A program made the translations under genes and the position numbers. DNA of 64,000 nucleotides, taken from contig JAGSHN010000025.1 of the NCBI GenBank assembly GCA_029855935.1, positions 1 through 64,000 on the forward strand. The letters are read 5' to 3'. Below the pieces are notes generated by a model. It had not been told where the DNA came from and did not search any database. It was given only the letters and a program-made list of their open reading frames with translations. Each line of letters opens with the position of its first letter. Within the stretch, counting starts at the first letter, position 1. This DNA comes from Candidatus Thorarchaeota archaeon (GTDB lineage Archaea; Asgardarchaeota; Thorarchaeia; Thorarchaeales; Thorarchaeaceae). Positions 1-64,000 of this stretch are shown here, piece by piece.

Positions 1-802
1 AACCAGCGCGATACAGACCGGGCTGAATCGGAATTCCCCGCCAAGAACCGGGGACACGGTCATAGGCCATACGTAGTCTGACAACAAGGCCGGAGTACGG
101 TTTCTGGCGGTTCTCATGTTCAGAGGAGGGAGCGTCATTCGAACGACACGCTTCCACATAGCGAATCTCAGGACCATAGTTCTCACACAGGGACACATCC
201 AGACCGCACGCACGCATCAGGCTGGAGAGATCATCAATGGGGGATGACAGATTGCGAGCTCCCTTGTTGCCGCGCATCATCTCCCGTTGGACCTTGCGAC
301 GAGTACGCCAGAATGCACGGCGGTCATCGTCATCCTCAGGGAGGATCTCCGCAGCTATCACCATCCGTCCGTCGGATCGTAGTACATCTCTGGCGCGGCG
401 GAGTAACACTTCCCTCTCAACAGGTGTCAGCTCGGACAGGAGAAACGTACTCACAATCACATCGAACGTTGTGCCCTCTCTTGCTAGACTCTCAAGGGTC
501 CTAATCACGTCGCCCTCTATCAGTGTGGGGAACTGCCCTTCGTTGGCTGCTCGTCTCCGAGCTGCAGTGATCATCGCACAGCTTGCATCCACGCCCACCA
601 CAGTGGCCCCTCTCTTCGCAGCCTCAATGACCAGAGTTCCCGGACCGCAACCGAGGTCCAGTACTTGCATGCCGGGCCGAACAAGCGAGAGGATTCGCTC
701 TCGAATCTCACTGACCCGTCCGCGGAGCACTTCATCAAATTCACGTTCGTAGGTCTCGGGCCTCTCTTCAAGCATGATCATATACGCCACGGCCACTGTC
801 AC
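1..802 (-). CDS. Class I SAM-dependent methyltransferase (3' end cut by window edge)
   Basis: The reading frame starts at GTG 802 and stays open to base 1, so the C-terminus lies outside the window. About 50 residues in, it carries the SAM-binding motif VLDLGCGPGTLVIEAA, followed by an acidic residue in VVGVDAS (strand 2) and a later FDVIVSTFLLSE stretch, the usual Rossmann methyltransferase order. The start GTGA overlaps the TGA stop of the upstream ArsR gene, so the two are almost certainly co-transcribed and translationally coupled. That pairing suggests a metal- or metalloid-linked substrate, but none of the cysteine pattern of arsenite methyltransferase ArsM is visible, so the substrate is unknown. 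Methyltransferase class is secure, specificity is not. Confidence 0.85.
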   Translation of the reverse strand, partial: MTVAVAYMIMLEERPETYEREFDEVLRGRVSEIRERILSLVRPGMQVLDLGCGPGTLVIEAAKRGATVVGVDASCAMITAARRRAANEGQFPTLIEGDVIRTLESLAREGTTFDVIVSTFLLSELTPVEREVLLRRARDVLRSDGRMVIAAEILPEDDDDRRAFWRTRRKVQREMMRGNKGARNLSSPIDDLSSLMRACGLDVSLCENYGPEIRYVEACRSNDAPSSEHENRQKPYSGLVVRLRMAYDRVPGSWRGIPIQPGLYRAG

Positions 803-1173
803 TCACCACCAATTACTCCCAGAAGAGAGAGGACACGTTCGCGCATCGTCTCCGACAACGAGTAGTAGACCCATCGCCCCCTACGTTCACTCTTGAGCCA
901 ACCTGCCTGCTTCATAGCTCGAAGATGGTGGGATACAAGTGGCTGACTTGCAGCCGATAGTGCGTGCTGTATCTCACACACGCATGCCGATCTGAGACGA
1001 AGCAGCAGAAAGACGATACCAACCCGGATGGGTGCCGTGAAGATCTCAAAGAGGTCGACATCCTCGCGAAATTTCTTCATCACCTCGATACGCTCCGAGT
1101 CAGTGGCACAACACGGGCGAGTGTTGGGGACGGTGAGACAGCCGCGAAACGCGGCCCTCGTTCTCTTGACCAT
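799..1173 (-). CDS. ArsR/SmtB-family metal-responsive repressor
   Basis: A 124-residue winged-helix protein. It contains the family's metal-binding recognition-helix signature in the form ACVCEIQ, equivalent to the ELCVCDL box of ArsR/CadC sensors, followed by the HTH segment QPLVSHHLRAMKQAGW and a wing ending in WVYYSL. A second cysteine pair (PCC near residues 20-22) lies in the N-terminal extension and could add a metal ligand. ArsR proteins repress their own operon and leave DNA on binding As(III), Cd(II) or similar ions. The ATG is supported by a TATA box about 25 bases upstream, giving a leaderless message. The downstream methyltransferase overlaps it by four bases. The inducing metal cannot be told from sequence. 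Confidence 0.88.
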   Translation of the reverse strand: MVKRTRAAFRGCLTVPNTRPCCATDSERIEVMKKFREDVDLFEIFTAPIRVGIVFLLLRLRSACVCEIQHALSAASQPLVSHHLRAMKQAGWLKSERRGRWVYYSLSETMRERVLSLLGVIGGE

Positions 1174-1181
1174 ACGCCTTG

Positions 1182-1203
1182 TATAAACGGGGTTTATATA
1201 AAT
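1182..1203 (-). promoter_or_regulatory. arsR promoter with overlapping ArsR operator palindrome
   Basis: On the minus strand an ATTTATATAAA TATA box (1193-1203) is centred about 25 bases before the ArsR ATG. It overlaps a perfect inverted repeat, TATAAAC-GGG-GTTTATA (1182-1198). A dimeric repressor bound here would block TBP/TFB, so this is the natural candidate for the autoregulatory operator. Operator assignment is inference from position and symmetry. Confidence 0.65.
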
Positions 1204-1534
1204 CTGGTGTATATGTAGCCGCCCGTGGAGCTGTGATCCGTGTTGTCCAGACGGGCGTCGTGGGTTGCCAGACTTGACAGTCTGGATATATCCGTGCGGA
1301 GATATGCGTAGGGCCCTGAAGAGATGTATCGGTGGAGATGCAAATGGACACGCGCTGCCGGAGTCCTGACTGCGAGATGATAGTCCTCCCGGAGATATCG
1401 GAGAGAGGCCCAGACATCGAGGAGATCTCGGCTAGGCGCTACGTGAAACGTGCAGCGACCATCACCGCGGGGGAGCCGTCCTGTCACGGAGAGGCCTCAG
1501 CTGTGTCTCAAACAGCCTAGCGGAGGGACGACCA
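1204..1534. other. Intergenic region with a TATA-like palindrome and a doubtful small ORF
   Basis: Between the divergent arsR and the membrane methyltransferase lies a perfect palindrome GGATATATCC (1284-1293) that may serve as TATA box for rightward transcription. A frame from about 1338 to 1520 (roughly 60 residues, three cysteines near its start) ends 14 bases before the next gene. Nothing in it is recognisable and it may be chance. Confidence 0.35.
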
Positions 1535-2263
1535 GTGGTGAGAGATCTGTTGTATCTGATCGTCCTCGCAGCCGACGTAATCCTTCTCGCAGGCCTGGCG
1601 GTCAGCATCCTAGTACCGGAGCACCGTGTCTGGCCACCTCCCAAGAGGGAGTCTTGGCAGTACTGGACATCTCGGAACTTCATCACCATAGCCTCTGTCG
1701 GTGTTCCCGTACCGGGCATTCTCGACTGGAACTCGATGTGGATCTCTCACTGGGTCAGAATTCCCATCGCGATTGGTGTGATGATAGTCGCCAGTGCCAT
1801 CATCTACAAGGGCATCAAGACATTGAGCTATCACCAGAGCCTCGGACTAGAGGGCGAGCTTGTTGAGAGCGGGCCCTACCGATACTCAAGGAATCCCCAA
1901 TATGTCGGCCTGATACTGCCCTACGCCGCGAGCATATTGCTCACGAACTCGTACCTTGCTCTCATAGCCGGGGGCCTGCTCATCATTGTCTACGCTGTGA
2001 CCCCCCTCAGTGAGGAGCCGTGGCTGCCCGAGCGATACGGAGAGGCCTATGAGAGATACCGGCAACGTGTTACTCGGTATGTGGGGCGACCAAGAAACAA
2101 TGACAGTGAGCAGTACCACCGTGATGAGTCTGGAGATACTCGCACTGCAACGGATAGGCCTAACAGTGAGCGATGCCCTCCAATATCGTGGTATCATCAA
2201 CCTCGGCCGGCAGCAAAATGTCAATATTGTTGCTATCTGCATAGTTCAAGAAAACACTCGTGA
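1535..2263 (+). CDS. Isoprenylcysteine carboxyl methyltransferase (ICMT)-like membrane enzyme
   Basis: The first about 185 residues form a multi-pass membrane protein. They contain the family motif LVESGPYRYSRNPQYVGLIL, then a short hydrophobic hairpin and a second motif EEPWLPERYGEAYERY ending in a basic stretch. This is the SAM-binding C-terminal half typical of the ICMT/PEMT-like superfamily, which methylates small membrane-associated acceptors. The remaining about 55 residues are polar, low-complexity and unlike the family, and they run antisense into the convergent radical SAM gene (shared bases 2160-2263). The tail may therefore have been acquired when the A/T-rich island landed here. 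The start is GTG 1535 behind GGAGGG. Substrate is unknown. Confidence 0.8.
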   Translation: MVRDLLYLIVLAADVILLAGLAVSILVPEHRVWPPPKRESWQYWTSRNFITIASVGVPVPGILDWNSMWISHWVRIPIAIGVMIVASAIIYKGIKTLSYHQSLGLEGELVESGPYRYSRNPQYVGLILPYAASILLTNSYLALIAGGLLIIVYAVTPLSEEPWLPERYGEAYERYRQRVTRYVGRPRNNDSEQYHRDESGDTRTATDRPNSERCPPISWYHQPRPAAKCQYCCYLHSSRKHS

Positions 2264-3617
2264 TAATTGATGATTCTACTCTACTGTACGGGTCGACCAA
2301 GAAATCGTGATCCAGATTTCTCTGAACAGAATTTCTTGTGATTGGACAACCGAACGCCACGAATGGTAGAAAAGCCCTTGAGGACAACTTTGATAGTAGC
2401 TTTGAACCACTTTCAATTATCTCGTCAAGCGAGCTGAGGATACTTCCAAGACAGTATTCTTTGCTGCCAACAGATTCTGGGCATGAATAGATAGCCCCAT
2501 CGATTGAGATATGAAACATAACCACCCCTGCCAAACAACCGAAACTGTTTCTACAGACACTAGATGAGAAACCCGTTCTGCATAGCTGTAGAATGCTATC
2601 AATGGGCTCAATGCCAACTCTGCTATGGTATTGTGTTTTCAGTTCTGCCAAGGTCGAAATCGATTTTGCCCATGATTTCGCTGGCAGAAGTGTTCTAAAC
2701 CTATCTGTGGGGACTACTGGGACAAACGAAAACTTCTGAAGAGAATACTCCGAGACAAAATAATCAACCATTTCAGGTATTGTTTCAACATTAGCGGGAG
2801 TCACGACACATTGAACACTTATCTCTTCAGGTGCATAGAATCTAAGTAGATTATCAATGTTCTCAATTGCTCTTTTCGATGTTTCACCTCTCTGCTCTTG
2901 CTGGATTGCTCCGATACCATCAATACTGAGACCTAGCCGAATATCATGATCATATAGCAGTCTAACAGTCTTTGAGTCCAGCAAGGTCCCATTTGTTTGA
3001 ATTGACATTGTGAAATTGCTAGATCCAACAGCCGTTTCGATCGTCCTAAAGAGGGCAATCACTCGATTCAAACATAGAAGTGGTTCACCTCCATATGCTT
3101 GAATATGTAGTTGTTCATTAGGCCACTTGTTGTGGATCTTGGTTAGAAATTCTCCAATTGAGTCAATGGTACTATACTGTAGAACCCCCCTTTCGAAGCC
3201 CATATCTTGCAAGTGAGTGCGGGAACAGTATCTGCAAGCTAGATTACAATTGGTCGTAATGTCAATAACAATTTGCGAAACTCGCTGAATGGGAAAAAGT
3301 GGAGATCTATCAACCGTTGTGTTTTCCGATAGTCCTTTGCGGGTAAGATAATGAAAACCATAGTTGCTTAATACTACATCATAGTTTTCGTATGACCATT
3401 TTGCGAAAACATTGTCTTCGGGTAGATCAACTACGAGGTCTGAAAGCTTCGAATCCATTTTGAGGACTGAAACTATTGATTCAATATCAGCAGTTGGCAA
3501 GTTCTTCAGGCTTATGATTCTGTCTTTTACTAGATCGTAGATTCTCACACCAGATTTCGAAGAGAAAGTATATCTCAAGTCCGGACGTAGTATTGTCTTC
3601 AAGATATTCCCAACCAA
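2160..3617 (-). CDS. Radical SAM/SPASM-type peptide-modifying enzyme with N-terminal extension
   Basis: A 485-residue protein. The first about 110 residues resemble the leader-binding N-terminal regions of peptide maturases but are not a clear match. The radical SAM core follows, with the 4Fe-4S motif CNLACRYC (Cys 124, 128, 131), the SAM-binding GGEP box (176-179) and a conserved SIQTNGTLL strand. The C-terminal half has spaced cysteines (about 346, 355, 361, 379 and 389, in contexts such as CRNSFGC and YSCPE), as expected for a SPASM domain holding auxiliary clusters. Such enzymes install carbon-carbon or thioether crosslinks in ribosomal peptides. It sits one base behind the next radical SAM gene and downstream of a small Trp/Arg-rich peptide gene. 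Base composition is clearly more A/T-rich than the flanks, suggesting transfer. Confidence 0.85.
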   Translation of the reverse strand: MVGNILKTILRPDLRYTFSSKSGVRIYDLVKDRIISLKNLPTADIESIVSVLKMDSKLSDLVVDLPEDNVFAKWSYENYDVVLSNYGFHYLTRKGLSENTTVDRSPLFPIQRVSQIVIDITTNCNLACRYCSRTHLQDMGFERGVLQYSTIDSIGEFLTKIHNKWPNEQLHIQAYGGEPLLCLNRVIALFRTIETAVGSSNFTMSIQTNGTLLDSKTVRLLYDHDIRLGLSIDGIGAIQQEQRGETSKRAIENIDNLLRFYAPEEISVQCVVTPANVETIPEMVDYFVSEYSLQKFSFVPVVPTDRFRTLLPAKSWAKSISTLAELKTQYHSRVGIEPIDSILQLCRTGFSSSVCRNSFGCLAGVVMFHISIDGAIYSCPESVGSKEYCLGSILSSLDEIIESGSKLLSKLSSRAFLPFVAFGCPITRNSVQRNLDHDFLVDPYSRVESSIITSVFLNYADSNNIDILLPAEVDDTTILEGIAHC

Positions 3618-3618
3618 A

Positions 3619-4566
3619 CTAGGCCTTTATAGCTGAGATCTCAGATGTCCCGAAAACTTGTGCATAGCTGTTCCACATCCTCGGACAAGTATTCTGAACA
3701 ACGCACGAAGCACAAGCATCAGTATGTATGACCGAATCAAATTGGGAAAGAAAATCAACTCCCGTAGGTGTAATCAGAAGAGTATTCCCATCTGTAATCT
3801 CCTGCGCTGCCAGATATTTCCAATAGAAAGGATCGACTAAGCAAAGTGGAATCGTATTTATGGAAACAGGTAGCCCATATGACTCGCATCTGTCAATTGC
3901 TTGTTCAACCTTGGGAAGTGCATCGGTATACTTTATTCCAATCGTGTCCATGTATGAAAGGGCTCTTCCTGAATAGTCCACTCCGTAGAATCCAACAGAA
4001 ACACCGGGACAGCCAAATTCAGAGTGCACAAACTCAACAGAATCAAGTAGACCTTCAACTGTAGGCCTCATTAGTAGAAACTTCAAATGTACATTGAAAC
4101 CTCTTTCTAGCAACAATCTTATTCCCCTGATTCTTGACTGCCAACTGTTTGGCCTCATTGCGATTCCATTATGGACCTGTGAATGATGTGAGTAAAGGGT
4201 CACGAAGAAAACCGGAGATGCCGATGCCATTTTGAAAATCGTTTGAAGACGTTCAACTGTTGAGGAAGTCATAGTCTGGCTCGTCGTTGCAAACGTTATC
4301 GGTCTGAAACCCATTTGGAGAATATTCTGAATCAAGTGGTCAATGTCCGACCACAAGAAGGGCTCGCCACCGCTTATTTCAATTGGGATTTTCTGCGGTT
4401 CAAGTTTCATTTTGGAGACAAAATATGTTAGCCTATCTACAACACGTTCGATACTTGTGGAATCAGAATGATTTGACAATGGACAATTCAAGCACCTATT
4501 GATACAGTGAAAAGTCGGAGCAATATAGACATTCGAAACATCACTGTTTTGAACTGTCCAATTCAC
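3619..4566 (-). CDS. Second radical SAM peptide-modifying enzyme
   Basis: About 315 residues. The 4Fe-4S motif is CINRCLNC (Cys 21, 25, 28) and the SAM-binding box is SGGEP (about 65-69). The C-terminus carries CASCVVQNTC, a short SPASM/twitch-like cysteine cluster. I start it at GTG 4566 because GGAGG lies nine bases upstream; the frame is open to a TTG at 4596. It is the first enzyme gene after the 46-residue peptide gene ending at 4606, with only 39 bases between, and the larger radical SAM gene follows after one base. The arrangement peptide, radical SAM, radical SAM is the layout of RiPP operons. Which enzyme modifies which residue cannot be told from sequence. Confidence 0.82.
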   Translation of the reverse strand: MNWTVQNSDVSNVYIAPTFHCINRCLNCPLSNHSDSTSIERVVDRLTYFVSKMKLEPQKIPIEISGGEPFLWSDIDHLIQNILQMGFRPITFATTSQTMTSSTVERLQTIFKMASASPVFFVTLYSHHSQVHNGIAMRPNSWQSRIRGIRLLLERGFNVHLKFLLMRPTVEGLLDSVEFVHSEFGCPGVSVGFYGVDYSGRALSYMDTIGIKYTDALPKVEQAIDRCESYGLPVSINTIPLCLVDPFYWKYLAAQEITDGNTLLITPTGVDFLSQFDSVIHTDACASCVVQNTCPRMWNSYAQVFGTSEISAIKA

Positions 4567-4605
4567 ATGTGAGGTCCTCCGGAAAGATACTATCAATTCA
4601 TCTTG

Positions 4606-4746
4606 CTAGTTTGGTCCTCTACTCCAGCGACTCCATCTGTTCCAGCCAGTATGACCAAAAGCCTCTTTTCCAATTCTTGCTAGTTCGGTTATCTCTATTT
4701 CAATATCGGATCCAATTCTCTTGCTATACACCCTTATTTTGGCCAT
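4606..4746 (-). CDS. Candidate RiPP precursor peptide with three Trp-x-Arg triplets
   Basis: An unlisted 46-codon frame from ATG 4746 (alternative GTG 4731) to TAG 4606. The N-terminal two thirds look like a leader, helical and charged (IEIEITELARIGKEAF). The C-terminus is GWNRWSRWSRGPN, that is WNR-WSR-WSR in direct succession. Three-residue aromatic-x-X motifs are the substrates of radical SAM enzymes that form cyclophanes (triceptide and darobactin-type chemistry), in which the Trp ring is joined to the beta-carbon of the third residue. The gene is directly upstream of two radical SAM/SPASM-type genes on the same strand. Small size, leader-core layout and context support the call, but no homologue search was possible. 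Confidence 0.68.
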   Translation of the reverse strand: MAKIRVYSKRIGSDIEIEITELARIGKEAFGHTGWNRWSRWSRGPN

Positions 4747-5044
4747 CCAACCACCCACAAGCAGGTCCTAACCCGCATCATTCTCCTCCGCAGATAAAAA
4801 TCTTTTCAGGATTCCCGTTCAGTAGAAGAGCCATACGCTAGATATGCACTTCACTGTCTTGTGGCCTCTCCAATGCGTATATCGAATTTGATTGCGACCA
4901 AACCCAATCAGACAGTTTTCCAGTGTGGCTTTGAATCTGACAAGAACTCAACTCAATCTACTTCTACTCGTATTCTATCCTTCTGGGGAGTTCAAATTGT
5001 CCTGAATCGTCGAACTAGATTGCCAAATCCATGCAGCAACTTAC
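4747..5044 (-). promoter_or_regulatory. Leader region of the putative RiPP operon
   Basis: On the minus strand a GATTTTTATC TATA-like box (4793-4802) precedes the peptide gene by about 50 bases. That would give a transcript start near 4771 and a short leader. A GGAGG (4785-4789) stands before ATGATG at 4781, opening a 15-codon frame that ends at 4734, overlapping the precursor start; it could be a coupling leader peptide or chance. The rest shows many stops in all frames and no recognisable gene. Confidence 0.4.
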
Positions 5045-5248
5045 TCATGTTCGGTAATCAGTAATCCAGCCTAGTTCTGCTTGATAACTCGTACAAGCGT
5101 CGTTGGTTGGGCAATTATTGCAACTTGGATTTGAGTCGTTCTTGTAGTACTTCAAACCCATGTACGCAAGTCCATCATCATGAGATTGCCCCATGGTACA
5201 GGGTACGTCCAAGAATACCTCCGCTTGCTCCTTGATCTCAATCTCCAC
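5045..5248 (-). CDS. Small cysteine-rich protein or SPASM remnant upstream of the radical SAM pair
   Basis: A 67-residue frame from GTG 5248 on the same strand as the radical SAM genes. It has four cysteines, three of them clustered as SCNNCPTNDACTSY near the C-terminus. That spacing resembles the CASCVVQNTC tail of the neighbouring radical SAM enzyme, so this may be the orphaned C-terminus of a decayed SPASM enzyme. Alternatively it is a second modified-peptide precursor, since cysteine-rich cores are common. No Shine-Dalgarno site precedes the GTG and an in-frame stop lies about 20 codons upstream. I cannot decide between the two readings, nor exclude a chance frame. Confidence 0.4.
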   Translation of the reverse strand: MEIEIKEQAEVFLDVPCTMGQSHDDGLAYMGLKYYKNDSNPSCNNCPTNDACTSYQAELGWITDYRT

Positions 5249-5360
5249 AATTGTGGGTCGAATGGAGGCAGTACAACACGTTGTATGCTTATTACCTCGA
5301 CTATGTCAAATATACTCAATATATTTGTTATAGAAAACAGGAGGGTCGATTCTGATAGAG

Positions 5361-5603
5361 ATGACGACGATTGCAATCAAAGAGAGCACCCGAAGAGAAC
5401 TCATTCGAATCGCAGGAGAGATTCAGAGAAGAACAAGAGAACGCGTTGACTTCGATACGGTCATCCGCTTTCTGATAGAGGCATATGAAAAGGACAAGAT
5501 CAACCTCAATGCGTGGCAACGTTTTCTTGAGCCCATCCCCGGCGCAGACTTTGAGTCCCTGTATCTTGAGTTGATGGCGGAGCGTCGTTCTGATGAGCGG
5601 TGA
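5361..5603 (+). CDS. VapB-like antitoxin
   Basis: An 80-residue protein starting with a short beta strand, MTTIAIKESTRRELIRIA, then a helix-turn-helix-like stretch. This is the ribbon-helix-helix/AbrB-like DNA-binding front end of many VapB antitoxins. The charged C-terminal half (ending AERRSDER) would wrap the toxin. It overlaps the downstream PIN-domain gene by 11 bases, the normal arrangement of type II toxin-antitoxin pairs, and probably represses its own promoter as a complex with the toxin. An A/T-rich TATA-like stretch (about 5317-5326) precedes it. Function is inferred mainly from the partner gene. Confidence 0.75.
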   Translation: MTTIAIKESTRRELIRIAGEIQRRTRERVDFDTVIRFLIEAYEKDKINLNAWQRFLEPIPGADFESLYLELMAERRSDER

Positions 5604-6021
5604 GAAAAGAAAAGTGACAGTATTGGATGCTGGAGTATTGCTGGCCCTTGCTCTGGGTGAGCCTGCTGCAAAGGGACTGGGAGCGGAGATCGGAAAAGGT
5701 GAGAAGCTCTTTGCGTGTACCGAACTGGGGTTGTGCGAGCTTTTGTATGTCCTCTGTAGAAGAATCGGGTGGAGAAAGGCAAAGAGGAAGTTACATCTGC
5801 TGATCAAATCATCGACAGTACGATTCATTCCTACGAGTGCTCTTTGGTTGGAATCGGCAAGGATCAAGTGCAAGGTGCCAATTGCACTGCCCGATTGTCT
5901 TATCATTGCCGCAGCCAGAGTAACTAGAGGGATTGCACTCTTTGCTCGAAGAGAGAAAGAGATTGCAAATGCAGTAGAGAGAGGGCAGCTCAAAGAGAAC
6001 ATAGCGTTTCTAGATCTCTGA
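5593..6021 (+). CDS. VapC-like PIN-domain ribonuclease toxin
   Basis: A 142-residue PIN-domain protein. The first acidic residue is in VLDAGVLLAL (Asp12), the second in TELGLCELLYVL (Glu49) and the third in ALPDCLIIAAA. The usual fourth acidic position is occupied by basic residues in LFARREKEI, which is a departure from the canonical site. PIN toxins cut RNA, frequently tRNA or rRNA, with Mg2+ or Mn2+ held by these acids. The 11-base overlap with the preceding small gene gives translational coupling to its antitoxin. Composition is slightly more A/T-rich than the flanking genes, consistent with a mobile pair next to the radical SAM island. Confidence 0.82.
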   Translation: MSGEKRKVTVLDAGVLLALALGEPAAKGLGAEIGKGEKLFACTELGLCELLYVLCRRIGWRKAKRKLHLLIKSSTVRFIPTSALWLESARIKCKVPIALPDCLIIAAARVTRGIALFARREKEIANAVERGQLKENIAFLDL

Positions 6022-6376
6022 GGACACACTGAGTCCCAATCTCAAGACACACGCCCTCTCGATGCCAGCCTCTCCATTGGGGCGTACTGTCTGAGCATCC
6101 TCTCTCGCCATCTCTGAGCCTTCGAACCGAAATATCACGCATGAGGAATACCTGCGGCAATTGCCAAGACTGTGTCCGCGCGCATACGATGAGGGCAACC
6201 ATCGCGCAATCCACAATGGACAGGGGAGAATGTTGGCAATATCCCATACTAATTGAACCTGCAGCGCCTTTGGCCACCGGATATTGACGCCCACAGGAGA
6301 TGAAACTCCCCCAGGGGTCGCCTGCACTTCGTGTGGCACGGGTAAGGCCCTCCCGTGATTTGCAAGGGCTCCTAGG
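6022..6376. other. Intergenic region, no gene seen
   Basis: About 355 bases between the convergent vapC and the secreted glycoside-hydrolase-like gene. Frames here are short and show no family features. No clear terminator hairpin was found. Confidence 0.5.
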
Positions 6377-8707
6377 CTACGCACCTCGGCGCTTTCTGAG
6401 TACGAGCACCACCACAAGAACCGCTGCCACAGCTCCGATGGCAGTAGGCAACAGAATGCCTCCGCCACCAGTGGGCGAGACGGCAGTCGTGGTGATCTCG
6501 CTGACCGTTGATGTTGTCGTGGTGGTAGTTGACGTTGAGGTGCTGGTGGTTGAAGTGGAGGTGGTGGTCGTGGTCGTAGTATCATTGCCGGGGAGTGGGG
6601 GCAGATCCTCAGGACGAGGGATGTGAGGGAATATGTCGAGAGCGAATGACGGAGAGGGTCTCTCCTGTGAGATGTAGAGGATGCGGGTCCCGTTCGCCAC
6701 AACACTGACGGGGACACGCAGGGTTCCGTTGACTGCGAGGTGACTCCCCAGAGAGCTGTTTGAGTCTAGGCTGTGGACCCAGTACGTCCCATCTGGTAGT
6801 CCGAATCTCGCGATGTCGACGGTGTAGTTGAAGGTCCGAGTCTCGTTATTGAAATTGCAGATGCCAGCGGCAAGAAGGCCATCGTCCACCAGGCCCTGTG
6901 TGACGAGAACGTTCTCCGTATCGTTCGAACTGATGGAGTTGGTGATGTTGAGAAAACGAGCAAACGACCGCACCACTCTGCGGTAGAGAGCCCTCATCTC
7001 GGGCTCGTTATCATAGTCGTAGGTCTCCGCAGTGACATTTGGCTTCGTGCTAAAGTGATTCGGCCCACAGTACAACATCCAGCCACTGCCCGGACGAGAG
7101 CTGTTGTGATAAAGAACAAGTGGTACTCCGTCTGCGGCATGCGCCGGCCCGTAGTCATACAGTGTCGCATTCGCAATGATGTGATGGTCAGCTGTCAGGC
7201 CCTCGGTGCTGAGGCAGTAGGCCTCCGCAAATGACGCATTGTAGGATCGGTCGAGACGGAGGAGATTACCAGGCGAGATGTTGAGGTACATAGCGCCATC
7301 ATAGGTGAGCTCTGTCAGGTTCTTCTCAATGTCATATCGGGCACGGTTGACGTTTGGAGTCTCCTCGTTGCGGATGCCGCCCAGAAAGATGACATTACCA
7401 CCATTGGCAACAAAGTCGTTGATCTTCTCGACCGTCTCGTTGAGATGCCATCTGTCGGTCATCAGAATGATGCTGTACTTCGACAGATTCAGGTCGCTGT
7501 ACGCAAAGCACCTCTGATTGACGAGGTCGTACTCGGTGAAGAGTCGGAGATGATCGACGTGGAGCATAGGCTCCCCCGTCTGGTAGCCATTCCCGACGAC
7601 GAGAACCTCTGGTTGGGAGTTCAGCTGTGGTAGCCACCTGAGTTGGCCCGCAAGGTTGTCGATGTATGTGAACAGCCTCCGTCCCATTAGGTCCGTCCGG
7701 TCGTGACCCCAGCGCCAGTCGTAGCTGTCATTGTTCTGCGGCGCCCAGTCAAAGAAACCAAGGCCGGCGATTCCTGAGACGTAAGACAGCCACGTCTCGC
7801 GTCGGATCTGCTCATAACTCCCAATCTTGTAGTAGAGGCCATCTCCAGCCTCGTTGAGAAAGTCCCAGATGGTCCCCCAGATTGTCATCAGAAAGGGCCT
7901 GTCCGGACATGACGCTCTGTACCTTCGGATGGTCTCGTAGAGGAGCCAGGGATTGTCAAACGCGTAGTAGCAATCGGCCGACAACATATCCGACTTTGCT
8001 TCATATGGTGGGGCAATGTCGTCGACCATTCCCCAGACTGGCGGCATAAAGAGCGACTGGATGACCTTTGCCTGAGGGGCGAGCGACCTCACGTAGTCGT
8101 AGAGGAAATTGTACACCCAGATCGTCTTGTTCGCATACCACTCCGCCGCAGTCCAGCGTTCTGTGGCGTTCATCTGCAGCAGCGGCTTCAGCTCGAAGCC
8201 AGTCTCTGCTCGGTAGGTATCGGCGTATTTTGCAACGTCGGGCGAGAGTTCGCTCTCGATATTGGCATAGCGCGTCCAGGCAGGTTCCTCATCGCCGAGA
8301 AGGATACCCCAGACGAGGGACAGGTTGAGGAGTCTCTCGGGGGGCGATGCGCCGGGCTCTTCGAAGCTTGGCACTGGTCCGATGCCTAGTCCGAAGTCAA
8401 CAGCCTCAATGGTCCAGTTCCTGATGGTCTCGTTGTACACTATGTCGACGGGATTTGTTATCCACTTGGACCACCAGTTCGTTGCCTGAATGATCTTCAC
8501 GCCCGCCTGTGCCATCGCCTCCACGTAGTCAACATCCTCCGGGGCCATCTGACCTGACCGCCCCCATATGGAGAAGTTCCCGAAGAACAGAGACTCACGA
8601 TAGTGCAATCCGCCGTGAATCGTCTCGATTGCAGCCGCCTCTTGCAATGGGGCGCAGGGAATGACTATCACAAGAATGACGAGGCAGCAGGCCACTCTCT
8701 GCCTCAT
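6377..8707 (-). CDS. Secreted, membrane-anchored glycoside-hydrolase-like protein
   Basis: About 776 residues from ATG 8707; the frame is open to 8734, but this start places MRQRVACC at the head of a typical signal peptide (hydrophobic VILVIVIP). The first about 350 residues have a TIM-barrel character (NWWSKWITN, WGILLGDEE, FDWAPQNN). Then comes a class-I glutaminase-like Rossmann segment (YSIILMTDRWH, NGGNVIFLGG), the order seen in GH42-like beta-galactosidases. Many Asn-x-Ser/Thr sites point to surface glycosylation. The C-terminus is a long Thr/Ser linker, a glycine patch, one membrane helix and RKRRGA, anchoring it outside the cell. The substrate is probably a polysaccharide; catalytic glutamates were not securely identified. 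Confidence 0.7.
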   Translation of the reverse strand: MRQRVACCLVILVIVIPCAPLQEAAAIETIHGGLHYRESLFFGNFSIWGRSGQMAPEDVDYVEAMAQAGVKIIQATNWWSKWITNPVDIVYNETIRNWTIEAVDFGLGIGPVPSFEEPGASPPERLLNLSLVWGILLGDEEPAWTRYANIESELSPDVAKYADTYRAETGFELKPLLQMNATERWTAAEWYANKTIWVYNFLYDYVRSLAPQAKVIQSLFMPPVWGMVDDIAPPYEAKSDMLSADCYYAFDNPWLLYETIRRYRASCPDRPFLMTIWGTIWDFLNEAGDGLYYKIGSYEQIRRETWLSYVSGIAGLGFFDWAPQNNDSYDWRWGHDRTDLMGRRLFTYIDNLAGQLRWLPQLNSQPEVLVVGNGYQTGEPMLHVDHLRLFTEYDLVNQRCFAYSDLNLSKYSIILMTDRWHLNETVEKINDFVANGGNVIFLGGIRNEETPNVNRARYDIEKNLTELTYDGAMYLNISPGNLLRLDRSYNASFAEAYCLSTEGLTADHHIIANATLYDYGPAHAADGVPLVLYHNSSRPGSGWMLYCGPNHFSTKPNVTAETYDYDNEPEMRALYRRVVRSFARFLNITNSISSNDTENVLVTQGLVDDGLLAAGICNFNNETRTFNYTVDIARFGLPDGTYWVHSLDSNSSLGSHLAVNGTLRVPVSVVANGTRILYISQERPSPSFALDIFPHIPRPEDLPPLPGNDTTTTTTTSTSTTSTSTSTTTTTTSTVSEITTTAVSPTGGGGILLPTAIGAVAAVLVVVLVLRKRRGA

Positions 8708-9253
8708 TCGTGCAGGTTCGTGACTGGGACACATCCGGTGCAGTCCTCTACGAGATGGGGTGGACAGACTGGTATTCGACCGGATTCTTAAGTATGTTAC
8801 TAGCCTTGATCAAGCCGCTCTTGCCTCCTCCAAGATACTCTTTCTATGGCAGCATAAACCAGTCCACCGTGCCTCGCAACTGATACAGTACTGTTCGAAT
8901 CCTCAAGGTCGACGGCGTTTGAACAGGAGGATGACACCGTATCGCTCTGCGGGAACCATCTTCGTGCAGAATCCAAAAGACGCGACATACTCTGGTTACA
9001 ACGAGTGCTCGGAGGTTTCAGGCTGTTGGATATGCCGCTACGAATGTAGACCTGCAGTGGCGGCGAATAGTCAGCACAAATACTCATGGACTCATGGGTG
9101 ACATCAACGACTGGGAAAAAGTCTAGGAGCCCTTGAGGGCCGTACGGATACTTACACGCCTTCAACGCAGGCCGCCCTGAACAGGACACATCTAGCTGGT
9201 CCAGAGTTCGCATCAATGTCGACTTCTGCGCCTGACGGAACACTAGGAAGAGA
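8708..9253. other. Intergenic region, possibly decayed coding sequence
   Basis: Upstream of the secreted protein and downstream of the TOPRIM gene. A minus-strand frame (8800-9288) is open for 162 codons but overlaps the TOPRIM end in another frame, is rich in Ser/Arg, and shows no fold or motif. I regard it as chance or a decayed extension rather than a gene. A TTAAGAAT stretch near 8786-8793 could be a weak TATA box for the secreted protein. Confidence 0.4.
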
Positions 9254-9787
9254 TCAACATCGTTGATAGTCCAAGAATCGTCTGACAAAATATCTTAGGG
9301 ACTCGTTATTGCGACAGCCGAGCTGCAAATCGAATTGATCAAGAAGGGATATCATGAATTCTGTCGGTGTCATGCCAGGCGGGCATACGCGTTCAAACTG
9401 CTCCTTTGTCGCATAGTTCTTGCTATCAATCAATGAGGCACCAACTTCCTTCAGCCAAGATGTGGTGACGCCAGCAAGATACCAGCTCTCAATCTCATAT
9501 TTCACTCCGACAAACCTACGACGATTCAGTTCAAACGGATATTGTCGGTTGATGCTATCGAACCGACCAGAGTAGCAGGGAACCCAGTCCAAGTCACGCA
9601 CAAAGATGTAGTCGCCAGTCCTATCCGCACTACGAAGATGACCGACGACCCTCTTCTTAGTCAATTGAGCGTATTTCACGAAACGAACCGAGTACTTTTG
9701 TTCAAGTAGCGGCTTCAAGAGTCGCTGAAAGAATCTCTGATCATCGACACCCTCTACAAATATCGTCAATCGTTTCTTCGAGATCAC
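9254..9787 (-). CDS. TOPRIM-fold protein (DUF4276/RloB-like), probable defence nuclease
   Basis: A 177-residue protein. It opens with the TOPRIM glutamate motif LTIFVEGVDDQRFF (Glu12), has a second motif VRDLDW with two aspartates (64, 66), and a YEIESWYLAG stretch similar to the conserved EWESWxLAD segment of DUF4276 proteins. TOPRIM proteins of this size are often encoded with an AAA ATPase in OLD-, RloAB-, AbiL- and PARIS-like defence systems, where the ATPase senses phage and the TOPRIM part cuts nucleic acid. Its ATG overlaps the stop of the ATPase gene as ATGA, so the two are translationally coupled. Which system it belongs to is not settled. Confidence 0.7.
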   Translation of the reverse strand: MISKKRLTIFVEGVDDQRFFQRLLKPLLEQKYSVRFVKYAQLTKKRVVGHLRSADRTGDYIFVRDLDWVPCYSGRFDSINRQYPFELNRRRFVGVKYEIESWYLAGVTTSWLKEVGASLIDSKNYATKEQFERVCPPGMTPTEFMISLLDQFDLQLGCRNNESLRYFVRRFLDYQRC

Positions 9788-11049
9788 TCCAAGAGCCCCT
9801 GAACGTAGAGATCTTCAACTCCAAGGTCTTCATTGAGGAACATCCGAACATCCTCGCTGTCCGCAGGACGTTCCACCGTAGAGAAGCCCTCCTCGTTCCT
9901 CCGAACGAGTAGGAGATTCTCAAGCGGGGTATATCGGACAAACTCAGGATTATGCGTGGTGACTATAATCTGGTAATGCCTCCGGCTCGTAACATCCTGC
10001 ATAAAACGGACGATATTCCCGATTAGGGCAGGATGGATGTTGCGTTCAGGCTCTTCGAAGAACAGTACTTTCTTTCTCTCGAAGTACAGAGCAACAATCA
10101 TCGCAGTGATGGCCACGGTCCCGTCGGACAACAAGAAGGATGGTAGTGTATGCCCATCAAAGTAACTCTCCTCCATCATTGTCAGGAGTGTGCCGTCGGG
10201 AAGATTCTCAACAGATACGTTGCGAATGAAAGGAAGAACATCCCCAATGAGGAATATGAGCCTCTTTTTCTGTCGCGGGTCACTGACAATCTGCTTCAGC
10301 CTGATTGCGAGATTTCGACCATCAGGCTCAAGTTCAGCCATTCCTGTCGCAGAAGCTGTACGTTTGCAGGTATGAGAGTCTATGTCGAAAGTGGCTGTGC
10401 TTCTGAAAAACTGATCAAACGGGATTAGTAATGGTGAGAACAAGGCTGTGTGCTCAATGATTGAGAACTTCCGCCATCCAAGTTCTTCGGACAGCGGTTC
10501 TCGCAATACAAGTTCTTTCAATCCTTTGCTTTCAAATACTGCTCTAAGCTCTTGGGGCACTTCGGATGAAATGTGGCCACGATCATTGCTTACAACAACA
10601 GTGCCTTTCGCCAGTTCCTCGACAGGGGTATCCTCACTTCCAAACGGCATTTCTGTGAAGAGATCACATTGGATTTCAGCTCGTTCGCTGACGCTATACT
10701 CCTGCTCACTGTCACCAAGTCCCAATCGAAGCTCGTAAGAGAGGGTACTGATTCGAATGCCAATGCCCTTATCGGGGATACTGATTGTTCCCAGATCTCG
10801 AAGTGTGATTCCAATGACTACCTCGCTGTCAGGGTCACATCCGATAGTGCGAAGATACGAGAAGCCGCCCTGAATTGAGATCGCGTTGTCGATGCCGTGA
10901 GTAGCGGCGTCTTTCAAGAACTTGACTACGGTCACTAGGTTTGATTTGCCTGAGGCATTTGCTCCAATTATCACATTGAATTCTCTCAGACTAACCGATA
11001 CGTCCGCGAAGTTCTTGAAATTGACAAGCCGAATACTAGATATATGCAA
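9784..11049 (-). CDS. AAA (ABC-like) ATPase of a TOPRIM-paired defence module
   Basis: A 421-residue SMC/OLD-type ATPase. It starts with the family's MHISSIRLVNFKNF, then Walker A GANASGKS (29-36), a variant signature LSDGT (about 307-311), Walker B KVLFFEEPERNIHP (about 327-340) and the switch histidine in VTTHNPEF (about 366). There is no long coiled coil between the two halves, so it belongs with the AAA_15/AAA_21 group rather than with SMC proteins. With the coupled TOPRIM gene it forms a two-gene unit typical of anti-phage systems. Base composition is a little more A/T-rich than the surface protein gene upstream. The trigger is unknown. Confidence 0.8.
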   Translation of the reverse strand: MHISSIRLVNFKNFADVSVSLREFNVIIGANASGKSNLVTVVKFLKDAATHGIDNAISIQGGFSYLRTIGCDPDSEVVIGITLRDLGTISIPDKGIGIRISTLSYELRLGLGDSEQEYSVSERAEIQCDLFTEMPFGSEDTPVEELAKGTVVVSNDRGHISSEVPQELRAVFESKGLKELVLREPLSEELGWRKFSIIEHTALFSPLLIPFDQFFRSTATFDIDSHTCKRTASATGMAELEPDGRNLAIRLKQIVSDPRQKKRLIFLIGDVLPFIRNVSVENLPDGTLLTMMEESYFDGHTLPSFLLSDGTVAITAMIVALYFERKKVLFFEEPERNIHPALIGNIVRFMQDVTSRRHYQIIVTTHNPEFVRYTPLENLLLVRRNEEGFSTVERPADSEDVRMFLNEDLGVEDLYVQGLLE

Positions 11050-11258
11050 TGAACATTCCCCTGATGAGCAGTAGGAAACTCAGCTCGTGTGCTACGCCCT
11101 TCCACTCGCCTACTTTTTAAAGTTGAGCCTTTGGCCGAGGTTCCAAACCCGGAACGGCGATAGTCACTTCAAGGGGGAAACTCGCCGTTCATAGTCGGGT
11201 CGCCTGCTGCACAAGGCGAATCTACTCTCTCTTGGCAGCCGGATAGTCTCGTGGGGCA
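11050..11258 (-). promoter_or_regulatory. Spacer with ATPase promoter and two inverted repeats
   Basis: On the minus strand CTTTAAAAAGTA (11111-11122) is a likely TATA box for the ATPase gene. Upstream of it, GAACGGCGA (11152-11160) pairs with TCGCCGTTC (11182-11190), a perfect nine-base stem with a 21-base loop. TCGCCT (11200-11205) pairs with AGGCGA (11214-11219). These may end transcription of the giant gene or form a small RNA; no U-tract follows. Confidence 0.45.
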
Positions 11259-14200
11259 TCAAGGCTCATCACCGTGAGAGTCAGTGTCATCCTCGCCACC
11301 GGGCTGTTCAGGCTCCGGCTGGCTCTGAGCATCTTCCTCCACTTCGTGCACTTCAATCGCTGGCGGCTCCGGCACCTCGTAGGTCCGAACTTCTGTTCTA
11401 TTGTCAGCTGACCTCCGACGGATCCTTCGTGCTAGTTTGGGAACACCAGTCACAATCTTGGATGACAGATAGGGAATCACGACCAAGAACACTATCGGGA
11501 AGAGTATTATCACAGCAAGCGAGTAGCTCCTGATGAAGTCCAGTGATGACGCAGTCGCTGCACCGACGACTATGAGGAACATCAGAAACTTTGTCCGAAT
11601 TGATGTCCCGGTGCGCTGGACTAGAAGCTCACGCTCCTCCTCAATCACACGCGGCGGAGTGCCAGCAGTCCGCATCGCCTGAATCCTCCCGAGACCCTTC
11701 CGAATCTCACGGTAGAGATTGACCACGACAACAACGATGCTGCTGACGTAGGTGCCAAAGACCGTGAGAAGTATTGCAGGGACGGCGATCTCACCAAGAT
11801 GGAAGACGTTCTCAAGGATGTAGACTTGAAAGAGCTCGATATGCCGGCCGTACTCTATTATCTGGTAGATCATCCCAGGCACGAGAGCGAGGTGCCACAG
11901 TCCCGCAAGGACACGTCTCCGACTCACGCGCTCTGTTATCAGAATCGAGGAGTAGGCGTCCCGGTACAGCCAGATACCGTAGAGAAGCACAGAGATACCA
12001 ATCAGCAGAATGCTCTCCGCTAGCGCAAGGCCGTACGATCCCATCGTGCCGAGATAGATCGAGTGGAGCAGCACCATTCCACCGCCGCCGAGGACAAGCA
12101 GGTACACGCGATCCAGGCGCGTGACGCTCTGCCTGACTGACAGCTCCTCCTTGCCCCTCGCTGAGAGCATCCCTGCGACTCGGAAGTAGATGAACATCCC
12201 GATGAGGCTGATGACCAACGAGAGACCCGTTCCCAGAATGAAGGTCGAGCCCGTTAGGGTGATCTGGGGGACAGGTACGACAACGCTGAGAGGCAGGCTG
12301 TCACTGGCCGGTATGCATGTCGTGCCACCGACGTGTACCTCCAACTGATAGTCACCGTGGCGCGCGTTGATGTTGTCGAAGATTGCCACATAGACGCCGG
12401 GCGTCTCGGACTCCGTGGCGACGACGGTCCTGTTGGCAAAAGTGACAACAATATCAAGCCCAAGAACAGGCGCGCCGTAGGCGTCCTTGACCTCCACCCT
12501 GACGAGCAGGTCACTCCCCTGTTGCGGAGTGAGGGTCGATGTCGTGATTGTGATCTGCGGGCGAGCCAGTATGTTGACTGTCCCATTGACCACCGCCGTG
12601 TCAGCAAGACTGTCAGACACTTCAATCTCGTAGACGTACTGAGACCACGTCCAGCCATCGGTGGTCACAGTCCGGACATAGGTACCATTCCCGAGGCTCT
12701 CAAAGTAGAACAGCGTCTCTCGCACGGTAAGCCCGACCGTGACCGAAGACATCGGGTTTCCGAGTGCATCAGCAACAGACACTCGGAACTCTATTGGTTC
12801 AGTGCCCTGAACGAATGAGCTGTTTGCAGCCGGGGAGATTACCCTCACCCGCAGTGTGCTCCTGACTTCCACGCTGACATTGAACAGATTGACCGTGACA
12901 AACGGGCTATCCGTCTCCACCACGAAATAGTACACTCCTGGGGGACCGGCAAGCGATAACTGAATCGAGAACTGACTAGAGTCGTTGCCGACAGTCCCCT
13001 GATAGCGTACTCCCTGAAAGATGGCATCCCACGAATACCCCGTGATGGGATGCGCGTAGTCATCGCTGAGCAGAGCCGTGAAGGTGATATTGTCTCCGAC
13101 CATCAGCGGCGCCGGATAGTCGAGCGCGAGCACACCAGAACCGACAAGCCTGAAACGGTGTTGCAAGACGATGGACTCAAGGTACGGATGCGTCACACTG
13201 ATACTTGCGGTATACAGGCCCAGTGGGAAGATGGCCGTGCCTATCTCTGCTGCGTACCGACCAGGTTGGACCTCTGCCAGCAGATACGGGCTGCCCAAGA
13301 TGCTGACGACCACCTCTGCGTCATCAATCTGCGTCCCTATGAGATCGGTCAGATTGAGCTCAAAACTGATAGTCGCACCCTGCGTGACATTCGACATGTA
13401 GGCTGGGCTCACCACGGCCACAGAGGGGACTCCCACGATGGCCATCGTCAGGCTCTTGTTGACAGGCACAACATACGAGCCGCTGATGTTGACCCATAGT
13501 TGATAGAGGCCGGGGGGCACGCCGGGGGTCATCAGCCAAGAGAATGTGTGGCTGTTCAACATACTACCTGACACACCCTGTCCAGCAAGGCCGACTGCGT
13601 AGTCGAACGACGACACCGGGTTGCTGTACGCATCGGTCACAACAAACGTGAGATTTAGCTCAGCGTCATTGCGTGCAGGTGTCTCGTATTCAACTGAAAC
13701 GTCCACTATCCCCAAGACGATCAACCGACGCGATGTCTGGTTAGCGTGAAGGTAGGTCTCCGCAACGGAGATGAGAATCTCGTACTCTCCAGGCGCATAG
13801 CCCGCCGTCGAAAATGTCGCTGCATATGTGCCATTGACTATGTGACTAAGCACAAGGCTCACGGGACTGAGCATAGTCACGGTGGCATCAGAAACCGGGG
13901 TGCCGCTCCAGTCGAACACCGTGACAGAGAGGTCGGTCGAATCGCCCTGAGACAGGGTCCAGCCACCACTCGAGTCCATTGTCAGCACAGGGTTGGACAC
14001 CACCTCCACCGTCGATGTCGTGAACTGCGGATGACCGTACGTTGACGAGACGTAGATCAGGAGAACACGTGAGCCGATTGACGTGTTGGCGGTCACGACA
14101 GCACGGTATCCAGCACCGCCTGTGGAGATTGCGGTGTAGTTCACTCCGTTGAACTCCACCTTCACAAGAATGCCATCGGGAGTTGTCCCATACGAGTCGT

Positions 14201-17200
14201 AGACGTATGCTGATACGTTGAAGTGGCTGCCACCCTCCACCGTCAGCGGATGGCTGACTGAGGCTGTCAGATTACCATAGACCGAGATCGTAACCATACC
14301 AAACTCGGTGCCCACTACGTATTCATCCTCCACTATCACCGTGAAGTTGTATCGTCCGATTGGCAGGTTTGCCGAGTCGTCCAAACGGTAGCTTCCGGCA
14401 ACCACCTCGCTCAGGACAAACTCGTAGGAGCCACTTTTGAGTTTCACTGTCGCGCCAGACAGGGCATTGGAGTACTGGTCTGTCAGATTCAACCATCCCG
14501 AGAAACCAGTATCCTGTTCGACAACGGACGGGATGTCCGTCACGACGACAAGCGTGTCGGTCACCACTCTCAGTTGCGTGGTCGCTGAGGCCACACCCGT
14601 TGCGAAGCGGTGGTCCGCTGTCGCGTTGAGAAGATAGTCACCGGGCGGGAAGGTGACAGTCGACAGGAACACCTCGTACGCGGGGTCGCTGAAATTCGCC
14701 TGGTATACCGTATTGTCAATGGTGACATTGACCGCGGCGTCCGAGATCACTATTCCCAACGAGTCTGTCACAGACACGTACACTGTCGCGTTCTGGCCCT
14801 GAGTTGCCGACTCGGGAGCGTGAACGGTCACTGTAAGAGGGCTCCTGACCGTGAGGTTTCCTATGATGTCACCGGAGATGGGGTGATAGTAGTCGGTAGT
14901 GACCTGCAGAGTCATATTCACCAGCCCCATCGGCCAGTTGACTTGAAACTGTGCCGTGTAATGACCCCCTACGGCGTCGTAGACCAGTCCGTAGCTCCTC
15001 TTTGTCTCCTCTCCGCCTAGATTGTAGTGAGCTATCGCAGTCACACTGGCATTTGAAAGCGATTCCCCGTAGATGTTGGTCACTGTCACACTCAGAGATG
15101 CCGTGTCACCCTGCACCAGTTGGGTGGATGAGAAAGAGACGCTGTAGTCGAGCCGATAGTACCAGTCGAGGTCACGGACAACCCCAGCGTACATACGGTA
15201 TGGTTCGAGGACTGGAAATGCTGCTATGTCCTCGCCGCCGCCAGGGTCGACATTCCCGACAGGGACCGGATTGTAGACTGCGCGCGCGAGAACAATGTCG
15301 CGCAAGGTCTGGTCACTGAGCGTGATTGAGTGGAGTGTCTTGTCCTGCTTGGTAAAGACCACGAGCTCAGGGCCGTTGAACCCGTCGAAGTCTGCTATGG
15401 CATATCCTGAGGGAGTGGCATCACCAATGGAGACCGTCCACTCTACATCAAGACTGGGACCAAGACGCATCAGCGAGAGAAGGCCATCTGTGTCAACCAT
15501 GAACAGGTCGTCGAGCCCATCGGGTTCGAGGTCATACAGGTACAGGCTTCGGAAGTGATAGTCATCGAGAGTATATTTGCCGGACGCACTGATGTTCTGT
15601 GTCTGGACATCAAAGAGATAGAGCCGCGTATCAGCAACTGCCCCTCTCCATAGCGTGATTGCATAGAGGAACTGATCGTGGCCCATTGTGGAGTTGTGGT
15701 AGGACGCAATTCGTCCGTAGCTTGCATCAGTATAGCTCGGCTCCAGCGCTATGTTCTCCTCCTTGACCCGAGAGAGATTCGTGGCGTCGTATATCTGGAC
15801 AAGGGTATCGTTCAGGAGTACGGCGATCTGGTATGAACCGTTCTCACCTGTCTGCGACCAGGCTGCGCCGCGTAGGGGAAGACTGAAGACCTGCCCGCCA
15901 GATGTCAGAGGCGTGTTGGTCCAGCCGCCGGACGAACCCCTGCGCACTATGGCGACGGCGCTGTCATCTACGATATGGGTATCATCAAGACCGTCACCAT
16001 CATCATCGAACACGAAGACCTCGGTGAGCGCGCGTATATTGCGAGTGGCGACATCGTAGGTGTAGGACGTGATGTCCTTTCCGTCGATTAGGTAGACACC
16101 AGCCCGCGAGCTGTTTGCCGTGACCAGTTGTAGGTCGACAACATTGTCGAGATTGTTAGAGGAGGCAAGGAGCGCAAACTGCGTATTGTAGTTACTCCCC
16201 AGCGGGAGCTCGACCGCCTGAACGACCGTGCCGTTGGGACGAAACTTGCGTACCATGATCGCGTATCCCCCACCTGAACCAGGTTCAACCGACGCCGTGT
16301 AGAGGACAATCTCGCCCGTCGAAGTGTTGCCCACGGCCATCACATTGCGCGTCCGCATCTCGTACGGGTAGCTCATCTCATATTCCCAAGCGAGGTGCCC
16401 CGTCACCTCAAACTGCAGAGGACTTGATGGCCCTCCGACATAGGCGGGGTTGAGATACGCATCGACAATCTCGATGTAGTACTCATACTGGCCAGCGGAC
16501 AGCCCGACAAGGAATGTGAGATACTTCCTACCAGATGTGGAGGCTTCCAGGCCCTCACTGGCCCATCCTAGGTCGCCGACGGCACGGATATGGAGCACGG
16601 CTCTCTCCACCGAGGAGTCCTCAGTCACGCCGACCTCGATCTTCACATAGTCGTCCACAACTGTCGGATGCAGTGGCCACACTGGGCTCGGTTCGAGTAC
16701 AGGACTTGTGGTGTCGCTCAATCGTACATAGATGTCGCGACCAGCCACGGCCAGCATATCATCGCGTCCGTCCGCATCGATGTCGTAGGCATAGGCCCGT
16801 GTCGAGCCCTCAACCTCTGACGCCACGAAGGCAATCTCACTGCTTGACCCGTGAAGGAAACAGAGCCGGTCCTGACTTGTCAGCGTGACCACATCGTCCC
16901 GATCGTCCCTATCCACGGTACCAATACCGGGCGGAGCGTCCACGTTCACGCCCGTCACACGTGAGTACAACACAGCTCCGTCAGAACCGTCAAGGAAGTA
17001 GACTTGGTCCAGCTCAGATAACGATATGACAAGGTCCGTCTGCCCATCGAGCGTTATGTTGGCAGATGCGAGGAAAGTGGGCTCGACCGATGAGGCAGCA
17101 AAGGCCCGGTCGTAGATGGTGCTCAACGCCGAACCCTCAAGTACCGTGACATTTCCCACGCTCTGAAATATTGCAACATCGTCGACCCCAACACCGTACT

Positions 17201-17960
17201 GAAACGTCGTCATTCCTGTCACAGCGTGGGGTAGCACAGTTGATGCAAGCGCACTCGCCGTGCCTGATATGATAGTTACATCCTTTGAGGCCGCGACGCT
17301 GATCTCGTCCCCGAGGGCAACGTTGTAGTCGCCGACATCAACACACGAGATGGCGGATGCTGACTGATAGGTCCCGAGGACGCCTCCATTGTCACGGTCC
17401 ACAATCACGATCTTCCCGGCCGACTTGTCCACTGCAGCAAGATCCAGACCCCCGTCGGCGTCGAAGTCACCGACAAGTATCTGGTCTATGCTCTGCAGGA
17501 GCACGGGATACCGTACTATGCTGGAGCTGCTCACCTTCAGCTCCACGACAAGCCTTGAGGTCGTATTGTCCATACCCCAGAGGAACTCGGTCTCTCCATC
17601 GGAGTCGAGGTCGGAACCGATGATTGTGTCTACGTAGTGCGTCCCGCTGTCCACATCCACAGTCACAGCACCATCCGAGAGCGGGGTGACGAAATAGAAG
17701 CGGTCCGCTGAGTCATCAACGTATGAGTAGCCCCGCTCGCCACCCACGATACCTGGTGCGATGGACGATACGGTACTCGAGGCCGTATACCTCAGAAGAT
17801 AGTCGGCCGCAGGAGCTGCGCGTTCGGGGATGTGGCTCGGGGATGACGTATTCGAGAATCCGACGGGTTCGCCCGAGGGAGAACTCGATATCAAGAATAG
17901 TAGCGCAAGGGCCGACACCATTAATATGAGCCTGAGACGGCTGTTCCTCAAGACAGACAT
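11259..17960 (-). CDS. Giant surface protein: FG-GAP-like propeller, Ig-like repeats, multi-pass membrane end
   Basis: A 2,233-residue protein with an N-terminal signal segment (about 8-27). Residues about 60-970 carry repeated Asp-rich calcium-type loops such as DLDSDGETE, DFDADGGLD, DIDADGRDD and DDDGDGLDD, typical of FG-GAP/VCBS beta-propellers. Residues about 990-1890 are roughly nine repeats of about 95 residues, each with a consensus like SVTVTDxxGxPVSDATV, an Ig-like or macroglobulin-like extracellular fold. The last about 330 residues hold some seven hydrophobic helices and end in an acidic Glu/Pro/Asp tail. The layout suggests a cell-surface adhesion or sensing protein with a membrane-embedded C-terminus. 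Function is inferred from architecture only. Confidence 0.8.
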   Translation of the reverse strand: MSVLRNSRLRLILMVSALALLFLISSSPSGEPVGFSNTSSPSHIPERAAPAADYLLRYTASSTVSSIAPGIVGGERGYSYVDDSADRFYFVTPLSDGAVTVDVDSGTHYVDTIIGSDLDSDGETEFLWGMDNTTSRLVVELKVSSSSIVRYPVLLQSIDQILVGDFDADGGLDLAAVDKSAGKIVIVDRDNGGVLGTYQSASAISCVDVGDYNVALGDEISVAASKDVTIISGTASALASTVLPHAVTGMTTFQYGVGVDDVAIFQSVGNVTVLEGSALSTIYDRAFAASSVEPTFLASANITLDGQTDLVISLSELDQVYFLDGSDGAVLYSRVTGVNVDAPPGIGTVDRDDRDDVVTLTSQDRLCFLHGSSSEIAFVASEVEGSTRAYAYDIDADGRDDMLAVAGRDIYVRLSDTTSPVLEPSPVWPLHPTVVDDYVKIEVGVTEDSSVERAVLHIRAVGDLGWASEGLEASTSGRKYLTFLVGLSAGQYEYYIEIVDAYLNPAYVGGPSSPLQFEVTGHLAWEYEMSYPYEMRTRNVMAVGNTSTGEIVLYTASVEPGSGGGYAIMVRKFRPNGTVVQAVELPLGSNYNTQFALLASSNNLDNVVDLQLVTANSSRAGVYLIDGKDITSYTYDVATRNIRALTEVFVFDDDGDGLDDTHIVDDSAVAIVRRGSSGGWTNTPLTSGGQVFSLPLRGAAWSQTGENGSYQIAVLLNDTLVQIYDATNLSRVKEENIALEPSYTDASYGRIASYHNSTMGHDQFLYAITLWRGAVADTRLYLFDVQTQNISASGKYTLDDYHFRSLYLYDLEPDGLDDLFMVDTDGLLSLMRLGPSLDVEWTVSIGDATPSGYAIADFDGFNGPELVVFTKQDKTLHSITLSDQTLRDIVLARAVYNPVPVGNVDPGGGEDIAAFPVLEPYRMYAGVVRDLDWYYRLDYSVSFSSTQLVQGDTASLSVTVTNIYGESLSNASVTAIAHYNLGGEETKRSYGLVYDAVGGHYTAQFQVNWPMGLVNMTLQVTTDYYHPISGDIIGNLTVRSPLTVTVHAPESATQGQNATVYVSVTDSLGIVISDAAVNVTIDNTVYQANFSDPAYEVFLSTVTFPPGDYLLNATADHRFATGVASATTQLRVVTDTLVVVTDIPSVVEQDTGFSGWLNLTDQYSNALSGATVKLKSGSYEFVLSEVVAGSYRLDDSANLPIGRYNFTVIVEDEYVVGTEFGMVTISVYGNLTASVSHPLTVEGGSHFNVSAYVYDSYGTTPDGILVKVEFNGVNYTAISTGGAGYRAVVTANTSIGSRVLLIYVSSTYGHPQFTTSTVEVVSNPVLTMDSSGGWTLSQGDSTDLSVTVFDWSGTPVSDATVTMLSPVSLVLSHIVNGTYAATFSTAGYAPGEYEILISVAETYLHANQTSRRLIVLGIVDVSVEYETPARNDAELNLTFVVTDAYSNPVSSFDYAVGLAGQGVSGSMLNSHTFSWLMTPGVPPGLYQLWVNISGSYVVPVNKSLTMAIVGVPSVAVVSPAYMSNVTQGATISFELNLTDLIGTQIDDAEVVVSILGSPYLLAEVQPGRYAAEIGTAIFPLGLYTASISVTHPYLESIVLQHRFRLVGSGVLALDYPAPLMVGDNITFTALLSDDYAHPITGYSWDAIFQGVRYQGTVGNDSSQFSIQLSLAGPPGVYYFVVETDSPFVTVNLFNVSVEVRSTLRVRVISPAANSSFVQGTEPIEFRVSVADALGNPMSSVTVGLTVRETLFYFESLGNGTYVRTVTTDGWTWSQYVYEIEVSDSLADTAVVNGTVNILARPQITITTSTLTPQQGSDLLVRVEVKDAYGAPVLGLDIVVTFANRTVVATESETPGVYVAIFDNINARHGDYQLEVHVGGTTCIPASDSLPLSVVVPVPQITLTGSTFILGTGLSLVISLIGMFIYFRVAGMLSARGKEELSVRQSVTRLDRVYLLVLGGGGMVLLHSIYLGTMGSYGLALAESILLIGISVLLYGIWLYRDAYSSILITERVSRRRVLAGLWHLALVPGMIYQIIEYGRHIELFQVYILENVFHLGEIAVPAILLTVFGTYVSSIVVVVVNLYREIRKGLGRIQAMRTAGTPPRVIEEERELLVQRTGTSIRTKFLMFLIVVGAATASSLDFIRSYSLAVIILFPIVFLVVIPYLSSKIVTGVPKLARRIRRRSADNRTEVRTYEVPEPPAIEVHEVEEDAQSQPEPEQPGGEDDTDSHGDEP

Positions 17961-18231
17961 TGTCGCTCACCTCGCCAGAGCCGACCGTGACTGGACAGCA
18001 GTGACGCTCAAGTAGTGGCCTGCCAAAGACGCAGCGTGACCTCTACGGAGTCAAGTGTCTTCAGGGAATTATTATGTCTTTGTTGCCCAGCCTGCTCTCG
18101 ATTTTGTGACAGACCGTTCGAGGAGTTTCAGTGCAAATAATTCGACAGGCCACTCCCAAGGTGGCGCAGCGCTCCGTCACCTCAGCTACGCTTATGTGTC
18201 GACGGGTCAGTGGTATTGTCAGTGATAGCCC
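17961..18231. promoter_or_regulatory. Divergent promoter region
   Basis: Separates the leftward giant surface gene from the rightward Alg14-like gene. A/T-rich stretches near 18067-18075 (leftward, ATAATAATTCC on the minus strand) and ACGCTTATG near 18187-18195 (rightward) are the only TATA-like elements. No open frame of note and no strong hairpin. Confidence 0.35.
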
Positions 18232-18714
18232 GTGATACGCATAGGCGTTGTCCTCGGACGCGGAGGACACACCGCTCAGACCTTTGCGCTTGTCGACCTG
18301 CTCGGCCGCAACTACCAGTACCTCTACCTGATAGGAGTCCTTGATAGACTCACACCCAAGAAGATCAGAATCCCTGGCACAGTCCTTCCAGTGCTGCCGC
18401 CGAGGCTTCTCCCTCAGGACTCCAAGATAATGTCTGTCGTCAGGACCATAGTTACCCTATTCCTGTCGTTCATCTACTTCCTCCTGCTGAGGCCGAAAGT
18501 GGTGCTGAGCTGCGGAACTGGACTGACCGTCCCGGTCTTCTGTGCCGCGCGCGCACTGGGCGTCAAGACCGTCTTCATTGAGAGCATGTCGAGAGTCACC
18601 GAGCTGTCAATGACAGGAAGGCTGTTGCTCGGCAAGACCGACCTCTTCTTCGTGCAGTGGCCGCAACTCGCCGAGAAGACACCAGGCGCTCTATACGGGG
18701 GTCAGCTGCTATGA
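18232..18714 (+). CDS. Alg14/PssD-like UDP-GlcNAc transferase membrane subunit
   Basis: A 160-residue protein starting GTG 18232. It has the N-terminal IGVVLGRGGHTAQ loop and a central hydrophobic helix (TIVTLFLSFIYFLLL), followed by VVLSCGTGLTVPVFCAA and VFIESMSRVTELS, the hallmarks of the Alg14 family. In eukaryotes Alg14 anchors Alg13 to the membrane and the pair adds the second GlcNAc to the lipid-linked N-glycan; bacterial PssD/PssE do similar work in polysaccharide synthesis. Its TGA overlaps the ATG of the Alg13-like gene. With so many Asn-x-Ser/Thr sites in nearby surface proteins, a role in N-glycan assembly is plausible. Confidence 0.85.
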   Translation: MIRIGVVLGRGGHTAQTFALVDLLGRNYQYLYLIGVLDRLTPKKIRIPGTVLPVLPPRLLPQDSKIMSVVRTIVTLFLSFIYFLLLRPKVVLSCGTGLTVPVFCAARALGVKTVFIESMSRVTELSMTGRLLLGKTDLFFVQWPQLAEKTPGALYGGQLL

Positions 18715-19166
18715 TATTCGTCACCGTCGGCACAGCTCACTTCGACCGGCTTGTCCGTGAGATGGACAGACTGGTGGGAGAGGGCGTCATCAAGGAACCC
18801 GTCGTAGCACAGATCGGGCGGGGAGAGTACGTCCCAAGTCATATGAGGTACTTCAGGTTCATCAGGTCGCTCGAGCCAGCCTACAAGCGCGCCAGGCTTG
18901 TCGTCAGCGCGGGAGGGGCCGGCACTACGATGGAGTGCGTCAAGAGAGCAATCCCGCTAGTGGTTGTCGAGAACAAGTCGTTGATGGAGGGACATCAGGC
19001 GCAGCTCATCGGTGAGATGGAGAGGAGAGGACACCTCGTCTGGTGCAGAGACCTCTCCCAGCTCGCTCGGTGCATAGAGCAGGCTCACCACAGAGAGTTT
19101 GAACCATTCGTCAGTGACCCGCCGAAGATGCATCTCTACATCCGACGACTGGCGGAGAGAGGTTGA
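18711..19166 (+). CDS. Alg13/PssE-like catalytic glycosyltransferase subunit
   Basis: About 151 residues from ATG 18711, overlapping the Alg14-like stop as ATGA; the frame is open upstream but MIFVTVGTAHFDRLV is the exact family start. The GT28 C-terminal-like signature is present: VVSAGGAGTTMECVK, then PLVVVENKSLMEGHQAQL, which binds the UDP-sugar. The protein has no membrane segment and would work as a peripheral partner of the upstream membrane subunit on the cytoplasmic face. Donor specificity (UDP-GlcNAc or another sugar) cannot be read from the sequence. Confidence 0.87.
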   Translation: MIFVTVGTAHFDRLVREMDRLVGEGVIKEPVVAQIGRGEYVPSHMRYFRFIRSLEPAYKRARLVVSAGGAGTTMECVKRAIPLVVVENKSLMEGHQAQLIGEMERRGHLVWCRDLSQLARCIEQAHHREFEPFVSDPPKMHLYIRRLAERG

Positions 19167-19643
19167 GCTCCTTGTGCGGCAGGACACTGGATAGATGTGG
19201 GATGCGTGCTGGGCCTCGCCATAGGTGACGCCCTCGGTGGGCCTACCGAGTTCTTATCCTGCGAGGCCATCCGGGAGAGATGACCACCCGATGGCGTGAG
19301 CGCAATACCCGAACCGTGGAGGAGGCAGGTCGAAGACTCAGATCGTCTTGCCCACCTGGCTGCTGAGCCCCACGAGTACTCGACGGCCATATAGTGTGCT
19401 CATTGGATGCCGGGGTCATTGCATTCCGATAGCAGCTATGCGTTTGGCGCCAAATGCAGGGTCCCGAAACACTACAGAATTCGCGTCTTGCCGTCCTCTG
19501 ATATCTTGGCATGTATGCACGTGATATCCCGACATGTACCTCAATAATCTCTCGATTTGATGTGTTGTTTATAAGGACAAATGTTCCAGTGGAAGTCAAG
19601 GTAAGTTTAACCAACAGGAAAACCAACTCCGAGATGAGGCAAG
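19167..19643 (+). ncRNA. Long intergenic region with a strong hairpin; possible structured RNA
   Basis: Nearly 480 bases without a convincing gene. AGGCAGG (19321-19327) pairs with CCCACCT (19349-19355, two G-U pairs), and after a TCG/G internal loop AAGAC pairs with GTCTT around a seven-base loop; a small GGCT/AGCC hairpin follows. I tested it by eye against SRP RNA and RNase P RNA and found no conserved core. GTTTATAAGG (19567-19576) is a good TATA box for the next gene. The strand of any RNA is unknown. Confidence 0.3.
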
Positions 19644-20393
19644 TTGAGCACAAAGACGAAGAAACGCACCACGAGAGCCAAGCTTGTAAGGGTCCCGGGT
19701 CTGGGACTGTCAGTGAAGCTCTTCCGCCAAGAGGGAACGGACAAGTCCGCCACGCAGATCGCGAACCTGCTCCGGGCTCATCTGTACAAGCCAAAGGGCA
19801 AGAAAGATCTGAGTGCCGGTTTTGTCGACGTGAAGGCCAAGGGCAAGCACGTCAATGCGGAATTCGTGGCCGGGTTCCGAGTACGTGTCCTGACGTACAA
19901 TAAGGACGGCGAACTGACACCCGTGCACTATGTCAGCTATGACAGAGCGCAGGTGATCATCAAGACCGACCGTGGCACGATCGAGGTCCGTGGTTCTGAG
20001 CGCATCGCCCGGAAGTTCCGGCGGATGTATGAGGAGATCACTGGTGCCTCGCTGTCCCCGCTGAATCTCAACGGCGGTACGCAGAGACTCTACAGCCAGG
20101 CCAAGAACATCGACAGCGTCCTCCTCACCGGAATCCAGAAGGGCAACCTGAGCCAGCTGGAGTTCCGGGGACACAGTATCCAGACGGAGGCAGAGATAGG
20201 CCTGTACGCGCGCAAGTACAAGGGTGAGATCACAAGATTCCGTGGTACCTTCGCGTATCCGAGTGGCGCCTTCCTCACCACGACCATCAACGCCGAGCAG
20301 GGCTCTCTGATGGTCTACAAGAGTGGCGACGGTATTCTGGAGAAGGACCTCACATGGATCGTCGACCTCATGGAAGAGGCTGCACTGGAGTAG
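19644..20393 (+). CDS. Conserved-looking protein of unknown function
   Basis: A 249-residue soluble protein, starting at TTG 19644 behind GAGG and about 70 bases after a clear TATA box. The N-terminus is very basic (MSTKTKKRTTRAK). The sequence then alternates strands and helices with no cysteine or catalytic signature I recognise; a central stretch reads IIKTDRGTIEVRGSERIARK, and the end is acidic and helical (WIVDLMEEAALE). Regular composition, codon use like its neighbours and a following hairpin terminator make it a real gene. Basic start and strand-rich middle could suit nucleic-acid binding, but that is only a guess. Confidence 0.75.
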   Translation: MSTKTKKRTTRAKLVRVPGLGLSVKLFRQEGTDKSATQIANLLRAHLYKPKGKKDLSAGFVDVKAKGKHVNAEFVAGFRVRVLTYNKDGELTPVHYVSYDRAQVIIKTDRGTIEVRGSERIARKFRRMYEEITGASLSPLNLNGGTQRLYSQAKNIDSVLLTGIQKGNLSQLEFRGHSIQTEAEIGLYARKYKGEITRFRGTFAYPSGAFLTTTINAEQGSLMVYKSGDGILEKDLTWIVDLMEEAALE

Positions 20394-20410
20394 AACCAAG
20401 TCCGAGCGAG

Positions 20411-20444
20411 GCCCGGTGCCTCTCTCGGGCCATCTCTTTCTTTC
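20411..20444 (+). terminator. Hairpin and T-rich terminator
   Basis: GCCCG (20411-20415) pairs with CGGGC (20426-20430), followed by a pyrimidine tract with TTTCTTTC to 20444. It lies just after the unknown-function gene ending at 20393. Archaeal termination depends mainly on the T-tract. Confidence 0.5.
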
Positions 20445-20562
20445 GAGACGAGTGGAACAGAGACGGGCATCTGTGCTCGCGCTGATGTCGTGCGACTGGT
20501 ATTCCGTCGAAACAGATCTTCGAACTCGAACCACCTGTGCCCCTGTCGAGTGGCAACAGGAT

Positions 20563-20859
20563 CTACATCCAGTCCTCGGGTGCCCTTCTGATACCAATCA
20601 CCGTCCGCGTGTTCTCGATGTACCAGCGAGTCGCCTCCCTGAAGACTGGCCAGAACTCGAAGAAGAGCTGCGGGTTCTCGGTCTCGACCACCAGGTAGCC
20701 ATTCCAGTCGGTCCCCCAGGCGTAGCGATAGTCCCCGACTATCTTCAGCTCGTCTGGCCAGGACTCTGTTCTGAACTGACGCCAGAACTTCTTGGATTTC
20801 TCTGCCTCCTCTTTGGTCATCGGCCGGAACCTGTAGAAGACGACGAAGCCGTACGTCAT
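20563..20859 (-). CDS. Small DUF3303-like ferredoxin-fold protein
   Basis: A 98-residue protein starting MTYGFVVFYRFRPMTKEEAEK, with the strand-helix-strand pattern and Trp/Tyr-rich C-terminal half (YAWGTDWNGYLVVETENP, RWYIENTRTVIG) of small alpha/beta-barrel dimeric proteins such as DUF3303. Members are about 90 residues long, as here. Function in the family is not established. It faces away from the RecB-like nuclease gene across a 62-base promoter gap and converges on the preceding unknown gene. Assignment to DUF3303 is by overall look rather than by a strict motif. Confidence 0.65.
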   Translation of the reverse strand: MTYGFVVFYRFRPMTKEEAEKSKKFWRQFRTESWPDELKIVGDYRYAWGTDWNGYLVVETENPQLFFEFWPVFREATRWYIENTRTVIGIRRAPEDWM

Positions 20860-20921
20860 AGAGGGCGCACCGTCCGACTTGACGCTGGCGCCGGATTAAA
20901 AAGGTTTGCAGCCCAGCCCGT

Positions 20922-21668
20922 GTGACGAGGATCGACTTGAGTGAAGACGCAGGGATACTGAGACGGGATTTCAGACACAGGGGCACACCATATTCATTCC
21001 GGTGGAACATTGAGCACCACAGGACAATTGGACGCGATACTGGCGACTCAGCGGCCCTCTGGGGTCATTTGCAGGCAGTGCTGAGGGGATCGGTACCTGA
21101 AGAGCCATTCAACAGCCCGTTCTTTAGGAGAGCCTCCTCACTCCGACTCCGGAAGATGACCCCGCACAAGAGAATCGGGCTCTACAGACGATTTCTCAGG
21201 TCAGGGATGATAACCGAGTCGATAGATGATAGCCTCGTCAGGCTTCTCAGACAGTATCAACAGCGGAGGGGGCTCAACACGCACAACACTGACCACAGTA
21301 TCCTTGAGGAGTTCGTGCAGCGCGACCCGCAGACTGTGGCTATGGAGGTCCCGGTCTGGTCAGAGAGCCTCGCGCTCTCGGGACACATTGACCTGGTGAG
21401 GATCATCGACGGGGCAGTGCAAGTCTGCGACTATAAGCCCGGTCCCCTTGAGCAGACAAAGAGGAGGTTCCTGCAGTCGTTGCCCCAGGTGGCAGCCTAC
21501 GGTGAGATGATGGCGCACCACTTGGCATCAACACTGCGCACTGCTCTTGAGGCTCCATTGCTCCCCAAGATTAGATGCGCAATCTTCGACTCCCACACAT
21601 CGTGGCATTTCGGAGCAGAGATGTATATGCATCTCGTTGCGGCATCTCTGATACCGGGACTGGAATGA
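20922..21668 (+). CDS. PD-(D/E)XK (RecB/Cas4-like) nuclease-domain protein
   Basis: A 248-residue protein from GTG 20922. The nuclease core is complete in the order expected: AMEVPV with a Glu at 142, GHIDLV with Asp157, CDYKPG with Asp170 and Lys172, and a following QVAAYGEMM (motif of the RecB-family helix). No cysteine cluster of the Cas4 iron-sulphur type is present and no CRISPR array or cas gene is nearby. It may take part in DNA repair or processing as a stand-alone nuclease. Its promoter lies in the short gap shared with the divergent small gene; GATTAAAAAGG near 20893-20903 could be the TATA box. Confidence 0.78.
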   Translation: MTRIDLSEDAGILRRDFRHRGTPYSFRWNIEHHRTIGRDTGDSAALWGHLQAVLRGSVPEEPFNSPFFRRASSLRLRKMTPHKRIGLYRRFLRSGMITESIDDSLVRLLRQYQQRRGLNTHNTDHSILEEFVQRDPQTVAMEVPVWSESLALSGHIDLVRIIDGAVQVCDYKPGPLEQTKRRFLQSLPQVAAYGEMMAHHLASTLRTALEAPLLPKIRCAIFDSHTSWHFGAEMYMHLVAASLIPGLE

Positions 21669-21689
21669 ATGAATACCCTTCACAAGGCG

Positions 21690-22538
21690 TCACATGTCCC
21701 CATTCTGAAGAATGGTCATCTTGACCTCTTCATCGATCGTGACGCCCCTCATCTTTGACCGGCCGTCGTACTTCAGCTGAATGGTCGGCCGCTCCGACTC
21801 GAGGCCCTGACGAATCCTTGAGAAGTAGGCCTCAGTGAGAACACCGAAGCGATTCAGTGCTGGATCCACGGGGACCCATCCGCGATTGTCGAGAAAGACC
21901 TCGCACCACGCATGCGGTTCTGGGGTCGGACCGCCACGGAAGTAGTGACCGACGACACGTCTTGCAGGAATCTTGACGCAACGCATCAACGCGACGAACA
22001 GGTCCGCATGCTCGTCGCAGTCGCCCTCCATCTCCCTGAGCGCTCTTGCGGCGCCTCTCCGCTCATCGAGATGCGTCTTCAACTTGACCCGGTCCCGGAC
22101 AACCTCCATCGCTATTCTCGCATAGCTCTCATCGCTAGACGCCTTCTCGGCAATCATCTGTGAGAGCTCCTGGATCATCGGGTCCTCGGTTTCCCAGTAG
22201 CGTTGCATCTTGGTATATGTGCCTCTTGTGCTACGCTGGATGGGCGACGGGATGTCTACTGTCTCCAACATCCAGTCTCGTGTCGTAGTGTCAATACGTA
22301 GTATCGCGGTGGGAGAGAAGCTCTCACCAGGACTGAGGTCAGGTACTCTGATGACAGCGACCATATTGCGCTCGGCCCGTTCCTGCATCCTGGCGGGTGG
22401 AAAGACATCTATGCTGCCGACGAACTGGTTTGCCATATCGGTGAAGAGAAACCACACCATCTTGCCACTGCGAATCTTGCCTGTGCCGTTGTTTACCACT
22501 GTGGCCTGCATCTCGATCCGCAGTCTCAAGGGGCTCAC
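21690..22538 (-). CDS. Transglutaminase-like (cysteine protease fold) protein
   Basis: A 282-residue protein. The first about 110 residues form a beta-rich domain. The transglutaminase-like core then shows the full catalytic triad: Cys174 in GDCDEHADLFVALMR, His209 in EPHAWCEVFLD and Asp225 in WVPVDPALNR. Archaeal members are thought to act as peptidases or amide-handling enzymes; the real substrate is unknown. No signal peptide is evident, so it is likely cytoplasmic. It converges on the RecB-like nuclease gene, 21 bases away, and an A/T-rich AATCAATAAAAC stretch lies upstream on its own strand near 22580-22591. Confidence 0.85.
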   Translation of the reverse strand: MSPLRLRIEMQATVVNNGTGKIRSGKMVWFLFTDMANQFVGSIDVFPPARMQERAERNMVAVIRVPDLSPGESFSPTAILRIDTTTRDWMLETVDIPSPIQRSTRGTYTKMQRYWETEDPMIQELSQMIAEKASSDESYARIAMEVVRDRVKLKTHLDERRGAARALREMEGDCDEHADLFVALMRCVKIPARRVVGHYFRGGPTPEPHAWCEVFLDNRGWVPVDPALNRFGVLTEAYFSRIRQGLESERPTIQLKYDGRSKMRGVTIDEEVKMTILQNGDM

Positions 22539-22734
22539 CTGCGTGCCGAGGGCACCGGTCGGTCATTCATCAGACTGGTTTTATTGATTATGCTTGTGTA
22601 CCTCTCATAGGTCGATTCGGTCTCAATGTCTCATCCGGGTGCCACCCGAAGAGCGGCAAACAATGATTTATGTGAGAGAGCACTCACATTGACTGGACGA
22701 GCTACTGCCTGGCATTCACTGTGGGGTCTATGTC

Positions 22735-24225
22735 GTGACACCTGAGGACAAAGAGAAGGACGACGAAGAGTTCGGCCACGAGGCGGATGTGGTCGACCAG
22801 CTCCTTGAGGAGCTCGGCGTTGACGAGGAGATGAGAAAGGAGCTTGTGGAATCGGGGAGGGCCACGGAGGACATCCTGAAGGTCGAGCCTGCTGAGCAGG
22901 TGAGAAGAAGACTTGAGATAGAGAAGAGTCTGGACCAACTTCGAGGGTCCATCGCAAAGATGGAACACAGGCTCTCGGAGATCAATGAGACCATTGACAA
23001 GGTGGAGCGCGACCTAATTCCTGTCATCATCTCCTTCATGGTGAAGCTGAAGGGCGACCTTGTGACGTTGAAGACGACGTTGGTGGGGCGCTGCAGGAGA
23101 AGAACGAAGACGAATCTTCAGGAGGAGTTCGTGGCGAGAGTTGTCGGCCCAATAGTGGAGGAGGAGTTCTCCAAGGTCGAGAATACTCTCACCACTGGTA
23201 TGTCCACACCTGTGCTCGACAAGATCAGAGAGCTGTCAGACACTGTGAGGAACTCACTGGAGGGGACCGTTGAACAGCTATCGGAGATGAAGGCGACACT
23301 CGACGACTTCACCCAGCGCACAATCACCGAGCTGGAGTTCTTGGCCAAGCAACTCTCTACCAAGCCTGTCGCCGTCGTGCCAGAAGACGTCGAGGACAAG
23401 ATTCGCACCCTTGAGGGAAGAGTCCGGGAACTGAGTAGGGACCTTGAGCTCGCAAGAGAACGGATTCAGAACAGGGAGGAGGAGATCCAGCAGCTCAAAC
23501 AGGAGCTGGAGACAGCAAGATCCGTCATCGACTCTCACGAGAGGACCATAGCATCGCTCCGTCAGACCAGCGGGGCAGATGCGAGCGTGGTCACCGAGCT
23601 GCGGGCGGAGATCAAGAGCCTCGAAGCGGCACGTGATGTCCTCGAAGCGCGGTTGAAGGAGGCGAACGAGGAGATTGAGAGGCAGGTCCAGAAGACACGT
23701 GACGCAATGGCAAAGCTCGCCAAGCGTGATGTGGAGGTCAAAGATCTGCAGACACGCATAGCCCAGCTGGAATCGGAGATACAAGACTACAAGGAGAGAC
23801 TGGCAGAGGTCGACCGGCTGCGTACGGAGCTCAGTGTGCTCAAGAGCGGCGATGTAAACAGAGAACTCGAGCGACTGAAGAGCGAATACTCAAGACTTGA
23901 GGCATCAGAGAATAGACTCAAGCAGCAGAACGAGGAACTGAGGCGTAGAGTTGCCGAACTCGAACAGAGACTGGACTACTATGTGGGCGTGATGCAGCAG
24001 TCGGACAAGACGAAGGCATATCTGATGATAGAAGACACAGGTAGGATGTCTGTCAGAGAGATTGCCAGGTCACTAGGCATATCCCCAGCCCAAGTGACAA
24101 AATGGATTGAGGACTTTGAGAGGCTTGGCGCGGTCAAGGTCTCCGATGACGGCTACGTATCAATGGCGACGGCTCAAGAGGAAGCCGAGGGGGAACCGGC
24201 GTCGGATGAGCCTCCAACCGAGTGA
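22735..24225 (+). CDS. Long coiled-coil protein with C-terminal winged helix
   Basis: A 496-residue protein from GTG 22735. Residues about 1-60 are acidic; about 60-430 are largely heptad-patterned coiled coil with LEIEKSLDQLRGSIAKMEH and repeated LxxxIxxLEx segments. The C-terminus (about 435-480) is a helix-turn-helix: KAYLMIEDTGRMSVREIARS followed by LGISPAQVTKWIEDFERLGAV. There is no Walker motif, so it is not an SMC protein. The same design, coiled coil plus winged helix, recurs in the smaller protein at 31062-31733. Such proteins could link DNA to other complexes, but no function is known. The end overlaps the convergent downstream gene by 52 bases. Confidence 0.8.
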   Translation: MTPEDKEKDDEEFGHEADVVDQLLEELGVDEEMRKELVESGRATEDILKVEPAEQVRRRLEIEKSLDQLRGSIAKMEHRLSEINETIDKVERDLIPVIISFMVKLKGDLVTLKTTLVGRCRRRTKTNLQEEFVARVVGPIVEEEFSKVENTLTTGMSTPVLDKIRELSDTVRNSLEGTVEQLSEMKATLDDFTQRTITELEFLAKQLSTKPVAVVPEDVEDKIRTLEGRVRELSRDLELARERIQNREEEIQQLKQELETARSVIDSHERTIASLRQTSGADASVVTELRAEIKSLEAARDVLEARLKEANEEIERQVQKTRDAMAKLAKRDVEVKDLQTRIAQLESEIQDYKERLAEVDRLRTELSVLKSGDVNRELERLKSEYSRLEASENRLKQQNEELRRRVAELEQRLDYYVGVMQQSDKTKAYLMIEDTGRMSVREIARSLGISPAQVTKWIEDFERLGAVKVSDDGYVSMATAQEEAEGEPASDEPPTE

Positions 24226-24653
24226 CCGCCGACCTGAAGAAGAAATCTTGTGGCGCCCAGCAGACCATCCAGTCGAAGTGCGAGATCATAGGCTGCCTTC
24301 ACTGTGGCAGGAGAGCCACTCTCCTGGAGATAGGAACTCACAGCAGGCCGCAGGACCTCCCGTATGTATTTCGAACGCAGGGCCGACAGCTCGTTGACAC
24401 AGGTCAGGTCGAGGCAACCGCTCTGCAGACGCTGTCTGATGTTCGACAGGACCGAGAGGTACTTACCAAAGAGCGGCGCACCTCCCGCATCAAGCGTCTG
24501 CTGCACAAGCGAGATACACTCCTGAAGAGCGGCGCCGGCATCGGAAACTGCAGTCAGTCGGACCTGAGAGCATTTGTCAAGGAAGGAGGAGGTCTCAGCG
24601 CCCACCATGTCTATGAGATTGGCAAGTCGCTTCAATGCTTCGTCGGACATCAC
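24174..24653 (-). CDS. Small alpha-helical protein of unknown function
   Basis: A 159-residue frame, rich in Ala and Leu and predicted all-helical (EALKRLANLIDMVGAETSSF, KAAYDLALRLDGLLGATRFL), with three to four cysteines and a Ser/Gly-rich C-terminal tail. It converges on the coiled-coil gene and its tail is encoded antisense to that gene's last 52 bases. Composition and helix periodicity favour this strand over the opposite frame in the same region. No family recognised. Confidence 0.6.
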   Translation of the reverse strand: MMSDEALKRLANLIDMVGAETSSFLDKCSQVRLTAVSDAGAALQECISLVQQTLDAGGAPLFGKYLSVLSNIRQRLQSGCLDLTCVNELSALRSKYIREVLRPAVSSYLQESGSPATVKAAYDLALRLDGLLGATRFLLQVGGHSVGGSSDAGSPSASS

Positions 24654-24774
24654 TGGAGACCGATAATGTGTTGCACTCTGCCCTTATAACATTGATTCGA
24701 CCACCAGTGAGCGGATCGCGCCGGGCACGACAATCGCACCAAAACAGGGATAAGATGGGGAGGGAAGAGACACA

Positions 24775-25821
24775 GTGATGAAGGAGGCTGTTCTTTACGA
24801 GAAGCTAGACGGAAGCGTGAGGTGCAATCTCTGTGCTCGGCGCTGTGTGATTAGGGAGGGGCAGTCAGGGTTCTGCCGGGTCAGAGTCAATCGCGACGGG
24901 AGGCTGTACACGCTTGTCTACGGCCTCATCGACGGCATGGCCGCGGACCCGATTGAGAAGAAGCCGTTGTTTCACTTCGCGCCAGGGTCGACAGCGTTCT
25001 CTATCAGTACCTCCTCCTGCAATTTCAGGTGTCAGTTCTGCCTGAACTATCACTCCTCTCAGAGAAAGACACCTGTGGGCCAGCGTTTCACACCTGAGCA
25101 GCTGGTGGCCCTTGCGCAGGAATACGGCTGTGATGGCATCAGCTACACCTATACGGAGCCGACGATATTCATGGAGATAGCCCACGACACGGCCGAGCTT
25201 GCAAGCAGGGCAGGAATGTACAACACCTTTGTGACGAATGGCTATATGACGGAGGAGGCCATAGAGTACATTTCGCCCTATCTCAATGCCGCGACTGTGG
25301 ACTTCAAGGGATCAGCAAATCCCGAGTTTTACAAGAAGTACATGGCAGTACCAGATGTCGACCCGATCTTTGACGCTCTGAGAGAGCTAAAGAGGAGGGG
25401 CGTGTTCATAGAGATAACGAATCTTGTGGTGCCGAAGATAGGTGACTCTGAGGAGGACACGAGACATCTTGTTGAGTGGATAGTGGAGAATCTCGGTGAG
25501 AGGACACCAGTACATCTTACGGCCTTCGCACCTATGTACAAGATGACGCATCTGCCACGGACGTCAGCCGCGACTCTCCAGCGCCACATTCAGGTCGCCA
25601 AGGAGGCCGGACTGATATTCGTCTACTCGGGAAACGTGGCTGGACTGGAATACGAGAACACGTACTGTCCCCAGTGTGGCTTCAAGGCCGTCGAGAGATA
25701 CTCCGTATTCCTGAAGAGCAACAACCTCGCTCCGGATGGCCACTGCCCGAAGTGCGGCGCAGACCTGAACATCGCGGGCGTACAGTGGATGGGAAAGGGA
25801 TCGAGGAGATTCTGGTTCTGA
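24775..25821 (+). CDS. amrS: AmrS-like radical SAM enzyme (AmmeMemoRadiSam system)
   Basis: A 348-residue protein. Residues 17-34 have the family's first cysteine group (CNLCARRCVIREGQSGFC), followed by a PLFHFAPG turn and the radical SAM motif CNFRCQFC (Cys 82, 86, 89). The C-terminus has a zinc-ribbon type pair, CPQCGF and CPKCGA. The start is GTG 24775 or the adjacent ATG 24778. In archaea this group is named for a set of genes (AMMECR1, Memo, radical SAM) conserved together, with an unknown physiological role. No AMMECR1 or Memo gene is in the window. The stop overlaps the first base of the DUF2797 start, so the two are coupled. Confidence 0.88.
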   Translation: MMKEAVLYEKLDGSVRCNLCARRCVIREGQSGFCRVRVNRDGRLYTLVYGLIDGMAADPIEKKPLFHFAPGSTAFSISTSSCNFRCQFCLNYHSSQRKTPVGQRFTPEQLVALAQEYGCDGISYTYTEPTIFMEIAHDTAELASRAGMYNTFVTNGYMTEEAIEYISPYLNAATVDFKGSANPEFYKKYMAVPDVDPIFDALRELKRRGVFIEITNLVVPKIGDSEEDTRHLVEWIVENLGERTPVHLTAFAPMYKMTHLPRTSAATLQRHIQVAKEAGLIFVYSGNVAGLEYENTYCPQCGFKAVERYSVFLKSNNLAPDGHCPKCGADLNIAGVQWMGKGSRRFWF

Positions 25822-26747
25822 TGGTCGACGCCGCCCATATCATCGGCTCCGTCTGGAGTCGGTCCGCGACCGGCTACGTCCACGGCGTCCTGTATTGGGA
25901 CTACGAGAACAGAGACGAAGACGACAATCCCATTACACAACTACTAAAGATAGAGAGAGGTGAGACCCTCCACTGGTCGCTACGCGGTCCCCGCGTATGC
26001 GTGGGCTTTCGCGATGGGACTGGCCGCAGGCAACCGTGTCCTGAGAGGACCGTCATCACCAGCGGCTCAGCACAGTGCGGACCGTGTCAGGCCTCCGACC
26101 TCTTTCTCGAATGCTACCGATGCGATGGCACAATCTGCCACGCGACCGCAGAGAGAAGAGATGAGTGCAGGAACACCGACTACGTGGTATACCTTGCAGT
26201 GTTCGGAGATAGCCTTGTCAAGGTGGGCGTATCAACAAGGGCCAGAGTCCAGACGCGGTGGGTCGAGCAGGGTGCTGACTACGCAGGAGTCATTGCCGAG
26301 ATCAGGGATGGAAAGGAGGCACGGAGAATTGAGAGCCGTGTGGCCAGCTCATCCCGTGCCGTGAGTGTGGTCCGCAGTCCGACAAAGGCAAGAATGATGG
26401 CATTGACACCGAATCGCGGCCGGGTCGAGGAGTCCGTGGCACACGTCGTCAGACAGGCAATCGAGGCTGGTCTAGATGTCATCGAGCCTGAGATTGTCAT
26501 TCTTGAGAATCACTATCGTATCGGACAGTTGCCCGCTGAACCAACATCGTGGGTGCCCTCGGGCCGTGAACGCCCCACAGAGGTGGACATTCTGGGCGAG
26601 GTCGTTGGGATGAAGGGAAGCATAGTGGTCACACGAACTGGTGCGACGATCAGATACATCGACCTGAGATGGAGCGCAGGAAGGAGGCTCGTCAAGAATC
26701 CGGAGATGTCTATCGAGGTCCAGTCTGCCATTGAAGAGTTCTTCTAA
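25821..26747 (+). CDS. DUF2797 zinc-binding protein
   Basis: About 308 residues from ATG 25821, chosen because it overlaps the upstream TGA and because the preceding in-frame codons belong to the amrS sequence read in another frame. The DUF2797 signature is clear: a cysteine-rich centre with CGPCQASDLFLECYRCDGTIC, then VYLAVFGDSLVKVGVSTRAR and RWVEQGADYAG, which recalls the GIY-YIG nuclease fold. The rest alternates helices and strands and ends in helix EVQSAIEEFF. Its role is unknown; coupling to a radical SAM gene suggests the two act together. Confidence 0.82.
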   Translation: MVDAAHIIGSVWSRSATGYVHGVLYWDYENRDEDDNPITQLLKIERGETLHWSLRGPRVCVGFRDGTGRRQPCPERTVITSGSAQCGPCQASDLFLECYRCDGTICHATAERRDECRNTDYVVYLAVFGDSLVKVGVSTRARVQTRWVEQGADYAGVIAEIRDGKEARRIESRVASSSRAVSVVRSPTKARMMALTPNRGRVEESVAHVVRQAIEAGLDVIEPEIVILENHYRIGQLPAEPTSWVPSGRERPTEVDILGEVVGMKGSIVVTRTGATIRYIDLRWSAGRRLVKNPEMSIEVQSAIEEFF

Positions 26748-26817
26748 GGGACGCGGAAAGCGAGCTGAGCTCGCTCCCGAACGTTCATATGTCAGTTTCT
26801 GATGGTGGAACCCGAGG

Positions 26818-27681
26818 ATGAGCGCAGCGAGAATGGACCCAGAGAGGGTGCGATACGTGTCACTGGTCCGAAGAGAAGGAGGAGAACCGATCTTGGGGAT
26901 TCCGTATAGAGAGATGAGCGTCGACCCAGACCTAGTGGCAAGTTTCGTTCTCGCAGTCATTATATTTGAGAATCGTCAGCTCCGGACTTTTGTGAAAGAG
27001 GGGTACCGAGTAATCATAGAGGAGGGCGAGTACATAGTCGGACTGCTCATTGTCGACAAGATTGATGAAGAGAGGCCCTATCGAGCCGCTCTCAGAAGAA
27101 TCATTGACACCTTCGAGGACAGGTACCGCCCACAGCTTCAGAATTGGTCGGGCGACATCCGACCGTTCCGCGAGTTTGCCCTCTTCATATTCTCAGTGTT
27201 TCCGTACCGTGATATGGATCTCAACCTTGTACCGATAGCGCTGGACCGCTCCGAGGCCACCCCGGACCACCGGACGAAGATTCCCTGGGCCGTGGGCGAG
27301 TCGGACAAGAAGATTGAGCTGGTCAAGGAGTTCATAAACGGAAAGAGGACAATTGCAGACATAGTCGAGGCGTCCGGGCTAGATGAGGCAGAAGTGATTG
27401 CCATAGTCTCTATGCTGGAGCAGTACCACTGGATAACTCTCACACGTCCCGTCCTCGATGACAGTCGTCTCGTCAAGCAGATGGAAGTGCCGACGCTACT
27501 GACGGGCGTCTATGGTGATGCCATTCTCAAACTCGTTGATCTGTGTGATGGTACTCGCACACTCGCGGAGATATCACGCGAGCTGGAGGTTGGCATTGAT
27601 GTCGTGAAGACGCTAGCAAGAAACCTCATAAATGCCGGAGTGCTCAGGTTTTCGGATGGGCAGGGGGCGGACCGGGAGTGA
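26818..27681 (+). CDS. Longin-like domain protein with C-terminal winged helices (copy 1)
   Basis: A 287-residue protein. Residues about 10-145 show the strand/helix order of a longin fold: RVRYVSLVRREGGEPILGIP, a long helix DLVASFVLAVIIFE, paired strands RVIIEEGEYIVGLLIVD, and a long helix YRAALRRIIDTFED. This is followed by two winged-helix segments (KRTIADIVEASGLDEAEVIA, TRTLAEISRELEVGIDVVKT). Longin domains serve membrane trafficking in eukaryotes and are abundant in Asgard archaea. A close paralogue follows 132 bases on. The combination with DNA-binding-type winged helices is unusual. Recognition is by pattern, not by search. Confidence 0.65.
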   Translation: MSAARMDPERVRYVSLVRREGGEPILGIPYREMSVDPDLVASFVLAVIIFENRQLRTFVKEGYRVIIEEGEYIVGLLIVDKIDEERPYRAALRRIIDTFEDRYRPQLQNWSGDIRPFREFALFIFSVFPYRDMDLNLVPIALDRSEATPDHRTKIPWAVGESDKKIELVKEFINGKRTIADIVEASGLDEAEVIAIVSMLEQYHWITLTRPVLDDSRLVKQMEVPTLLTGVYGDAILKLVDLCDGTRTLAEISRELEVGIDVVKTLARNLINAGVLRFSDGQGADRE

Positions 27682-27813
27682 CCATCACGAGGGCAGAGAT
27701 AGGGCTGTGGCGACTACGGTATCGTGACCCAACGTGGTGTCCGTCACTCGCAGCGCTTGAAGGCATAGAAACGGTGATGCACTATGGGCATGGTGATTCA
27801 GGGGGGACCTAGG

Positions 27814-28641
27814 ATGTCAGTCGACACGAGCAAGGTCCGCTACGTCTCATTGATACGCCTTGAGGGCGGGGAGTCAATCCTGAACATTCCCTACGCCGAG
27901 ATGAGCGTAGATCCAGACCTGATAGCAGGATTCGTCACCGCTGTCATCACATTCGCCAACACCCCTATTCGGACAATTCGCAAGGCGGCGTATGATATCC
28001 TCATTGAAGTTGGTGAGACCGTCCTTGTACTGATTGTTGTCGACCCTGTACCCGATGAAACACCCTACCGCAAGCGTCTGAGGCGTATCTTGGACAGCAT
28101 CGAGAGAGAACACGGCGAGAAGCTGAAGCGCTTCGAGGGAGATGTCCGGAGATATCGCGAGTTCGCGCTGAAGGTCATATGCGAGTTCCCATTTGAAACA
28201 CCGGACCTCAATCTGGTACCTGTGAGGAGAAAGATGGGGATTCAGATACCATTCAGGGTCGGTGAGGTCGACGAGAAAATGGAGATGCTTGAGGCGTTCA
28301 TCAACGGGAAGCGCACCGTGGGGGAGATAATGAACCTCATTGAACTTCCTGACGAGGAGGTCGTTGCCCTGCTGTCCGCACTCCACAGATACAGATGGAT
28401 CGAGTACAAGAGGCGGCTCACTCCTGAGGACATCCTCGTTCGGAGGCAGTGCGAGGACATCGAACTGGACAGGCTCCGCCAGCAGTTCGGCTCCCCGCTG
28501 GACGACGTACTCACGGCCTTTGGCAGCGGGAAGAAGATAGCCGATGTGCTCAATTCACTCTGCTATGACCAGAGCGCAATGTGGTTCCTCATCAACAAAC
28601 TGGTGGAGTCAGGCTGTCTTGGCGTGGCCGAGTCGAAGTGA
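27814..28641 (+). CDS. Longin-like domain protein with C-terminal winged helices (copy 2)
   Basis: About 275 residues, starting at ATG 27814. That start follows GGGGGG and aligns with the paralogue (MSVDTSKVRYVSL against MSAARMDPERVRYVSL); the frame is open to 27784. The longin-like part spans about 5-135 (VRYVSLIRLEGGESILNIP, IAGFVTAVITFAN, ILIEVGETVLVLIVVD). The shared KRTVGEIMNLIELPDEEVVALL winged-helix repeat follows, and a second, weaker one ends the protein. Identity with copy 1 is high through the first domain and falls off towards the C-terminus, so this is an older tandem duplication. Likely co-transcribed with copy 1. Confidence 0.65.
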   Translation: MSVDTSKVRYVSLIRLEGGESILNIPYAEMSVDPDLIAGFVTAVITFANTPIRTIRKAAYDILIEVGETVLVLIVVDPVPDETPYRKRLRRILDSIEREHGEKLKRFEGDVRRYREFALKVICEFPFETPDLNLVPVRRKMGIQIPFRVGEVDEKMEMLEAFINGKRTVGEIMNLIELPDEEVVALLSALHRYRWIEYKRRLTPEDILVRRQCEDIELDRLRQQFGSPLDDVLTAFGSGKKIADVLNSLCYDQSAMWFLINKLVESGCLGVAESK

Positions 28642-28672
28642 CAAGACAAGAAGTCCACGCGTATTTGACCAA

Positions 28673-29506
28673 TCAATCTGCCAGCCAGAGGGGGATATCG
28701 ACGCCAGGGACACCTACCACGTCGCTCCTGCATTGACTGCAATGTAGGAACTGCGGAATGTAGTGAGAGGCACTCCGGCGTACCGACAGGAGAGCTGCGC
28801 CCGATGGTGCCATCAGACCTTCGCCGCCCGCAGGCGGAACGAGGGGCATTACGTTCTGAATCTCTGCGCCAGCCTGAGCGACTGTCTGTGCAACCAGTGT
28901 CACCTCTGACTCATTGACATCGGGTATCAGAACCGTATTTACCTTCACGTGGATGCCAGCTCTAGCAGCCGCCCTCAGTCCGTCGAGCTGGCGTCGCACC
29001 ACATCCGCCCCAACCTGTCGTACCTTCCGGCGCCCATCTATGATGGCCCATTCGTAGACTCTGTCCGCATACTCGGGTGTGACCGCGTGAATGGACACGG
29101 TGACGGTCCGAACACCAAGGGCGACGAGGGCACCCACATTCTCCGTCAGCAGAATGCCGTTGGTGCTCAGGCAGAACTCGAGGTCTGGCCGGCTCTCGCG
29201 GACCAGAGAGAAGAGCTCCAGGGTCGCCGGATTATAGAGAGGCTCTCCGGGTCCTGATACGCCTACAATGCGCAGCCGGGGCCGACGCTCGCACTCCTCG
29301 AAGACTCTCTGAACGGCCTCTTGCACAGACATCACGCGCATAGACTTGCCAGGAGAGGGAAGATGGCAGGACACACCAAGAGAGTGATCACAGAAGATGC
29401 ACTTGAGGTTACATCTCGGCGCAACGGGCACGTGGATTCTTTCCCATAGATCGGAACGCGACGAGCTCCAGCAGGGATGGTGCAGGAAGGGGTATCCGGC
29501 TGACAA
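28673..29506 (-). CDS. NifB-like radical SAM protein in a genome segment without nif genes
   Basis: A 277-residue protein from TTG 29506. It begins HHPCW, then IHVPVAPRCNLKCIFCDHSL (radical SAM Cys 32, 36, 39), VGVSGPGEPLYN, CLSTNGILLT and VKVNTVLIPDVNES. All of these match the sequence path of NifB, the enzyme that builds the NifB-co cluster for nitrogenase, including the extra Cys12 in the HPC motif. The NifX-like C-terminal domain of some NifB proteins is missing. No nifH, nifD, nifK, nifE or nifN gene is in the window, so it may serve another Fe-S or peptide chemistry. It follows the Roadblock gene after 15 bases, so the two share a transcript. Confidence 0.75.
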   Translation of the reverse strand: MSAGYPFLHHPCWSSSRSDLWERIHVPVAPRCNLKCIFCDHSLGVSCHLPSPGKSMRVMSVQEAVQRVFEECERRPRLRIVGVSGPGEPLYNPATLELFSLVRESRPDLEFCLSTNGILLTENVGALVALGVRTVTVSIHAVTPEYADRVYEWAIIDGRRKVRQVGADVVRRQLDGLRAAARAGIHVKVNTVLIPDVNESEVTLVAQTVAQAGAEIQNVMPLVPPAGGEGLMAPSGAALLSVRRSASHYIPQFLHCSQCRSDVVGVPGVDIPLWLAD

Positions 29507-29521
29507 GGCTCCATACGCGTC

Positions 29522-29914
29522 CTATGTCAGCTCTTGCATCAGGCGGCTGGCCTCTCGTGCTGCGCGCTTTGCGTCATTGAATACAAGGCCCAGCTTGGCA
29601 TTCTCTGGGGCCGTAACAGTCAGCAGAAACGAGTCGAGAAGGGAGATGATCAGTGTTGTGCCCATCGTGCCCTGGATTATGACGGAGCTCAGCCTACCCT
29701 GACGCAGTTCCTTCACGGTCTGCTCCCCAGCCGAGTAGGCTCCAGCTGCCAGTGCTGCAACAGAGGCCTCTTCGACATTGGTGTGAAAGTGGCTCACAAG
29801 TGGAAGTCCCTCAACTGAGAATATGGCGGCACCCAATATGGGGGACGAGTTGGAGAGATTCTTGAGTAGCTCCTTGAGGAGCTGAATGACATCCACGGCA
29901 CTCTGACTATGCAT
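29522..29914 (-). CDS. Roadblock/LC7-domain protein (Asgard type)
   Basis: A 130-residue protein; ATG 29914 is preferred because GGAGG lies eight bases upstream, although the frame is open to a GTG at 29992. It carries the whole Roadblock fold: a first helix VIQLLKELLKNL, strand GAAIFSVEGLPLVS, a long helix VAALAAGAYSAGEQTVKEL and the closing LIISLLDSFLLTVTAPENAK. Roadblock proteins scaffold small GTPases and motor complexes in eukaryotes, and act with MglA-type GTPases in bacteria; Asgard genomes have many. No GTPase gene is adjacent. A second Roadblock gene lies at 48400-48789. Confidence 0.9.
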   Translation of the reverse strand: MHSQSAVDVIQLLKELLKNLSNSSPILGAAIFSVEGLPLVSHFHTNVEEASVAALAAGAYSAGEQTVKELRQGRLSSVIIQGTMGTTLIISLLDSFLLTVTAPENAKLGLVFNDAKRAAREASRLMQELT

Positions 29915-30022
29915 CGAGTATTCCTCCAGCGTGCCGGCGGGCACACCACGTGCTGTCTCGGGCTCTAGGTGAGGAGTTACGACATAAAACACTGATAAAG
30001 ATTGGGCTGACTGGTACAGAGG

Positions 30023-31027
30023 TCATTCTATCAGCCGAACTGAGGTCACGCTGTCAGAGTACAGCAGGTCAGGAGGGATCTTCATCACCCGTAGTGCATT
30101 GTCCGCCTCCTGGTTCAGTCCCTGTTCGCGGAGCAGCGCGATAAACTCGAATCCCGTAGTGATGGCCAGGCCCTTCAGCGGTCGCCCACTACGGCACGAC
30201 TCGATGAGGTCGTCGGGAGATATCATCCTACATCTCAAACGCTCATCACGGTGCTTTGTGAGATGAGTGATTCCCTTCCTGGCAATGCCCCGATTCTCCC
30301 TCTGCTCGGTTGTATAGGCCTTGCGTTTCGAGATTATGGTGAGGCGCTCGATGCCATTCTTCACAATCTCTTCGGAACGCAGTGTCTTGCCGTACAGCTC
30401 GTGGACACTCTTCACCGTCGTTGTGACAAGCCACGCGGTGCCAAACTCCGCCTGGTACCGCATACCCTTCAACAGCTCCGATTCGCTAAGTAGCGTCATC
30501 GACCTGTAGCCCTTGTACTCCACTGATATCAGCCAGTCAGGGTCTTTGTGGGTCACAATGAGGTCTGGTGTGAGGCCGCGCCCCGTCTTGGGAACACTCA
30601 TCTCTACGTCCGGGAAGAGTCGCAGGATGAGCGCTGTGAAGGCCTCGTGGAACATATTGTGCCGAAGATTCCTTGCCTCTTGCGGGTGCCTAAGACCAGC
30701 CTCGCGGTAGAGTACCGGCATCTCAATTCGCTGACCGGTCCTTCTTCTCACCTCATCCTTTGTGGTGATACGGCCACGCGCCTGATTCTGTTGAACCAGT
30801 CTTATTGCGGCCTCCTCACCCAGCAGGTCCAGAATGACGCGCCCCAAGGGGAGGGACTTGTCCACCTCTCCCTCTGCCCTTCTTCGGCGGGCCTCCTCTG
30901 TCGCCCATTCGATGACCGCCTGCGCGTCATCTCCCAAGAGTCCCACTATTGACCTGAGTCTGTCCTGCAGGTTGTGGCCGTCTACGTACTTTCTCAATGC
31001 CGAAGGGTACTTGATTCTCGGTGACAA
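30023..31027 (-). CDS. Protein with a PD-(D/E)XK-like nuclease core
   Basis: A 334-residue soluble protein, Arg-rich, with an N-terminal helical region. A nuclease-like core occurs at about 155-175: GLTPDLIVTHKDPDWLISVE followed by YKG, giving Asp, Glu and Lys in the order of PD-(D/E)XK enzymes; it is preceded by a conserved-looking FHEAFTALILRLFPDVEM helix-strand. The C-terminal third (KRKAYTTEQRENRGIARKGI, ISPDDLIESCRSG) is basic. It lies between the coiled-coil/winged-helix gene (34-base gap) and the Roadblock gene (108-base gap), downstream of topoisomerase VI. A DNA-processing role is inferred; specificity is unknown. Confidence 0.6.
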   Translation of the reverse strand: MSPRIKYPSALRKYVDGHNLQDRLRSIVGLLGDDAQAVIEWATEEARRRRAEGEVDKSLPLGRVILDLLGEEAAIRLVQQNQARGRITTKDEVRRRTGQRIEMPVLYREAGLRHPQEARNLRHNMFHEAFTALILRLFPDVEMSVPKTGRGLTPDLIVTHKDPDWLISVEYKGYRSMTLLSESELLKGMRYQAEFGTAWLVTTTVKSVHELYGKTLRSEEIVKNGIERLTIISKRKAYTTEQRENRGIARKGITHLTKHRDERLRCRMISPDDLIESCRSGRPLKGLAITTGFEFIALLREQGLNQEADNALRVMKIPPDLLYSDSVTSVRLIE

Positions 31028-31061
31028 CGACCATCATCCCAATTCTTCAGGGAATGAGGGT

Positions 31062-31733
31062 CTAGAAGATGTCCTTTATGAGTCTGACCTCTTGAGTTTC
31101 CTCGTCGTATGACACAAGCCCCGCGTTGCGCAGGTCGTGAATCGCCTTTATCACGGCAGTCGCCATTATGCCGGTGCTTGACTCAATGTTCTTTCTCGTG
31201 ATGGCAGTTCCCGTGTTGTGCAGCATGTACAGTACGCGAGCGTGGGGCTTTCCACCGAACACGGTCTCTATCAGCGTGATGTATATCGCAAGCAGATCAC
31301 TGACATCAACCTTCTCCTGAAGCTTCTCCTTCTCAGCTGCGGTCTCGCGATAGAGTTCCGACACGCGATTCAACTGTGCTGTGATCTCGTCCATCTCTTT
31401 CTTTAGTGCGTCTCGCTCCTCTGTGAGACGACGTATCACTTCCTGGCTGCCGCTCTCAGCATCAGCGAGCTTCTTCTTCAGCTCCTCGACCTCACCCTCG
31501 AGAGACTTGACCCGTTCATTGAGCTGCTCGGCCTCGGTCTCTCTATTCTGCAGGTCCTCCTGCAGCTTCTTCAACTTCTCCTCGGCCGCCCAAGCGCGCT
31601 CCTCCGCCTCCCGACGGGCGTTCCTGGCCTCCTCGGCCTCCTTCTCCACAGCATCAAGCTGCTCAAGCGTGTGCGTGATCTTCTCTCTTAGATCGTCAAG
31701 GGTACTCAGTATGGCCTCTCTCTCCGCAGACAT
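31062..31733 (-). CDS. Coiled-coil protein with C-terminal winged helix (short form)
   Basis: A 223-residue protein. Residues about 1-150 form one continuous charged coiled coil (repeats of EEAR, EEKLKKLQEDLQN, KSLEGEVEELKKKL). Residues about 155-223 form a winged helix with VLYMLHNTGTAITRKNIESS, TGIMATAVIKAIHDLRNAGL and a two-strand wing. It has no ATPase motif. The design matches the longer protein at 22735-24225. It lies 40 bases downstream of topoisomerase VI subunit A, on the same strand, so a connection with chromosome handling is reasonable but unproved. Confidence 0.78.
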   Translation of the reverse strand: MSAEREAILSTLDDLREKITHTLEQLDAVEKEAEEARNARREAEERAWAAEEKLKKLQEDLQNRETEAEQLNERVKSLEGEVEELKKKLADAESGSQEVIRRLTEERDALKKEMDEITAQLNRVSELYRETAAEKEKLQEKVDVSDLLAIYITLIETVFGGKPHARVLYMLHNTGTAITRKNIESSTGIMATAVIKAIHDLRNAGLVSYDEETQEVRLIKDIF

Positions 31734-31773
31734 GAGGATGTACCTCCATTACTGATAGCCGATGTTGCCCATA

Positions 31774-32922
31774 CTATAAGAGTTTCACGTCGCACCGGCG
31801 TGCCTTCTCGCGGATGTACTCGACGTACTTGTCCCGGAGTTCACGGATGGGGAGGCCAAAGGCCTTGAACGCCTCAAGCTCTCCCTTGCGCCTCTTCTTC
31901 AACAGTCTGTCGTTCTCACAACGTAGCTGTGCGTTCTGCGCAATCGCCGGGATCCTGCGATTCTGTTCTGCACAGCGGATGTCAGACTTCGTCATCGGCT
32001 CAAGTGAGTGCTCAATCTCCACAAGCAGGCCATCGTCAGACCAGAAGTCGTCCGTGGTGAGACCAAGGAGATGAGCCTCGGGCGTCGCCAGCCCCTCGAT
32101 ATTGGCCAGCTCTATCGAGTTGGACTTTATCGTGGAGAAGATCCTCAGCGACCACGGCGACATGTCCACAAGGACGAGAATGGGAATCCCTTCATCAGCC
32201 AGCCGTCGCACCCACGCCCTCATGTTTCGACCGGGCTGCCCGAACAGAGCACCGATGCCAATCCTGAGCTGCTCGGCCACGCCCAGCTCGATGAGGTTTC
32301 TCGCCATCGCCTCCTTCTCCACAAGGACTGCAGCGTCTATGTTGGCCTCGTGAATCACCACATCGAAGGGACGTGACGATATGAACCAGCCGTACTCTCC
32401 AACCTCGGCACAGTTCAGCCGTTTTCCAGAGAGGTCTGTGAGAGTGACATCGCCGTAGAAGGTGCCCTTTGGGGAGCTCACGACGCCGAACTCCTCTCTC
32501 GGAACGGACTGGCCGCCGATGCGCAGTATACGTTCGCACAGGTTCACCAGCCGGTTAGTCTCGTTCTGATCGTGGATGCTCAAGACACGTTGCACACTGC
32601 GCACCTTGTGCATGTAGTAGAAGTCCCTCAGGCTCATCGAGAGGCCCTGTTCGAGATGCTCTCTGAACCGTGTGAGACCATAGACTAGAAGTGCAATGGT
32701 CCGCGCGCTGTCCACTCGGCAGCCGTCGATGAAGGAAGGCACCTCGTCCACAGGGCGATAGCCGTGCTCCTCGCTGTAGACGACGTTCTTCTTTGAAGAG
32801 CCGTAATAGCCAATCTCTGGAAAGGCCCCGTCACTGATTGTGTCAGCGAGTGTCACCAGCACACTGTCGATCAGGTCGACGACACGCTGGCGCATTGCTG
32901 TCGGTTCTGTCCTTGATGACAC
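31774..32922 (-). CDS. top6A: DNA topoisomerase VI subunit A
   Basis: About 382 residues from GTG 32922, which sits eight bases after GGAGG and just beyond the Top6B stop. The winged-helix domain has the catalytic tyrosine in LRDFYYMHK (Tyr 102 or 103), which attacks DNA. The TOPRIM domain has Glu202 in VLVEKEAM, but its aspartate motif reads LVDMSPWS, with Asp253 kept and the second Asp replaced by Ser255; relatives usually show DxDP. The partner subunit is encoded immediately upstream. Topoisomerase VI relaxes and decatenates DNA by double-strand passage and is the relative of Spo11. The serine substitution may weaken the second metal site. Confidence 0.95.
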   Translation of the reverse strand: MSSRTEPTAMRQRVVDLIDSVLVTLADTISDGAFPEIGYYGSSKKNVVYSEEHGYRPVDEVPSFIDGCRVDSARTIALLVYGLTRFREHLEQGLSMSLRDFYYMHKVRSVQRVLSIHDQNETNRLVNLCERILRIGGQSVPREEFGVVSSPKGTFYGDVTLTDLSGKRLNCAEVGEYGWFISSRPFDVVIHEANIDAAVLVEKEAMARNLIELGVAEQLRIGIGALFGQPGRNMRAWVRRLADEGIPILVLVDMSPWSLRIFSTIKSNSIELANIEGLATPEAHLLGLTTDDFWSDDGLLVEIEHSLEPMTKSDIRCAEQNRRIPAIAQNAQLRCENDRLLKKRRKGELEAFKAFGLPIRELRDKYVEYIREKARRCDVKLL

Positions 32923-32926
32923 GCCA

Positions 32927-34492
32927 TCAGCCTCCTTCCCCTCTTGAGGCAAAGAGCGAGTCCGCGTGTACTGGCCGGCCGAGCACATCCGAGAGAGTGC
33001 TAGCGATGAACTCGTAGTACTGACGCAGACGGTTCTGGCGCCTACGCCGTCTGTGCGCGCGATGGGCTCTGCGGACCGACTCGCCAATCCTCCGGAGACA
33101 CCACTTCAGACCGAGAGAGATCTCCCTCCGTACAGCGTCGACATCAGCAATATACTCCTTTCCAACGGTCTTGTAGGGCACACGAGTCGAGCAGATGTGG
33201 ACGACGAATGCCAGCGGGTCCTCTGGTCGGAGGCCGTAGTTGCGAAGGTTGAGTTGACGTATCACCCGCGTTGAGACATCAGACCCCTCATCATAGAGCA
33301 GAGGGATTCTGTTTGCGAATCTGTAGAGTCTGATGCCTGGCTGAAGTCCGCCTCCATACGCCACCGCGGTCTCGACTATGAAGGGGTGTCCCTCGTACAC
33401 GCTCGGCGCACGCTGGGTGACGGCACAGTGTTCAGGATTGAAACGTTGAAGGCCTGCTCTCAGGAACTCCACGCCGGCAGGCGACAGCGAGTCCGCAGTG
33501 GGTGCGGTGAACCCCCCGTAGGTGGCAAGAGCACGCATCAGGTTAACGAGCGCTTCATCGTCCAACGCCGCTGGAGAGAGGCTTGGGTCGAGACCAGCGT
33601 GACGCAGGAAGGCAAGGGCCGTCGTCTTTCCCACTCGCTGGAACGACCTTGTCATAAAGGAGAGCAGAGTCTTCGTGCGCGAGGTGGCTATCATCCTCTT
33701 CAGCGTCTCCACGTCAATCCCACGGGGATGAGGAAGGACCTCCCTCGGAGGACGTGGAAGGCCTCTGTAGACGCGGTCGAGGTCCAGCCGTGTTCCATCA
33801 GGACCGGTGAACCTCATCGATGCATATGGCACGATTATCGCCGTCTGGGTGAAGTACTCGAGAATCTTCGACTTGCTACGAAACCAGTCACCCTCGAGCT
33901 CGAAGGAGATCTCAGTCCCGTGCTCGCCCTCATCCTTCGGAAAGGCATCCTCAGCAAGGATGACAGGCTCGTTCCGCTCGATGTCAAGACGTATCACGAC
34001 ACGCACACCGGCGTCCTCTCCCGGCACAGAGCTCGTGACGACAATTGGGCTCTGGGTGGTGACCTGTCCGTACAACAATGCCAGGCTGCCGCCCAATCCG
34101 AACGTGCCACGGCTCTGACGGAGAGTGAACTTGGTCCCTGAGAGCATCTTTCCAATCAGCTGTGGGATAGCGCCTCGGGGAATGCCGGTACCATTGTCGC
34201 GCACAGTGAGCCGGAATACCTGAGGCGCAGACGTGATTGACAGCCTGCTATCGGAGGCGCCGTTCCGAGTCATCTCCAGTTGTACGGTGATGTCTGGCAG
34301 GACGTGGGCCTCATCACAGGCATCGAGGCTGTTCTCGACGAGCTCGCGGATGGAAACGTATAGCGACCTTGCGGGGTTATCAAAGCCTGCGATTGTCCTG
34401 TTTCTGTAGAACCAAGCAGATATCGACAGCTCGACGATCTCAGGTGCTGACCTCACGTACTGGTCTGTGCTGTGTTGTTGCAATGATTCCAT
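32927..34492 (-). CDS. top6B: DNA topoisomerase VI subunit B
   Basis: A 521-residue GHKL ATPase subunit. The ATP-binding fold shows the N box ELVENSLDACD (50-60), the G1 box DNGTGIP, and the G2 box RGTFGLGGSLALL. The transducer domain follows with a helix-two-turn-helix section and an EDPLAFVVHICSTRVPYKTV stretch near the C-terminus, as expected for Top6B. ATP-driven dimerisation of this subunit closes the enzyme around DNA while subunit A cuts. Its stop is five bases from the Top6A start, so both are made from one message. Length fits the family. Confidence 0.96.
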   Translation of the reverse strand: MESLQQHSTDQYVRSAPEIVELSISAWFYRNRTIAGFDNPARSLYVSIRELVENSLDACDEAHVLPDITVQLEMTRNGASDSRLSITSAPQVFRLTVRDNGTGIPRGAIPQLIGKMLSGTKFTLRQSRGTFGLGGSLALLYGQVTTQSPIVVTSSVPGEDAGVRVVIRLDIERNEPVILAEDAFPKDEGEHGTEISFELEGDWFRSKSKILEYFTQTAIIVPYASMRFTGPDGTRLDLDRVYRGLPRPPREVLPHPRGIDVETLKRMIATSRTKTLLSFMTRSFQRVGKTTALAFLRHAGLDPSLSPAALDDEALVNLMRALATYGGFTAPTADSLSPAGVEFLRAGLQRFNPEHCAVTQRAPSVYEGHPFIVETAVAYGGGLQPGIRLYRFANRIPLLYDEGSDVSTRVIRQLNLRNYGLRPEDPLAFVVHICSTRVPYKTVGKEYIADVDAVRREISLGLKWCLRRIGESVRRAHRAHRRRRRQNRLRQYYEFIASTLSDVLGRPVHADSLFASRGEGG

Positions 34493-34708
34493 CCGGTCTC
34501 ATCCCCAGCGGCGGATCACGTTGGACAGAGGCTGGCAGCGCTATGAAGGACAGTATTGCCCGGGTAGTACAGGACCTGCTCTTTGACCAAGCGCCTCGCC
34601 ACCCCGGATTAGTGGCGTCGTGCGGTCAAGGTCACGTTCAGGAAGGCAAACGCTTAAGTGAGGCATGCGCCGAGCGCGCAACGGTCAAGGGCCTGAGAGT
34701 GTTAGCAG
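34493..34708. other. Divergent intergenic region
   Basis: Between the leftward top6B gene and the rightward FAD oxidoreductase. I see no gene. GCTTAAGTG near 34650-34658 is the only A/T-rich element that could act as a TATA box for the rightward gene. Confidence 0.35.
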
Positions 34709-36100
34709 TTGGAGTATGATGTCGCAATAGTTGGTAGCGGTCCGGCAGGTATCCACTGCGCTCTCGAGCTGATAGACAAGCGACCAGACCTCAGGATTGC
34801 GATCATAGAGCGCGGCAAGCCCATAGAATACCGTCACTGCCCCAACTCAACAATTGCGAGAGGATGCAGGAAGTGCAATCCTTGTCACATCCTGGCAGGC
34901 TGGGGTGGTGCCGGCGCCTTTTCTGATGGAAAGCTGACCATCTCTACTCACGTTGGTGGCTGGCTCGATGAGATAATAGGCGAGGAGAAGCTGGCCGAGC
35001 TCATCGACTATGTGGACAAGAGATACCTCGAACACGGCGCCCCGAAGAAGCTCTACGGAGCCAGCCCGGACAAGATAGAGAAGTGGACTCGTAGAGCAGC
35101 TCTAGTGGAACTTCAGCTCATCCCACAGCAGATCAGGCACATGGGCCGAGAGGGCTGCATATCTGTGATGAGCAGCATGTACCAACAGGTCGCCGAAAAC
35201 GCAGAGGTCCTCTTTGATACTGAGGCGAAGGACATCCGTGTCGATGACAATACTGCCATTGGCATTGAGACAGGCAACGGGAGATTCATCAGCGCCCGGT
35301 ACGTTGTTGCTGCGCCGGGCCGTGTGGGAAATGAGTGGCTGGCCCAACAGGCGCGCCGACTCAGTCTGAGCACTGAGAACAACTATGTGGACATCGGCGT
35401 GAGAGTCGAGATACCAGCGCCAGTGATGGAGGACATTGCCAACGATCTCTACGAGCCAAAGCTCGTCTACTACTCGAAACGCTTCGACGACAAGGTCAGG
35501 TTATTCTGCTTCAACCCAGGCGGCGTTGTGACAACGGAGTACTATGATGAGATTCTGACGGTCAACGGGCAGTCGTTCGCCAATATGAAGACGCCAAACA
35601 CAAACTTCGCGCTCCTTGTCTCGACACGCTTCACGGCACCGTTTAAGCACCCAATCGCGTACGGCCAGCACATCGCCCGACTCGCCAATATGCTCGGCGA
35701 CGGAGTACTCGTCCAGCGTCTTGCGGACCTGCGCCGAGGGAAGAGGAGCACAAAGGAGCGGATCAGCAGGTCTACTGTCAAGCCCACGCTGCCCAGTGCA
35801 GAGCCCGGCGACCTTAGCTTTGCCCTGCCATACAGGCATCTCAGCTCGATTCTTGAGATGATTGATGCGCTCGACAAGCTATGCCCAGGCGTTGCATCCG
35901 ACAACGCCCTGCTCTACGGTGTCGAGGTCAAGTTCTACTCGGCACGAGTCAGGGTGAATGAGAATCTCGAAACGGAGATTCACAACCTCTATGCGGCTGG
36001 CGACGGGGCGGGTATAACACGGGGGCTGATGCAGGCCTCCGTCTCAGGCGTTATTGCTGCACGGGATATCCTACGCAAGGAGGGCAGCACCGACCAGTAG
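34709..36100 (+). CDS. FAD-dependent oxidoreductase (COG2509-like)
   Basis: A 463-residue flavoprotein from TTG 34709. It starts with the dinucleotide fold VAIVGSGPAGIHCALEL and has CRKCNPCHILAGWGGAGAFS, a cysteine-bearing loop typical of the uncharacterised FAD-dependent dehydrogenases of COG2509. A C-terminal FAD-closing motif reads NLYAAGDGAGITRGLMQASV. The central domain has VRVEIPAPVMEDIANDLYEP. The substrate is unknown for the family. A small hairpin (ACCCC/GGGGT) directly after the stop may end the message. No partner dehydrogenase subunit is nearby. Confidence 0.85.
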   Translation: MEYDVAIVGSGPAGIHCALELIDKRPDLRIAIIERGKPIEYRHCPNSTIARGCRKCNPCHILAGWGGAGAFSDGKLTISTHVGGWLDEIIGEEKLAELIDYVDKRYLEHGAPKKLYGASPDKIEKWTRRAALVELQLIPQQIRHMGREGCISVMSSMYQQVAENAEVLFDTEAKDIRVDDNTAIGIETGNGRFISARYVVAAPGRVGNEWLAQQARRLSLSTENNYVDIGVRVEIPAPVMEDIANDLYEPKLVYYSKRFDDKVRLFCFNPGGVVTTEYYDEILTVNGQSFANMKTPNTNFALLVSTRFTAPFKHPIAYGQHIARLANMLGDGVLVQRLADLRRGKRSTKERISRSTVKPTLPSAEPGDLSFALPYRHLSSILEMIDALDKLCPGVASDNALLYGVEVKFYSARVRVNENLETEIHNLYAAGDGAGITRGLMQASVSGVIAARDILRKEGSTDQ

Positions 36101-36137
36101 ACCCCCTGAGAGGGGTGTAACGAATAGCGTTATATTC
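36101..36137 (+). promoter_or_regulatory. Hairpin plus TATA-overlapping inverted repeat before the AN1-protease gene
   Basis: ACCCC (36101-36105) pairs with GGGGT (36112-36116), right after the FAD gene stop. TAACG (36118-36122) and CGTTA (36128-36132) form an inverted repeat whose right arm runs into the TATA-like CGTTATATTC (36128-36137). The repeat is a candidate operator for the AN1/site-2 protease gene starting at 36184. Confidence 0.45.
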
Positions 36138-36183
36138 AATTGGCGCACCCTCTGTCCTCTGAGCCCGGCGACGGTGAGTAGAT

Positions 36184-37083
36184 ATGGCAAGATGTTCGCT
36201 CTGCGGTAAAGAGGACCTGTGTTTCACCTGCCCCTATTGCAATGGCGTGTTCTGCGCCGAACACAGGCTGCCGGAGAGTCACGGCTGCGCTGGGATTCAG
36301 ATGGTCCAAGCACAGGCGAGGAAGAAGGCAGCTCAGGCGGTCGCGCCTCCTCCATCACCTCCGCAGCAGAGGAGATTCTTTGTGGTCCGGCCCCAGGCTG
36401 TGCGACCCGTGGCCGTACGGAGAGGAACTGGTCGGTTCTCGCAGACAGAGTTGAAACATCTTCTGATCTCAAGCGTGCTCGTCGTCTTGGTGGCAATCTC
36501 AATGATTGGCGGCCCACCTATGGGAATCGTGCGTGGCGCACAGCTCATCATCCTGTACGCAGTGCAGGGCTATGGCTGGTACCCTGCCATACTGATACTC
36601 GGTTTTCTGATCTCATTTCTCATTCACGAGTTCGCTCACAAGTTCACGGCTCAGCACTACGGACTCTGGTCGGAGTTCAGGATGATGGCTCAGGGCTATT
36701 ACCTCTCGTTGATTGCCATTCTTTTCTCCGTTCCCATCTTTGGCACTGGTGCCGTCTTCTCGGCCGGGAGCCCTACTCCCGAACAGGACGGGAAGATCAA
36801 TCTGGCGGGACCTGCATCGAATGCAGCAATTGCCATCTTCTGTACCATAGGGGCGGTCGTCTCGGCTGCACTTGGTGGTGGACTCAGTCCCGTTGCCGAC
36901 TTCGCCTTCTCCTATCTGATCCAACTCAATGCATTCTTGGGTCTGTTCAACATGATACCGTTCCAACCCCTTGACGGGGCGACCGTGATCAACTGGGACA
37001 AGAGAATCTGGCTGGCAATGGTCATTGTGCTTCTCGCGCTGTTGATAGTTGGCTACGTGGGGATATCGCTACTTGCCGCCTGA
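36184..37083 (+). CDS. AN1-type zinc finger fused to a site-2 (M50) membrane protease
   Basis: A 299-residue fusion. Residues 4-35 are an AN1-like zinc finger with CSLC, CPYC, C24, H27, H33 and C35 in the right spacing. A Pro/Gln linker follows, then a six-helix membrane protease with HEFAH (His148, Glu149, His152) and a C-terminal FQPLDG carrying the third zinc ligand Asp. Such proteases cut membrane-embedded helices. In eukaryotes AN1 fingers occur in proteins that bind ubiquitin and Cdc48/p97. Here the next two genes encode an Hsp20-like chaperone and Cdc48, so this may be a membrane branch of the same quality-control machinery. The functional link is inference. Confidence 0.88.
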   Translation: MARCSLCGKEDLCFTCPYCNGVFCAEHRLPESHGCAGIQMVQAQARKKAAQAVAPPPSPPQQRRFFVVRPQAVRPVAVRRGTGRFSQTELKHLLISSVLVVLVAISMIGGPPMGIVRGAQLIILYAVQGYGWYPAILILGFLISFLIHEFAHKFTAQHYGLWSEFRMMAQGYYLSLIAILFSVPIFGTGAVFSAGSPTPEQDGKINLAGPASNAAIAIFCTIGAVVSAALGGGLSPVADFAFSYLIQLNAFLGLFNMIPFQPLDGATVINWDKRIWLAMVIVLLALLIVGYVGISLLAA

Positions 37084-37243
37084 ACCCTCAGGAGTGCCAG
37101 CATAGCGGTAGACTGCCTGTGGCGCCGAGGGCCCGCTGATTCAGGGCCCAGCACCTGAGATGTACCACCTGCTCGACGGGGGGCGGCCGTATGGTATGTC
37201 AGTTCGCGGGATGCCCGAGTCGGCGTGCGCCGTTTCGCAATGC
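37084..37243. other. Intergenic region, no gene seen
   Basis: The part of the gap after the AN1-protease gene and before the TATA box of the Hsp20-like gene. It holds no frame with family features. The CTGATTCAGGGCCCAG stretch near 37136-37151 contains a GGGCCC palindrome but no clear terminator. Confidence 0.35.
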
Positions 37244-37354
37244 TTATATACCAAATGGTCCCTAGCACTAGTGAACATCTAGTCCCTAGTGCAGGATTAG
37301 ACAAGCACAGAAGCCCCTCGGTGACTCAGGGCGGTGCCACACCGCCCGGGGCTT
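37244..37354 (+). promoter_or_regulatory. Promoter, operator-like repeats and structured leader of the hsp20-cdc48 operon
   Basis: TTATATA (37244-37250) is the TATA box. Just downstream, around the expected transcription start, GCACTAG (37265-37271) and CTAGTGC (37286-37292) form an inverted repeat, with GTCCCTAG repeated at 37259-37266 and 37282-37289. Further on, the RNA can fold strongly: GGGCGGT (37329-37335) with ACCGCCC (37341-37347), and AAGCCCC (37311-37317) with GGGGCTT (37348-37354), separated by an 11-base bulge. GGAGG (37361) lies just outside it. Confidence 0.65.
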
Positions 37355-37375
37355 CACTATGGAGGTATGTTCTGA

Positions 37376-37816
37376 ATGATAGAAGATGAGTTTGACAAGA
37401 TAGTACGCCAGATGTTCGAACACTTCTTCGGCACCACGATGCCGAAAGGCACCGAGGGGAGAGCAGTGTTCGAGTATAGAGCAATGGCCGTGCCACAGCC
37501 GACACCAAGAATGGACGAGAGGGACTCTGCTCAGCCAGAGGCCGAGAGGATAGACCTCGACGACCGTGTCGTGATTGTGGTCGACGGCGTTGAGGATGCG
37601 CATAGACCGGAGATAAGGGTCAAAGGTGGCAAGGTGACGCTGGACTTTGGGGGACAGGATATGGTATTCGACATACCCTTCAGCGTCGATGTTGATCAGT
37701 CCTATGCCACAGTCAGGAATGGTGTCCTGGAGCTCAATGTCGTGAAGTCTGAGGAACGGGGACAGGACGATTCTCACTCAGACACGGAAGAGGAAGGAAC
37801 AATAGGATACAGGTGA
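37376..37816 (+). CDS. Hsp20/alpha-crystallin (CS-like) small chaperone
   Basis: A 146-residue protein starting at ATG 37376, ten bases after GGAGG. The first about 60 residues are variable, with a MFEHFF helix. A beta-sandwich of the alpha-crystallin/CS type follows (DLDDRVVIVVDGVED, PEIRVKGGKVTLDFGG, VFDIPFSVDVDQSYATVRNG) and closes with VLELNVVKS. The C-terminal tail is acidic. Small heat-shock proteins hold unfolded proteins without ATP. The gene is 22 bases before cdc48, so client holding and ATP-driven unfolding are likely co-regulated. The classical A-x-x-x-N-G-V-L motif is reduced to NGVLEL. Confidence 0.8.
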   Translation: MIEDEFDKIVRQMFEHFFGTTMPKGTEGRAVFEYRAMAVPQPTPRMDERDSAQPEAERIDLDDRVVIVVDGVEDAHRPEIRVKGGKVTLDFGGQDMVFDIPFSVDVDQSYATVRNGVLELNVVKSEERGQDDSHSDTEEEGTIGYR

Positions 37817-37838
37817 GTAGTTGGAAGGTGGTGAGAGA

Positions 37839-40025
37839 ATGAGCGAGCGAAAGGTGAGGCTCAAGGTCGCGGCGGCGATGCCGCGTGATCAGGGCAGATT
37901 TGTTGTGAGACTCAACGGAGAAGTCAGAAAAAAGCTGGGAATCAGTTCGGGAGACTACGTGCTACTCAAAGGCGCAAAGGAGACCGTAGCCGTCTGCTGG
38001 CCAGCCCTCCCTGAGGACGAGGTTCTCGAGATAGTGAGAATGGACGGTCTCATCCGTCAGAACGCAGGTGTCAAGCTCGGCGAGATGGTGGAGATCAGCC
38101 CAATCAATGTTCCGGAGGGCACCAGGGTTGTCCTCGCACCCAGCCAGCCAGTGAGGTTCCAGCGCGGCTTCGAGGAGTACGTCAAGCATCAGATAATGAA
38201 CAAGCCTGTCACGAGGGGGGACATCATAATGATTGCCTCTATCGGGCAGGGTCTGCAGTTCACGGTGACCGCAGCAGCACCAAGCAAGCATGTCAGGATT
38301 GGTCCTAAGACGACTGTCGAGGTGCTGACCAAACCAGCAAGGCCCGAGGAGGTTGCCGTCCCGCAGGTGACCTACGAGGACATTGGTGGCCTCGGGAAAG
38401 AGCTGCAGAAGATTCGCGAGATGATCGAGCTTCCCATGAAGAGCCCCGAGCTGTTCAAGAGGCTGGGGATAACTCCTCCAAAGGGAGTGCTGCTGTACGG
38501 CCCGCCAGGCACAGGCAAGACTCTGATAGCCAAGGCTGTTGCCAACGAGTCAGGTGCGACGTTCAAGGCGATCAATGGCCCAGAGATAATGTCCAAGTTC
38601 TACGGGGAGTCCGAGCAGAAGCTCCGCGAGGTGTTCGAGGAGGCTGAGAAGAACGCGCCAAGTATCATCTTCATTGATGAGCTCGACAGCATAGCGCCAA
38701 AGCGGGCTGAGGTAACTGGCGAGGTCGAGCGCAGAGTGGTTGCGCAGCTTCTGTCACTGATGGATGGACTTGCTGCTCGTGGCCAGGTCATCGTCATCGG
38801 CGCGACGAATCGACCTGACGATGTCGATGAGGCACTGAGACGTCCCGGTAGGTTCGACAGAGAGATCGAGATTCCAGTGCCCGACAAGAAAGGTCGCTTG
38901 GAGATCCTGCAGATTCACACAAGGTCTATGCCCCTGGAGGAGGGGCTGGATCTTGAGAAGCTGGCGGCACGGACACACGGCTTCGTCGGTGCAGACCTGG
39001 CCGCACTTGCGCGAGAGGCAGCAATGCAGGCCCTCAGGCGCGCACTGCCATATGTGGACCCTGAGACAGGCGACATCCCACCCGATGTGCTGAGCAATCT
39101 CTACGTCACAGAAGAGGACTTCGAGAAGGCACTTGCGGAGGTATCTCCGTCAGCGCTGCGCGAGGTCTTGGTTGAGAAGCCGAATGTCCACTGGGACGAT
39201 GTCGGTGGTCTGAAGAAGGTCAAGGAGCAGCTACGTGAGGCCGTCGAGGCGCCCCTGAAGTATCCCCACGTCTTCGAGCAGATGGGCATACGTCCGCCCA
39301 AGGGAGTCCTGCTCTTCGGTCCGCCTGGTACGGGCAAGACCCTCCTTGCAAAGGCGGTGGCAACGGAGAGCGAGGCGAACTTCATCTCAATCAGAGGACC
39401 CGAGATATTCAACAAGTACGTCGGTGAGTCTGAGAAAGCCATCCGGGAGATATTCAAGAAGGCGCGTCAGACAGCCCCGTGCGTACTGTTCTTCGACGAG
39501 ATAGACGCCATAATGAGCGCCCGTGGCCTCCGCGACGAGACCGGTGTCACACAGCGCATCGTGAACCAGTTTCTTGCGGAGCTGGACGGGATGCAGGCTC
39601 TGCGTAACGTACTCGTCATAGGTGCCACCAATAGGGCAGACATTCTTGACCCGGCAGTGCTACGGCCCGGCAGGTTCGACACGATAGTCTTCGTGCCTCC
39701 TCCCGACAGAGATGCAAGGGTGGAGATCCTCAAGGTTCACACGAGGAACATGCCCCTGGCCGATGATGTCGACCTCGCTGCGATCGCCGACAAGACAGAG
39801 GGCTTCTCCGGGGCGGACCTTGAGAACCTGTGCCGTGAGGCAGCAATGGCTGCCGTCAGGACCGACTGGAAGGTCAAGCCCGTACGGATGGAGCACTTTG
39901 AGATGGCCCTGAAGGAGGTGCGACCCAGCATCTCGCCAGAGGACATGAAGAGGTTTGAGGCGATGGCAGAGGTTGTCCTGAAACGGGACACGGGCCGGAA
40001 GGCAGAGCCCGCTGCGTACGTATGA
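37839..40025 (+). CDS. cdc48: Cdc48/VCP/VAT-type AAA+ unfoldase
   Basis: About 728 residues from ATG 37839, behind GGTGGTGAG (the frame is open six codons earlier). The N-domain (1-180) has the double-psi barrel start [16 protein letters not shown]. Two AAA modules follow, each with Walker A GPPGTGKT, Walker B (FIDELDS and FFDEIDA) and arginine-bearing [10 protein letters not shown] / [10 protein letters not shown] sections. The protein extracts and unfolds substrates with ATP and in archaea may feed the proteasome; the C-terminus ends AYV, a weak version of the HbYX proteasome-docking tail. Location behind an Hsp20-like gene and the AN1-protease supports a quality-control role. Confidence 0.97.
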
Positions 40026-40095
40026 ACGGACGGGTCTCAGCCTGAAGACTAGGAGGAAATGCCAGCGGCGAGAACGGCCGTTGGCCCCTCCCCAT

Positions 40096-40110
40096 CTTCC
40101 TCTCTTTTTC
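40096..40110 (+). terminator. Pyrimidine/T-tract terminator after cdc48
   Basis: A pyrimidine run ending in CTCTTTTTC lies about 70 bases after the cdc48 stop. It fits the U-rich release site of archaeal RNA polymerase. A weak CGGCCG-centred hairpin stands before it. Confidence 0.5.
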
Positions 40111-40142
40111 CCACGCATTCCCTCTCCGGGTGAGATGAAATA

Positions 40143-40155
40143 TCCCTATAAGGGA
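40143..40155 (+). promoter_or_regulatory. TATA-bearing inverted repeat before the GH38-like gene
   Basis: TCCCT-ATA-AGGGA is a short inverted repeat centred on a TATA-like core, about 50 bases before the GH38-like start. CTAGT (40171-40175) and ACTAG (40189-40193) form a second pair further on. Either may be a binding site for a regulator. Confidence 0.4.
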
Positions 40156-40201
40156 GAGTTCTAGTCGCTACAGTGCACGGTACTAGGGAGTGACACTGGC
40201 T

Positions 40202-42871
40202 ATGAGTCTCCGATGGGTCGTCAACCTCTGTCCGTTCCTCCACTTCGAGAACTCCGGTGTGAAGGACTACGAACACAATGTGAGCATTGCCTCTTGGAAC
40301 CTGAAGAGTTTTCTCGACTTTCTAGACGCGGACGAGTCGCACAGATTCTGCGTGGGTCAGGTCACACTTCTTGAGGGGTTCAAGAGGCTATTCCCCAACT
40401 ACTGGGACAAACTACACGAGGCCGTCCTCAAGGGACGTGTGGAGATTGTCGGCGGAGCCTACGTGATGCCAGACTTTGTCATCCCTGATGGAGAGTCCAT
40501 CGTGAGGCAGTTCCAGTACGGGCTGAGATTCATCCGCGAGGAGCTCGGGGTCGATGTCCGCACAGGTTGGGCAATAGACTCATCCGGCCAGTGCTCGCAG
40601 CTCCCTCAGATTCTCAGGCAGTGCGGTATTGATACCTTGTTTTTCTGGAGAGGCATGCCCCATGATGCGCCAACAGAATTCGTCTGGAAGGGCCTCGACA
40701 AGAGCAGAGTGAACGCTGTCTGGCTCGCAGCAGGATACGACCTCGCAGCGTGGCTCTCCGAGAACATCCGAGAGGCCTTCTCGACCTTGCTTGACATCAT
40801 CGAGAGGCTCGGTCCGCGTGCAGCCTCTCATAATCTGTTCGTCCCCGTCGGGGGAGCCCTCGTGCCACCGCCGCCTCATCTTGTGGATATTGTTCGAGAG
40901 TGGAACCGCGCATTCGCAGATATGCGAGCCGTCGTGGTAACGCCACGGGAGTTCGCAGACAAGGTACGCTCAGTTCAGTCCAAGCTATCAACGATTGCGG
41001 GGCCACTGATCAGCGGCCGGTTTGCCCCGGTCCGACTGGGCGGACTGAGCTCGCGAGTCCGGCTGAAGATTCTCAATCGCAGGCTTGAAACTCTGCTCTA
41101 CCTTGTCGAGCTGTATCTAGCCCTCAGCCAAGACAGGTCAAGAGCCACCGAGCTTGACAGCCTCTGGAAGATCCTTCTGTTCAATCAGGACCACAACATC
41201 ATCAGAGGTGTCATTGCGGACGGCCCTTATCAGCAGGCCCTGCGACGCTACGAACAAGCCATCAGTCAGGCGGAAGAGATCCTGGCAGACGCTGTCCCAA
41301 GGGCTGTCTCCGGACTGGTGGAGGGCGACGAGGGACTTTCAATAGTCGTCACCAACCCGGTGGGGTGGTCAAGAGATGGCATCGTCCGGGTGGAGATTGA
41401 CAAGTCTGCGATGGAATGTGACATCTTTCAGATAGTGGACTCCAGGGGCGTGTCGGTACCATATCAGATAGCCAACAGCAGAGATGACGGTACAGTGGAG
41501 GTCATCTTTGTCGCGTCTGGAGTGCCGAGTCTAGGTCACGAGGTCTTCACTGTCGCCCCCTGTGAGGAGGGACCCGAGTTCGAGACGTCAATCAAGACTG
41601 GTCCTAACTGGGTCGAGAACGACCGTTATGTGATAGAGTTTGACACATTCAGTGGGGCAGTGACACGCATTCTTGACAAGTGCAATCAGTTCGAGGTGCT
41701 GAGGGGACCCGGCAACTACATCCTCCTTGAGAACGACGTTGGTGATCTCTATCGCTACGACCGGAGCGACCTCGCACCGAGTCATCACGACCTGACCAGT
41801 CTCCGGACATCAGGCAATATCGAGATTGTCGAGAGCGGTCCTGTGAGAGCGGTCGTCAAGGTGACAGGTAAGGTCGGCCAGTGCACGAGAACCCAACTGG
41901 TCACAGTGTATCACGGTATCGACAGGATAGATTTCGAGACCACGATAGACTTCGATGGGCAGGACCAGAGAGTCTCGGTGGAGTTCCCGCTGACGGTGTT
42001 CACAGACAGGGTCACAGTGGGTGCACCCTTTGCCGCTGAGTCGAGAAACACCGGGGGCAACGACAGTGACTGGAGCGAGCCTAATGGTGGTGTGTTCCCA
42101 GCGCTGGACTGGGTGGATTGCACTGGCCCAGAGTATGGTGTGACCCTCATCGTGTTTGGACTTCACGAGTTCTCTTTCAGAGATGGTGTTCTGAAGATGA
42201 CTCTATTTCGCAGCGTGGACCATCTATCTCGTGGTCTTGATGACGAGGTCGTGGAGACAGACCTGAGCAGGGAGAGAGGGAGTCACAGGTTCACCTATTC
42301 ACTGCGACCACACGCCGGCGACTGGCGCGAGAGTCAGACGTGGCGGGCGGCAACGGAACACAGGCTCCCTCTAATTGCAGTTCTCAGGACAGGTCATTTG
42401 CGCTCAGGCGGTGAGCCGCTCTCTATGCTGACAATCTCTGGGGTGGATCTCGTTGTCTCCAGCATCCGTCCCGGCAACCGAGACGATGAGATTCTCCTAC
42501 GACTGTACGAGCCCGCAGGCGAAGATGGCGTGACAAGGCTGACGTTTGCAAGACCAGTCGATAGTGCGGTGTTGGTCGACTTCAGGGACCACGACATAGG
42601 TGAGCTACCTGTGGACGATTCGACTGTAACTGTGCCTGTCGATGGGTACTCCATCATAACGCTGAGAGTCAAATTGAAGAGCGCCCCACCCGCGACAATG
42701 AGGAGAGGCGAAATGACCTTCGAGGCAGGAACTGAAACGCACGCCGAGGAAACTGCCGCGAAGGAAACAGCTGGGGATGAGCGGACAGCAGAAGAAACCG
42801 AAGTGGCAAAAGAAACTGGGTCGTCCGAGGAAGATACTGGGCCAACACCAGAGCACACTGGGACGGGTTAG
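40202..42871 (+). CDS. GH38-family (alpha-mannosidase-like) protein with altered metal site
   Basis: About 889 residues from ATG 40202 (a GTG four codons earlier is possible). The N-terminal barrel matches GH38: EIVGGAYVMPDFVIPDGES, then RQFQYGLRFIREELGV and GWAIDSSGQCSQLPQIL, where the nucleophile Asp is kept. The usual N-terminal zinc motif HxHWDxEW is replaced by LCPFLHFENS, and the family's QFHDILPG reads NQDHNIIRG, so two metal-binding acids are altered. Central and C-terminal beta-sandwich domains are complete. The end has a low-complexity Glu/Thr/Ala tail. It may act on mannosides of N-glycans or may have lost normal activity. No signal peptide is seen. Confidence 0.75.
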   Translation: MSLRWVVNLCPFLHFENSGVKDYEHNVSIASWNLKSFLDFLDADESHRFCVGQVTLLEGFKRLFPNYWDKLHEAVLKGRVEIVGGAYVMPDFVIPDGESIVRQFQYGLRFIREELGVDVRTGWAIDSSGQCSQLPQILRQCGIDTLFFWRGMPHDAPTEFVWKGLDKSRVNAVWLAAGYDLAAWLSENIREAFSTLLDIIERLGPRAASHNLFVPVGGALVPPPPHLVDIVREWNRAFADMRAVVVTPREFADKVRSVQSKLSTIAGPLISGRFAPVRLGGLSSRVRLKILNRRLETLLYLVELYLALSQDRSRATELDSLWKILLFNQDHNIIRGVIADGPYQQALRRYEQAISQAEEILADAVPRAVSGLVEGDEGLSIVVTNPVGWSRDGIVRVEIDKSAMECDIFQIVDSRGVSVPYQIANSRDDGTVEVIFVASGVPSLGHEVFTVAPCEEGPEFETSIKTGPNWVENDRYVIEFDTFSGAVTRILDKCNQFEVLRGPGNYILLENDVGDLYRYDRSDLAPSHHDLTSLRTSGNIEIVESGPVRAVVKVTGKVGQCTRTQLVTVYHGIDRIDFETTIDFDGQDQRVSVEFPLTVFTDRVTVGAPFAAESRNTGGNDSDWSEPNGGVFPALDWVDCTGPEYGVTLIVFGLHEFSFRDGVLKMTLFRSVDHLSRGLDDEVVETDLSRERGSHRFTYSLRPHAGDWRESQTWRAATEHRLPLIAVLRTGHLRSGGEPLSMLTISGVDLVVSSIRPGNRDDEILLRLYEPAGEDGVTRLTFARPVDSAVLVDFRDHDIGELPVDDSTVTVPVDGYSIITLRVKLKSAPPATMRRGEMTFEAGTETHAEETAAKETAGDERTAEETEVAKETGSSEEDTGPTPEHTGTG

Positions 42872-43358
42872 TCTCAGCTGTCACGGTTCCCGGTGGGCAT
42901 ATGTCACAACTCCGGCCTATCCAGAAATGGGAACATTGATGGTACTTGACTACGGACCCCCGACCTTAGACGGAAGGATTCGTTGGACCCAGCTCTCCAA
43001 CGCGTGGCAGGTTCCTGAGAACGGGCAGGGCTACGTTGGCGTGACCCGCCAGTTCGAGATCATCAGTGGAAGACTTCCTGGAGATACCCAGGTACTGCTC
43101 TCACCGGTCCGGCTGTCGCGGATGGTATTGTGACCATAGCGGTGCTTGTGACCACGACACGAAAAACCATGCCAAGGTGACGAGGCAGCTCTGGGCAGTG
43201 ACCTTATTGAGCACGGCCACACGGGCGGCACTTGACCCAAGATGCGAATGCCACGAAATGCGACTGGTGGGGGATGCTCCGGAGTTGTCCCAGATACGCT
43301 TTTGAGGTGATGTTGTCGACAGATATCTCCCAGCAAAGGGCACTTGGAGGACCAAAAC
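42872..43358 (+). other. Intergenic region with a doubtful small ORF
   Basis: About 490 bases. A plus-strand frame from ATG 42927 to 43133 (68 codons) reads plausibly (LDYGPPTLDGRIRWTQLSNA) and ends before the next promoter, but has no clear ribosome site and no recognised family. The remaining bases show no gene. GCTTTTGAGG near 43299 does not make a good TATA box. Confidence 0.3.
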
Positions 43359-44258
43359 GTGAGTGACTTCTATCCTATCTCGCCCCTCATCGGGATCACC
43401 AACACGAGTTATGCTGCCCAGGCCGGAGTGATGGATGACAAGTGGGCCGTGAGGGTCGTCAGAGGCAAGAAAGTCATTGCAGAGAAGACCATCAACTCAC
43501 TTGACCTTGAGAGTGTGGTGGGAGTGATCTACGGCCACGCGCGGATAGAGGGTCTGAGCAGACATTCTGTGGCAATGACGGCAGGCAGGCTGATGCAGTA
43601 CGCACGAAGATACCAGCAGTCCGGGGTCTGTCCCAACTTCGAGGTCCCTGACCTTGTGCATCTTGATGGGACCACACATAGTGCGCCACATGACGAGACT
43701 CCGCAGACCGTGACTGCCCCTGGGGCAGGCAGCACACCGAATTCGGCGGCGGTCGACGAGAGCAGAACCGCACAGCAGGAGATCTCACTTGAGAAGCTGG
43801 GCACTGTTCCCGAGCTCTCGACGCCGGGCCTGAAGGATCTGTGGAGGTCGTGCGTAGAGGCACGCGCGCACGCGATTCTGGCTATGGCTCTATACGGCGC
43901 CTCGCTCCCTGAGGGCCACACTGCCGCGCTATTCGACATGGCCGTCGAGAATATCGTATGGGACTGGAGCAGGAGCGGTGACGCGGCCGAGATGATACGA
44001 CGATTCGCATCGTTCATTCAGAGCTGCTCAGGAGAGAGCCAGATTCCCGTCACGAAGGGGGCACGGACTATCGAAACAGGCACGTGCGAACTTCTTCGCA
44101 TGGCACGGGAGCTCGACCCAGAGGCGCAGCGCATACCAGCCGGCTATCCCTGCAAGTTCCACGAAGCACTGGCTCGACGCGTCAGCGAGATAACTGGCGT
44201 CAAGATACTCGTCAACGCATCATCAACAGGATGCAAAGTGACGTTTATGGTGGAGTAA
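43359..44258 (+). CDS. Protein of unknown function with cysteine-bearing C-terminal domain
   Basis: About 299 residues. GTG 43359 lies eight bases after GGAGG and is preferred over the TTG at 43344. The N-terminal about 100 residues form an alpha/beta domain (DDKWAVRVVRGKKVIAEKTI). A Thr/Ala/Pro-rich linker follows, then a helical middle part (HAILAMALYGASLPEGHTA). The C-terminal about 60 residues (CELLRMARELDPEAQRIPAG, YPCKFHEALARRVSEI, VNASSTGCKV) contain spaced cysteines and resemble small-molecule- or metal-binding domains such as V4R, without certainty. Cytoplasmic. Function not known. Confidence 0.68.
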   Translation: MSDFYPISPLIGITNTSYAAQAGVMDDKWAVRVVRGKKVIAEKTINSLDLESVVGVIYGHARIEGLSRHSVAMTAGRLMQYARRYQQSGVCPNFEVPDLVHLDGTTHSAPHDETPQTVTAPGAGSTPNSAAVDESRTAQQEISLEKLGTVPELSTPGLKDLWRSCVEARAHAILAMALYGASLPEGHTAALFDMAVENIVWDWSRSGDAAEMIRRFASFIQSCSGESQIPVTKGARTIETGTCELLRMARELDPEAQRIPAGYPCKFHEALARRVSEITGVKILVNASSTGCKVTFMVE

Positions 44259-44355
44259 CAGGAGGACGTCGCCGACAATCTTAAATCAATCGGACAGGTT
44301 CAATCACAGAACAGACAGGTCTCAAAGAGACCGCCACAAATGGGAGATTGACCAT

Positions 44356-44631
44356 ATGGCGTACCTCACGTGGAGAGAACACGTTCGCTCAGGGCCGGTG
44401 TGCCTTGGGATTCTTCTTGTCATAGCGGGCGCAGTGATTGCGATTCTGCCCAGAATGGAGACATATCTTCTGGGACCACAGTCCGTACTCTACGGCGCAA
44501 TCATAGCCGTCATCGGGCTGATAATTCTAGTCTCAGGGTTCTTCTTCACCAAGAAGAAGCGTGACTCTGTCCTCGGGCCGGTTGACACCAAGCAGGAGGA
44601 CGTACCTCCGCCGCCACCGCCTCCGGACTGA
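44356..44631 (+). CDS. Small two-helix membrane protein with proline tail
   Basis: A 91-residue protein. Two membrane helices (VCLGILLVIAGAVIAIL and VLYGAIIAVIGLIILVSGFF) are joined by a short loop, followed by a basic cytoplasmic patch (TKKKRD) and a tail ending in seven prolines and Asp. The poly-proline tail could bind a profilin-type or WW/SH3-like partner; Asgard archaea do encode profilins, but no such gene is in this window. No known family is recognised. The gene is followed by a short pyrimidine-rich stretch. Confidence 0.68.
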   Translation: MAYLTWREHVRSGPVCLGILLVIAGAVIAILPRMETYLLGPQSVLYGAIIAVIGLIILVSGFFFTKKKRDSVLGPVDTKQEDVPPPPPPPD

Positions 44632-44726
44632 GAGCACGGCTGTAGCAGTAGCCGCGACACAACAATGACAATGAGAGAGGACCTGGGGCGAGCACGCTTG
44701 CCCCGAGGGTTCTCCCACTTCTCTTT

Positions 44727-45209
44727 TTGGCTGCACGATCAGCTGTTCTCGTGATAGTTAGGAATCCGGGCCCCATCACGGGTCAGTCCCCAGACTGGTA
44801 TGTCCAAAAGACTCCCACAGGCAGCTGGCGTGCTCAGCCGTCCGAAACACGGGCAAATCTAATATGCGACGAAGACGTGCAGATAGAACACCGAAACGAT
44901 TCAGGATGGTATCACGGTATGACTGTTCTTGAATATCGCGACAGCAAGTTTCACGAGTGCAAGGGCGAACCAACGACCCCGATCACTCTGAAGGTCGACG
45001 AGTCGCAGAAGAAACTCATTCTCACCGTACCGAACGGTGTGAGTATGATTGAGCGTCGTGCAGCAGAGAGGAACGCCCGTGCCATCCAAAAGACGGGCTT
45101 CCAGACGGAGAGGCGGGGAAGCATTGGCAGGGGCTACGAGCTGGTGATTGAGGGTCACGGTGGGTCGCTGCCGGACAGGCTGACCCGTTCGCCGAGAGAG
45201 GTCTACTAG
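44727..45209 (+). CDS. Small protein of unknown function
   Basis: A 160-residue frame from TTG 44727; GTG 44751 is an alternative start. It is basic and beta-rich in the first half (DWYVQKTPTGSWRAQP, GWYHGMTVLEYRD) and helical with many Arg in the second (MIERRAAERNARAIQKTG). No signal peptide, membrane span or catalytic signature is evident. Regular codon use and a start not far behind the previous gene argue for a true gene, but the family is unknown. Confidence 0.55.
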   Translation: MAARSAVLVIVRNPGPITGQSPDWYVQKTPTGSWRAQPSETRANLICDEDVQIEHRNDSGWYHGMTVLEYRDSKFHECKGEPTTPITLKVDESQKKLILTVPNGVSMIERRAAERNARAIQKTGFQTERRGSIGRGYELVIEGHGGSLPDRLTRSPREVY

Positions 45210-45286
45210 GCAGTTCATCCTGACGAGCGATAGCCGTTCAGGCCCGTCGTGAGAGTACCCGCAGGCTCAATGGAGTGTGATGGGAA

Positions 45287-47071
45287 GTGGCAGATGAAGG
45301 TGTGAGGCGACTCATTGAGGAGGCGACGAAGGAGTCACTCAATCAGTCGTTTATCGAGGCTGGAAGAAAGTACATAGCTGCAGCTGAGCAGCTGGAACAG
45401 CAGGGCAACCACGAGGAGGCAGAGCGCACGTATCGAAAGGCGGCCGAGGCCTACGAACAGGCCGCGAACAAGTATCGCAGCTCCAAGTCATACAAGAACG
45501 CCGCGCTGAACATGTGTCTCGCCGGTGACATCTATGCAGATCTGGCTGACTCTGACAGGGCAATCCGGGCATATGCCACCGCTGCCGAGGATCTGCTTGC
45601 GGCCTCTGGCGAATACCTGATGTGGGGCGAGGAGTCCGAAACCCGGAAGGGGACCGCTCTTGCAGTCACAGCGAGCATGATCTATCTGATGATTGGAATG
45701 GACGACAAGGCCTTCCAGAGCGCGAGAGTCTTTGCCTCCCAGAACGCGTCGAAGCTTAGATTCCCCGCGACCATTAGACTGAGCCAGATCCCCCAGATGC
45801 TCGAGGGCGCAATTCACAGCGTAGACATCCAGTCATTCAGCTCTGCGGAGAACGCGATAGTCACAGAACTGAAGGCGGCACTGAACAATGCGAATGCACA
45901 GGACTTCATCAAGTACGTTGACAAGGGACTGGAGATGGCGCGCGAGATACTGCGCGGCCAGCTGAAGATGCCAAAGATACGCGCCTCGCTCGACCTGCCC
46001 GTCGATGTGACATTCAAAGAGGAGTTCCCGCTCCGTGCAGTGATTCAGAACGTTGGTGATGGTGACGCACACAGGCTGAAGGCCGAGTGGGTGCTCGACG
46101 AGGGCCTTGTCTTGGTGAGAGGAGATCGGACGCAGAGCGTCGAGAAGCTCCCACCCGACCGGGAGATTGTGATGGAGATTGGGGTCAAGTGCGCAGACCC
46201 CAACCTTGAGGGAGTGCGAGAGTACCAGGTGCTTCTCCGCGGAACGTACGCTGACATGCTCAGCACAGAGTACACTCTGCAGGCGGGACCCGCATCACTC
46301 GTCGTCCGGGACTTCAAGGTGACAGAGAAGCTGCAACACGATGCAGACGTGACTGAGGGACGCATCAGCCTGTTGAGGTCGACCGTGGAGGCGGGTGACC
46401 TCGAGACCGAACCGCTGCTGAGAATAGTCGACAGTCTTGTAGAGTCGCTCAAGAGTGCAAGGGTACAGATACAGCAGGGTGAGCTCGATGAGGCGAAGGC
46501 CAAGATAGCGTTGATCAACAAGATGGTGGATACCGTCGACTCGACTGTCGGCGACGATGCTCTCGTTCAGCGGCTCAAGGTGGAACGCGAGAGGGCCAAG
46601 AGAGAGTTCGCCTCGCAGACAGTGAACACTCTCGAACAGGGCGTCACGAATGCGCTTGAGCGCACTCTCGGAAGGATACAGGCGGAGACTACAGCAGCAC
46701 TGAATCGCTGGGACCAGAGAGCCAGTGGCATCAAGGACGCGGCTGAGGCACTGCACGGTCTCCGGACTGCTCTCTCCGACATAGTGGCCGAGCTGGACCA
46801 GCTCTATCAGCAGCTTCCGACTGCGTCATCAACAGACGACCCGCAGGAGGCGGCGCGAAGAACAAAGGCAAGGAACGTGATCGAGCAGATTCGCAGCAGG
46901 GTCGCAGAGGTGCGTTCGAAGATAGAGACCATAGCGTCCTCGAGTACCTTCCAGCCCGGAACACGGCCGGATGTGCCCGAGGAGGTAAGATTGGCAAAGG
47001 ACCTTGTGGAGGAGCTCAGGCGCGACCTGGTGACGCTATTTCAGGGGAAGAAGAGCGAACTCACCAGATGA
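45287..47071 (+). CDS. SNAP-like TPR protein with CARDB-type domain and coiled-coil end
   Basis: A 594-residue protein from GTG 45287. Residues about 1-200 are helical-pair repeats with aromatic and Ala pattern (KYIAAAEQLEQQGNHEEAER, YRKAAEAYEQAANKYRSS, AGDIYADLADSDRAIRAYAT), like the alpha-solenoid of alpha/gamma-SNAP, the adaptor that recruits NSF to SNARE complexes. Residues about 230-345 form a beta-sandwich of CARDB type (DLPVDVTFKEEFPLRAVIQN, EGVREYQVLLRGTYADML). The rest is long coiled coil. Asgard genomes hold trafficking-like proteins of this kind. No SNARE or NSF gene is nearby, though Cdc48, an NSF relative, is 5 kb away. The SNAP link is by architecture only. Confidence 0.7.
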   Translation: MADEGVRRLIEEATKESLNQSFIEAGRKYIAAAEQLEQQGNHEEAERTYRKAAEAYEQAANKYRSSKSYKNAALNMCLAGDIYADLADSDRAIRAYATAAEDLLAASGEYLMWGEESETRKGTALAVTASMIYLMIGMDDKAFQSARVFASQNASKLRFPATIRLSQIPQMLEGAIHSVDIQSFSSAENAIVTELKAALNNANAQDFIKYVDKGLEMAREILRGQLKMPKIRASLDLPVDVTFKEEFPLRAVIQNVGDGDAHRLKAEWVLDEGLVLVRGDRTQSVEKLPPDREIVMEIGVKCADPNLEGVREYQVLLRGTYADMLSTEYTLQAGPASLVVRDFKVTEKLQHDADVTEGRISLLRSTVEAGDLETEPLLRIVDSLVESLKSARVQIQQGELDEAKAKIALINKMVDTVDSTVGDDALVQRLKVERERAKREFASQTVNTLEQGVTNALERTLGRIQAETTAALNRWDQRASGIKDAAEALHGLRTALSDIVAELDQLYQQLPTASSTDDPQEAARRTKARNVIEQIRSRVAEVRSKIETIASSSTFQPGTRPDVPEEVRLAKDLVEELRRDLVTLFQGKKSELTR

Positions 47072-47078
47072 GGGAGTC

Positions 47079-48284
47079 TCACGTCCTCTTCTTCTCCATG
47101 AACTCCTCCAGCCTGTCCATCGCCTCGGATATTGTTTCAGGCGGTGGGAGGAAGACGCTTCTAAAGTGCGAGGCCCCATAGACCGGACAGAATCCGGAGC
47201 CAGGGACAAACACGACACCCGTGCTGTTCAGCACATCGAGGACGAACTCTGTGTCGTCCTTCCATCGTCCTTGCAGGTCAATCTTTGGCATGATGTAGAA
47301 TGCAGCCTGCGGAAGTCTAGTGGATATCGAGTCAATCTCATTCAGGCGCCGATAGATTAGGTCCCTTCTCTCCCGGAGCCTTCGCATCATCTCCTTCAGG
47401 TGGGAGCCTCTGCTCTTCAATGCTGCCGCGGCAGCGTACTGCGCTGGAGCATTCACGCATATCCTGACACGTGCCTGTCGAATCATGGCATCATGTATAG
47501 GATTGAGCTCACCGTCCTGGTCGTGGAAATAGATGTAGCCCACACGCCAGCCTGGGGCGAGATAGACCTTTGATATCCCGTTGAAACCAATGACAGGAAC
47601 ATCCTTGGCGACACGGGCTGTAGGCGTCTGAGGCCTGTCGAATGTAAGCTGGTCGTAGATCTCGTCCGTTATGAGAGGCAGGTCGAACTCACCAGCGATG
47701 TTGACTATCTCTCGAATCGTCTTCTCCTCATAGACGGCACCAGTTGGATTGTTGGGGTTAATCACAAGCAGGGCGACGGTCTTGTCAGTTATCTTGCTGC
47801 GCAGGTCGTCGGTGTCCGGGCTCCAGTCCTCCTCCTCGATTGTGCGGTAGGTGATCGGCTTGCCGCCAAAGAATGAAACAAAGGAGAGATATGGAGGGTA
47901 GGCAGGCCCCGGAAGAAGGAACTCGGCTCCGTCCCGAACTAGTGCTCCGGCGAGGAATTGGATGGCCTCTGAAACTCCCGCAGTGACGATTATCCTCTCA
48001 GCATCGATGTCTATCCCATTGACACGACGCTCCTTTTCGATAGCAGCCTCCTTCAGCTCAGGAATGCCGTCCGACGGAGAATAGAAGCTGGCACCTTGTC
48101 TCGCTGCCTCACACAGAGCATCCACCATCAGATCTGGTGTCTTCCAGTCGTACTTCAACGGATCACCGATGTTGAGGTAGAGTGGACGTGTCCCTGTTCT
48201 CTTCTCGTACTGCCGCGCAGCTACAACGATGTCCCGGATAGCGTATCTGAGATTCTTTGCACGTTCGGTTATTGCCGCCTTCAT
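47079..48284 (-). CDS. PLP-dependent class I/II aminotransferase
   Basis: About 401 residues from ATG 48284; ten more codons are open upstream but MKAAITERAKNLRYAIRDIV fits the family start. Class I/II motifs are all present: GASFYSPSDGIPELKEA, VINPNNPTGAVY, ITDEIYDQLTFD, and the PLP-lysine segment FNGISKVYLAPGWRVGY. The C-terminal arginine that binds the substrate carboxylate is in GASHFRSVFLPP. The set is typical of archaeal alanine/aspartate-type aminotransferases. Amino-acid specificity is not certain. It converges on the SNAP-like gene, seven bases apart. Confidence 0.92.
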   Translation of the reverse strand: MKAAITERAKNLRYAIRDIVVAARQYEKRTGTRPLYLNIGDPLKYDWKTPDLMVDALCEAARQGASFYSPSDGIPELKEAAIEKERRVNGIDIDAERIIVTAGVSEAIQFLAGALVRDGAEFLLPGPAYPPYLSFVSFFGGKPITYRTIEEEDWSPDTDDLRSKITDKTVALLVINPNNPTGAVYEEKTIREIVNIAGEFDLPLITDEIYDQLTFDRPQTPTARVAKDVPVIGFNGISKVYLAPGWRVGYIYFHDQDGELNPIHDAMIRQARVRICVNAPAQYAAAAALKSRGSHLKEMMRRLRERRDLIYRRLNEIDSISTRLPQAAFYIMPKIDLQGRWKDDTEFVLDVLNSTGVVFVPGSGFCPVYGASHFRSVFLPPPETISEAMDRLEEFMEKKRT

Positions 48285-48399
48285 TGCTCGGGTACCCGGT
48301 CGGCCACCCGGCACACGCAGTATATCTTATTATCGGAATGCGAGACCGACCTACTGAGGAGGTTGCAGTTGGCCCTGATATACCGACCAGCGGGCAAGA

Positions 48400-48789
48400 C
48401 TATCCCGTCAACAGCTTGCCTATCTCACGGGCATATCTTCTCATCTGGGTGACTGCCAGGCCCATCGATGTGATGTCCTTGGCCGACCCCATAAGCAGGA
48501 AATCGCCTGCGTGCGACAGGACCACAAAACCATTCTTGCCGCGGACAACGACTTCGTAGAGATCGTCGAGTCCCAACTTCTGAGCGGCCATCTCGCCCTG
48601 CACAAGCAGTGCGGCGCTGACGGCAGCCATCAGGTCGGGATCTGCGTCCGAGTCCTCAGTTGCAAAATACGAGAGCTTGACGCCCTGCTTGCTCACGACA
48701 GCGATAGCGTCAAGGTCTGCGATGTCTGTCAGTCCCATCAGAAGCTCTATGAGTTCTTTCTCCTTGGCCGGGTCTAGCTGTATTGACAT
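48400..48789 (-). CDS. Roadblock/LC7-domain protein (second)
   Basis: A 129-residue single-domain protein from ATG 48789, behind GAGGAAGGG. It has the Roadblock order: helix KEKELIELLMGLTDIADLD, strand AIAVVSKQGVKLSYFAT, helix ADPDLMAAVSAALLVQGEMA, and strands YEVVVRGKNGFVVLSH and FLLMGSAK, ending in an Arg-rich helix. These small proteins dimerise and scaffold GTPases in eukaryotic vesicle and motor systems. It lies between the aminotransferase and the gelsolin-domain gene on the same strand; a cytoskeletal or trafficking context is likely, though not shown. Confidence 0.92.
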   Translation of the reverse strand: MSIQLDPAKEKELIELLMGLTDIADLDAIAVVSKQGVKLSYFATEDSDADPDLMAAVSAALLVQGEMAAQKLGLDDLYEVVVRGKNGFVVLSHAGDFLLMGSAKDITSMGLAVTQMRRYAREIGKLLTG

Positions 48790-48893
48790 AGTCCCTTCCT
48801 CTAATGTCCTCTGTTCAGAGCATCACCGCTAAAATAGATTGTTCATCCGTAGTACCGGATGCTGCACTCTTGGAATCGCAGTCACGCGCACAT

Positions 48894-49865
48894 CTATTTG
48901 GCGACCAGCTTCTTGCGCCGGGCCTTGGACTTGGGCTTTGAACCCTCCTCCATCTCTGACTTGAAGAAGCTGATGAGATCGCTGAGACGCTCCTTCATCT
49001 CGGCCTTGATTGGAGTCAGAATTGCGTCCGGAGTGCCTTTGAGGAGCTCTATGCCGAGGACCTTCCCATCCTTCACTATCACCCGGGGAACGAATCCCTC
49101 CGCCATGAAGGTGCCCTCGGGCGGGTCCTTCACCAGCTCCAGTTTGCGCTCTATCTTCTCCTGCCCAAAGATCGAGGTCCTCCGTTCTGTGACCGTGTAG
49201 AGCTGGTTGTAGACTATCAATAGCTCTCGCCTGTAGCCCTCCGGTGGCTCTGTCTGCTCCAGCTCCCGGATCATCTCTTCAATCTCTGCGGGGGTGGCCA
49301 TGCCTGGAGCGGCAGCACGGGCCGAAGCGGCTGGTGCCGCCCTGCGTGGGGGCGGAGCCCTGGCCGCAGAGGTCGTGGGAGCAGGCGCGGGTGCGGCCTT
49401 ACTCGGGGCCGTTGCTGCAGCACTCTTTGGCGGAGGCGGCGGAGGCTTTGCCGCGGACTCGGGCGGAGCCTTTGCCTTCGGCGGAGGCGGCGGACGGGAT
49501 GCGGGTGCTGCCTCAGACTTGCCTGCGCTAGCCTTGGCGGCAGGAGGCTCCGGGGGCTTCTCGCCGGGCTTCAGGACCCTTGTCGCAGCCGTAGTGCCAT
49601 CCAAGGCAGAGAAGAACGTCGGCGGCTCTTCGCCCTCGTCTATGGGTCTGACCTTGAAATGGAAGCCATATTCCGATCTCAGGTTGGTAGCGACTCTTGC
49701 GCCGACAAACCTCTTTCTGATTCCAGCCTGACTGCCCTTCCACAAATAGATGCTCTTGGTCTCATCATCCACCACGCACAGCACCCTGGTGGAGTCGAGA
49801 TCGTCTTTTGAGAGTTCAATCTCCTGAAGAGTTCCGTCCTCGGAGACCTCGTAACCTACGACCAT
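48894..49865 (-). CDS. Single gelsolin-domain protein with Ala/Pro linker
   Basis: A 323-residue protein. Residues about 20-95 form one gelsolin-like domain: VLCVVDDETKSIYLWKGSQA, then RVATNLRSEYGFHFKVRPID and EGEEPPTFFSAL, matching the family's strand pattern and EGxEPxxF motif. A long Ala/Pro/Lys linker (about 110-190) follows, and the C-terminal about 130 residues form a separate alpha/beta domain (LIVYNQLYTVTERRTSIFGQ, VPRVIVKDGKVLGIELLKG), ending in a Lys-rich tail. Gelsolins cut or cap actin with calcium in eukaryotes, and Asgard gelsolins act on actin in vitro. The C-terminal domain is not recognised. Confidence 0.85.
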   Translation of the reverse strand: MVVGYEVSEDGTLQEIELSKDDLDSTRVLCVVDDETKSIYLWKGSQAGIRKRFVGARVATNLRSEYGFHFKVRPIDEGEEPPTFFSALDGTTAATRVLKPGEKPPEPPAAKASAGKSEAAPASRPPPPPKAKAPPESAAKPPPPPPKSAAATAPSKAAPAPAPTTSAARAPPPRRAAPAASARAAAPGMATPAEIEEMIRELEQTEPPEGYRRELLIVYNQLYTVTERRTSIFGQEKIERKLELVKDPPEGTFMAEGFVPRVIVKDGKVLGIELLKGTPDAILTPIKAEMKERLSDLISFFKSEMEEGSKPKSKARRKKLVAK

Positions 49866-50169
49866 ATCTATCCACGACCGCCTGTGGACCCCGGATGAAC
49901 TCCGAGGTTAGTACCTAGCAGGTGTTCCACACATATGTCTGTCGTTCAGACTTCAAAAACAACCCTCACCTGAATCCTTTATTACTGTTTGTCCAACGAA
50001 CCACCTGCCCCAGTTCAGACCCAATCTTCGTTGAGGCCACAGTAAGGATATCAGACTCGTTTCTCTCCCTGTCGCATCGTGGGGGTGGAAGTGGAAGATG
50101 AGTCGAAACACCATACACACTATCCTTATCAGCCACGAGAGGAACAAGAAGTGTTGCGAGTGATTTGGG
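49866..50169. other. Divergent intergenic region
   Basis: About 300 bases between the gelsolin-domain gene and the rightward membrane protein. The minus-strand GGTTGTTTTTGAAG (49947-49960) may belong to a promoter for the gelsolin gene, and CACTATCCTTATC (50119-50131) to the rightward gene. No reading frame of interest. Confidence 0.4.
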
Positions 50170-51342
50170 ATGAACGAGGATGAAAATCCCCTGTCATTCT
50201 ACGTGAAGCAGTTATCCGAGACGCGACAGCTGTCCATCAGCGAGATAGTTGCGGGCATAGTGGTCTCATTTCTGCTGATGGGGGCGTCCACATTTGGGCT
50301 GCTTTTCTACGTTGCATCTCTGACACCAATCAGCTTTGCAATGGACCAGATCATCAGATACACTCTGTACCTTGTTGTGGGCCTTGCGGCGGCCACTGTC
50401 ATTGGAATTGTCATCTGCTACGTGATGTACAAGAGGCCCCGGACCATCACACCGCTGCTCAAAGTCCACTCGTACCTGAAGAGGGGTACGGGGGAATATT
50501 TTGTCTGCCCAGAGTTAGTCGACCAGTCATGGGACACGGTGATCAAAAGATCGCTCTATGGGTCAATCCTCGTAGTCGGCATTGCCCTCACAATCCTGAG
50601 CTTCGACCTGATGGGGACTGCGACCGAGGGTGACATCCTGCTCTTCGGTACATACGTGATGATAGCGAGTATTGTCGTACTACCTATCACGGTGATGCAG
50701 CTCTATTTCGCCCCGTGGGTGATAAAGGACTCCGGATTGTTCCATCTCGACGTACGCGACAGATCGCTGAGCAATGTTGGCGACGATCTTGAAGACCTGC
50801 TCGAGTTCGTTGCCGGGATTGACATAGTACTTGTATGGATTGAACTGACGATAAACACCGAGCTCTGGGTGGCGCCGTTCGTCATTCTGGTCATGATAGG
50901 GCCGCTGTTCTCCATTATGCTAAACTTCACACTCGTCTTCATGGCCGTCAAGAACCGGGCCGTTCTTGCAATGATCCAGCTGCTCATCGAGAGATATGGC
51001 GTGCCTGACATGGTCAAGTCACCGTCGTACATACGCGGGCGTGTTCTGAGCCTCGTGGAGAGTCGGATGCTGGCGGAGAGGGCGGTTGAGGCCGCGCAGG
51101 CAGCGGCCGCTTCGCTCACACCGACTGGCGAGGCACAAACACCCGTTGAATCGCTGATAGAACAGTACGAGGATGCCCGACGCGAGGTCGCAGAGAGCGG
51201 AGAGCGAGCAATAAGGGATGCACGGGAGAGCCTTGCAGAGAGTGCTGAGGCAAACGAGGAGCAGACCGTCAGAGTACTGAAGAGTAGCACCACACAGGAA
51301 GACGGGGAATCCAGTCCGGACGCTGAAGAGAAGGACCCTTGA
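50170..51342 (+). CDS. Multi-pass membrane protein with acidic coiled-coil tail
   Basis: A 390-residue protein. About six membrane helices occur between 25 and 285 (IVAGIVVSFLLMGASTFGLL, YLVVGLAAATVIGIVICYVM, ILVVGIALTILSF, FGTYVMIASIVVLPITVM, FVILVMIGPLFSIMLNFTLV). The last about 90 residues form a charged, Ala/Glu-rich helix probably in the cytoplasm. No transporter, receptor or enzyme signature is visible. It converges on the thiamine-transporter operon, 36 bases away. Function unknown. Confidence 0.8.
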   Translation: MNEDENPLSFYVKQLSETRQLSISEIVAGIVVSFLLMGASTFGLLFYVASLTPISFAMDQIIRYTLYLVVGLAAATVIGIVICYVMYKRPRTITPLLKVHSYLKRGTGEYFVCPELVDQSWDTVIKRSLYGSILVVGIALTILSFDLMGTATEGDILLFGTYVMIASIVVLPITVMQLYFAPWVIKDSGLFHLDVRDRSLSNVGDDLEDLLEFVAGIDIVLVWIELTINTELWVAPFVILVMIGPLFSIMLNFTLVFMAVKNRAVLAMIQLLIERYGVPDMVKSPSYIRGRVLSLVESRMLAERAVEAAQAAAASLTPTGEAQTPVESLIEQYEDARREVAESGERAIRDARESLAESAEANEEQTVRVLKSSTTQEDGESSPDAEEKDP

Positions 51343-51378
51343 CCCAAGCGACACGGCGGACCGACTTGCCGATTTGAC

Positions 51379-52467
51379 TCAGCAAGTGCTTGTGTGCGGG
51401 CGCGAGGGCGGGATGACCACAGCATCTGAGGGCGCAAACCCGAACCAGACAGGATTGTCCCCTGACGAGCGTAGCGATCGTGCCAGCGAGGAGTCCCTCA
51501 CAATCGCCACCACCTGCTGGGCATCAAGCTGAAGCGTCACTCTGTATGAGCCTAGCTGGGGAACAACACTGCGAACACGTGCCTGAAGCATCTCGCCATC
51601 CTGTTTCTCCAGTGACACTACCACATCTTCGGGCTTGACAGAGAACGCCACGACCTCACCCTCCTCGGCCTCGCCCGCCACTGAGAAGACCGCACTGCCG
51701 ACACTCACCCTGATCGTGCCGTCGGAGGAGCCGACAACCGTCCCCCTGAAGACGTTGCCGCCTCCCAGAAAACGGGCAACAAACTCGTCCGCTGGATGCT
51801 CATAGATGTCCTCAGGGTCGCCGACCTGTACTATGATTCCGTCCCGAAGAATGGCGATCCGGTCCGAGATGGCAAAGGCCTCCTCCTGACTGTGCGTAAC
51901 ATAGATGGTTGTGACATTCAGTCTCCGCTGGATTCGCCGTATCTCCACCTGAAGGCGTTCCCTCAGCTCGGGATCGAGTGCTGAGAGAGGTTCGTCAAGA
52001 AGAAGTAGCTTCGGGTCACGGGCAAGCGCCCTCGCGAGTGCCACACGCTGTGCCTCGCCGCCGCTTATCTGGTCCACCCTTCGTCTGAGAAGGCGCTTTA
52101 TCCGCAGCATCGACGCCAGCTCCTCAACTCGCGCCACTACGTCCTTGTGTTGCCAGCCAGCCATATCCAGTGAGAAGGAGATGTTTTGAAAGACGGTCAT
52201 ATGGGGGAACAGAGCGGTGGACTGAAAGACCATCCCAATGTTACGCTCTCTGGGCGGAATGCTCAGGACTGACTGGCCGTCGAAGAGCAGGTCCCCCGAG
52301 TCTGGGGTGATGAAGCCCGCGATCATCCTGAGGGTCGTCGTCTTGCCTGCGCCCGACGGTCCAAGCAGAGTCACAAACTCACCATCCGCGATAGAAAGGT
52401 CGATGGGACCGATACTCGTCCCGTCTGCAAATACGCGCCTGAGCGCCAGAATGTCGACCCTGACCAT
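51379..52467 (-). CDS. ABC transporter ATPase, thiamine-type system
   Basis: A 362-residue nucleotide-binding subunit. Walker A LLGPSGAGKTTTLRM, Q-loop FQSTALF, signature QISGGEAQRVALARALA, Walker B LLLLDEPLSALD and the switch histidine in VTHSQEEA are all intact. Residues about 240-350 form TOBE-type domains found in the spermidine/iron/thiamine-importer group. It overlaps the permease stop by one base and finishes the three-gene operon. The operon's binding protein and the divergent ThiR gene make thiamine (or a precursor) the likely substrate. Confidence 0.9.
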   Translation of the reverse strand: MVRVDILALRRVFADGTSIGPIDLSIADGEFVTLLGPSGAGKTTTLRMIAGFITPDSGDLLFDGQSVLSIPPRERNIGMVFQSTALFPHMTVFQNISFSLDMAGWQHKDVVARVEELASMLRIKRLLRRRVDQISGGEAQRVALARALARDPKLLLLDEPLSALDPELRERLQVEIRRIQRRLNVTTIYVTHSQEEAFAISDRIAILRDGIIVQVGDPEDIYEHPADEFVARFLGGGNVFRGTVVGSSDGTIRVSVGSAVFSVAGEAEEGEVVAFSVKPEDVVVSLEKQDGEMLQARVRSVVPQLGSYRVTLQLDAQQVVAIVRDSSLARSLRSSGDNPVWFGFAPSDAVVIPPSRPHTSTC

Positions 52468-54140
52468 CAGATGGTGCCTCCAGCGGACTCGCCCGACACC
52501 CTCTCCATCACGAGGAAGGCGACGAGGCAGACGACCACCAGCACGAGTGCTGCGGCCCCCGCCTCAAGAAACTTTCTCACCGACAGGTATTGATAGATTG
52601 CCACTGCAAGCGTGTAGTTCTGTGGCAGCGCGATGAAGAGCGTCGCGGACATCTCCCCAATCGCCATCGCGAATGCAAAGACACCGCCGACCAAGATTCC
52701 CGGGGCGAGCAGCGGCAGCTCCACGAAGAAGAGCCTTTGAAGGCGAGTGGCACCCAAGATGTCAGCCTGTTCGAGAAGCTCAGGATCGATGTTGCGGCGG
52801 GCAACCTCTATGGCACGGGCACTGAAGGGAAGGCCAATGATCGTCTGTGCAATGACGATGAGAGGCCACGGGGTGATACTGAGGCGCAGCGGAACGGCAA
52901 TGGCTCGCATCAGCCCGTAGGCGATTGTGATTGACGACACACCGAGCGGTAGCAGTGTCATCGCTGTTGCGACGCCGCGCACTCCTGCTCGCTCTGAGAG
53001 CTGGGCATACGCCAGTGGGAGCCCAAGGACCAGAGCAGAGAGAGTCGCTAGGCCAGCGTAGACTACCGAGTTGATCAGCGCCGTGAGGCCCCCGCCCACT
53101 CCAGTGCGCAGCAGATTGGCGAAGCCTTCTGTACTGAACTCCCGCGTCACCGGATCATAGATGGCGCCGAGCACTATCGATGCGATTGGGCCGACCATCA
53201 GAATCAGCAGCAGGATAGCGTATACAGTGACGAGCAAGCGAGCCGACCGCGGGAGCTCCCGGAAAGATACTGTCTTGATTCTTGCCGACCGCCCTCCGTT
53301 CGCCACACCGCCGCTGAGGTACACATATGCGACAGCCAAGACCAGTGTGACGCCAAGCTGTAGCAGGGCCAGTGCACTTGCCTGTCCGTAGTCGAAGTAT
53401 CTGAATGCCGACCAGATCTGGACCTCGATAGTGGAATAGCGCCCCTGGCCGAGGGCCAATACTATCGGGAATGACATAAAACAGAACAGAAACGTGAGGA
53501 CTGCAGAGGCACCAAGCGCCGACCTGATGTGTGGTAGGATGACATAGCGCCACTTCTGCAGCGTAGTGGCCCCGAGAAGTTCAGCCATCTCCTCGACCTC
53601 TGGAGGCAGGGTCTCAAGCGACGAGGAGACCATCAGCGTGACAAGCGGGATATTGTAGAATACGTGAGCGAGGATGATGCCGGTCAGCCCGGTGGAGAGA
53701 TCAAAGACGGAGATGGCGGAACCGCTCATCGCCATCGCCACTGTGTCGATGACACCGTAGGGGCCAAACATACGGAGGAAACCAACAACAACCACAATTG
53801 GCGGCAACACAAAGGGGACAATCATGGCAGCGCGGACTACTCCCTTCCCTGAGAACTCCAGTCTGGCGAGAAGTGCGGCTGCAGGTAGACTCACAGCCAC
53901 AGTGATCACGGTGCTCAAAAGGGCCTGTTGGAGAGTGAAGGCAACAATCCTTTGTGTGACTGGCGAGAGTACCGTTTCTGCGAAGGTGGACCCGGGCCCG
54001 TACAAGAGGCCAGCAATCAGCACGTAGGTGACGGGATACACGACAAAGATCAGGAGGAGGAGTATCGGTGAGGCGATTACAACTGCCGAGAGGACGCTAC
54101 GTCGCCTCACCTCCACTCCGACCTCCGTCAGCATGCTCAA
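52467..54140 (-). CDS. Fused double permease, ThiP-like
   Basis: A 557-residue membrane protein of about twelve helices, formed by two homologous permease halves. Each half has the EAA loop that docks the ATPase: ELLGATTLQKWRYVILPHI and DILGATRLQRLFFVELPLLA. Such fused permeases are the ThiP/FbpB type of importer. The start is TTG 54140 (or ATG 54134), overlapping the stop of the binding-protein gene, and its own stop overlaps the ATPase start, so translation of all three is coupled. Confidence 0.88.
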   Translation of the reverse strand: MSMLTEVGVEVRRRSVLSAVVIASPILLLLIFVVYPVTYVLIAGLLYGPGSTFAETVLSPVTQRIVAFTLQQALLSTVITVAVSLPAAALLARLEFSGKGVVRAAMIVPFVLPPIVVVVGFLRMFGPYGVIDTVAMAMSGSAISVFDLSTGLTGIILAHVFYNIPLVTLMVSSSLETLPPEVEEMAELLGATTLQKWRYVILPHIRSALGASAVLTFLFCFMSFPIVLALGQGRYSTIEVQIWSAFRYFDYGQASALALLQLGVTLVLAVAYVYLSGGVANGGRSARIKTVSFRELPRSARLLVTVYAILLLILMVGPIASIVLGAIYDPVTREFSTEGFANLLRTGVGGGLTALINSVVYAGLATLSALVLGLPLAYAQLSERAGVRGVATAMTLLPLGVSSITIAYGLMRAIAVPLRLSITPWPLIVIAQTIIGLPFSARAIEVARRNIDPELLEQADILGATRLQRLFFVELPLLAPGILVGGVFAFAMAIGEMSATLFIALPQNYTLAVAIYQYLSVRKFLEAGAAALVLVVVCLVAFLVMERVSGESAGGTI

Positions 54141-55261
54141 CCAGTCATTATGGCATCGTATTGGTCCAACCAGTCAGTGAGGTTGGCCTGTATCAGTGAC
54201 CTGTCAAGCAGTGTGTTCAGGGGCGCCACGTCGTCGGGATGTACGGCATACTGGTAGGCGTCGGGCAGAGTTGTGGAGGACGCCGCAGGGAACATCCACT
54301 GATTGAGGGCGATATGACTCTGCACCGCATCCGTGAGACAATAGTCGATGAAGGCCTTGGCGATGTCAGGATGCGGTCCGTTCTTGACAAGTCCAATGCC
54401 CTCTACCTGTAGCCACGCATAGTCAGCGTCATTGTAGTGGAACAGGGCAATGGCTGTGTGTGGAGCGGTTCCCGAGTAGTAGGCCGAATATGCCGGGTCC
54501 GTTCCATAGCTGACCATTATGTTCCGTGTCGGATCCTCGCTCCACTTCGACCACGCCTCCGACCACCCCTCCTGGACATCGATCTTATCACGCACCTGGT
54601 ACCACCAGTCGCGCCAGTCCTGACTCAGGATGGAATGATAGACAGCAACCTCGCTGAGGAAGAAGGCCAGTCCGGGGCTGCTCAGGCGAGGATTCTCAAT
54701 GACGAGCGAGGACGCGAGCGCGGGCTGGGCGAGATCGGCAAACGTGAGGTTGCCCAGCTCGGGGTTTGTGGTCTCGTTGATGAGGTTCCGTTCGTAGATG
54801 AGTGCCACTACTCCATAGTCAAACGGTGTCAGATAGTGGTCGGGGTCGAGAATGTTCACGAGCTCGGATGACACTAGGTCAAGGTTGGATGGAGTATAGG
54901 GAGTGAGTACCTGCCTCGCCTGCTCCTGCAGAATCAGTATGTTGTCAATTCCAATCACAACGTCAGCAATCGGATTCTCAGCCTCTGCGACCAACCGCGA
55001 GACAATCCCGCTCGCGTCGGTATTGAGGCGCACAATCTCTATGTCAACGCCATACTGCTGTTCGAAGGGGCCAAAGACCACATCATCGATGGTGTCAGGG
55101 TTGTCACCCCACATGAGCAGGCTGTCATAGGTGTAGACATAGATCTTGGGCTTCGGAGTCGCAAAGAAGGCAAAGGCTGCGACGACTATCGCAACGACGA
55201 CGACCAGTGCGAGTACAATCTTCCGTGGGTCTCTGCGACGGGGGTACTCGTCCATCATCAA
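54137..55261 (-). CDS. ThiB-like substrate-binding protein of the ABC importer
   Basis: A 374-residue protein. An N-terminal membrane anchor (IVLALVVVVAIVVAAFAFFA) replaces the bacterial lipobox or signal. It then begins PKIYVYTYDSLLMWG, followed by VDIEIVRLNTDASGIVSRL, DYGVVALIYERN and WYQVRDKIDVQEGWSEAWSK, and ends with QWMFPAASSTTLPDAYQ, the pattern of thiamine-binding ThiB/TbpA-type proteins. It would face outside and pass its ligand to the permease. First gene of the operon; it starts opposite the ThiR-like regulator gene across a 76-base gap that contains a perfect palindrome. Confidence 0.87.
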   Translation of the reverse strand: MMMDEYPRRRDPRKIVLALVVVVAIVVAAFAFFATPKPKIYVYTYDSLLMWGDNPDTIDDVVFGPFEQQYGVDIEIVRLNTDASGIVSRLVAEAENPIADVVIGIDNILILQEQARQVLTPYTPSNLDLVSSELVNILDPDHYLTPFDYGVVALIYERNLINETTNPELGNLTFADLAQPALASSLVIENPRLSSPGLAFFLSEVAVYHSILSQDWRDWWYQVRDKIDVQEGWSEAWSKWSEDPTRNIMVSYGTDPAYSAYYSGTAPHTAIALFHYNDADYAWLQVEGIGLVKNGPHPDIAKAFIDYCLTDAVQSHIALNQWMFPAASSTTLPDAYQYAVHPDDVAPLNTLLDRSLIQANLTDWLDQYDAIMTG

Positions 55262-55337
55262 TCACCTTATATCTTAGTTATACAACCGAGTTATCGATAA
55301 CAAGGCAGATAAATACATTACTGTACGTGGGACAACG
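55262..55337. promoter_or_regulatory. Divergent promoters with a perfect palindrome, likely ThiR operator
   Basis: GTTATCGATAAC (55290-55301) is a 12-base perfect palindrome in the middle of the gap. Leftward, AAGATATAAGG (minus strand, about 55265-55275) is close to the binding-protein start; rightward GATAAATAC (55308-55316) lies about 25 bases before the regulator's ATG, fitting a leaderless message. A dimeric repressor here could control both transcription units. Confidence 0.7.
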
Positions 55338-56270
55338 ATGAGACCACCCTGTGAGATAGTCCAGAAGGAGTACCTGCCGGCAGTCAGGTCGATGCTCGCC
55401 ATCGCGCTTCACGAGCGAGGGATGTCTCAGAGCCGGGTTGCAGAGCAACTAGAGATCACGCAGGCGGCGGTCAGTAAGTACTTCAGTAGCCCGATCTTGC
55501 CAATGATTGGAAGAGATGCAATAGAGCACTTGGTGGATGACCTCGTCGACAGCATAGTGAGGGGCGAGGCCACAAGTGATCAGATGGTCCAGGCCTTGTG
55601 CTCGACCTGCATGATGCTGCGTGTAGGAGGTGACATCTGCCGCAGACACCGCGAGGTCGTCAACTCGCTTGAGAGAACAGAATGCACAATCTGCACACAT
55701 CTGCTCGGTGGTGAGGGACCCCTGAGGGGTCGTACTCAGGTCCTTATGGAGATGGAGAAGGCTGTACAGACGATAGAGCAGTGCAGAGAATTCGTGAGAC
55801 TGCTCCCCGAGGTGAGAGCAAGCCTCGTCGCGTGTTCTGAGAACGCTACCACGCCGGATGAGGTCGCCGGCGTACCGGGGCGAATAACCGACGTGGGAGG
55901 ACTTCCACGCGCGCCGGCTAGACCCGCGTTTGGGGCGTCACGGCACACAGCGGAGATACTGTTGAGGGTGAAAGAGAACCTCCCACAGGTACGTGCGTGT
56001 ATGTGCGTAGCAGCCGATGACGAGATCATCAATCTCGTGAAACGAGCGGGCTACAGAACATCTCTGCTCGACAGGCCAACCGGAGATGCTGATGAGATTG
56101 GCCGGGCCGCTGGCGACGTTCTGAGAGGGACACGAGCCAAGAAACTGGCTGTGCAGGTCCCTGGTGGGATGGGGATCGAGCCTGTTCTCTACCTCTTTGG
56201 AGAGTCACCCCAGACACTCGCTACGGACTGCGTGAGAATCGCCAAGTTGCTGGCCGAAGACCAACAATGA
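55338..56270 (+). CDS. thiR: ThiR-type transcriptional regulator: HTH plus ThiN domain
   Basis: A 310-residue protein. Residues about 15-48 form a helix-turn-helix (ALHERGMSQSRVAEQLEITQ, AAVSKYFSS). The middle has spaced cysteines (CSTCMML, DICRRH, CTICTHLL). Residues about 190-305 form a ThiN domain (ILLRVKENLPQVRACMCVAA, RAGYRTSLLDRPTGDADEIG, VQVPGGMGIEPVLYLFG). ThiN is the archaeal thiamine-phosphate synthase domain and, when fused to an HTH, makes ThiR, known as the repressor of archaeal thiamine genes that responds to thiamine phosphates. The divergent thiamine-type importer supports this assignment. Confidence 0.9.
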   Translation: MRPPCEIVQKEYLPAVRSMLAIALHERGMSQSRVAEQLEITQAAVSKYFSSPILPMIGRDAIEHLVDDLVDSIVRGEATSDQMVQALCSTCMMLRVGGDICRRHREVVNSLERTECTICTHLLGGEGPLRGRTQVLMEMEKAVQTIEQCREFVRLLPEVRASLVACSENATTPDEVAGVPGRITDVGGLPRAPARPAFGASRHTAEILLRVKENLPQVRACMCVAADDEIINLVKRAGYRTSLLDRPTGDADEIGRAAGDVLRGTRAKKLAVQVPGGMGIEPVLYLFGESPQTLATDCVRIAKLLAEDQQ

Positions 56271-56743
56271 GGGGCTCCCTCTCGGCGTTATGTGCAGGAA
56301 TGACTCTCGCACGAAGGGCGTGTATCGCACAGCTTTGATTATCAATCTGCGAAGCCACTGTTTCTTTGAGGACATGAGGCGAAACAGGTCGCACCGGTAC
56401 AATTCTGTAGCGTCGTTCTCAACAACTGCTCCAGCTCAGGCGCTGGACACCTCGCATATCCACTGCGAAAAGCAGTCCAGAGTTCGCACAGTAGGCTTCA
56501 ATTTCGTGCAGTGAGAACAATGACGGCATGGACATCTCAGAGCTTGGGGTCTGAACGCTTCTCATGCAATGCCGGTTACTCTCGATGGAGCATCATCCAC
56601 ATTTGGATTAGCTAGTAGCGGAGAACATACGCGAGATGCTCCAGATGCTTGAGTCTGCGTGGGATAAACAGGATATTTAATAAGATGCGTGTGGAGGAAA
56701 GGGCAGAGGTGAAGACATACCAAGCGCCCGGAGGAGTCGCTCT
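56271..56743 (+). promoter_or_regulatory. Long gap before the small-protein operon, with its promoter
   Basis: About 470 bases with no recognisable gene. GATATTTAATAAG (56672-56684) is a strong TATA box giving a start near 56705. CGGAGG lies nine bases before ATG 56744 as ribosome site. Confidence 0.55.
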
Positions 56744-57139
56744 ATGCCGGAGGAGCAAAAGAAGGAAATCATCTTTGAATACGTGACCGGACCCGACTAC
56801 AGGGAGTTCTACGTGAACGGGGCGCGAGGGGGCATCCAAAGCGCATATCACTTGAGGATGGAATTCTACGTAGAGAAGCTGCGCATGCCCTTTACCAAGG
56901 AGAAACTTGAGGTGCTTCCTGACGGCACACAAAGGCGTGTTCCGCTTGATGGGGAGGACAAGAAAGTTGTCGAACGTGAGTTCAAAGTTGGGATTATGAT
57001 GCCCTTCTACGCGGTAAAAGAACTGTTCCGCTGGCTCAGTCAGCGCCTCCCGGAGATAGAGGCGATCGAGAAGGAAGCACTAGCCAACCCTCCGGCTTCC
57101 ACGAATCCGCCAGAAGAGGCAAAGAGGGATGATGAGTGA
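56744..57139 (+). CDS. Small protein of unknown function, DUF3467-like (operon gene 1)
   Basis: A 131-residue protein behind CGGAGG. The middle reads FEYVTGPDYREFYVNGARGG, then a helix-strand section (YHLRMEFYVEKLRMP), and VGIMMPFYAVKELFRWLSQR, a pattern similar to the small DUF3467 group, though not secure. The tail is Pro/Glu-rich. First gene of a four-gene operon in which each frame overlaps or nearly touches the next; the operon is more A/T-rich than its surroundings, suggesting an accessory element. Confidence 0.65.
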   Translation: MPEEQKKEIIFEYVTGPDYREFYVNGARGGIQSAYHLRMEFYVEKLRMPFTKEKLEVLPDGTQRRVPLDGEDKKVVEREFKVGIMMPFYAVKELFRWLSQRLPEIEAIEKEALANPPASTNPPEEAKRDDE

Positions 57140-57576
57140 TGCTTCAAGACCCCGAGAGCATACTGACTAGGTATCCCGAAACATCCACCGACGAGTCGGT
57201 ACCATTTATTTACGAACTTGAAACGACTGGCGATCAAGTCATACTACTCGTCCGGGCTTCAGAGGCTTCGACGACGTCAATTCCCGCAGGACTGACGACC
57301 TTCGATGTTTCGGTGCTCCGTGAAGTTGCTCGGCTCAGACGTGAAGTGGAAACGATCAAGGGCCTGATTATTCATGAGCTTGATGAGATGCCGAAAGAGG
57401 AGCTAAAGGAGGTCATTCTCAAGCATGTGCAAGAGCATGGGGCGTTTTGGCCTGACGAGCTGGCCGATGAACTGAATCTAGACCCGTTCGACGTAATAGA
57501 TGCCTGCGAGGAGCTTGTGAACGAGGGGCGGTTGAAACCGCTGAACCCGGAGGAGGTGCCACGCGCGGATGAGTAA
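57139..57576 (+). CDS. Small winged-helix-like protein (operon gene 2)
   Basis: About 145 residues from ATG 57139, which overlaps the previous stop. The N-terminal half is a beta-rich domain (VPFIYELETTGDQVILLVRA), the middle a short coiled coil (VLREVARLRREVETIKGLI), and the end a winged-helix-like segment (WPDELADELNLDPFDVIDAC, EELVNEGRLKPL). It could be a DNA-binding regulator of the operon. No family recognised. Confidence 0.65.
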   Translation: MLQDPESILTRYPETSTDESVPFIYELETTGDQVILLVRASEASTTSIPAGLTTFDVSVLREVARLRREVETIKGLIIHELDEMPKEELKEVILKHVQEHGAFWPDELADELNLDPFDVIDACEELVNEGRLKPLNPEEVPRADE

Positions 57577-57736
57577 GCCGGGCGATGTGATTACGGCTAA
57601 AGAAGCCATCGTAAAGTATCGCGAATCCTCGCCACCACAGATACCGAAGTCTGCGCCTACGCCCGCATACGAGTGGGTGATATTCAAGCACAACGTCAGA
57701 ATCAGGACTGTTAGGCCTTACGGCGAAACGGATTGA
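57569..57736 (+). CDS. Very small protein (55 aa), operon gene 3
   Basis: ATG 57569 overlaps the end of the preceding gene by eight bases and follows GGAGG. The frame closes with TGA 57734. The product is basic and Tyr/Pro-containing (VITAKEAIVKYRESSPPQIP, YEWVIFKHNVRIRTVRPYGE). No known family. Overlap, ribosome site and operon position support a real gene. Confidence 0.5.
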   Translation: MSKPGDVITAKEAIVKYRESSPPQIPKSAPTPAYEWVIFKHNVRIRTVRPYGETD

Positions 57737-57742
57737 TGACGA

Positions 57743-57910
57743 ATGTACCACACGAGGGACTACGGTCCTTACGAGGCAGTCAAGAGCCAGTATCGTAAGA
57801 AACGCCGTGTGCGTCTCATTGGCAAGCGAGGGACTCACCCATATCTTGAGGCTAGGTTGATTGACGCGTTGATCATTGTAGAGCGTGTTCGTCCCTACGA
57901 TAAGACCTGA
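57743..57910 (+). CDS. Very small basic protein (55 aa), operon gene 4
   Basis: ATG 57743 lies six bases after the previous stop; the frame ends TGA 57908. The product is strongly basic in the middle (SQYRKKRRVRLIGKRG) with aromatic residues at both ends (MYHTRDYGPYEAVK, VERVRPYDKT). It may bind nucleic acid. There is no recognised family and no clear ribosome site of its own, so translation may be coupled. Confidence 0.48.
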   Translation: MYHTRDYGPYEAVKSQYRKKRRVRLIGKRGTHPYLEARLIDALIIVERVRPYDKT

Positions 57911-58138
57911 CGGGAAGGCCCGAAGTAGGGAGAACATAGAATCACACTTGCGAGAATAGCAACGTGAGAGAACAGTGTTCACCTCGGGCCCTCTGCGTCG
58001 TAGAAGGGACTATTCGTTCGGTCTGCATATCAGTACAACACTTCGCAACGGAGCGTGTGTGCTTGGCTTATCGAGGTTCTGTCCTGCCGTTTTCCCGGGG
58101 GAAGTCTTTTTACCGACCCATCAGGATGATGTGTAAGA
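57911..58138 (+). promoter_or_regulatory. Intergenic region with promoter of the membrane-protein gene
   Basis: No gene seen. GTCTTTTTACC (58107-58117) lies about 27 bases before the ATG at 58139 and is a reasonable TATA box for a leaderless message. Confidence 0.45.
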
Positions 58139-58639
58139 ATGCCTGATGAACCAGCGTCTGATGATTCAGAGTTGAAATGCAAGGAACTACTACGTCTAGT
58201 GGACCTTTACATAGATAGAATCAAGAGCGAGTATCAAGAGAGAGCGCAAGCTAGGCTCTCAGGAATGGCCGTCTTGTACGGACTCTTTTTCGTTCTTGCA
58301 AATGCATTGGTAGGACTGCTGAAACTAATCATTGATACTGGCCTGCAATTTGTGTGGGAGTTCTACCTCTTGCTGTTCATGTTCTCCCTGAGTCACTCAA
58401 TAGTCGGAGGTCTAATAGTCTTCGAGTCGTTCATAGCAGGATACTCCAGAGCATTTAGGTTGGGCATGGTAATAGTGTTGATTTCAGTTCCGCAGCTCTT
58501 TCTCTATGTCTTCGGATTGCTGCTCGGGATTGATAGACCCCTAGCTACGGCGAGTCTCTTCCTAAACTCCGCTATGAGTGTGCTCGTTGCACGTCGCTGG
58601 GGCGCACCGAGAGATTTCGTCAGTGATTCGTACCCGTGA
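58139..58639 (+). CDS. Four-helix membrane protein of unknown function
   Basis: A 166-residue protein. An N-terminal soluble helix (ELKCKELLRLVDLYIDRIKS) is followed by four hydrophobic helices (LSGMAVLYGLFFVLANALVG, FVWEFYLLLFMFSLSHSIVG, RLGMVIVLISVPQLFLYVFG, ATASLFLNSAMSVLVARRWG). Such compact four-helix proteins appear among phage-defence effectors and holin-like proteins, but nothing specific identifies it. It lies next to the small-protein operon and is also A/T-rich, so it could belong to the same accessory block. Confidence 0.7.
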   Translation: MPDEPASDDSELKCKELLRLVDLYIDRIKSEYQERAQARLSGMAVLYGLFFVLANALVGLLKLIIDTGLQFVWEFYLLLFMFSLSHSIVGGLIVFESFIAGYSRAFRLGMVIVLISVPQLFLYVFGLLLGIDRPLATASLFLNSAMSVLVARRWGAPRDFVSDSYP

Positions 58640-58961
58640 CTTGGACACATCACCATACCATCCAACCCCCTGCCCTATCCGCCCCAACCACCATCCATAC
58701 AATCCACCCGTCCCCTCCAGCCATTCTTCTCCCGTCCAGATGTCCGAACTTGTTTGCCTGCTCTGCCCCCTCCGGACTGGTTCGGGATGGCGCGGAGGGC
58801 GATTCTGACTCAAAGTTTGTGGCCGCCTATTCCTCACTCCGAGGGGAAGATGCATAGAAGTATCAGCGGGGCACAGAATCTCTCCACCGAGGCGATGGTG
58901 GCAGCATTCTCAGAACACCGTGTTACACACCCTTATTTCCAGTTCTCCGGAACTCGAGATT
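58640..58961. other. Intergenic region with a C-rich, G-poor tract and a TATA box
   Basis: From about 58645 to 58760 the plus strand is almost free of G and rich in C and A, with runs CCCCC, CCCC and CCC; the minus strand has matching G runs. The downstream CCCTTATTTCC (58929-58939) lies about 27 bases before the acetyltransferase ATG and is its likely TATA box. No gene seen. Confidence 0.5.
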
Positions 58962-59834
58962 ATGACTGCCGTGGTCAGCTGCCCCGCCGAGATTCGTCGT
59001 GGTACCCTCCACGACTGCCGCGACCTGCTGACGGTCTATCAGACGACACGATGGTTCTCCCGCCAATACAGTACTGTCGAAGAGGTGAAGAGCGAACACA
59101 GGGGTCGGCTCTTCAACAGACGAGAGTGGCGTGTAGCTGTTATGGATGACAGGGTGGTCGGTGAGACTGTGTTCCGGAACGAGGAGACATCGTGGGGTGG
59201 CCTCATAGGGATAATAGACAGCATCGACGTGGACATCCGTTATCAGAAGCAACACATTGGCACGGGACTCGTCAGGAACGCAGAGCAAGAGCTCGCCCAG
59301 AGAGGAGCAACAAGAGTAGTGACCTACACGGCCCCAGAGAACTACAACTTCTGGATGAAGCTCGGGTACTTCTCCCGAGGCTCCATTGTGAGGCTGCGGT
59401 GCAGACTCGCAGATGTGAGGACCAGGGGGACTCTCAGCGTCAGAGGGAAACCACTCGCAGAGTTCTATCATACGCCCCGCATCTTGAGGTACTCCAATGT
59501 TGCCACCCCGGGACTTGTGGGAAGACTAGCGTCAGAGATAGTCGATCGGGGGCACCGAGGCCGCGTGCTTCAAGTGGTCAGGGACGAGAAGACCATCGGT
59601 GTGGCTGTGGTGCTGAAGAGAGACCCGGTCCGGGGCGAGATAGCTGTGGATGTCTATCCTGGTAATGAGAATCTGATGCAAGATGCAATCATCCTTGCAC
59701 TACGGGCATCATCGAGATACAGGGTGAGTGAGGTGGAGTGCCTTGTGCCTAGTGACAGGACACACTACTTTGAGGAAACGGGGTCGTGGCGAGTTGAGGA
59801 CCCGCTTCTTGTGCCCGTCACAAGACTCCTATGA
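58962..59834 (+). CDS. GNAT-family N-acetyltransferase
   Basis: About 290 residues from ATG 58962, which matches a TATA box 27 bases upstream (the frame is open to 58920). The first half is a GNAT domain: IRRGTLHDCRDLLTVYQTT, then VAVMDDRVVGETVFR, and the acetyl-CoA loop IRYQKQHIGTGLVRNAEQE, followed by YNFWMKLGYF. The second half looks like a degenerate second GNAT lobe (VLQVVRDEKTIGVAVVLKRD). Acceptor unknown. Its last six bases overlap the convergent surface-protein gene. Confidence 0.8.
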   Translation: MTAVVSCPAEIRRGTLHDCRDLLTVYQTTRWFSRQYSTVEEVKSEHRGRLFNRREWRVAVMDDRVVGETVFRNEETSWGGLIGIIDSIDVDIRYQKQHIGTGLVRNAEQELAQRGATRVVTYTAPENYNFWMKLGYFSRGSIVRLRCRLADVRTRGTLSVRGKPLAEFYHTPRILRYSNVATPGLVGRLASEIVDRGHRGRVLQVVRDEKTIGVAVVLKRDPVRGEIAVDVYPGNENLMQDAIILALRASSRYRVSEVECLVPSDRTHYFEETGSWRVEDPLLVPVTRLL

Positions 59835-61421
59835 CTCCTCCTCGGCTTGTGCCTGAAGCACCATGTGATACAGCCAGTTGGTGAATATCAATGCCACACC
59901 CACAGACCATATGCTGGCAAGATTGAGATGCCAGACAATGAGCTCTGGGGTGTTCACACCGAGAACGAAGAACAGGCCAAGGGTGACGACAAAGAACAGC
60001 CCATCGACAAGAAGCATGCTCCTGACAGGCAGCCCCCTCTTCAGGCGGATGAGAGGAATTGAGAACGCCACAGCGAGTAGGACTATGCCACTCGCCATCT
60101 CCTCAATCTTCAGCGAGGCAAAGCCAAAGTCGCGGCTTGTCTCGGCCGTTAGACCCTCTGGAGTTTCGACCACTACTTTCACTGTGTGCTGCCACTTTGT
60201 GTAGTTGCCAACGTCGATTGTGAAGTTGAACAGACCGGGGGCCGCCGAAACGCCGACAAGTCCCGGCACAGGTTCGTCGTCAACATAGACCGTGACATTG
60301 ACATGGTCCCACGTTGACTCGATACGCACCGTGAACTCGGCAAGGCCGACCACAACATCGCTGCTTGGTCCGACAAAGGAGATCTCGGGGGACCCGTGAT
60401 TGTTGACGATCAGTATGAGTTCCACGGTCCAACTGTGTCCATAGGGGTCGTAGGCAATGAAGGTGAAGTTATGCTCGCCCTCAGAGAGATATGTTGTGTC
60501 CATAGTGAACGTCGAGATGCCACTAGGAACGGTGATATTGGCTACATCGGGGGCGAGGTCGCCGTCCACGTAGACCGTGAGGTTGACAGTATCGTAAGGG
60601 GTGAAGACCTTGATCCTGAACTCCTGCTCTCCTGACACCTCGGAGTACTGGACAGTCTCAAGCAACGCAAATCTCACATAGTCGAGGAAGTTCACCTGAC
60701 GTGATGCGCTTGCCGAGAGACCCTCCTCCGTCCAGACTGTGACATCCACGAGATTCTCTCCGTTCTCGTACCGACTACCGTTGATAGTGTAGTTGTTGAG
60801 GCCGACGGGAACCTTGGTGCCGTTGAACTCCGGCGTGATCTCTCCATTCACTGATACGTTGAGATAGACCTCTGGATAATCAGCCGTGATGTTCAGGGTC
60901 AGGTTATCGAGCCCGGTAAAGAAATCGTCAACGCCAGGGCTCACTATTGTAACGTGTGGAGGACCGTGATTGTTGACTTCGAACACAAGATGGTAGGTCT
61001 CCCGGTCAGGAGGCGTGAAAGTCTGGTTCTCGAAGAGTAGCGTGAAGTTGCGGAGGCCCTCCGAGAGGGTTGTCGTGTTGACTGTGACGTTCTGCACGCC
61101 AGTCCCAATCAGGGTCCTGTTATAGTCCGGGTATATCATACCATCAACGAAGAGCGTGAGGTTGAGAGGACCGTTCGCCGACGTGATGTTCAACGTGACG
61201 TTGACGGTGCCGACCAGCTCAGACTGGTTCGCCGGGCTCAGCAGGGCTATGGTTATGTTTGGAGAGTCGTAGCCCGCTGGATTGAATGTCGCCGCCTTCG
61301 CAGCGCAATCAGACGTGGCATTGACAGTGGCTCCGGGGGCCGCCGGGGCCACAACAGCCGCACCCACCATCATGACCGTCACGAACAACAGTACCAATAG
61401 ACTCGATTTCCTCATTGTCAC
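59829..61421 (-). CDS. Surface protein: Ig-like repeats with C-terminal membrane helices
   Basis: A 530-residue protein with an N-terminal signal helix (LLVLLFVTVMMVGAAVVAPA). About four repeats of roughly 95-100 residues follow, each with the pattern VNVTLNITSANGPLNLTLFV then VDGMIYPDYNRT and VNVTVNTTTLSEGLRNFTLL; they are full of Asn-x-Thr/Ser sites. The end has some three membrane helices (GIVLLAVAFSIPLIRLKRG, GLFFVVTLGLFFVLGV, SIWSVGVALIFTNWLYHMVL) and a short acidic tail. The same plan, Ig-like extracellular repeats plus multi-pass end, is used by the 2,233-residue protein at 11259-17960. Ligand unknown. Confidence 0.8.
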   Translation of the reverse strand: MTMRKSSLLVLLFVTVMMVGAAVVAPAAPGATVNATSDCAAKAATFNPAGYDSPNITIALLSPANQSELVGTVNVTLNITSANGPLNLTLFVDGMIYPDYNRTLIGTGVQNVTVNTTTLSEGLRNFTLLFENQTFTPPDRETYHLVFEVNNHGPPHVTIVSPGVDDFFTGLDNLTLNITADYPEVYLNVSVNGEITPEFNGTKVPVGLNNYTINGSRYENGENLVDVTVWTEEGLSASASRQVNFLDYVRFALLETVQYSEVSGEQEFRIKVFTPYDTVNLTVYVDGDLAPDVANITVPSGISTFTMDTTYLSEGEHNFTFIAYDPYGHSWTVELILIVNNHGSPEISFVGPSSDVVVGLAEFTVRIESTWDHVNVTVYVDDEPVPGLVGVSAAPGLFNFTIDVGNYTKWQHTVKVVVETPEGLTAETSRDFGFASLKIEEMASGIVLLAVAFSIPLIRLKRGLPVRSMLLVDGLFFVVTLGLFFVLGVNTPELIVWHLNLASIWSVGVALIFTNWLYHMVLQAQAEEES

Positions 61422-61501
61422 GCCTTCCTGACACCCAGGAGTCTGTTAGTCGGGCGACTGAGCCGTCAACCAGAACCCCATTTTTAAAGCTAGCGCAAGT
61501 C

Positions 61502-62131
61502 GTGACGCTGTACTATCGGTCGAGTGGCTACGAGAATGTGTTCACACCACAACTGTTTTTGAAGCGACGTGCAGAACTGTGCACGGTCACAAACGTGAGA
61601 AAGTGGGAATTCACCAGCACTGACGGTAGATCCATCACTGTGAGGGAGGCGTTCCCCGAGGACGCCCAGAACATGCATACGGGTTTCTCGGATGTCGTCA
61701 GAGAGGGCAAGTGGCTCCCCACGTATCGTCCCAACGGAACGATATCTGACTGGGTGTCGTGGATCCATCGGGCGAAACGCAGCCGAGAGATACTGCTTGT
61801 TGGCGAGGTCGATATGAGGTACGCTGGTCATCTCAGCATCCAGCCTGAGGAGTGGGATGCATCTCGTCACGTTGGTCGGCTGGGCGTCATAGTGGTACAG
61901 CCGCTCAGAGGGATTGGCGTGGGGAGAGCACTGCTGCAGGTCGCAGAGATGGTGGCCGCGGAGAAGGGCTATGAGAAGATAGTCCTCTCGACCTTCAGCA
62001 ACAATTGTATTGCCAGACACCTCTATGAGAGTGTAGGATATCGAATGGTCGGAGTCAGAGAAAAACACTTTGTGATGGGCGGAAACTATATCGATGAGAT
62101 TCTCTATGAGAAGCTGCTTGAGCCTTTCTAG
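61502..62131 (+). CDS. GNAT-family N-acetyltransferase (second)
   Basis: About 209 residues. The C-terminal GNAT fold is intact: ITVREAFPEDAQNMHTGFSD, ILLVGEVDMRYAGHLSI, then LGVIVVQPLRGIGVGRALLQ, where the acetyl-CoA loop is RGIGVGRA, and NNCIARHLYESVGYRMVGV. This resembles the ribosomal-protein or spermidine-type acetyltransferases. The start is not settled: GTG 61502 is given, but a TATA-like TTTTTAAAG at 61481-61489 would put transcription start near 61510, favouring GTG 61538. A frame open further left overlaps the divergent gene and is unlikely. Confidence 0.85.
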   Translation: MTLYYRSSGYENVFTPQLFLKRRAELCTVTNVRKWEFTSTDGRSITVREAFPEDAQNMHTGFSDVVREGKWLPTYRPNGTISDWVSWIHRAKRSREILLVGEVDMRYAGHLSIQPEEWDASRHVGRLGVIVVQPLRGIGVGRALLQVAEMVAAEKGYEKIVLSTFSNNCIARHLYESVGYRMVGVREKHFVMGGNYIDEILYEKLLEPF

Positions 62132-62161
62132 GTCCTAACGAGAGACGATGGCTGTGATTCA

Positions 62162-62671
62162 ATGTGGCAACGTATGGTTGAGGTTCTCGGTGACTCTCCG
62201 CAGAGACTGATGGTCGGGCAGGGCATCGTCCGACACGGACTCAGAGTGGCTGGCCCAGGCGACATCAGATGTGGTGAGATTAGAATTCCTCTGAAGTCCG
62301 TGGGGAGAGCGCTGGGCGTGGACCGACGAACGGTCCGAGCCACCACTGAGGCGATATGTGCAGATGAGGACCTCTTCAGGTTCTTCTCCAGACTCAGTCC
62401 GGCTGGACCCTCGCTGGAGAGGGTGAGTGACGTCTTCGGATACGGAGTTGTCATAATCTATGTCGAGAGCCCAGAGAATCCCGGCATTCTGTCCCAGGTC
62501 GCTTCTGTGATCGCAGACCATGGGGTGGCCATCAGACAGGTTATCGCCGAGGACGTGGCCATCTATCCCGAGCCGTGCCTGCGAGTCATAACGCAAGAAA
62601 CACTCCCGGGCTCCCTAATCAATGTCCTCGCGTCCATTGAGGGAGTCAGCAGGGTCGTCATTGAGAAGTAG
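62162..62671 (+). CDS. HTH-ACT predicted regulator of amino-acid metabolism (COG2150-like)
   Basis: A 169-residue protein. The first half has a helix-turn-helix-like part (IRIPLKSVGRALGVDRRTVR, ATTEAICAD). The second is an ACT domain: VVIIYVESPENPGILSQVAS, VIADHGVAIRQVIAED, and a closing strand VSRVVIEK. ACT domains bind amino acids, so the protein probably senses one and controls transcription; in archaea this two-domain set is listed as a regulator of amino-acid metabolism. Gap to the acetyltransferase is 30 bases, so the two may be co-transcribed. Target and ligand are not known. Confidence 0.8.
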   Translation: MWQRMVEVLGDSPQRLMVGQGIVRHGLRVAGPGDIRCGEIRIPLKSVGRALGVDRRTVRATTEAICADEDLFRFFSRLSPAGPSLERVSDVFGYGVVIIYVESPENPGILSQVASVIADHGVAIRQVIAEDVAIYPEPCLRVITQETLPGSLINVLASIEGVSRVVIEK

Positions 62672-62757
62672 TATCGGCGCCCACGGCCTCCTCCTGTAAG
62701 TGAGGGGGCTTCGTGAAAGGATGGACACAATGCCTCGTCCTGAAGAACACTAGAGCC

Positions 62758-63588
62758 CTACACTACCTTCTTGAGATATGCGTACAGAGCGCCCCAGCCT
62801 AGGACAGCGACCAGTGGCACCGTGAAGAACACCAATGCGCGAGCCAGAGCCACAAATAGCAACACAGGAGTGCCATTCCGGCGCTCATTCCACAGGATGA
62901 TTGTGTCGAGGACGACTGCAGGAATCGAAAACAGGAACGGATTCGTAGCAAGCGTGAACTGAGCCGCTGACTGGAAGAATTCGACGGGAGGGTACGGACT
63001 GGCACCGAAGACGAGTGCCATCAATGCGAGCAACAACGCGCGCAGAATGACGATCAGTAACACAATTAGGTATCCAATCGCTGCAAGCCAGGCGATACTG
63101 CTGCGGTTGCCCCTTCTGTAGGCATTAAACCCTCGGAAGATCTGCAAGAAACCATATACGTACAGAAACACAGAGAAAACAGTGGCAAGCACGGCAGTAG
63201 CCGTTGGGTAATGGACGTATACACCAAAGAGCCACGCGAGTGAGGCACCCACCGCGATGACGAACGATCCGGAAGAGATCCTCCCCACAACATAGGGATC
63301 CAGCCCTGCCGAAGGACGTGCCCACTCCTCACGTCGAGGCGGAGCGATGACTGGCTGCACGGCCGGGGCATAGGAACGTTGCGACGACAATGTCGCGGGC
63401 TCGACCATCGGAGACTCCGGTTGTGACACCGCTTGAGGTTCGCTCACCGATATCCCAAATCCCCTCGCACAGTCTATGCAGTAGGCGACTCCGGATACCG
63501 TATGCGTGCACTCCTCACATAGGGGTCTTCCGCAAAAGGCGCAAGTGTTGACGGCTTCTCTGTCCGGATGGTAGAAACATGGGTCCAC
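62758..63588 (-). CDS. B-box zinc-finger membrane protein
   Basis: A 276-residue protein. Residues 4-40 form a B-box-type zinc finger (CFYHPDREAVNTCAFCGRPL, CEECTHTVSGVAYCIDCA) as found at the front of many archaeal and bacterial membrane proteins. A Ser/Pro/Ala linker follows to about 105, then five to six hydrophobic helices (SFVIAVGASLAWLFGVYV, TAVLATVFSVFLYVYGFL, IAWLAAIGYLIVLLIVIL, PVLLFVALARALVFFTVPLV). The finger would face the cytoplasm. Function unknown. Confidence 0.8.
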   Translation of the reverse strand: MDPCFYHPDREAVNTCAFCGRPLCEECTHTVSGVAYCIDCARGFGISVSEPQAVSQPESPMVEPATLSSQRSYAPAVQPVIAPPRREEWARPSAGLDPYVVGRISSGSFVIAVGASLAWLFGVYVHYPTATAVLATVFSVFLYVYGFLQIFRGFNAYRRGNRSSIAWLAAIGYLIVLLIVILRALLLALMALVFGASPYPPVEFFQSAAQFTLATNPFLFSIPAVVLDTIILWNERRNGTPVLLFVALARALVFFTVPLVAVLGWGALYAYLKKVV

Positions 63589-63928
63589 TCGATACTTCCT
63601 CCGTGTGCCGAGTCATCAGAGTTATCTACTACGCAACGTCCAGCCTAGAGACGCCACACATCTGCTGAAATAGCTTACTGGTCTAGACTAGCCAACACTG
63701 TGCCCCCCCCGGCGTCTGGCCATATCGTTTCCGCAGTATGTCTTGAAACATCACTATGCCAGTCCGAGGACACTAGGATGGGGCACGGGAACTAGCTGCC
63801 TCTGCTGGAATACGAACGCCCAGAGCGTAAGCGCTCTGCAGCAGCCACCTGCGTTCGAAACTATGCCCCCTCCGCGACACTAAAAAGAGAGCTCTCGGGG
63901 CCTGATGTCATTCCGGGGGTTGATAGAT
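63589..63928 (+). other. Intergenic region before the last, truncated gene
   Basis: No gene seen. It contains a nine-C run near 63703-63711, a G/C-rich stretch, a TATA-like CTAAAAAGAG (63879-63888) and an adjoining palindrome GAGAGCTCTC (63887-63896) that may be an operator for the next gene. Confidence 0.35.
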
Positions 63929-64000
63929 ATGGCAGTGAACACAACCGGGAATGGCGGTCCGCACGACATCAACCCCTCTCAGATTCAAGCGTCAGATATG
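63929..64000 (+). CDS. Start of a gene cut by the window end
   Basis: ATG 63929 opens a frame that continues to the last base (24 codons; starts MAVNTTGNGG). A G-rich CCGGGGGTTGATAG lies upstream as possible ribosome site, and a TATA-like element about 45 bases before. The product cannot be identified from this fragment. Confidence 0.5.
   Translation, partial: MAVNTTGNGGPHDINPSQIQASDM

Follow-up and report, generated by a model that had tools for sequence, protein, structure and literature searches.

Does the short reading frame that precedes two radical SAM genes in this Asgard archaeal DNA encode a peptide that these enzymes modify, and if so, into what? The window, that is, the whole stretch of 64,000 nucleotides that was analysed, carries the three genes near its beginning, in the order peptide, 325-aa enzyme, 485-aa enzyme, all on the minus strand and in an operon-like arrangement with gaps of 39 nt and 1 nt (Table 1). 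The answer that we favour, and to which we give an even chance, is that of a horizontally acquired RiPP cassette composed of a precursor and two radical SAM maturases, whose products would be Trp-Arg cyclophanes.

Table 1. Features of the cassette and its surroundings (positions in the window)
Feature	Position	Strand	Basis and remarks
Low-GC block holding the cassette	2105..5450		GC profile; begins on the left at the 3' end of a methyltransferase gene, ill-defined on the right
Radical SAM enzyme 2, 485 aa, SPASM-like peptide-maturase type	2160..3617	-	Pfam Radical_SAM; NCBIfam PapB; PDB AnSME, ChlB, CteB; cysteines
Radical SAM enzyme 1, ~315 aa from GTG 4566 (325 aa from TTG 4596)	3619..4566	-	Pfam Radical_SAM; NCBIfam; AF2; Foldseek
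Putative precursor peptide gene, 46 codons	4606..4746	-	Reading frame; GGGTGG 4 nt before ATG; W-x-R x3 in 0/20,000 shuffles
Putative core W35-N36-R37-W38-S39-R40-W41-S42-R43, then G-P-N and stop	4618..4644	-	Translation
Putative leader, residues 1-34, ending ...FGHTG	4645..4746	-	Translation; proposed leader role
Putative TATA-like promoter element, with ATTTTTAT near 4795-4801, ~50 nt before the peptide ATG	4793..4802	-	Read by eye

The cassette stands out by its composition. In the GC profile the value falls from ~0.57 to 0.45 at ~2150 and then stays near 0.42 until ~5450; the cassette block (~3.2 kb) has about 42% GC within DNA of 56% GC, and the earlier impression of an A/T-rich, transferred-looking block is thereby upheld as far as foreign composition is concerned. 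At the left edge, the homology of the methyltransferase to a congener ends at 2104 and its frame continues to 2263, and the flanks of the cassette show no synteny in congeners. Horizontal acquisition is the best reading of the cassette.

The 46-codon frame (4606-4746, minus strand) translates as MAKIRVYSKRIGSDIEIEITELARIGKEAFGHTGWNRWSRWSRGPN. The first-pass annotation had placed it directly before two radical SAM genes and had read its end as WNR-WSR-WSR plus GPN, and both statements agree with what is found: the translation has this end and the genes share one strand. The first enzyme more likely starts at GTG 4566, which is preceded by GGAGG (4580-4576), and therefore begins 39 nt after the peptide stop. 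The start codon of the peptide itself is ATG 4746; GGGTGG (4756-4751), four bases ahead of it, serves as its own ribosome-binding site. No signal peptide was seen in the putative leader. When the 600 nt that precede the first radical SAM enzyme were put through 20,000 dinucleotide shuffles, a double W-x-R arose 27 times and a triple one never. The Arg codons of the three triplets are AGA, CGC and AGA; what is preserved is therefore the pattern of residues, rather than a simple repeat in the DNA. The DNA pattern for three W-x-R triplets occurs across 228 genomes of the phylum at about the frequency of a reversed control, and at none of the 20 other sites examined did the motif lie in a frame of at least 30 aa or have a radical SAM gene nearby. 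The W-x-R motif and its position beside the enzymes are non-random.

The 325-aa enzyme has an HxsC-like core and one Twitch-type auxiliary cluster (C252, C295, C298 and C304 in the 325-aa numbering) whose four cysteines are common to HxsC; apart from these, the full two-auxiliary-cluster SPASM domain is absent. Its best NCBIfam profile is HxsC (TIGR03977), at 93 bits against a cut-off of 267.9, with the next best at 42 bits, and the annotated matches of a tblastn search on plasmids were HxsC. The AF2 model is confident (pLDDT 85.9), and its best PDB matches by Foldseek are the RiPP maturases SkfB and SuiB, from which the protein differs in being 14-17% identical and in having no N-terminal RRE. 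SuiB, the streptide enzyme, makes a Trp-Lys bond. Viperin and MoaA also match the model well.

Among solved structures, those closest by sequence to the 485-aa enzyme are AnSME, ChlB and CteB. Its top NCBIfam profile is PapB (107.5 bits, cut-off 340), and further profiles are the nif11 maturase (79 bits), QhpD-type (77 bits), AnSME (76 bits) and CbpB (76 bits). The cyclophane-family profiles all stay below cut-off (YhhB 74.2 bits, cut-off 445; DynA 61; AmcB 60; FxsB 56), as does HxsB (TIGR03978), at 60.6 bits against 370. The first 17 fold matches are all peptide- or protein-modifying enzymes, as found with a weak model (pLDDT 58.6, N-terminus below 50) for which the alignment of HxsB rows may bias the matches. 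The enzyme keeps C355-x5-C361-x12-G-x4-C379 and C424, and the Cx2Cx5Cx3C half of the SPASM motif is absent from its cysteines. In the N-terminal ~110 aa (112 residues were searched) no profile match, PDB match or RRE was detected, and the model draws strands and then helices there at pLDDT 28-44.

Neither enzyme reaches a curated family cut-off in NCBIfam. Judged by profiles and modelled folds, both are closer to peptide or protein maturases than to radical SAM enzymes acting on small molecules, a resemblance that is strong for the 485-aa enzyme and weaker for the 325-aa one. The first-pass annotation had described them as SPASM-type radical SAM enzymes of a class acting on peptides. The former label is half right: the complete seven-cysteine motif is found in neither, since the 485-aa enzyme has no Cx2Cx5Cx3C and the 325-aa enzyme has four Twitch-like cysteines. 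The latter agrees with the maturase-like profiles and folds, but neither enzyme could be assigned to a characterised family that forms three-residue cyclophanes.

The locus has the general layout of a radical SAM RiPP, in which the frame of a short precursor adjoins the gene of a radical SAM enzyme of peptide-maturase type. The peptide is very probably the substrate of the enzymes and the W-x-R block is probably the site of modification, whereas the chances that the product is a cyclophane are balanced. In the mechanism proposed, the leader would recruit both enzymes to modify the C-terminal core. A radical would most likely be placed on the C-beta of each Arg, and this carbon would be joined to the indole of the Trp that stands two positions before it; as many as three consecutive Trp-Arg cyclophanes, each spanning three residues, could form, with a loss of 2 Da apiece. 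The 485-aa enzyme would be the likelier cross-linker and the 325-aa enzyme a partner sharing or extending the modification. As the low-GC block holds no exporter or protease gene, release would depend on host functions, or the product would stay intracellular.

This chemistry is known from triceptides: XncB bonds C6 of Trp to the C-beta of either Arg or Asn; with YhhB the partners are Tyr or His and the C-beta of Arg, and both enzymes connect i to i+2 (PMC11002830). The earlier statement that radical SAM enzymes join Trp to the third residue of such triplets therefore has a published precedent that includes Arg, and a Trp-x-Arg cross-link as such is no novelty, because XncB already makes one. 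The kind of chemistry has bacterial precedent; the peptide and enzyme pair are without counterpart in the genomes searched. Speaking against the favoured explanation, the 485-aa enzyme lacks half of the SPASM cluster motif, unlike the characterised triceptide enzymes, which are SPASM-containing (PMC11002830). Triceptide systems (XncB, OscB, MscB, YhhB) also combine a short precursor carrying aromatic-x-residue triplets with a neighbouring radical SAM gene; in contrast to them, the cassette lies in an archaeal genome, its three Trp-x-Arg triplets are identically spaced, and it has two radical SAM enzymes, which score below the cut-offs of the named cyclophane families and whose SPASM motif is incomplete. 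In darobactin, a radical SAM C-C bond from Trp to a basic residue is formed in a W-S-K triplet (see also PMC9055067) comparable to the W-S-R of the cassette. Darobactin differs in its single enzyme (DarE), fused rings and Trp-Trp ether, and the DarE family is not among the best 25 profiles listed.

The Hxs system (HxsA, HxsB, HxsC, HxsD) shares with the cassette two neighbouring radical SAM genes, the best profile and auxiliary cysteines of the 325-aa enzyme (HxsC), and period-3 aromatic repeats beginning at Gly-His. The cassette, however, repeats Trp-x-Arg and not His-x-Ser, its peptide has 46 aa and no signal sequence whereas HxsA mostly has ~200 aa (85-350 aa seen), its gene order is A-C-B instead of D-B-C-A, and no HxsD-like frame was recognised between 1 and 12000. 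In the trees, the HxsB clade excludes the 485-aa enzyme at 100/99, and the 325-aa enzyme falls outside the HxsC rows (99/96 at the starred branch), a placement made unsure by long branches. Both enzymes lie outside the true HxsB and HxsC clades, and the cassette is therefore not a His-Xaa-Ser system; trees and cut-offs led us to reject a divergent Hxs system despite the HxsC best profile.

The Hxs resemblance lends some weight to a RiPP cassette in which the W-x-R block undergoes a change other than intra-triplet cyclophane formation (an epimerisation, hydroxylation at C-beta, a bond between triplets or between Trp residues, or some Hxs-type change of unknown nature), which we regard as possible, if on the unlikely side. 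One of the two enzymes is HxsC-like. An aromatic residue recurs at every third position, beginning at a G-H, a pattern shared by the cores of HxsA (GHRSHSSHRSHSSH), for which no literature report of product chemistry was found. SkfB and EpeE-type folds are among the fold matches, and the SPASM cysteines are incomplete. Yet the Trp C6-Arg C-beta precedent at i, i+2 fits the triplets exactly, and neither enzyme falls within the Hxs clades. A further idea, doubtful and put forward tentatively, is that of a separate archaeal radical SAM peptide class, in which tandem Trp-x-Arg rings would be made jointly by a Twitch enzyme of HxsC-like type and a half-SPASM maturase. Such a class would have its period-3 aromatic logic and Gly-His start in common with the unsolved His-Xaa-Ser systems and would hint at what Hxs maturases do.

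An improbable reading is that the 46-codon frame is no gene, or has no connection with the two enzymes, which would then be orphan radical SAM proteins with another function (viperin-like or small-molecule). The peptide has no relatives in any search (the 46-aa sequence gave no database match), and weak viperin-profile matches are seen for both enzymes (61 and 26 bits); but the triple W-x-R is absent from all shuffles, the frame has its own ribosome-binding site, and the 485-aa enzyme scores 107 bits with peptide-maturase profiles against 52 with viperin. Against the viperin (pVip) family, whose cut-off is 180, the 485-aa enzyme scores 52 bits and the 325-aa enzyme 22.5 bits, and viperin identity was rejected for both. 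PQQ and mycofactocin loci likewise have a short peptide ahead of radical SAM genes, and PqqE is among the weaker matches of the alignment profile of the 325-aa enzyme, but conversion of the peptide into a cofactor or small molecule by cofactor-biosynthesis enzymes is highly improbable, as other pathway genes and a PqqD-like gene are absent, a repeated motif is needless for a single-site cofactor, and the best profiles are not PqqE or MftC.

If the RiPP cassette reading is right, the locus would place an aromatic-ring-forming radical SAM peptide in an archaeal genome and show that two enzymes, partly without SPASM, can build consecutive Trp-Arg rings. Its compact three-gene set, testable in E. 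coli, might then serve as a tractable model of the His-Xaa-Ser systems, which are uncharacterised.

None of the 228 genomes of the phylum has the peptide or either enzyme, an outcome of the conservation test proposed earlier that counts neither for nor against the interpretation of the cassette, and no close relative was seen in genome contigs searched with the 325-aa protein or in viral contigs searched with both enzymes. As no homologous cassette was found, neither W-x-R conservation nor peptide-enzyme co-variation is on record. Weak peptide matches in the phylum had E values of 0.003 or worse per genome, the chance level over 228 genomes; of four that were read, none is a precursor, and one shows W-S-R-W outside any open frame. 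The enzyme search of same-phylum genomes yielded a single weak SPASM protein (L168), which has no peptide beside it. A deltaproteobacterial protein (L099; 87 bits to the 325-aa enzyme) was rejected as kin, with no such peptide nearby; the match lies in a single domain of a multi-radical-SAM protein, next to which is a carbamoyltransferase-like frame. As to the host, CDC48 and Roadblock/LC7 genes are present, which is compatible with an Asgard genome but not proof of one.

The peptide frame, translated MAKIRVYSKRIGSDIEIEITELARIGKEAFGHTGWNRWSRWSRGPN, stands immediately ahead of two radical SAM genes, as the first-pass annotation had described, and all three lie on the minus strand. The set is most likely an orphan RiPP cassette. 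The window falls on contig 15 of a 2.97 Mb genome, and its GC profile drops from ~0.57 to ~0.42 between about 2105 and 5450, which confirms the A/T-rich block noted earlier. A GGGTGG lies four bases 5' of the peptide ATG and a TATA-like stretch ~50 bases 5' of it. The likeliest start of the 325-aa enzyme is GTG 4566, preceded by a GGAGG and 39 nt past the peptide stop; a single nucleotide separates its stop from the start of the 485-aa enzyme. This spacing is the packing of a predicted single transcript.

Genes and frames in and around the cassette and in comparison loci (L numbers; coordinates within each locus)
Feature	Position	Strand	Remarks
Putative precursor peptide gene, 46 codons	4606-4746	-	reading frame, inside low-GC block
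Radical SAM gene, 325 aa as listed	3619-4596	-	inside low-GC block
Radical SAM gene, 485 aa	2160-3617	-	inside low-GC block
15-residue frame MMRVRTCLWVVGWPK	4734-4781	-	own GGAGGAG; overlaps peptide gene start but is out of frame with it; may be a leader or have arisen by chance
67-aa frame	5045-5248	-	within low-GC block; weak match (16 bits) to MutY Fe-S cluster region; possibly a gene remnant
PIN-domain gene with overlapping 80-aa frame ahead	5361-6021	+	directly adjoins low-GC block; layout like a VapBC toxin-antitoxin pair
AAA ATPase (421 aa) and small partner (177 aa)	9254-11049	-	like candidate defence pair HEC-01A/HEC-01B (PADLOC; ATPase 150 bits, partner weak, 17 bits)
L071, Mesorhizobium plasmid: hxs operon, then patatin-like phospholipase, CD-NTase, ThiF-type gene	5947-8858		set 3' of the operon is CBASS-like (defence)
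L103, short HxsA-like peptide	5939-6202		
L162, short HxsA-like peptide	4217-4474		
L150, short HxsA-like peptide	2601-2876		

The arrangement of peptide and enzymes is real and non-random. When the 600 nt 5' of the 325-aa enzyme gene were shuffled 20,000 times with dinucleotides preserved, three W-x-R triplets never appeared and two appeared in 27 shuffles. In the phylum's 228 genomes, the nucleotide pattern of the triple repeat is about as frequent as its reversed control and thus not rare at whole-genome scale; of 20 other such sites read in the phylum, none has the motif within a coding frame of at least 30 aa and none adjoins a radical SAM gene. Arg is encoded by AGA, CGC and AGA in turn, so the amino acid is constant but its codon is not.

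Both enzymes resemble peptide or protein maturases, the 325-aa one less strongly. For the 485-aa enzyme the top curated profile is PapB (107.5 bits), followed by nif11 maturase, quinohemoprotein maturase, anaerobic sulfatase maturase, CbpB and the cyclophane-forming YhhB (74 bits); these best profiles are peptide or protein maturases, all matched far under family cut-offs. Its closest solved structures by sequence are AnSME, ChlB and CteB. Confidence in the predicted structure is low (mean pLDDT 58.6; only the barrel is good), and a fold search with it ranks CteB, AnSME, ChlB, TigE and SkfB ahead of any small-molecule enzyme; since the underlying alignment consists of HxsB proteins, fold and sequence agreement are not fully independent. 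The label 'SPASM-type' holds in part: C355-x5-C361-x12-G-x4-C379 is present, and the Cx2Cx5Cx3C half is absent by cysteine check. Residues 1-112 match no profile or PDB structure searched, and may or may not hold an RRE. The 325-aa enzyme has HxsC (TIGR03977) as top profile (93 bits; second best 42), and among the plasmid tblastn matches listed the annotated ones are HxsC, at 24-25% identity. Its radical SAM cysteines C31, C35 and C38 align with HxsC, as do C252, C295, C298 and C304. The confident model (pLDDT 85.9) best matches the RiPP maturases SkfB and SuiB, with viperin and MoaA close behind.

For comparison we gathered HxsC loci found in genomes, on plasmids and in viral contigs. Collected HxsA cores read G-H-R-S-H-S-S-H-R-S-H-S-S-H, with an aromatic residue at each third position from Gly-His, and the cassette peptide has the same spacing (G-H-T-G-W-N-R-W-S-R-W-S-R), a suggestive likeness at the level of sequence. 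However, the cassette lacks HxsD, its gene order differs, both enzymes fall far under Hxs cut-offs, and in trees, on long branches, the 325-aa enzyme falls outside HxsC (99/96) and the 485-aa one outside HxsB (100/99). Membership of the His-Xaa-Ser systems is thereby rejected; a comparable repeat principle may underlie the cassette. The sole genuine HxsB/HxsC pair among the 228 genomes is L022 (G148:C358), at a contig end, its HxsC above cut-off (348.6 bits). The tabulated HxsA-like peptides, 85-91 aa with terminal His-x-Ser repeats, contrast with the usual ~200-aa HxsA and its long C-terminal part. The hxs operon on L162, a contig from a Candidatus Nanosynbacter bin, has an HxsC that clusters with its counterpart in a Desulfuromonadaceae genome; the contig is probably misbinned.

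That the cassette makes a RiPP is very probable, and the W-x-R block is a likely site of modification; for a cyclophane product we put the chances at even. According to a review (PMC11002830), the bond made by XncB runs from Trp C6 to the C-beta of Arg or Asn, while YhhB attaches Tyr C3 or His C2 to Arg C-beta. Both span i to i+2, a geometry that the triplets match exactly. Trp-Arg cyclophanes would be the likeliest chemistry here. Because the XncB bond is published, Trp-x-Arg rings are known chemistry and the proposed type of bond is not new; what is new is the pairing of peptide and enzymes. The two enzymes might share the triplets, act sequentially or each install different changes.

No close relative of the peptide or either enzyme was found in the phylum's 228 genomes, congeners included, nor anything close to the cassette in phage, plasmid and viral searches. 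Short segments of the 325-aa enzyme, scanned against the genomes of 84,980 species by a method that detects close relatives only, returned none. Because relatives show no synteny at the flanks, an empty site could not be demonstrated. On the left, a methyltransferase gene's similarity to its congener copy ends at 2104 while the frame continues into the low-GC block, a break that would fit insertion. Genes for CDC48 and Roadblock/LC7 proteins, consistent with an Asgard host though no proof of one, are also present in the window.
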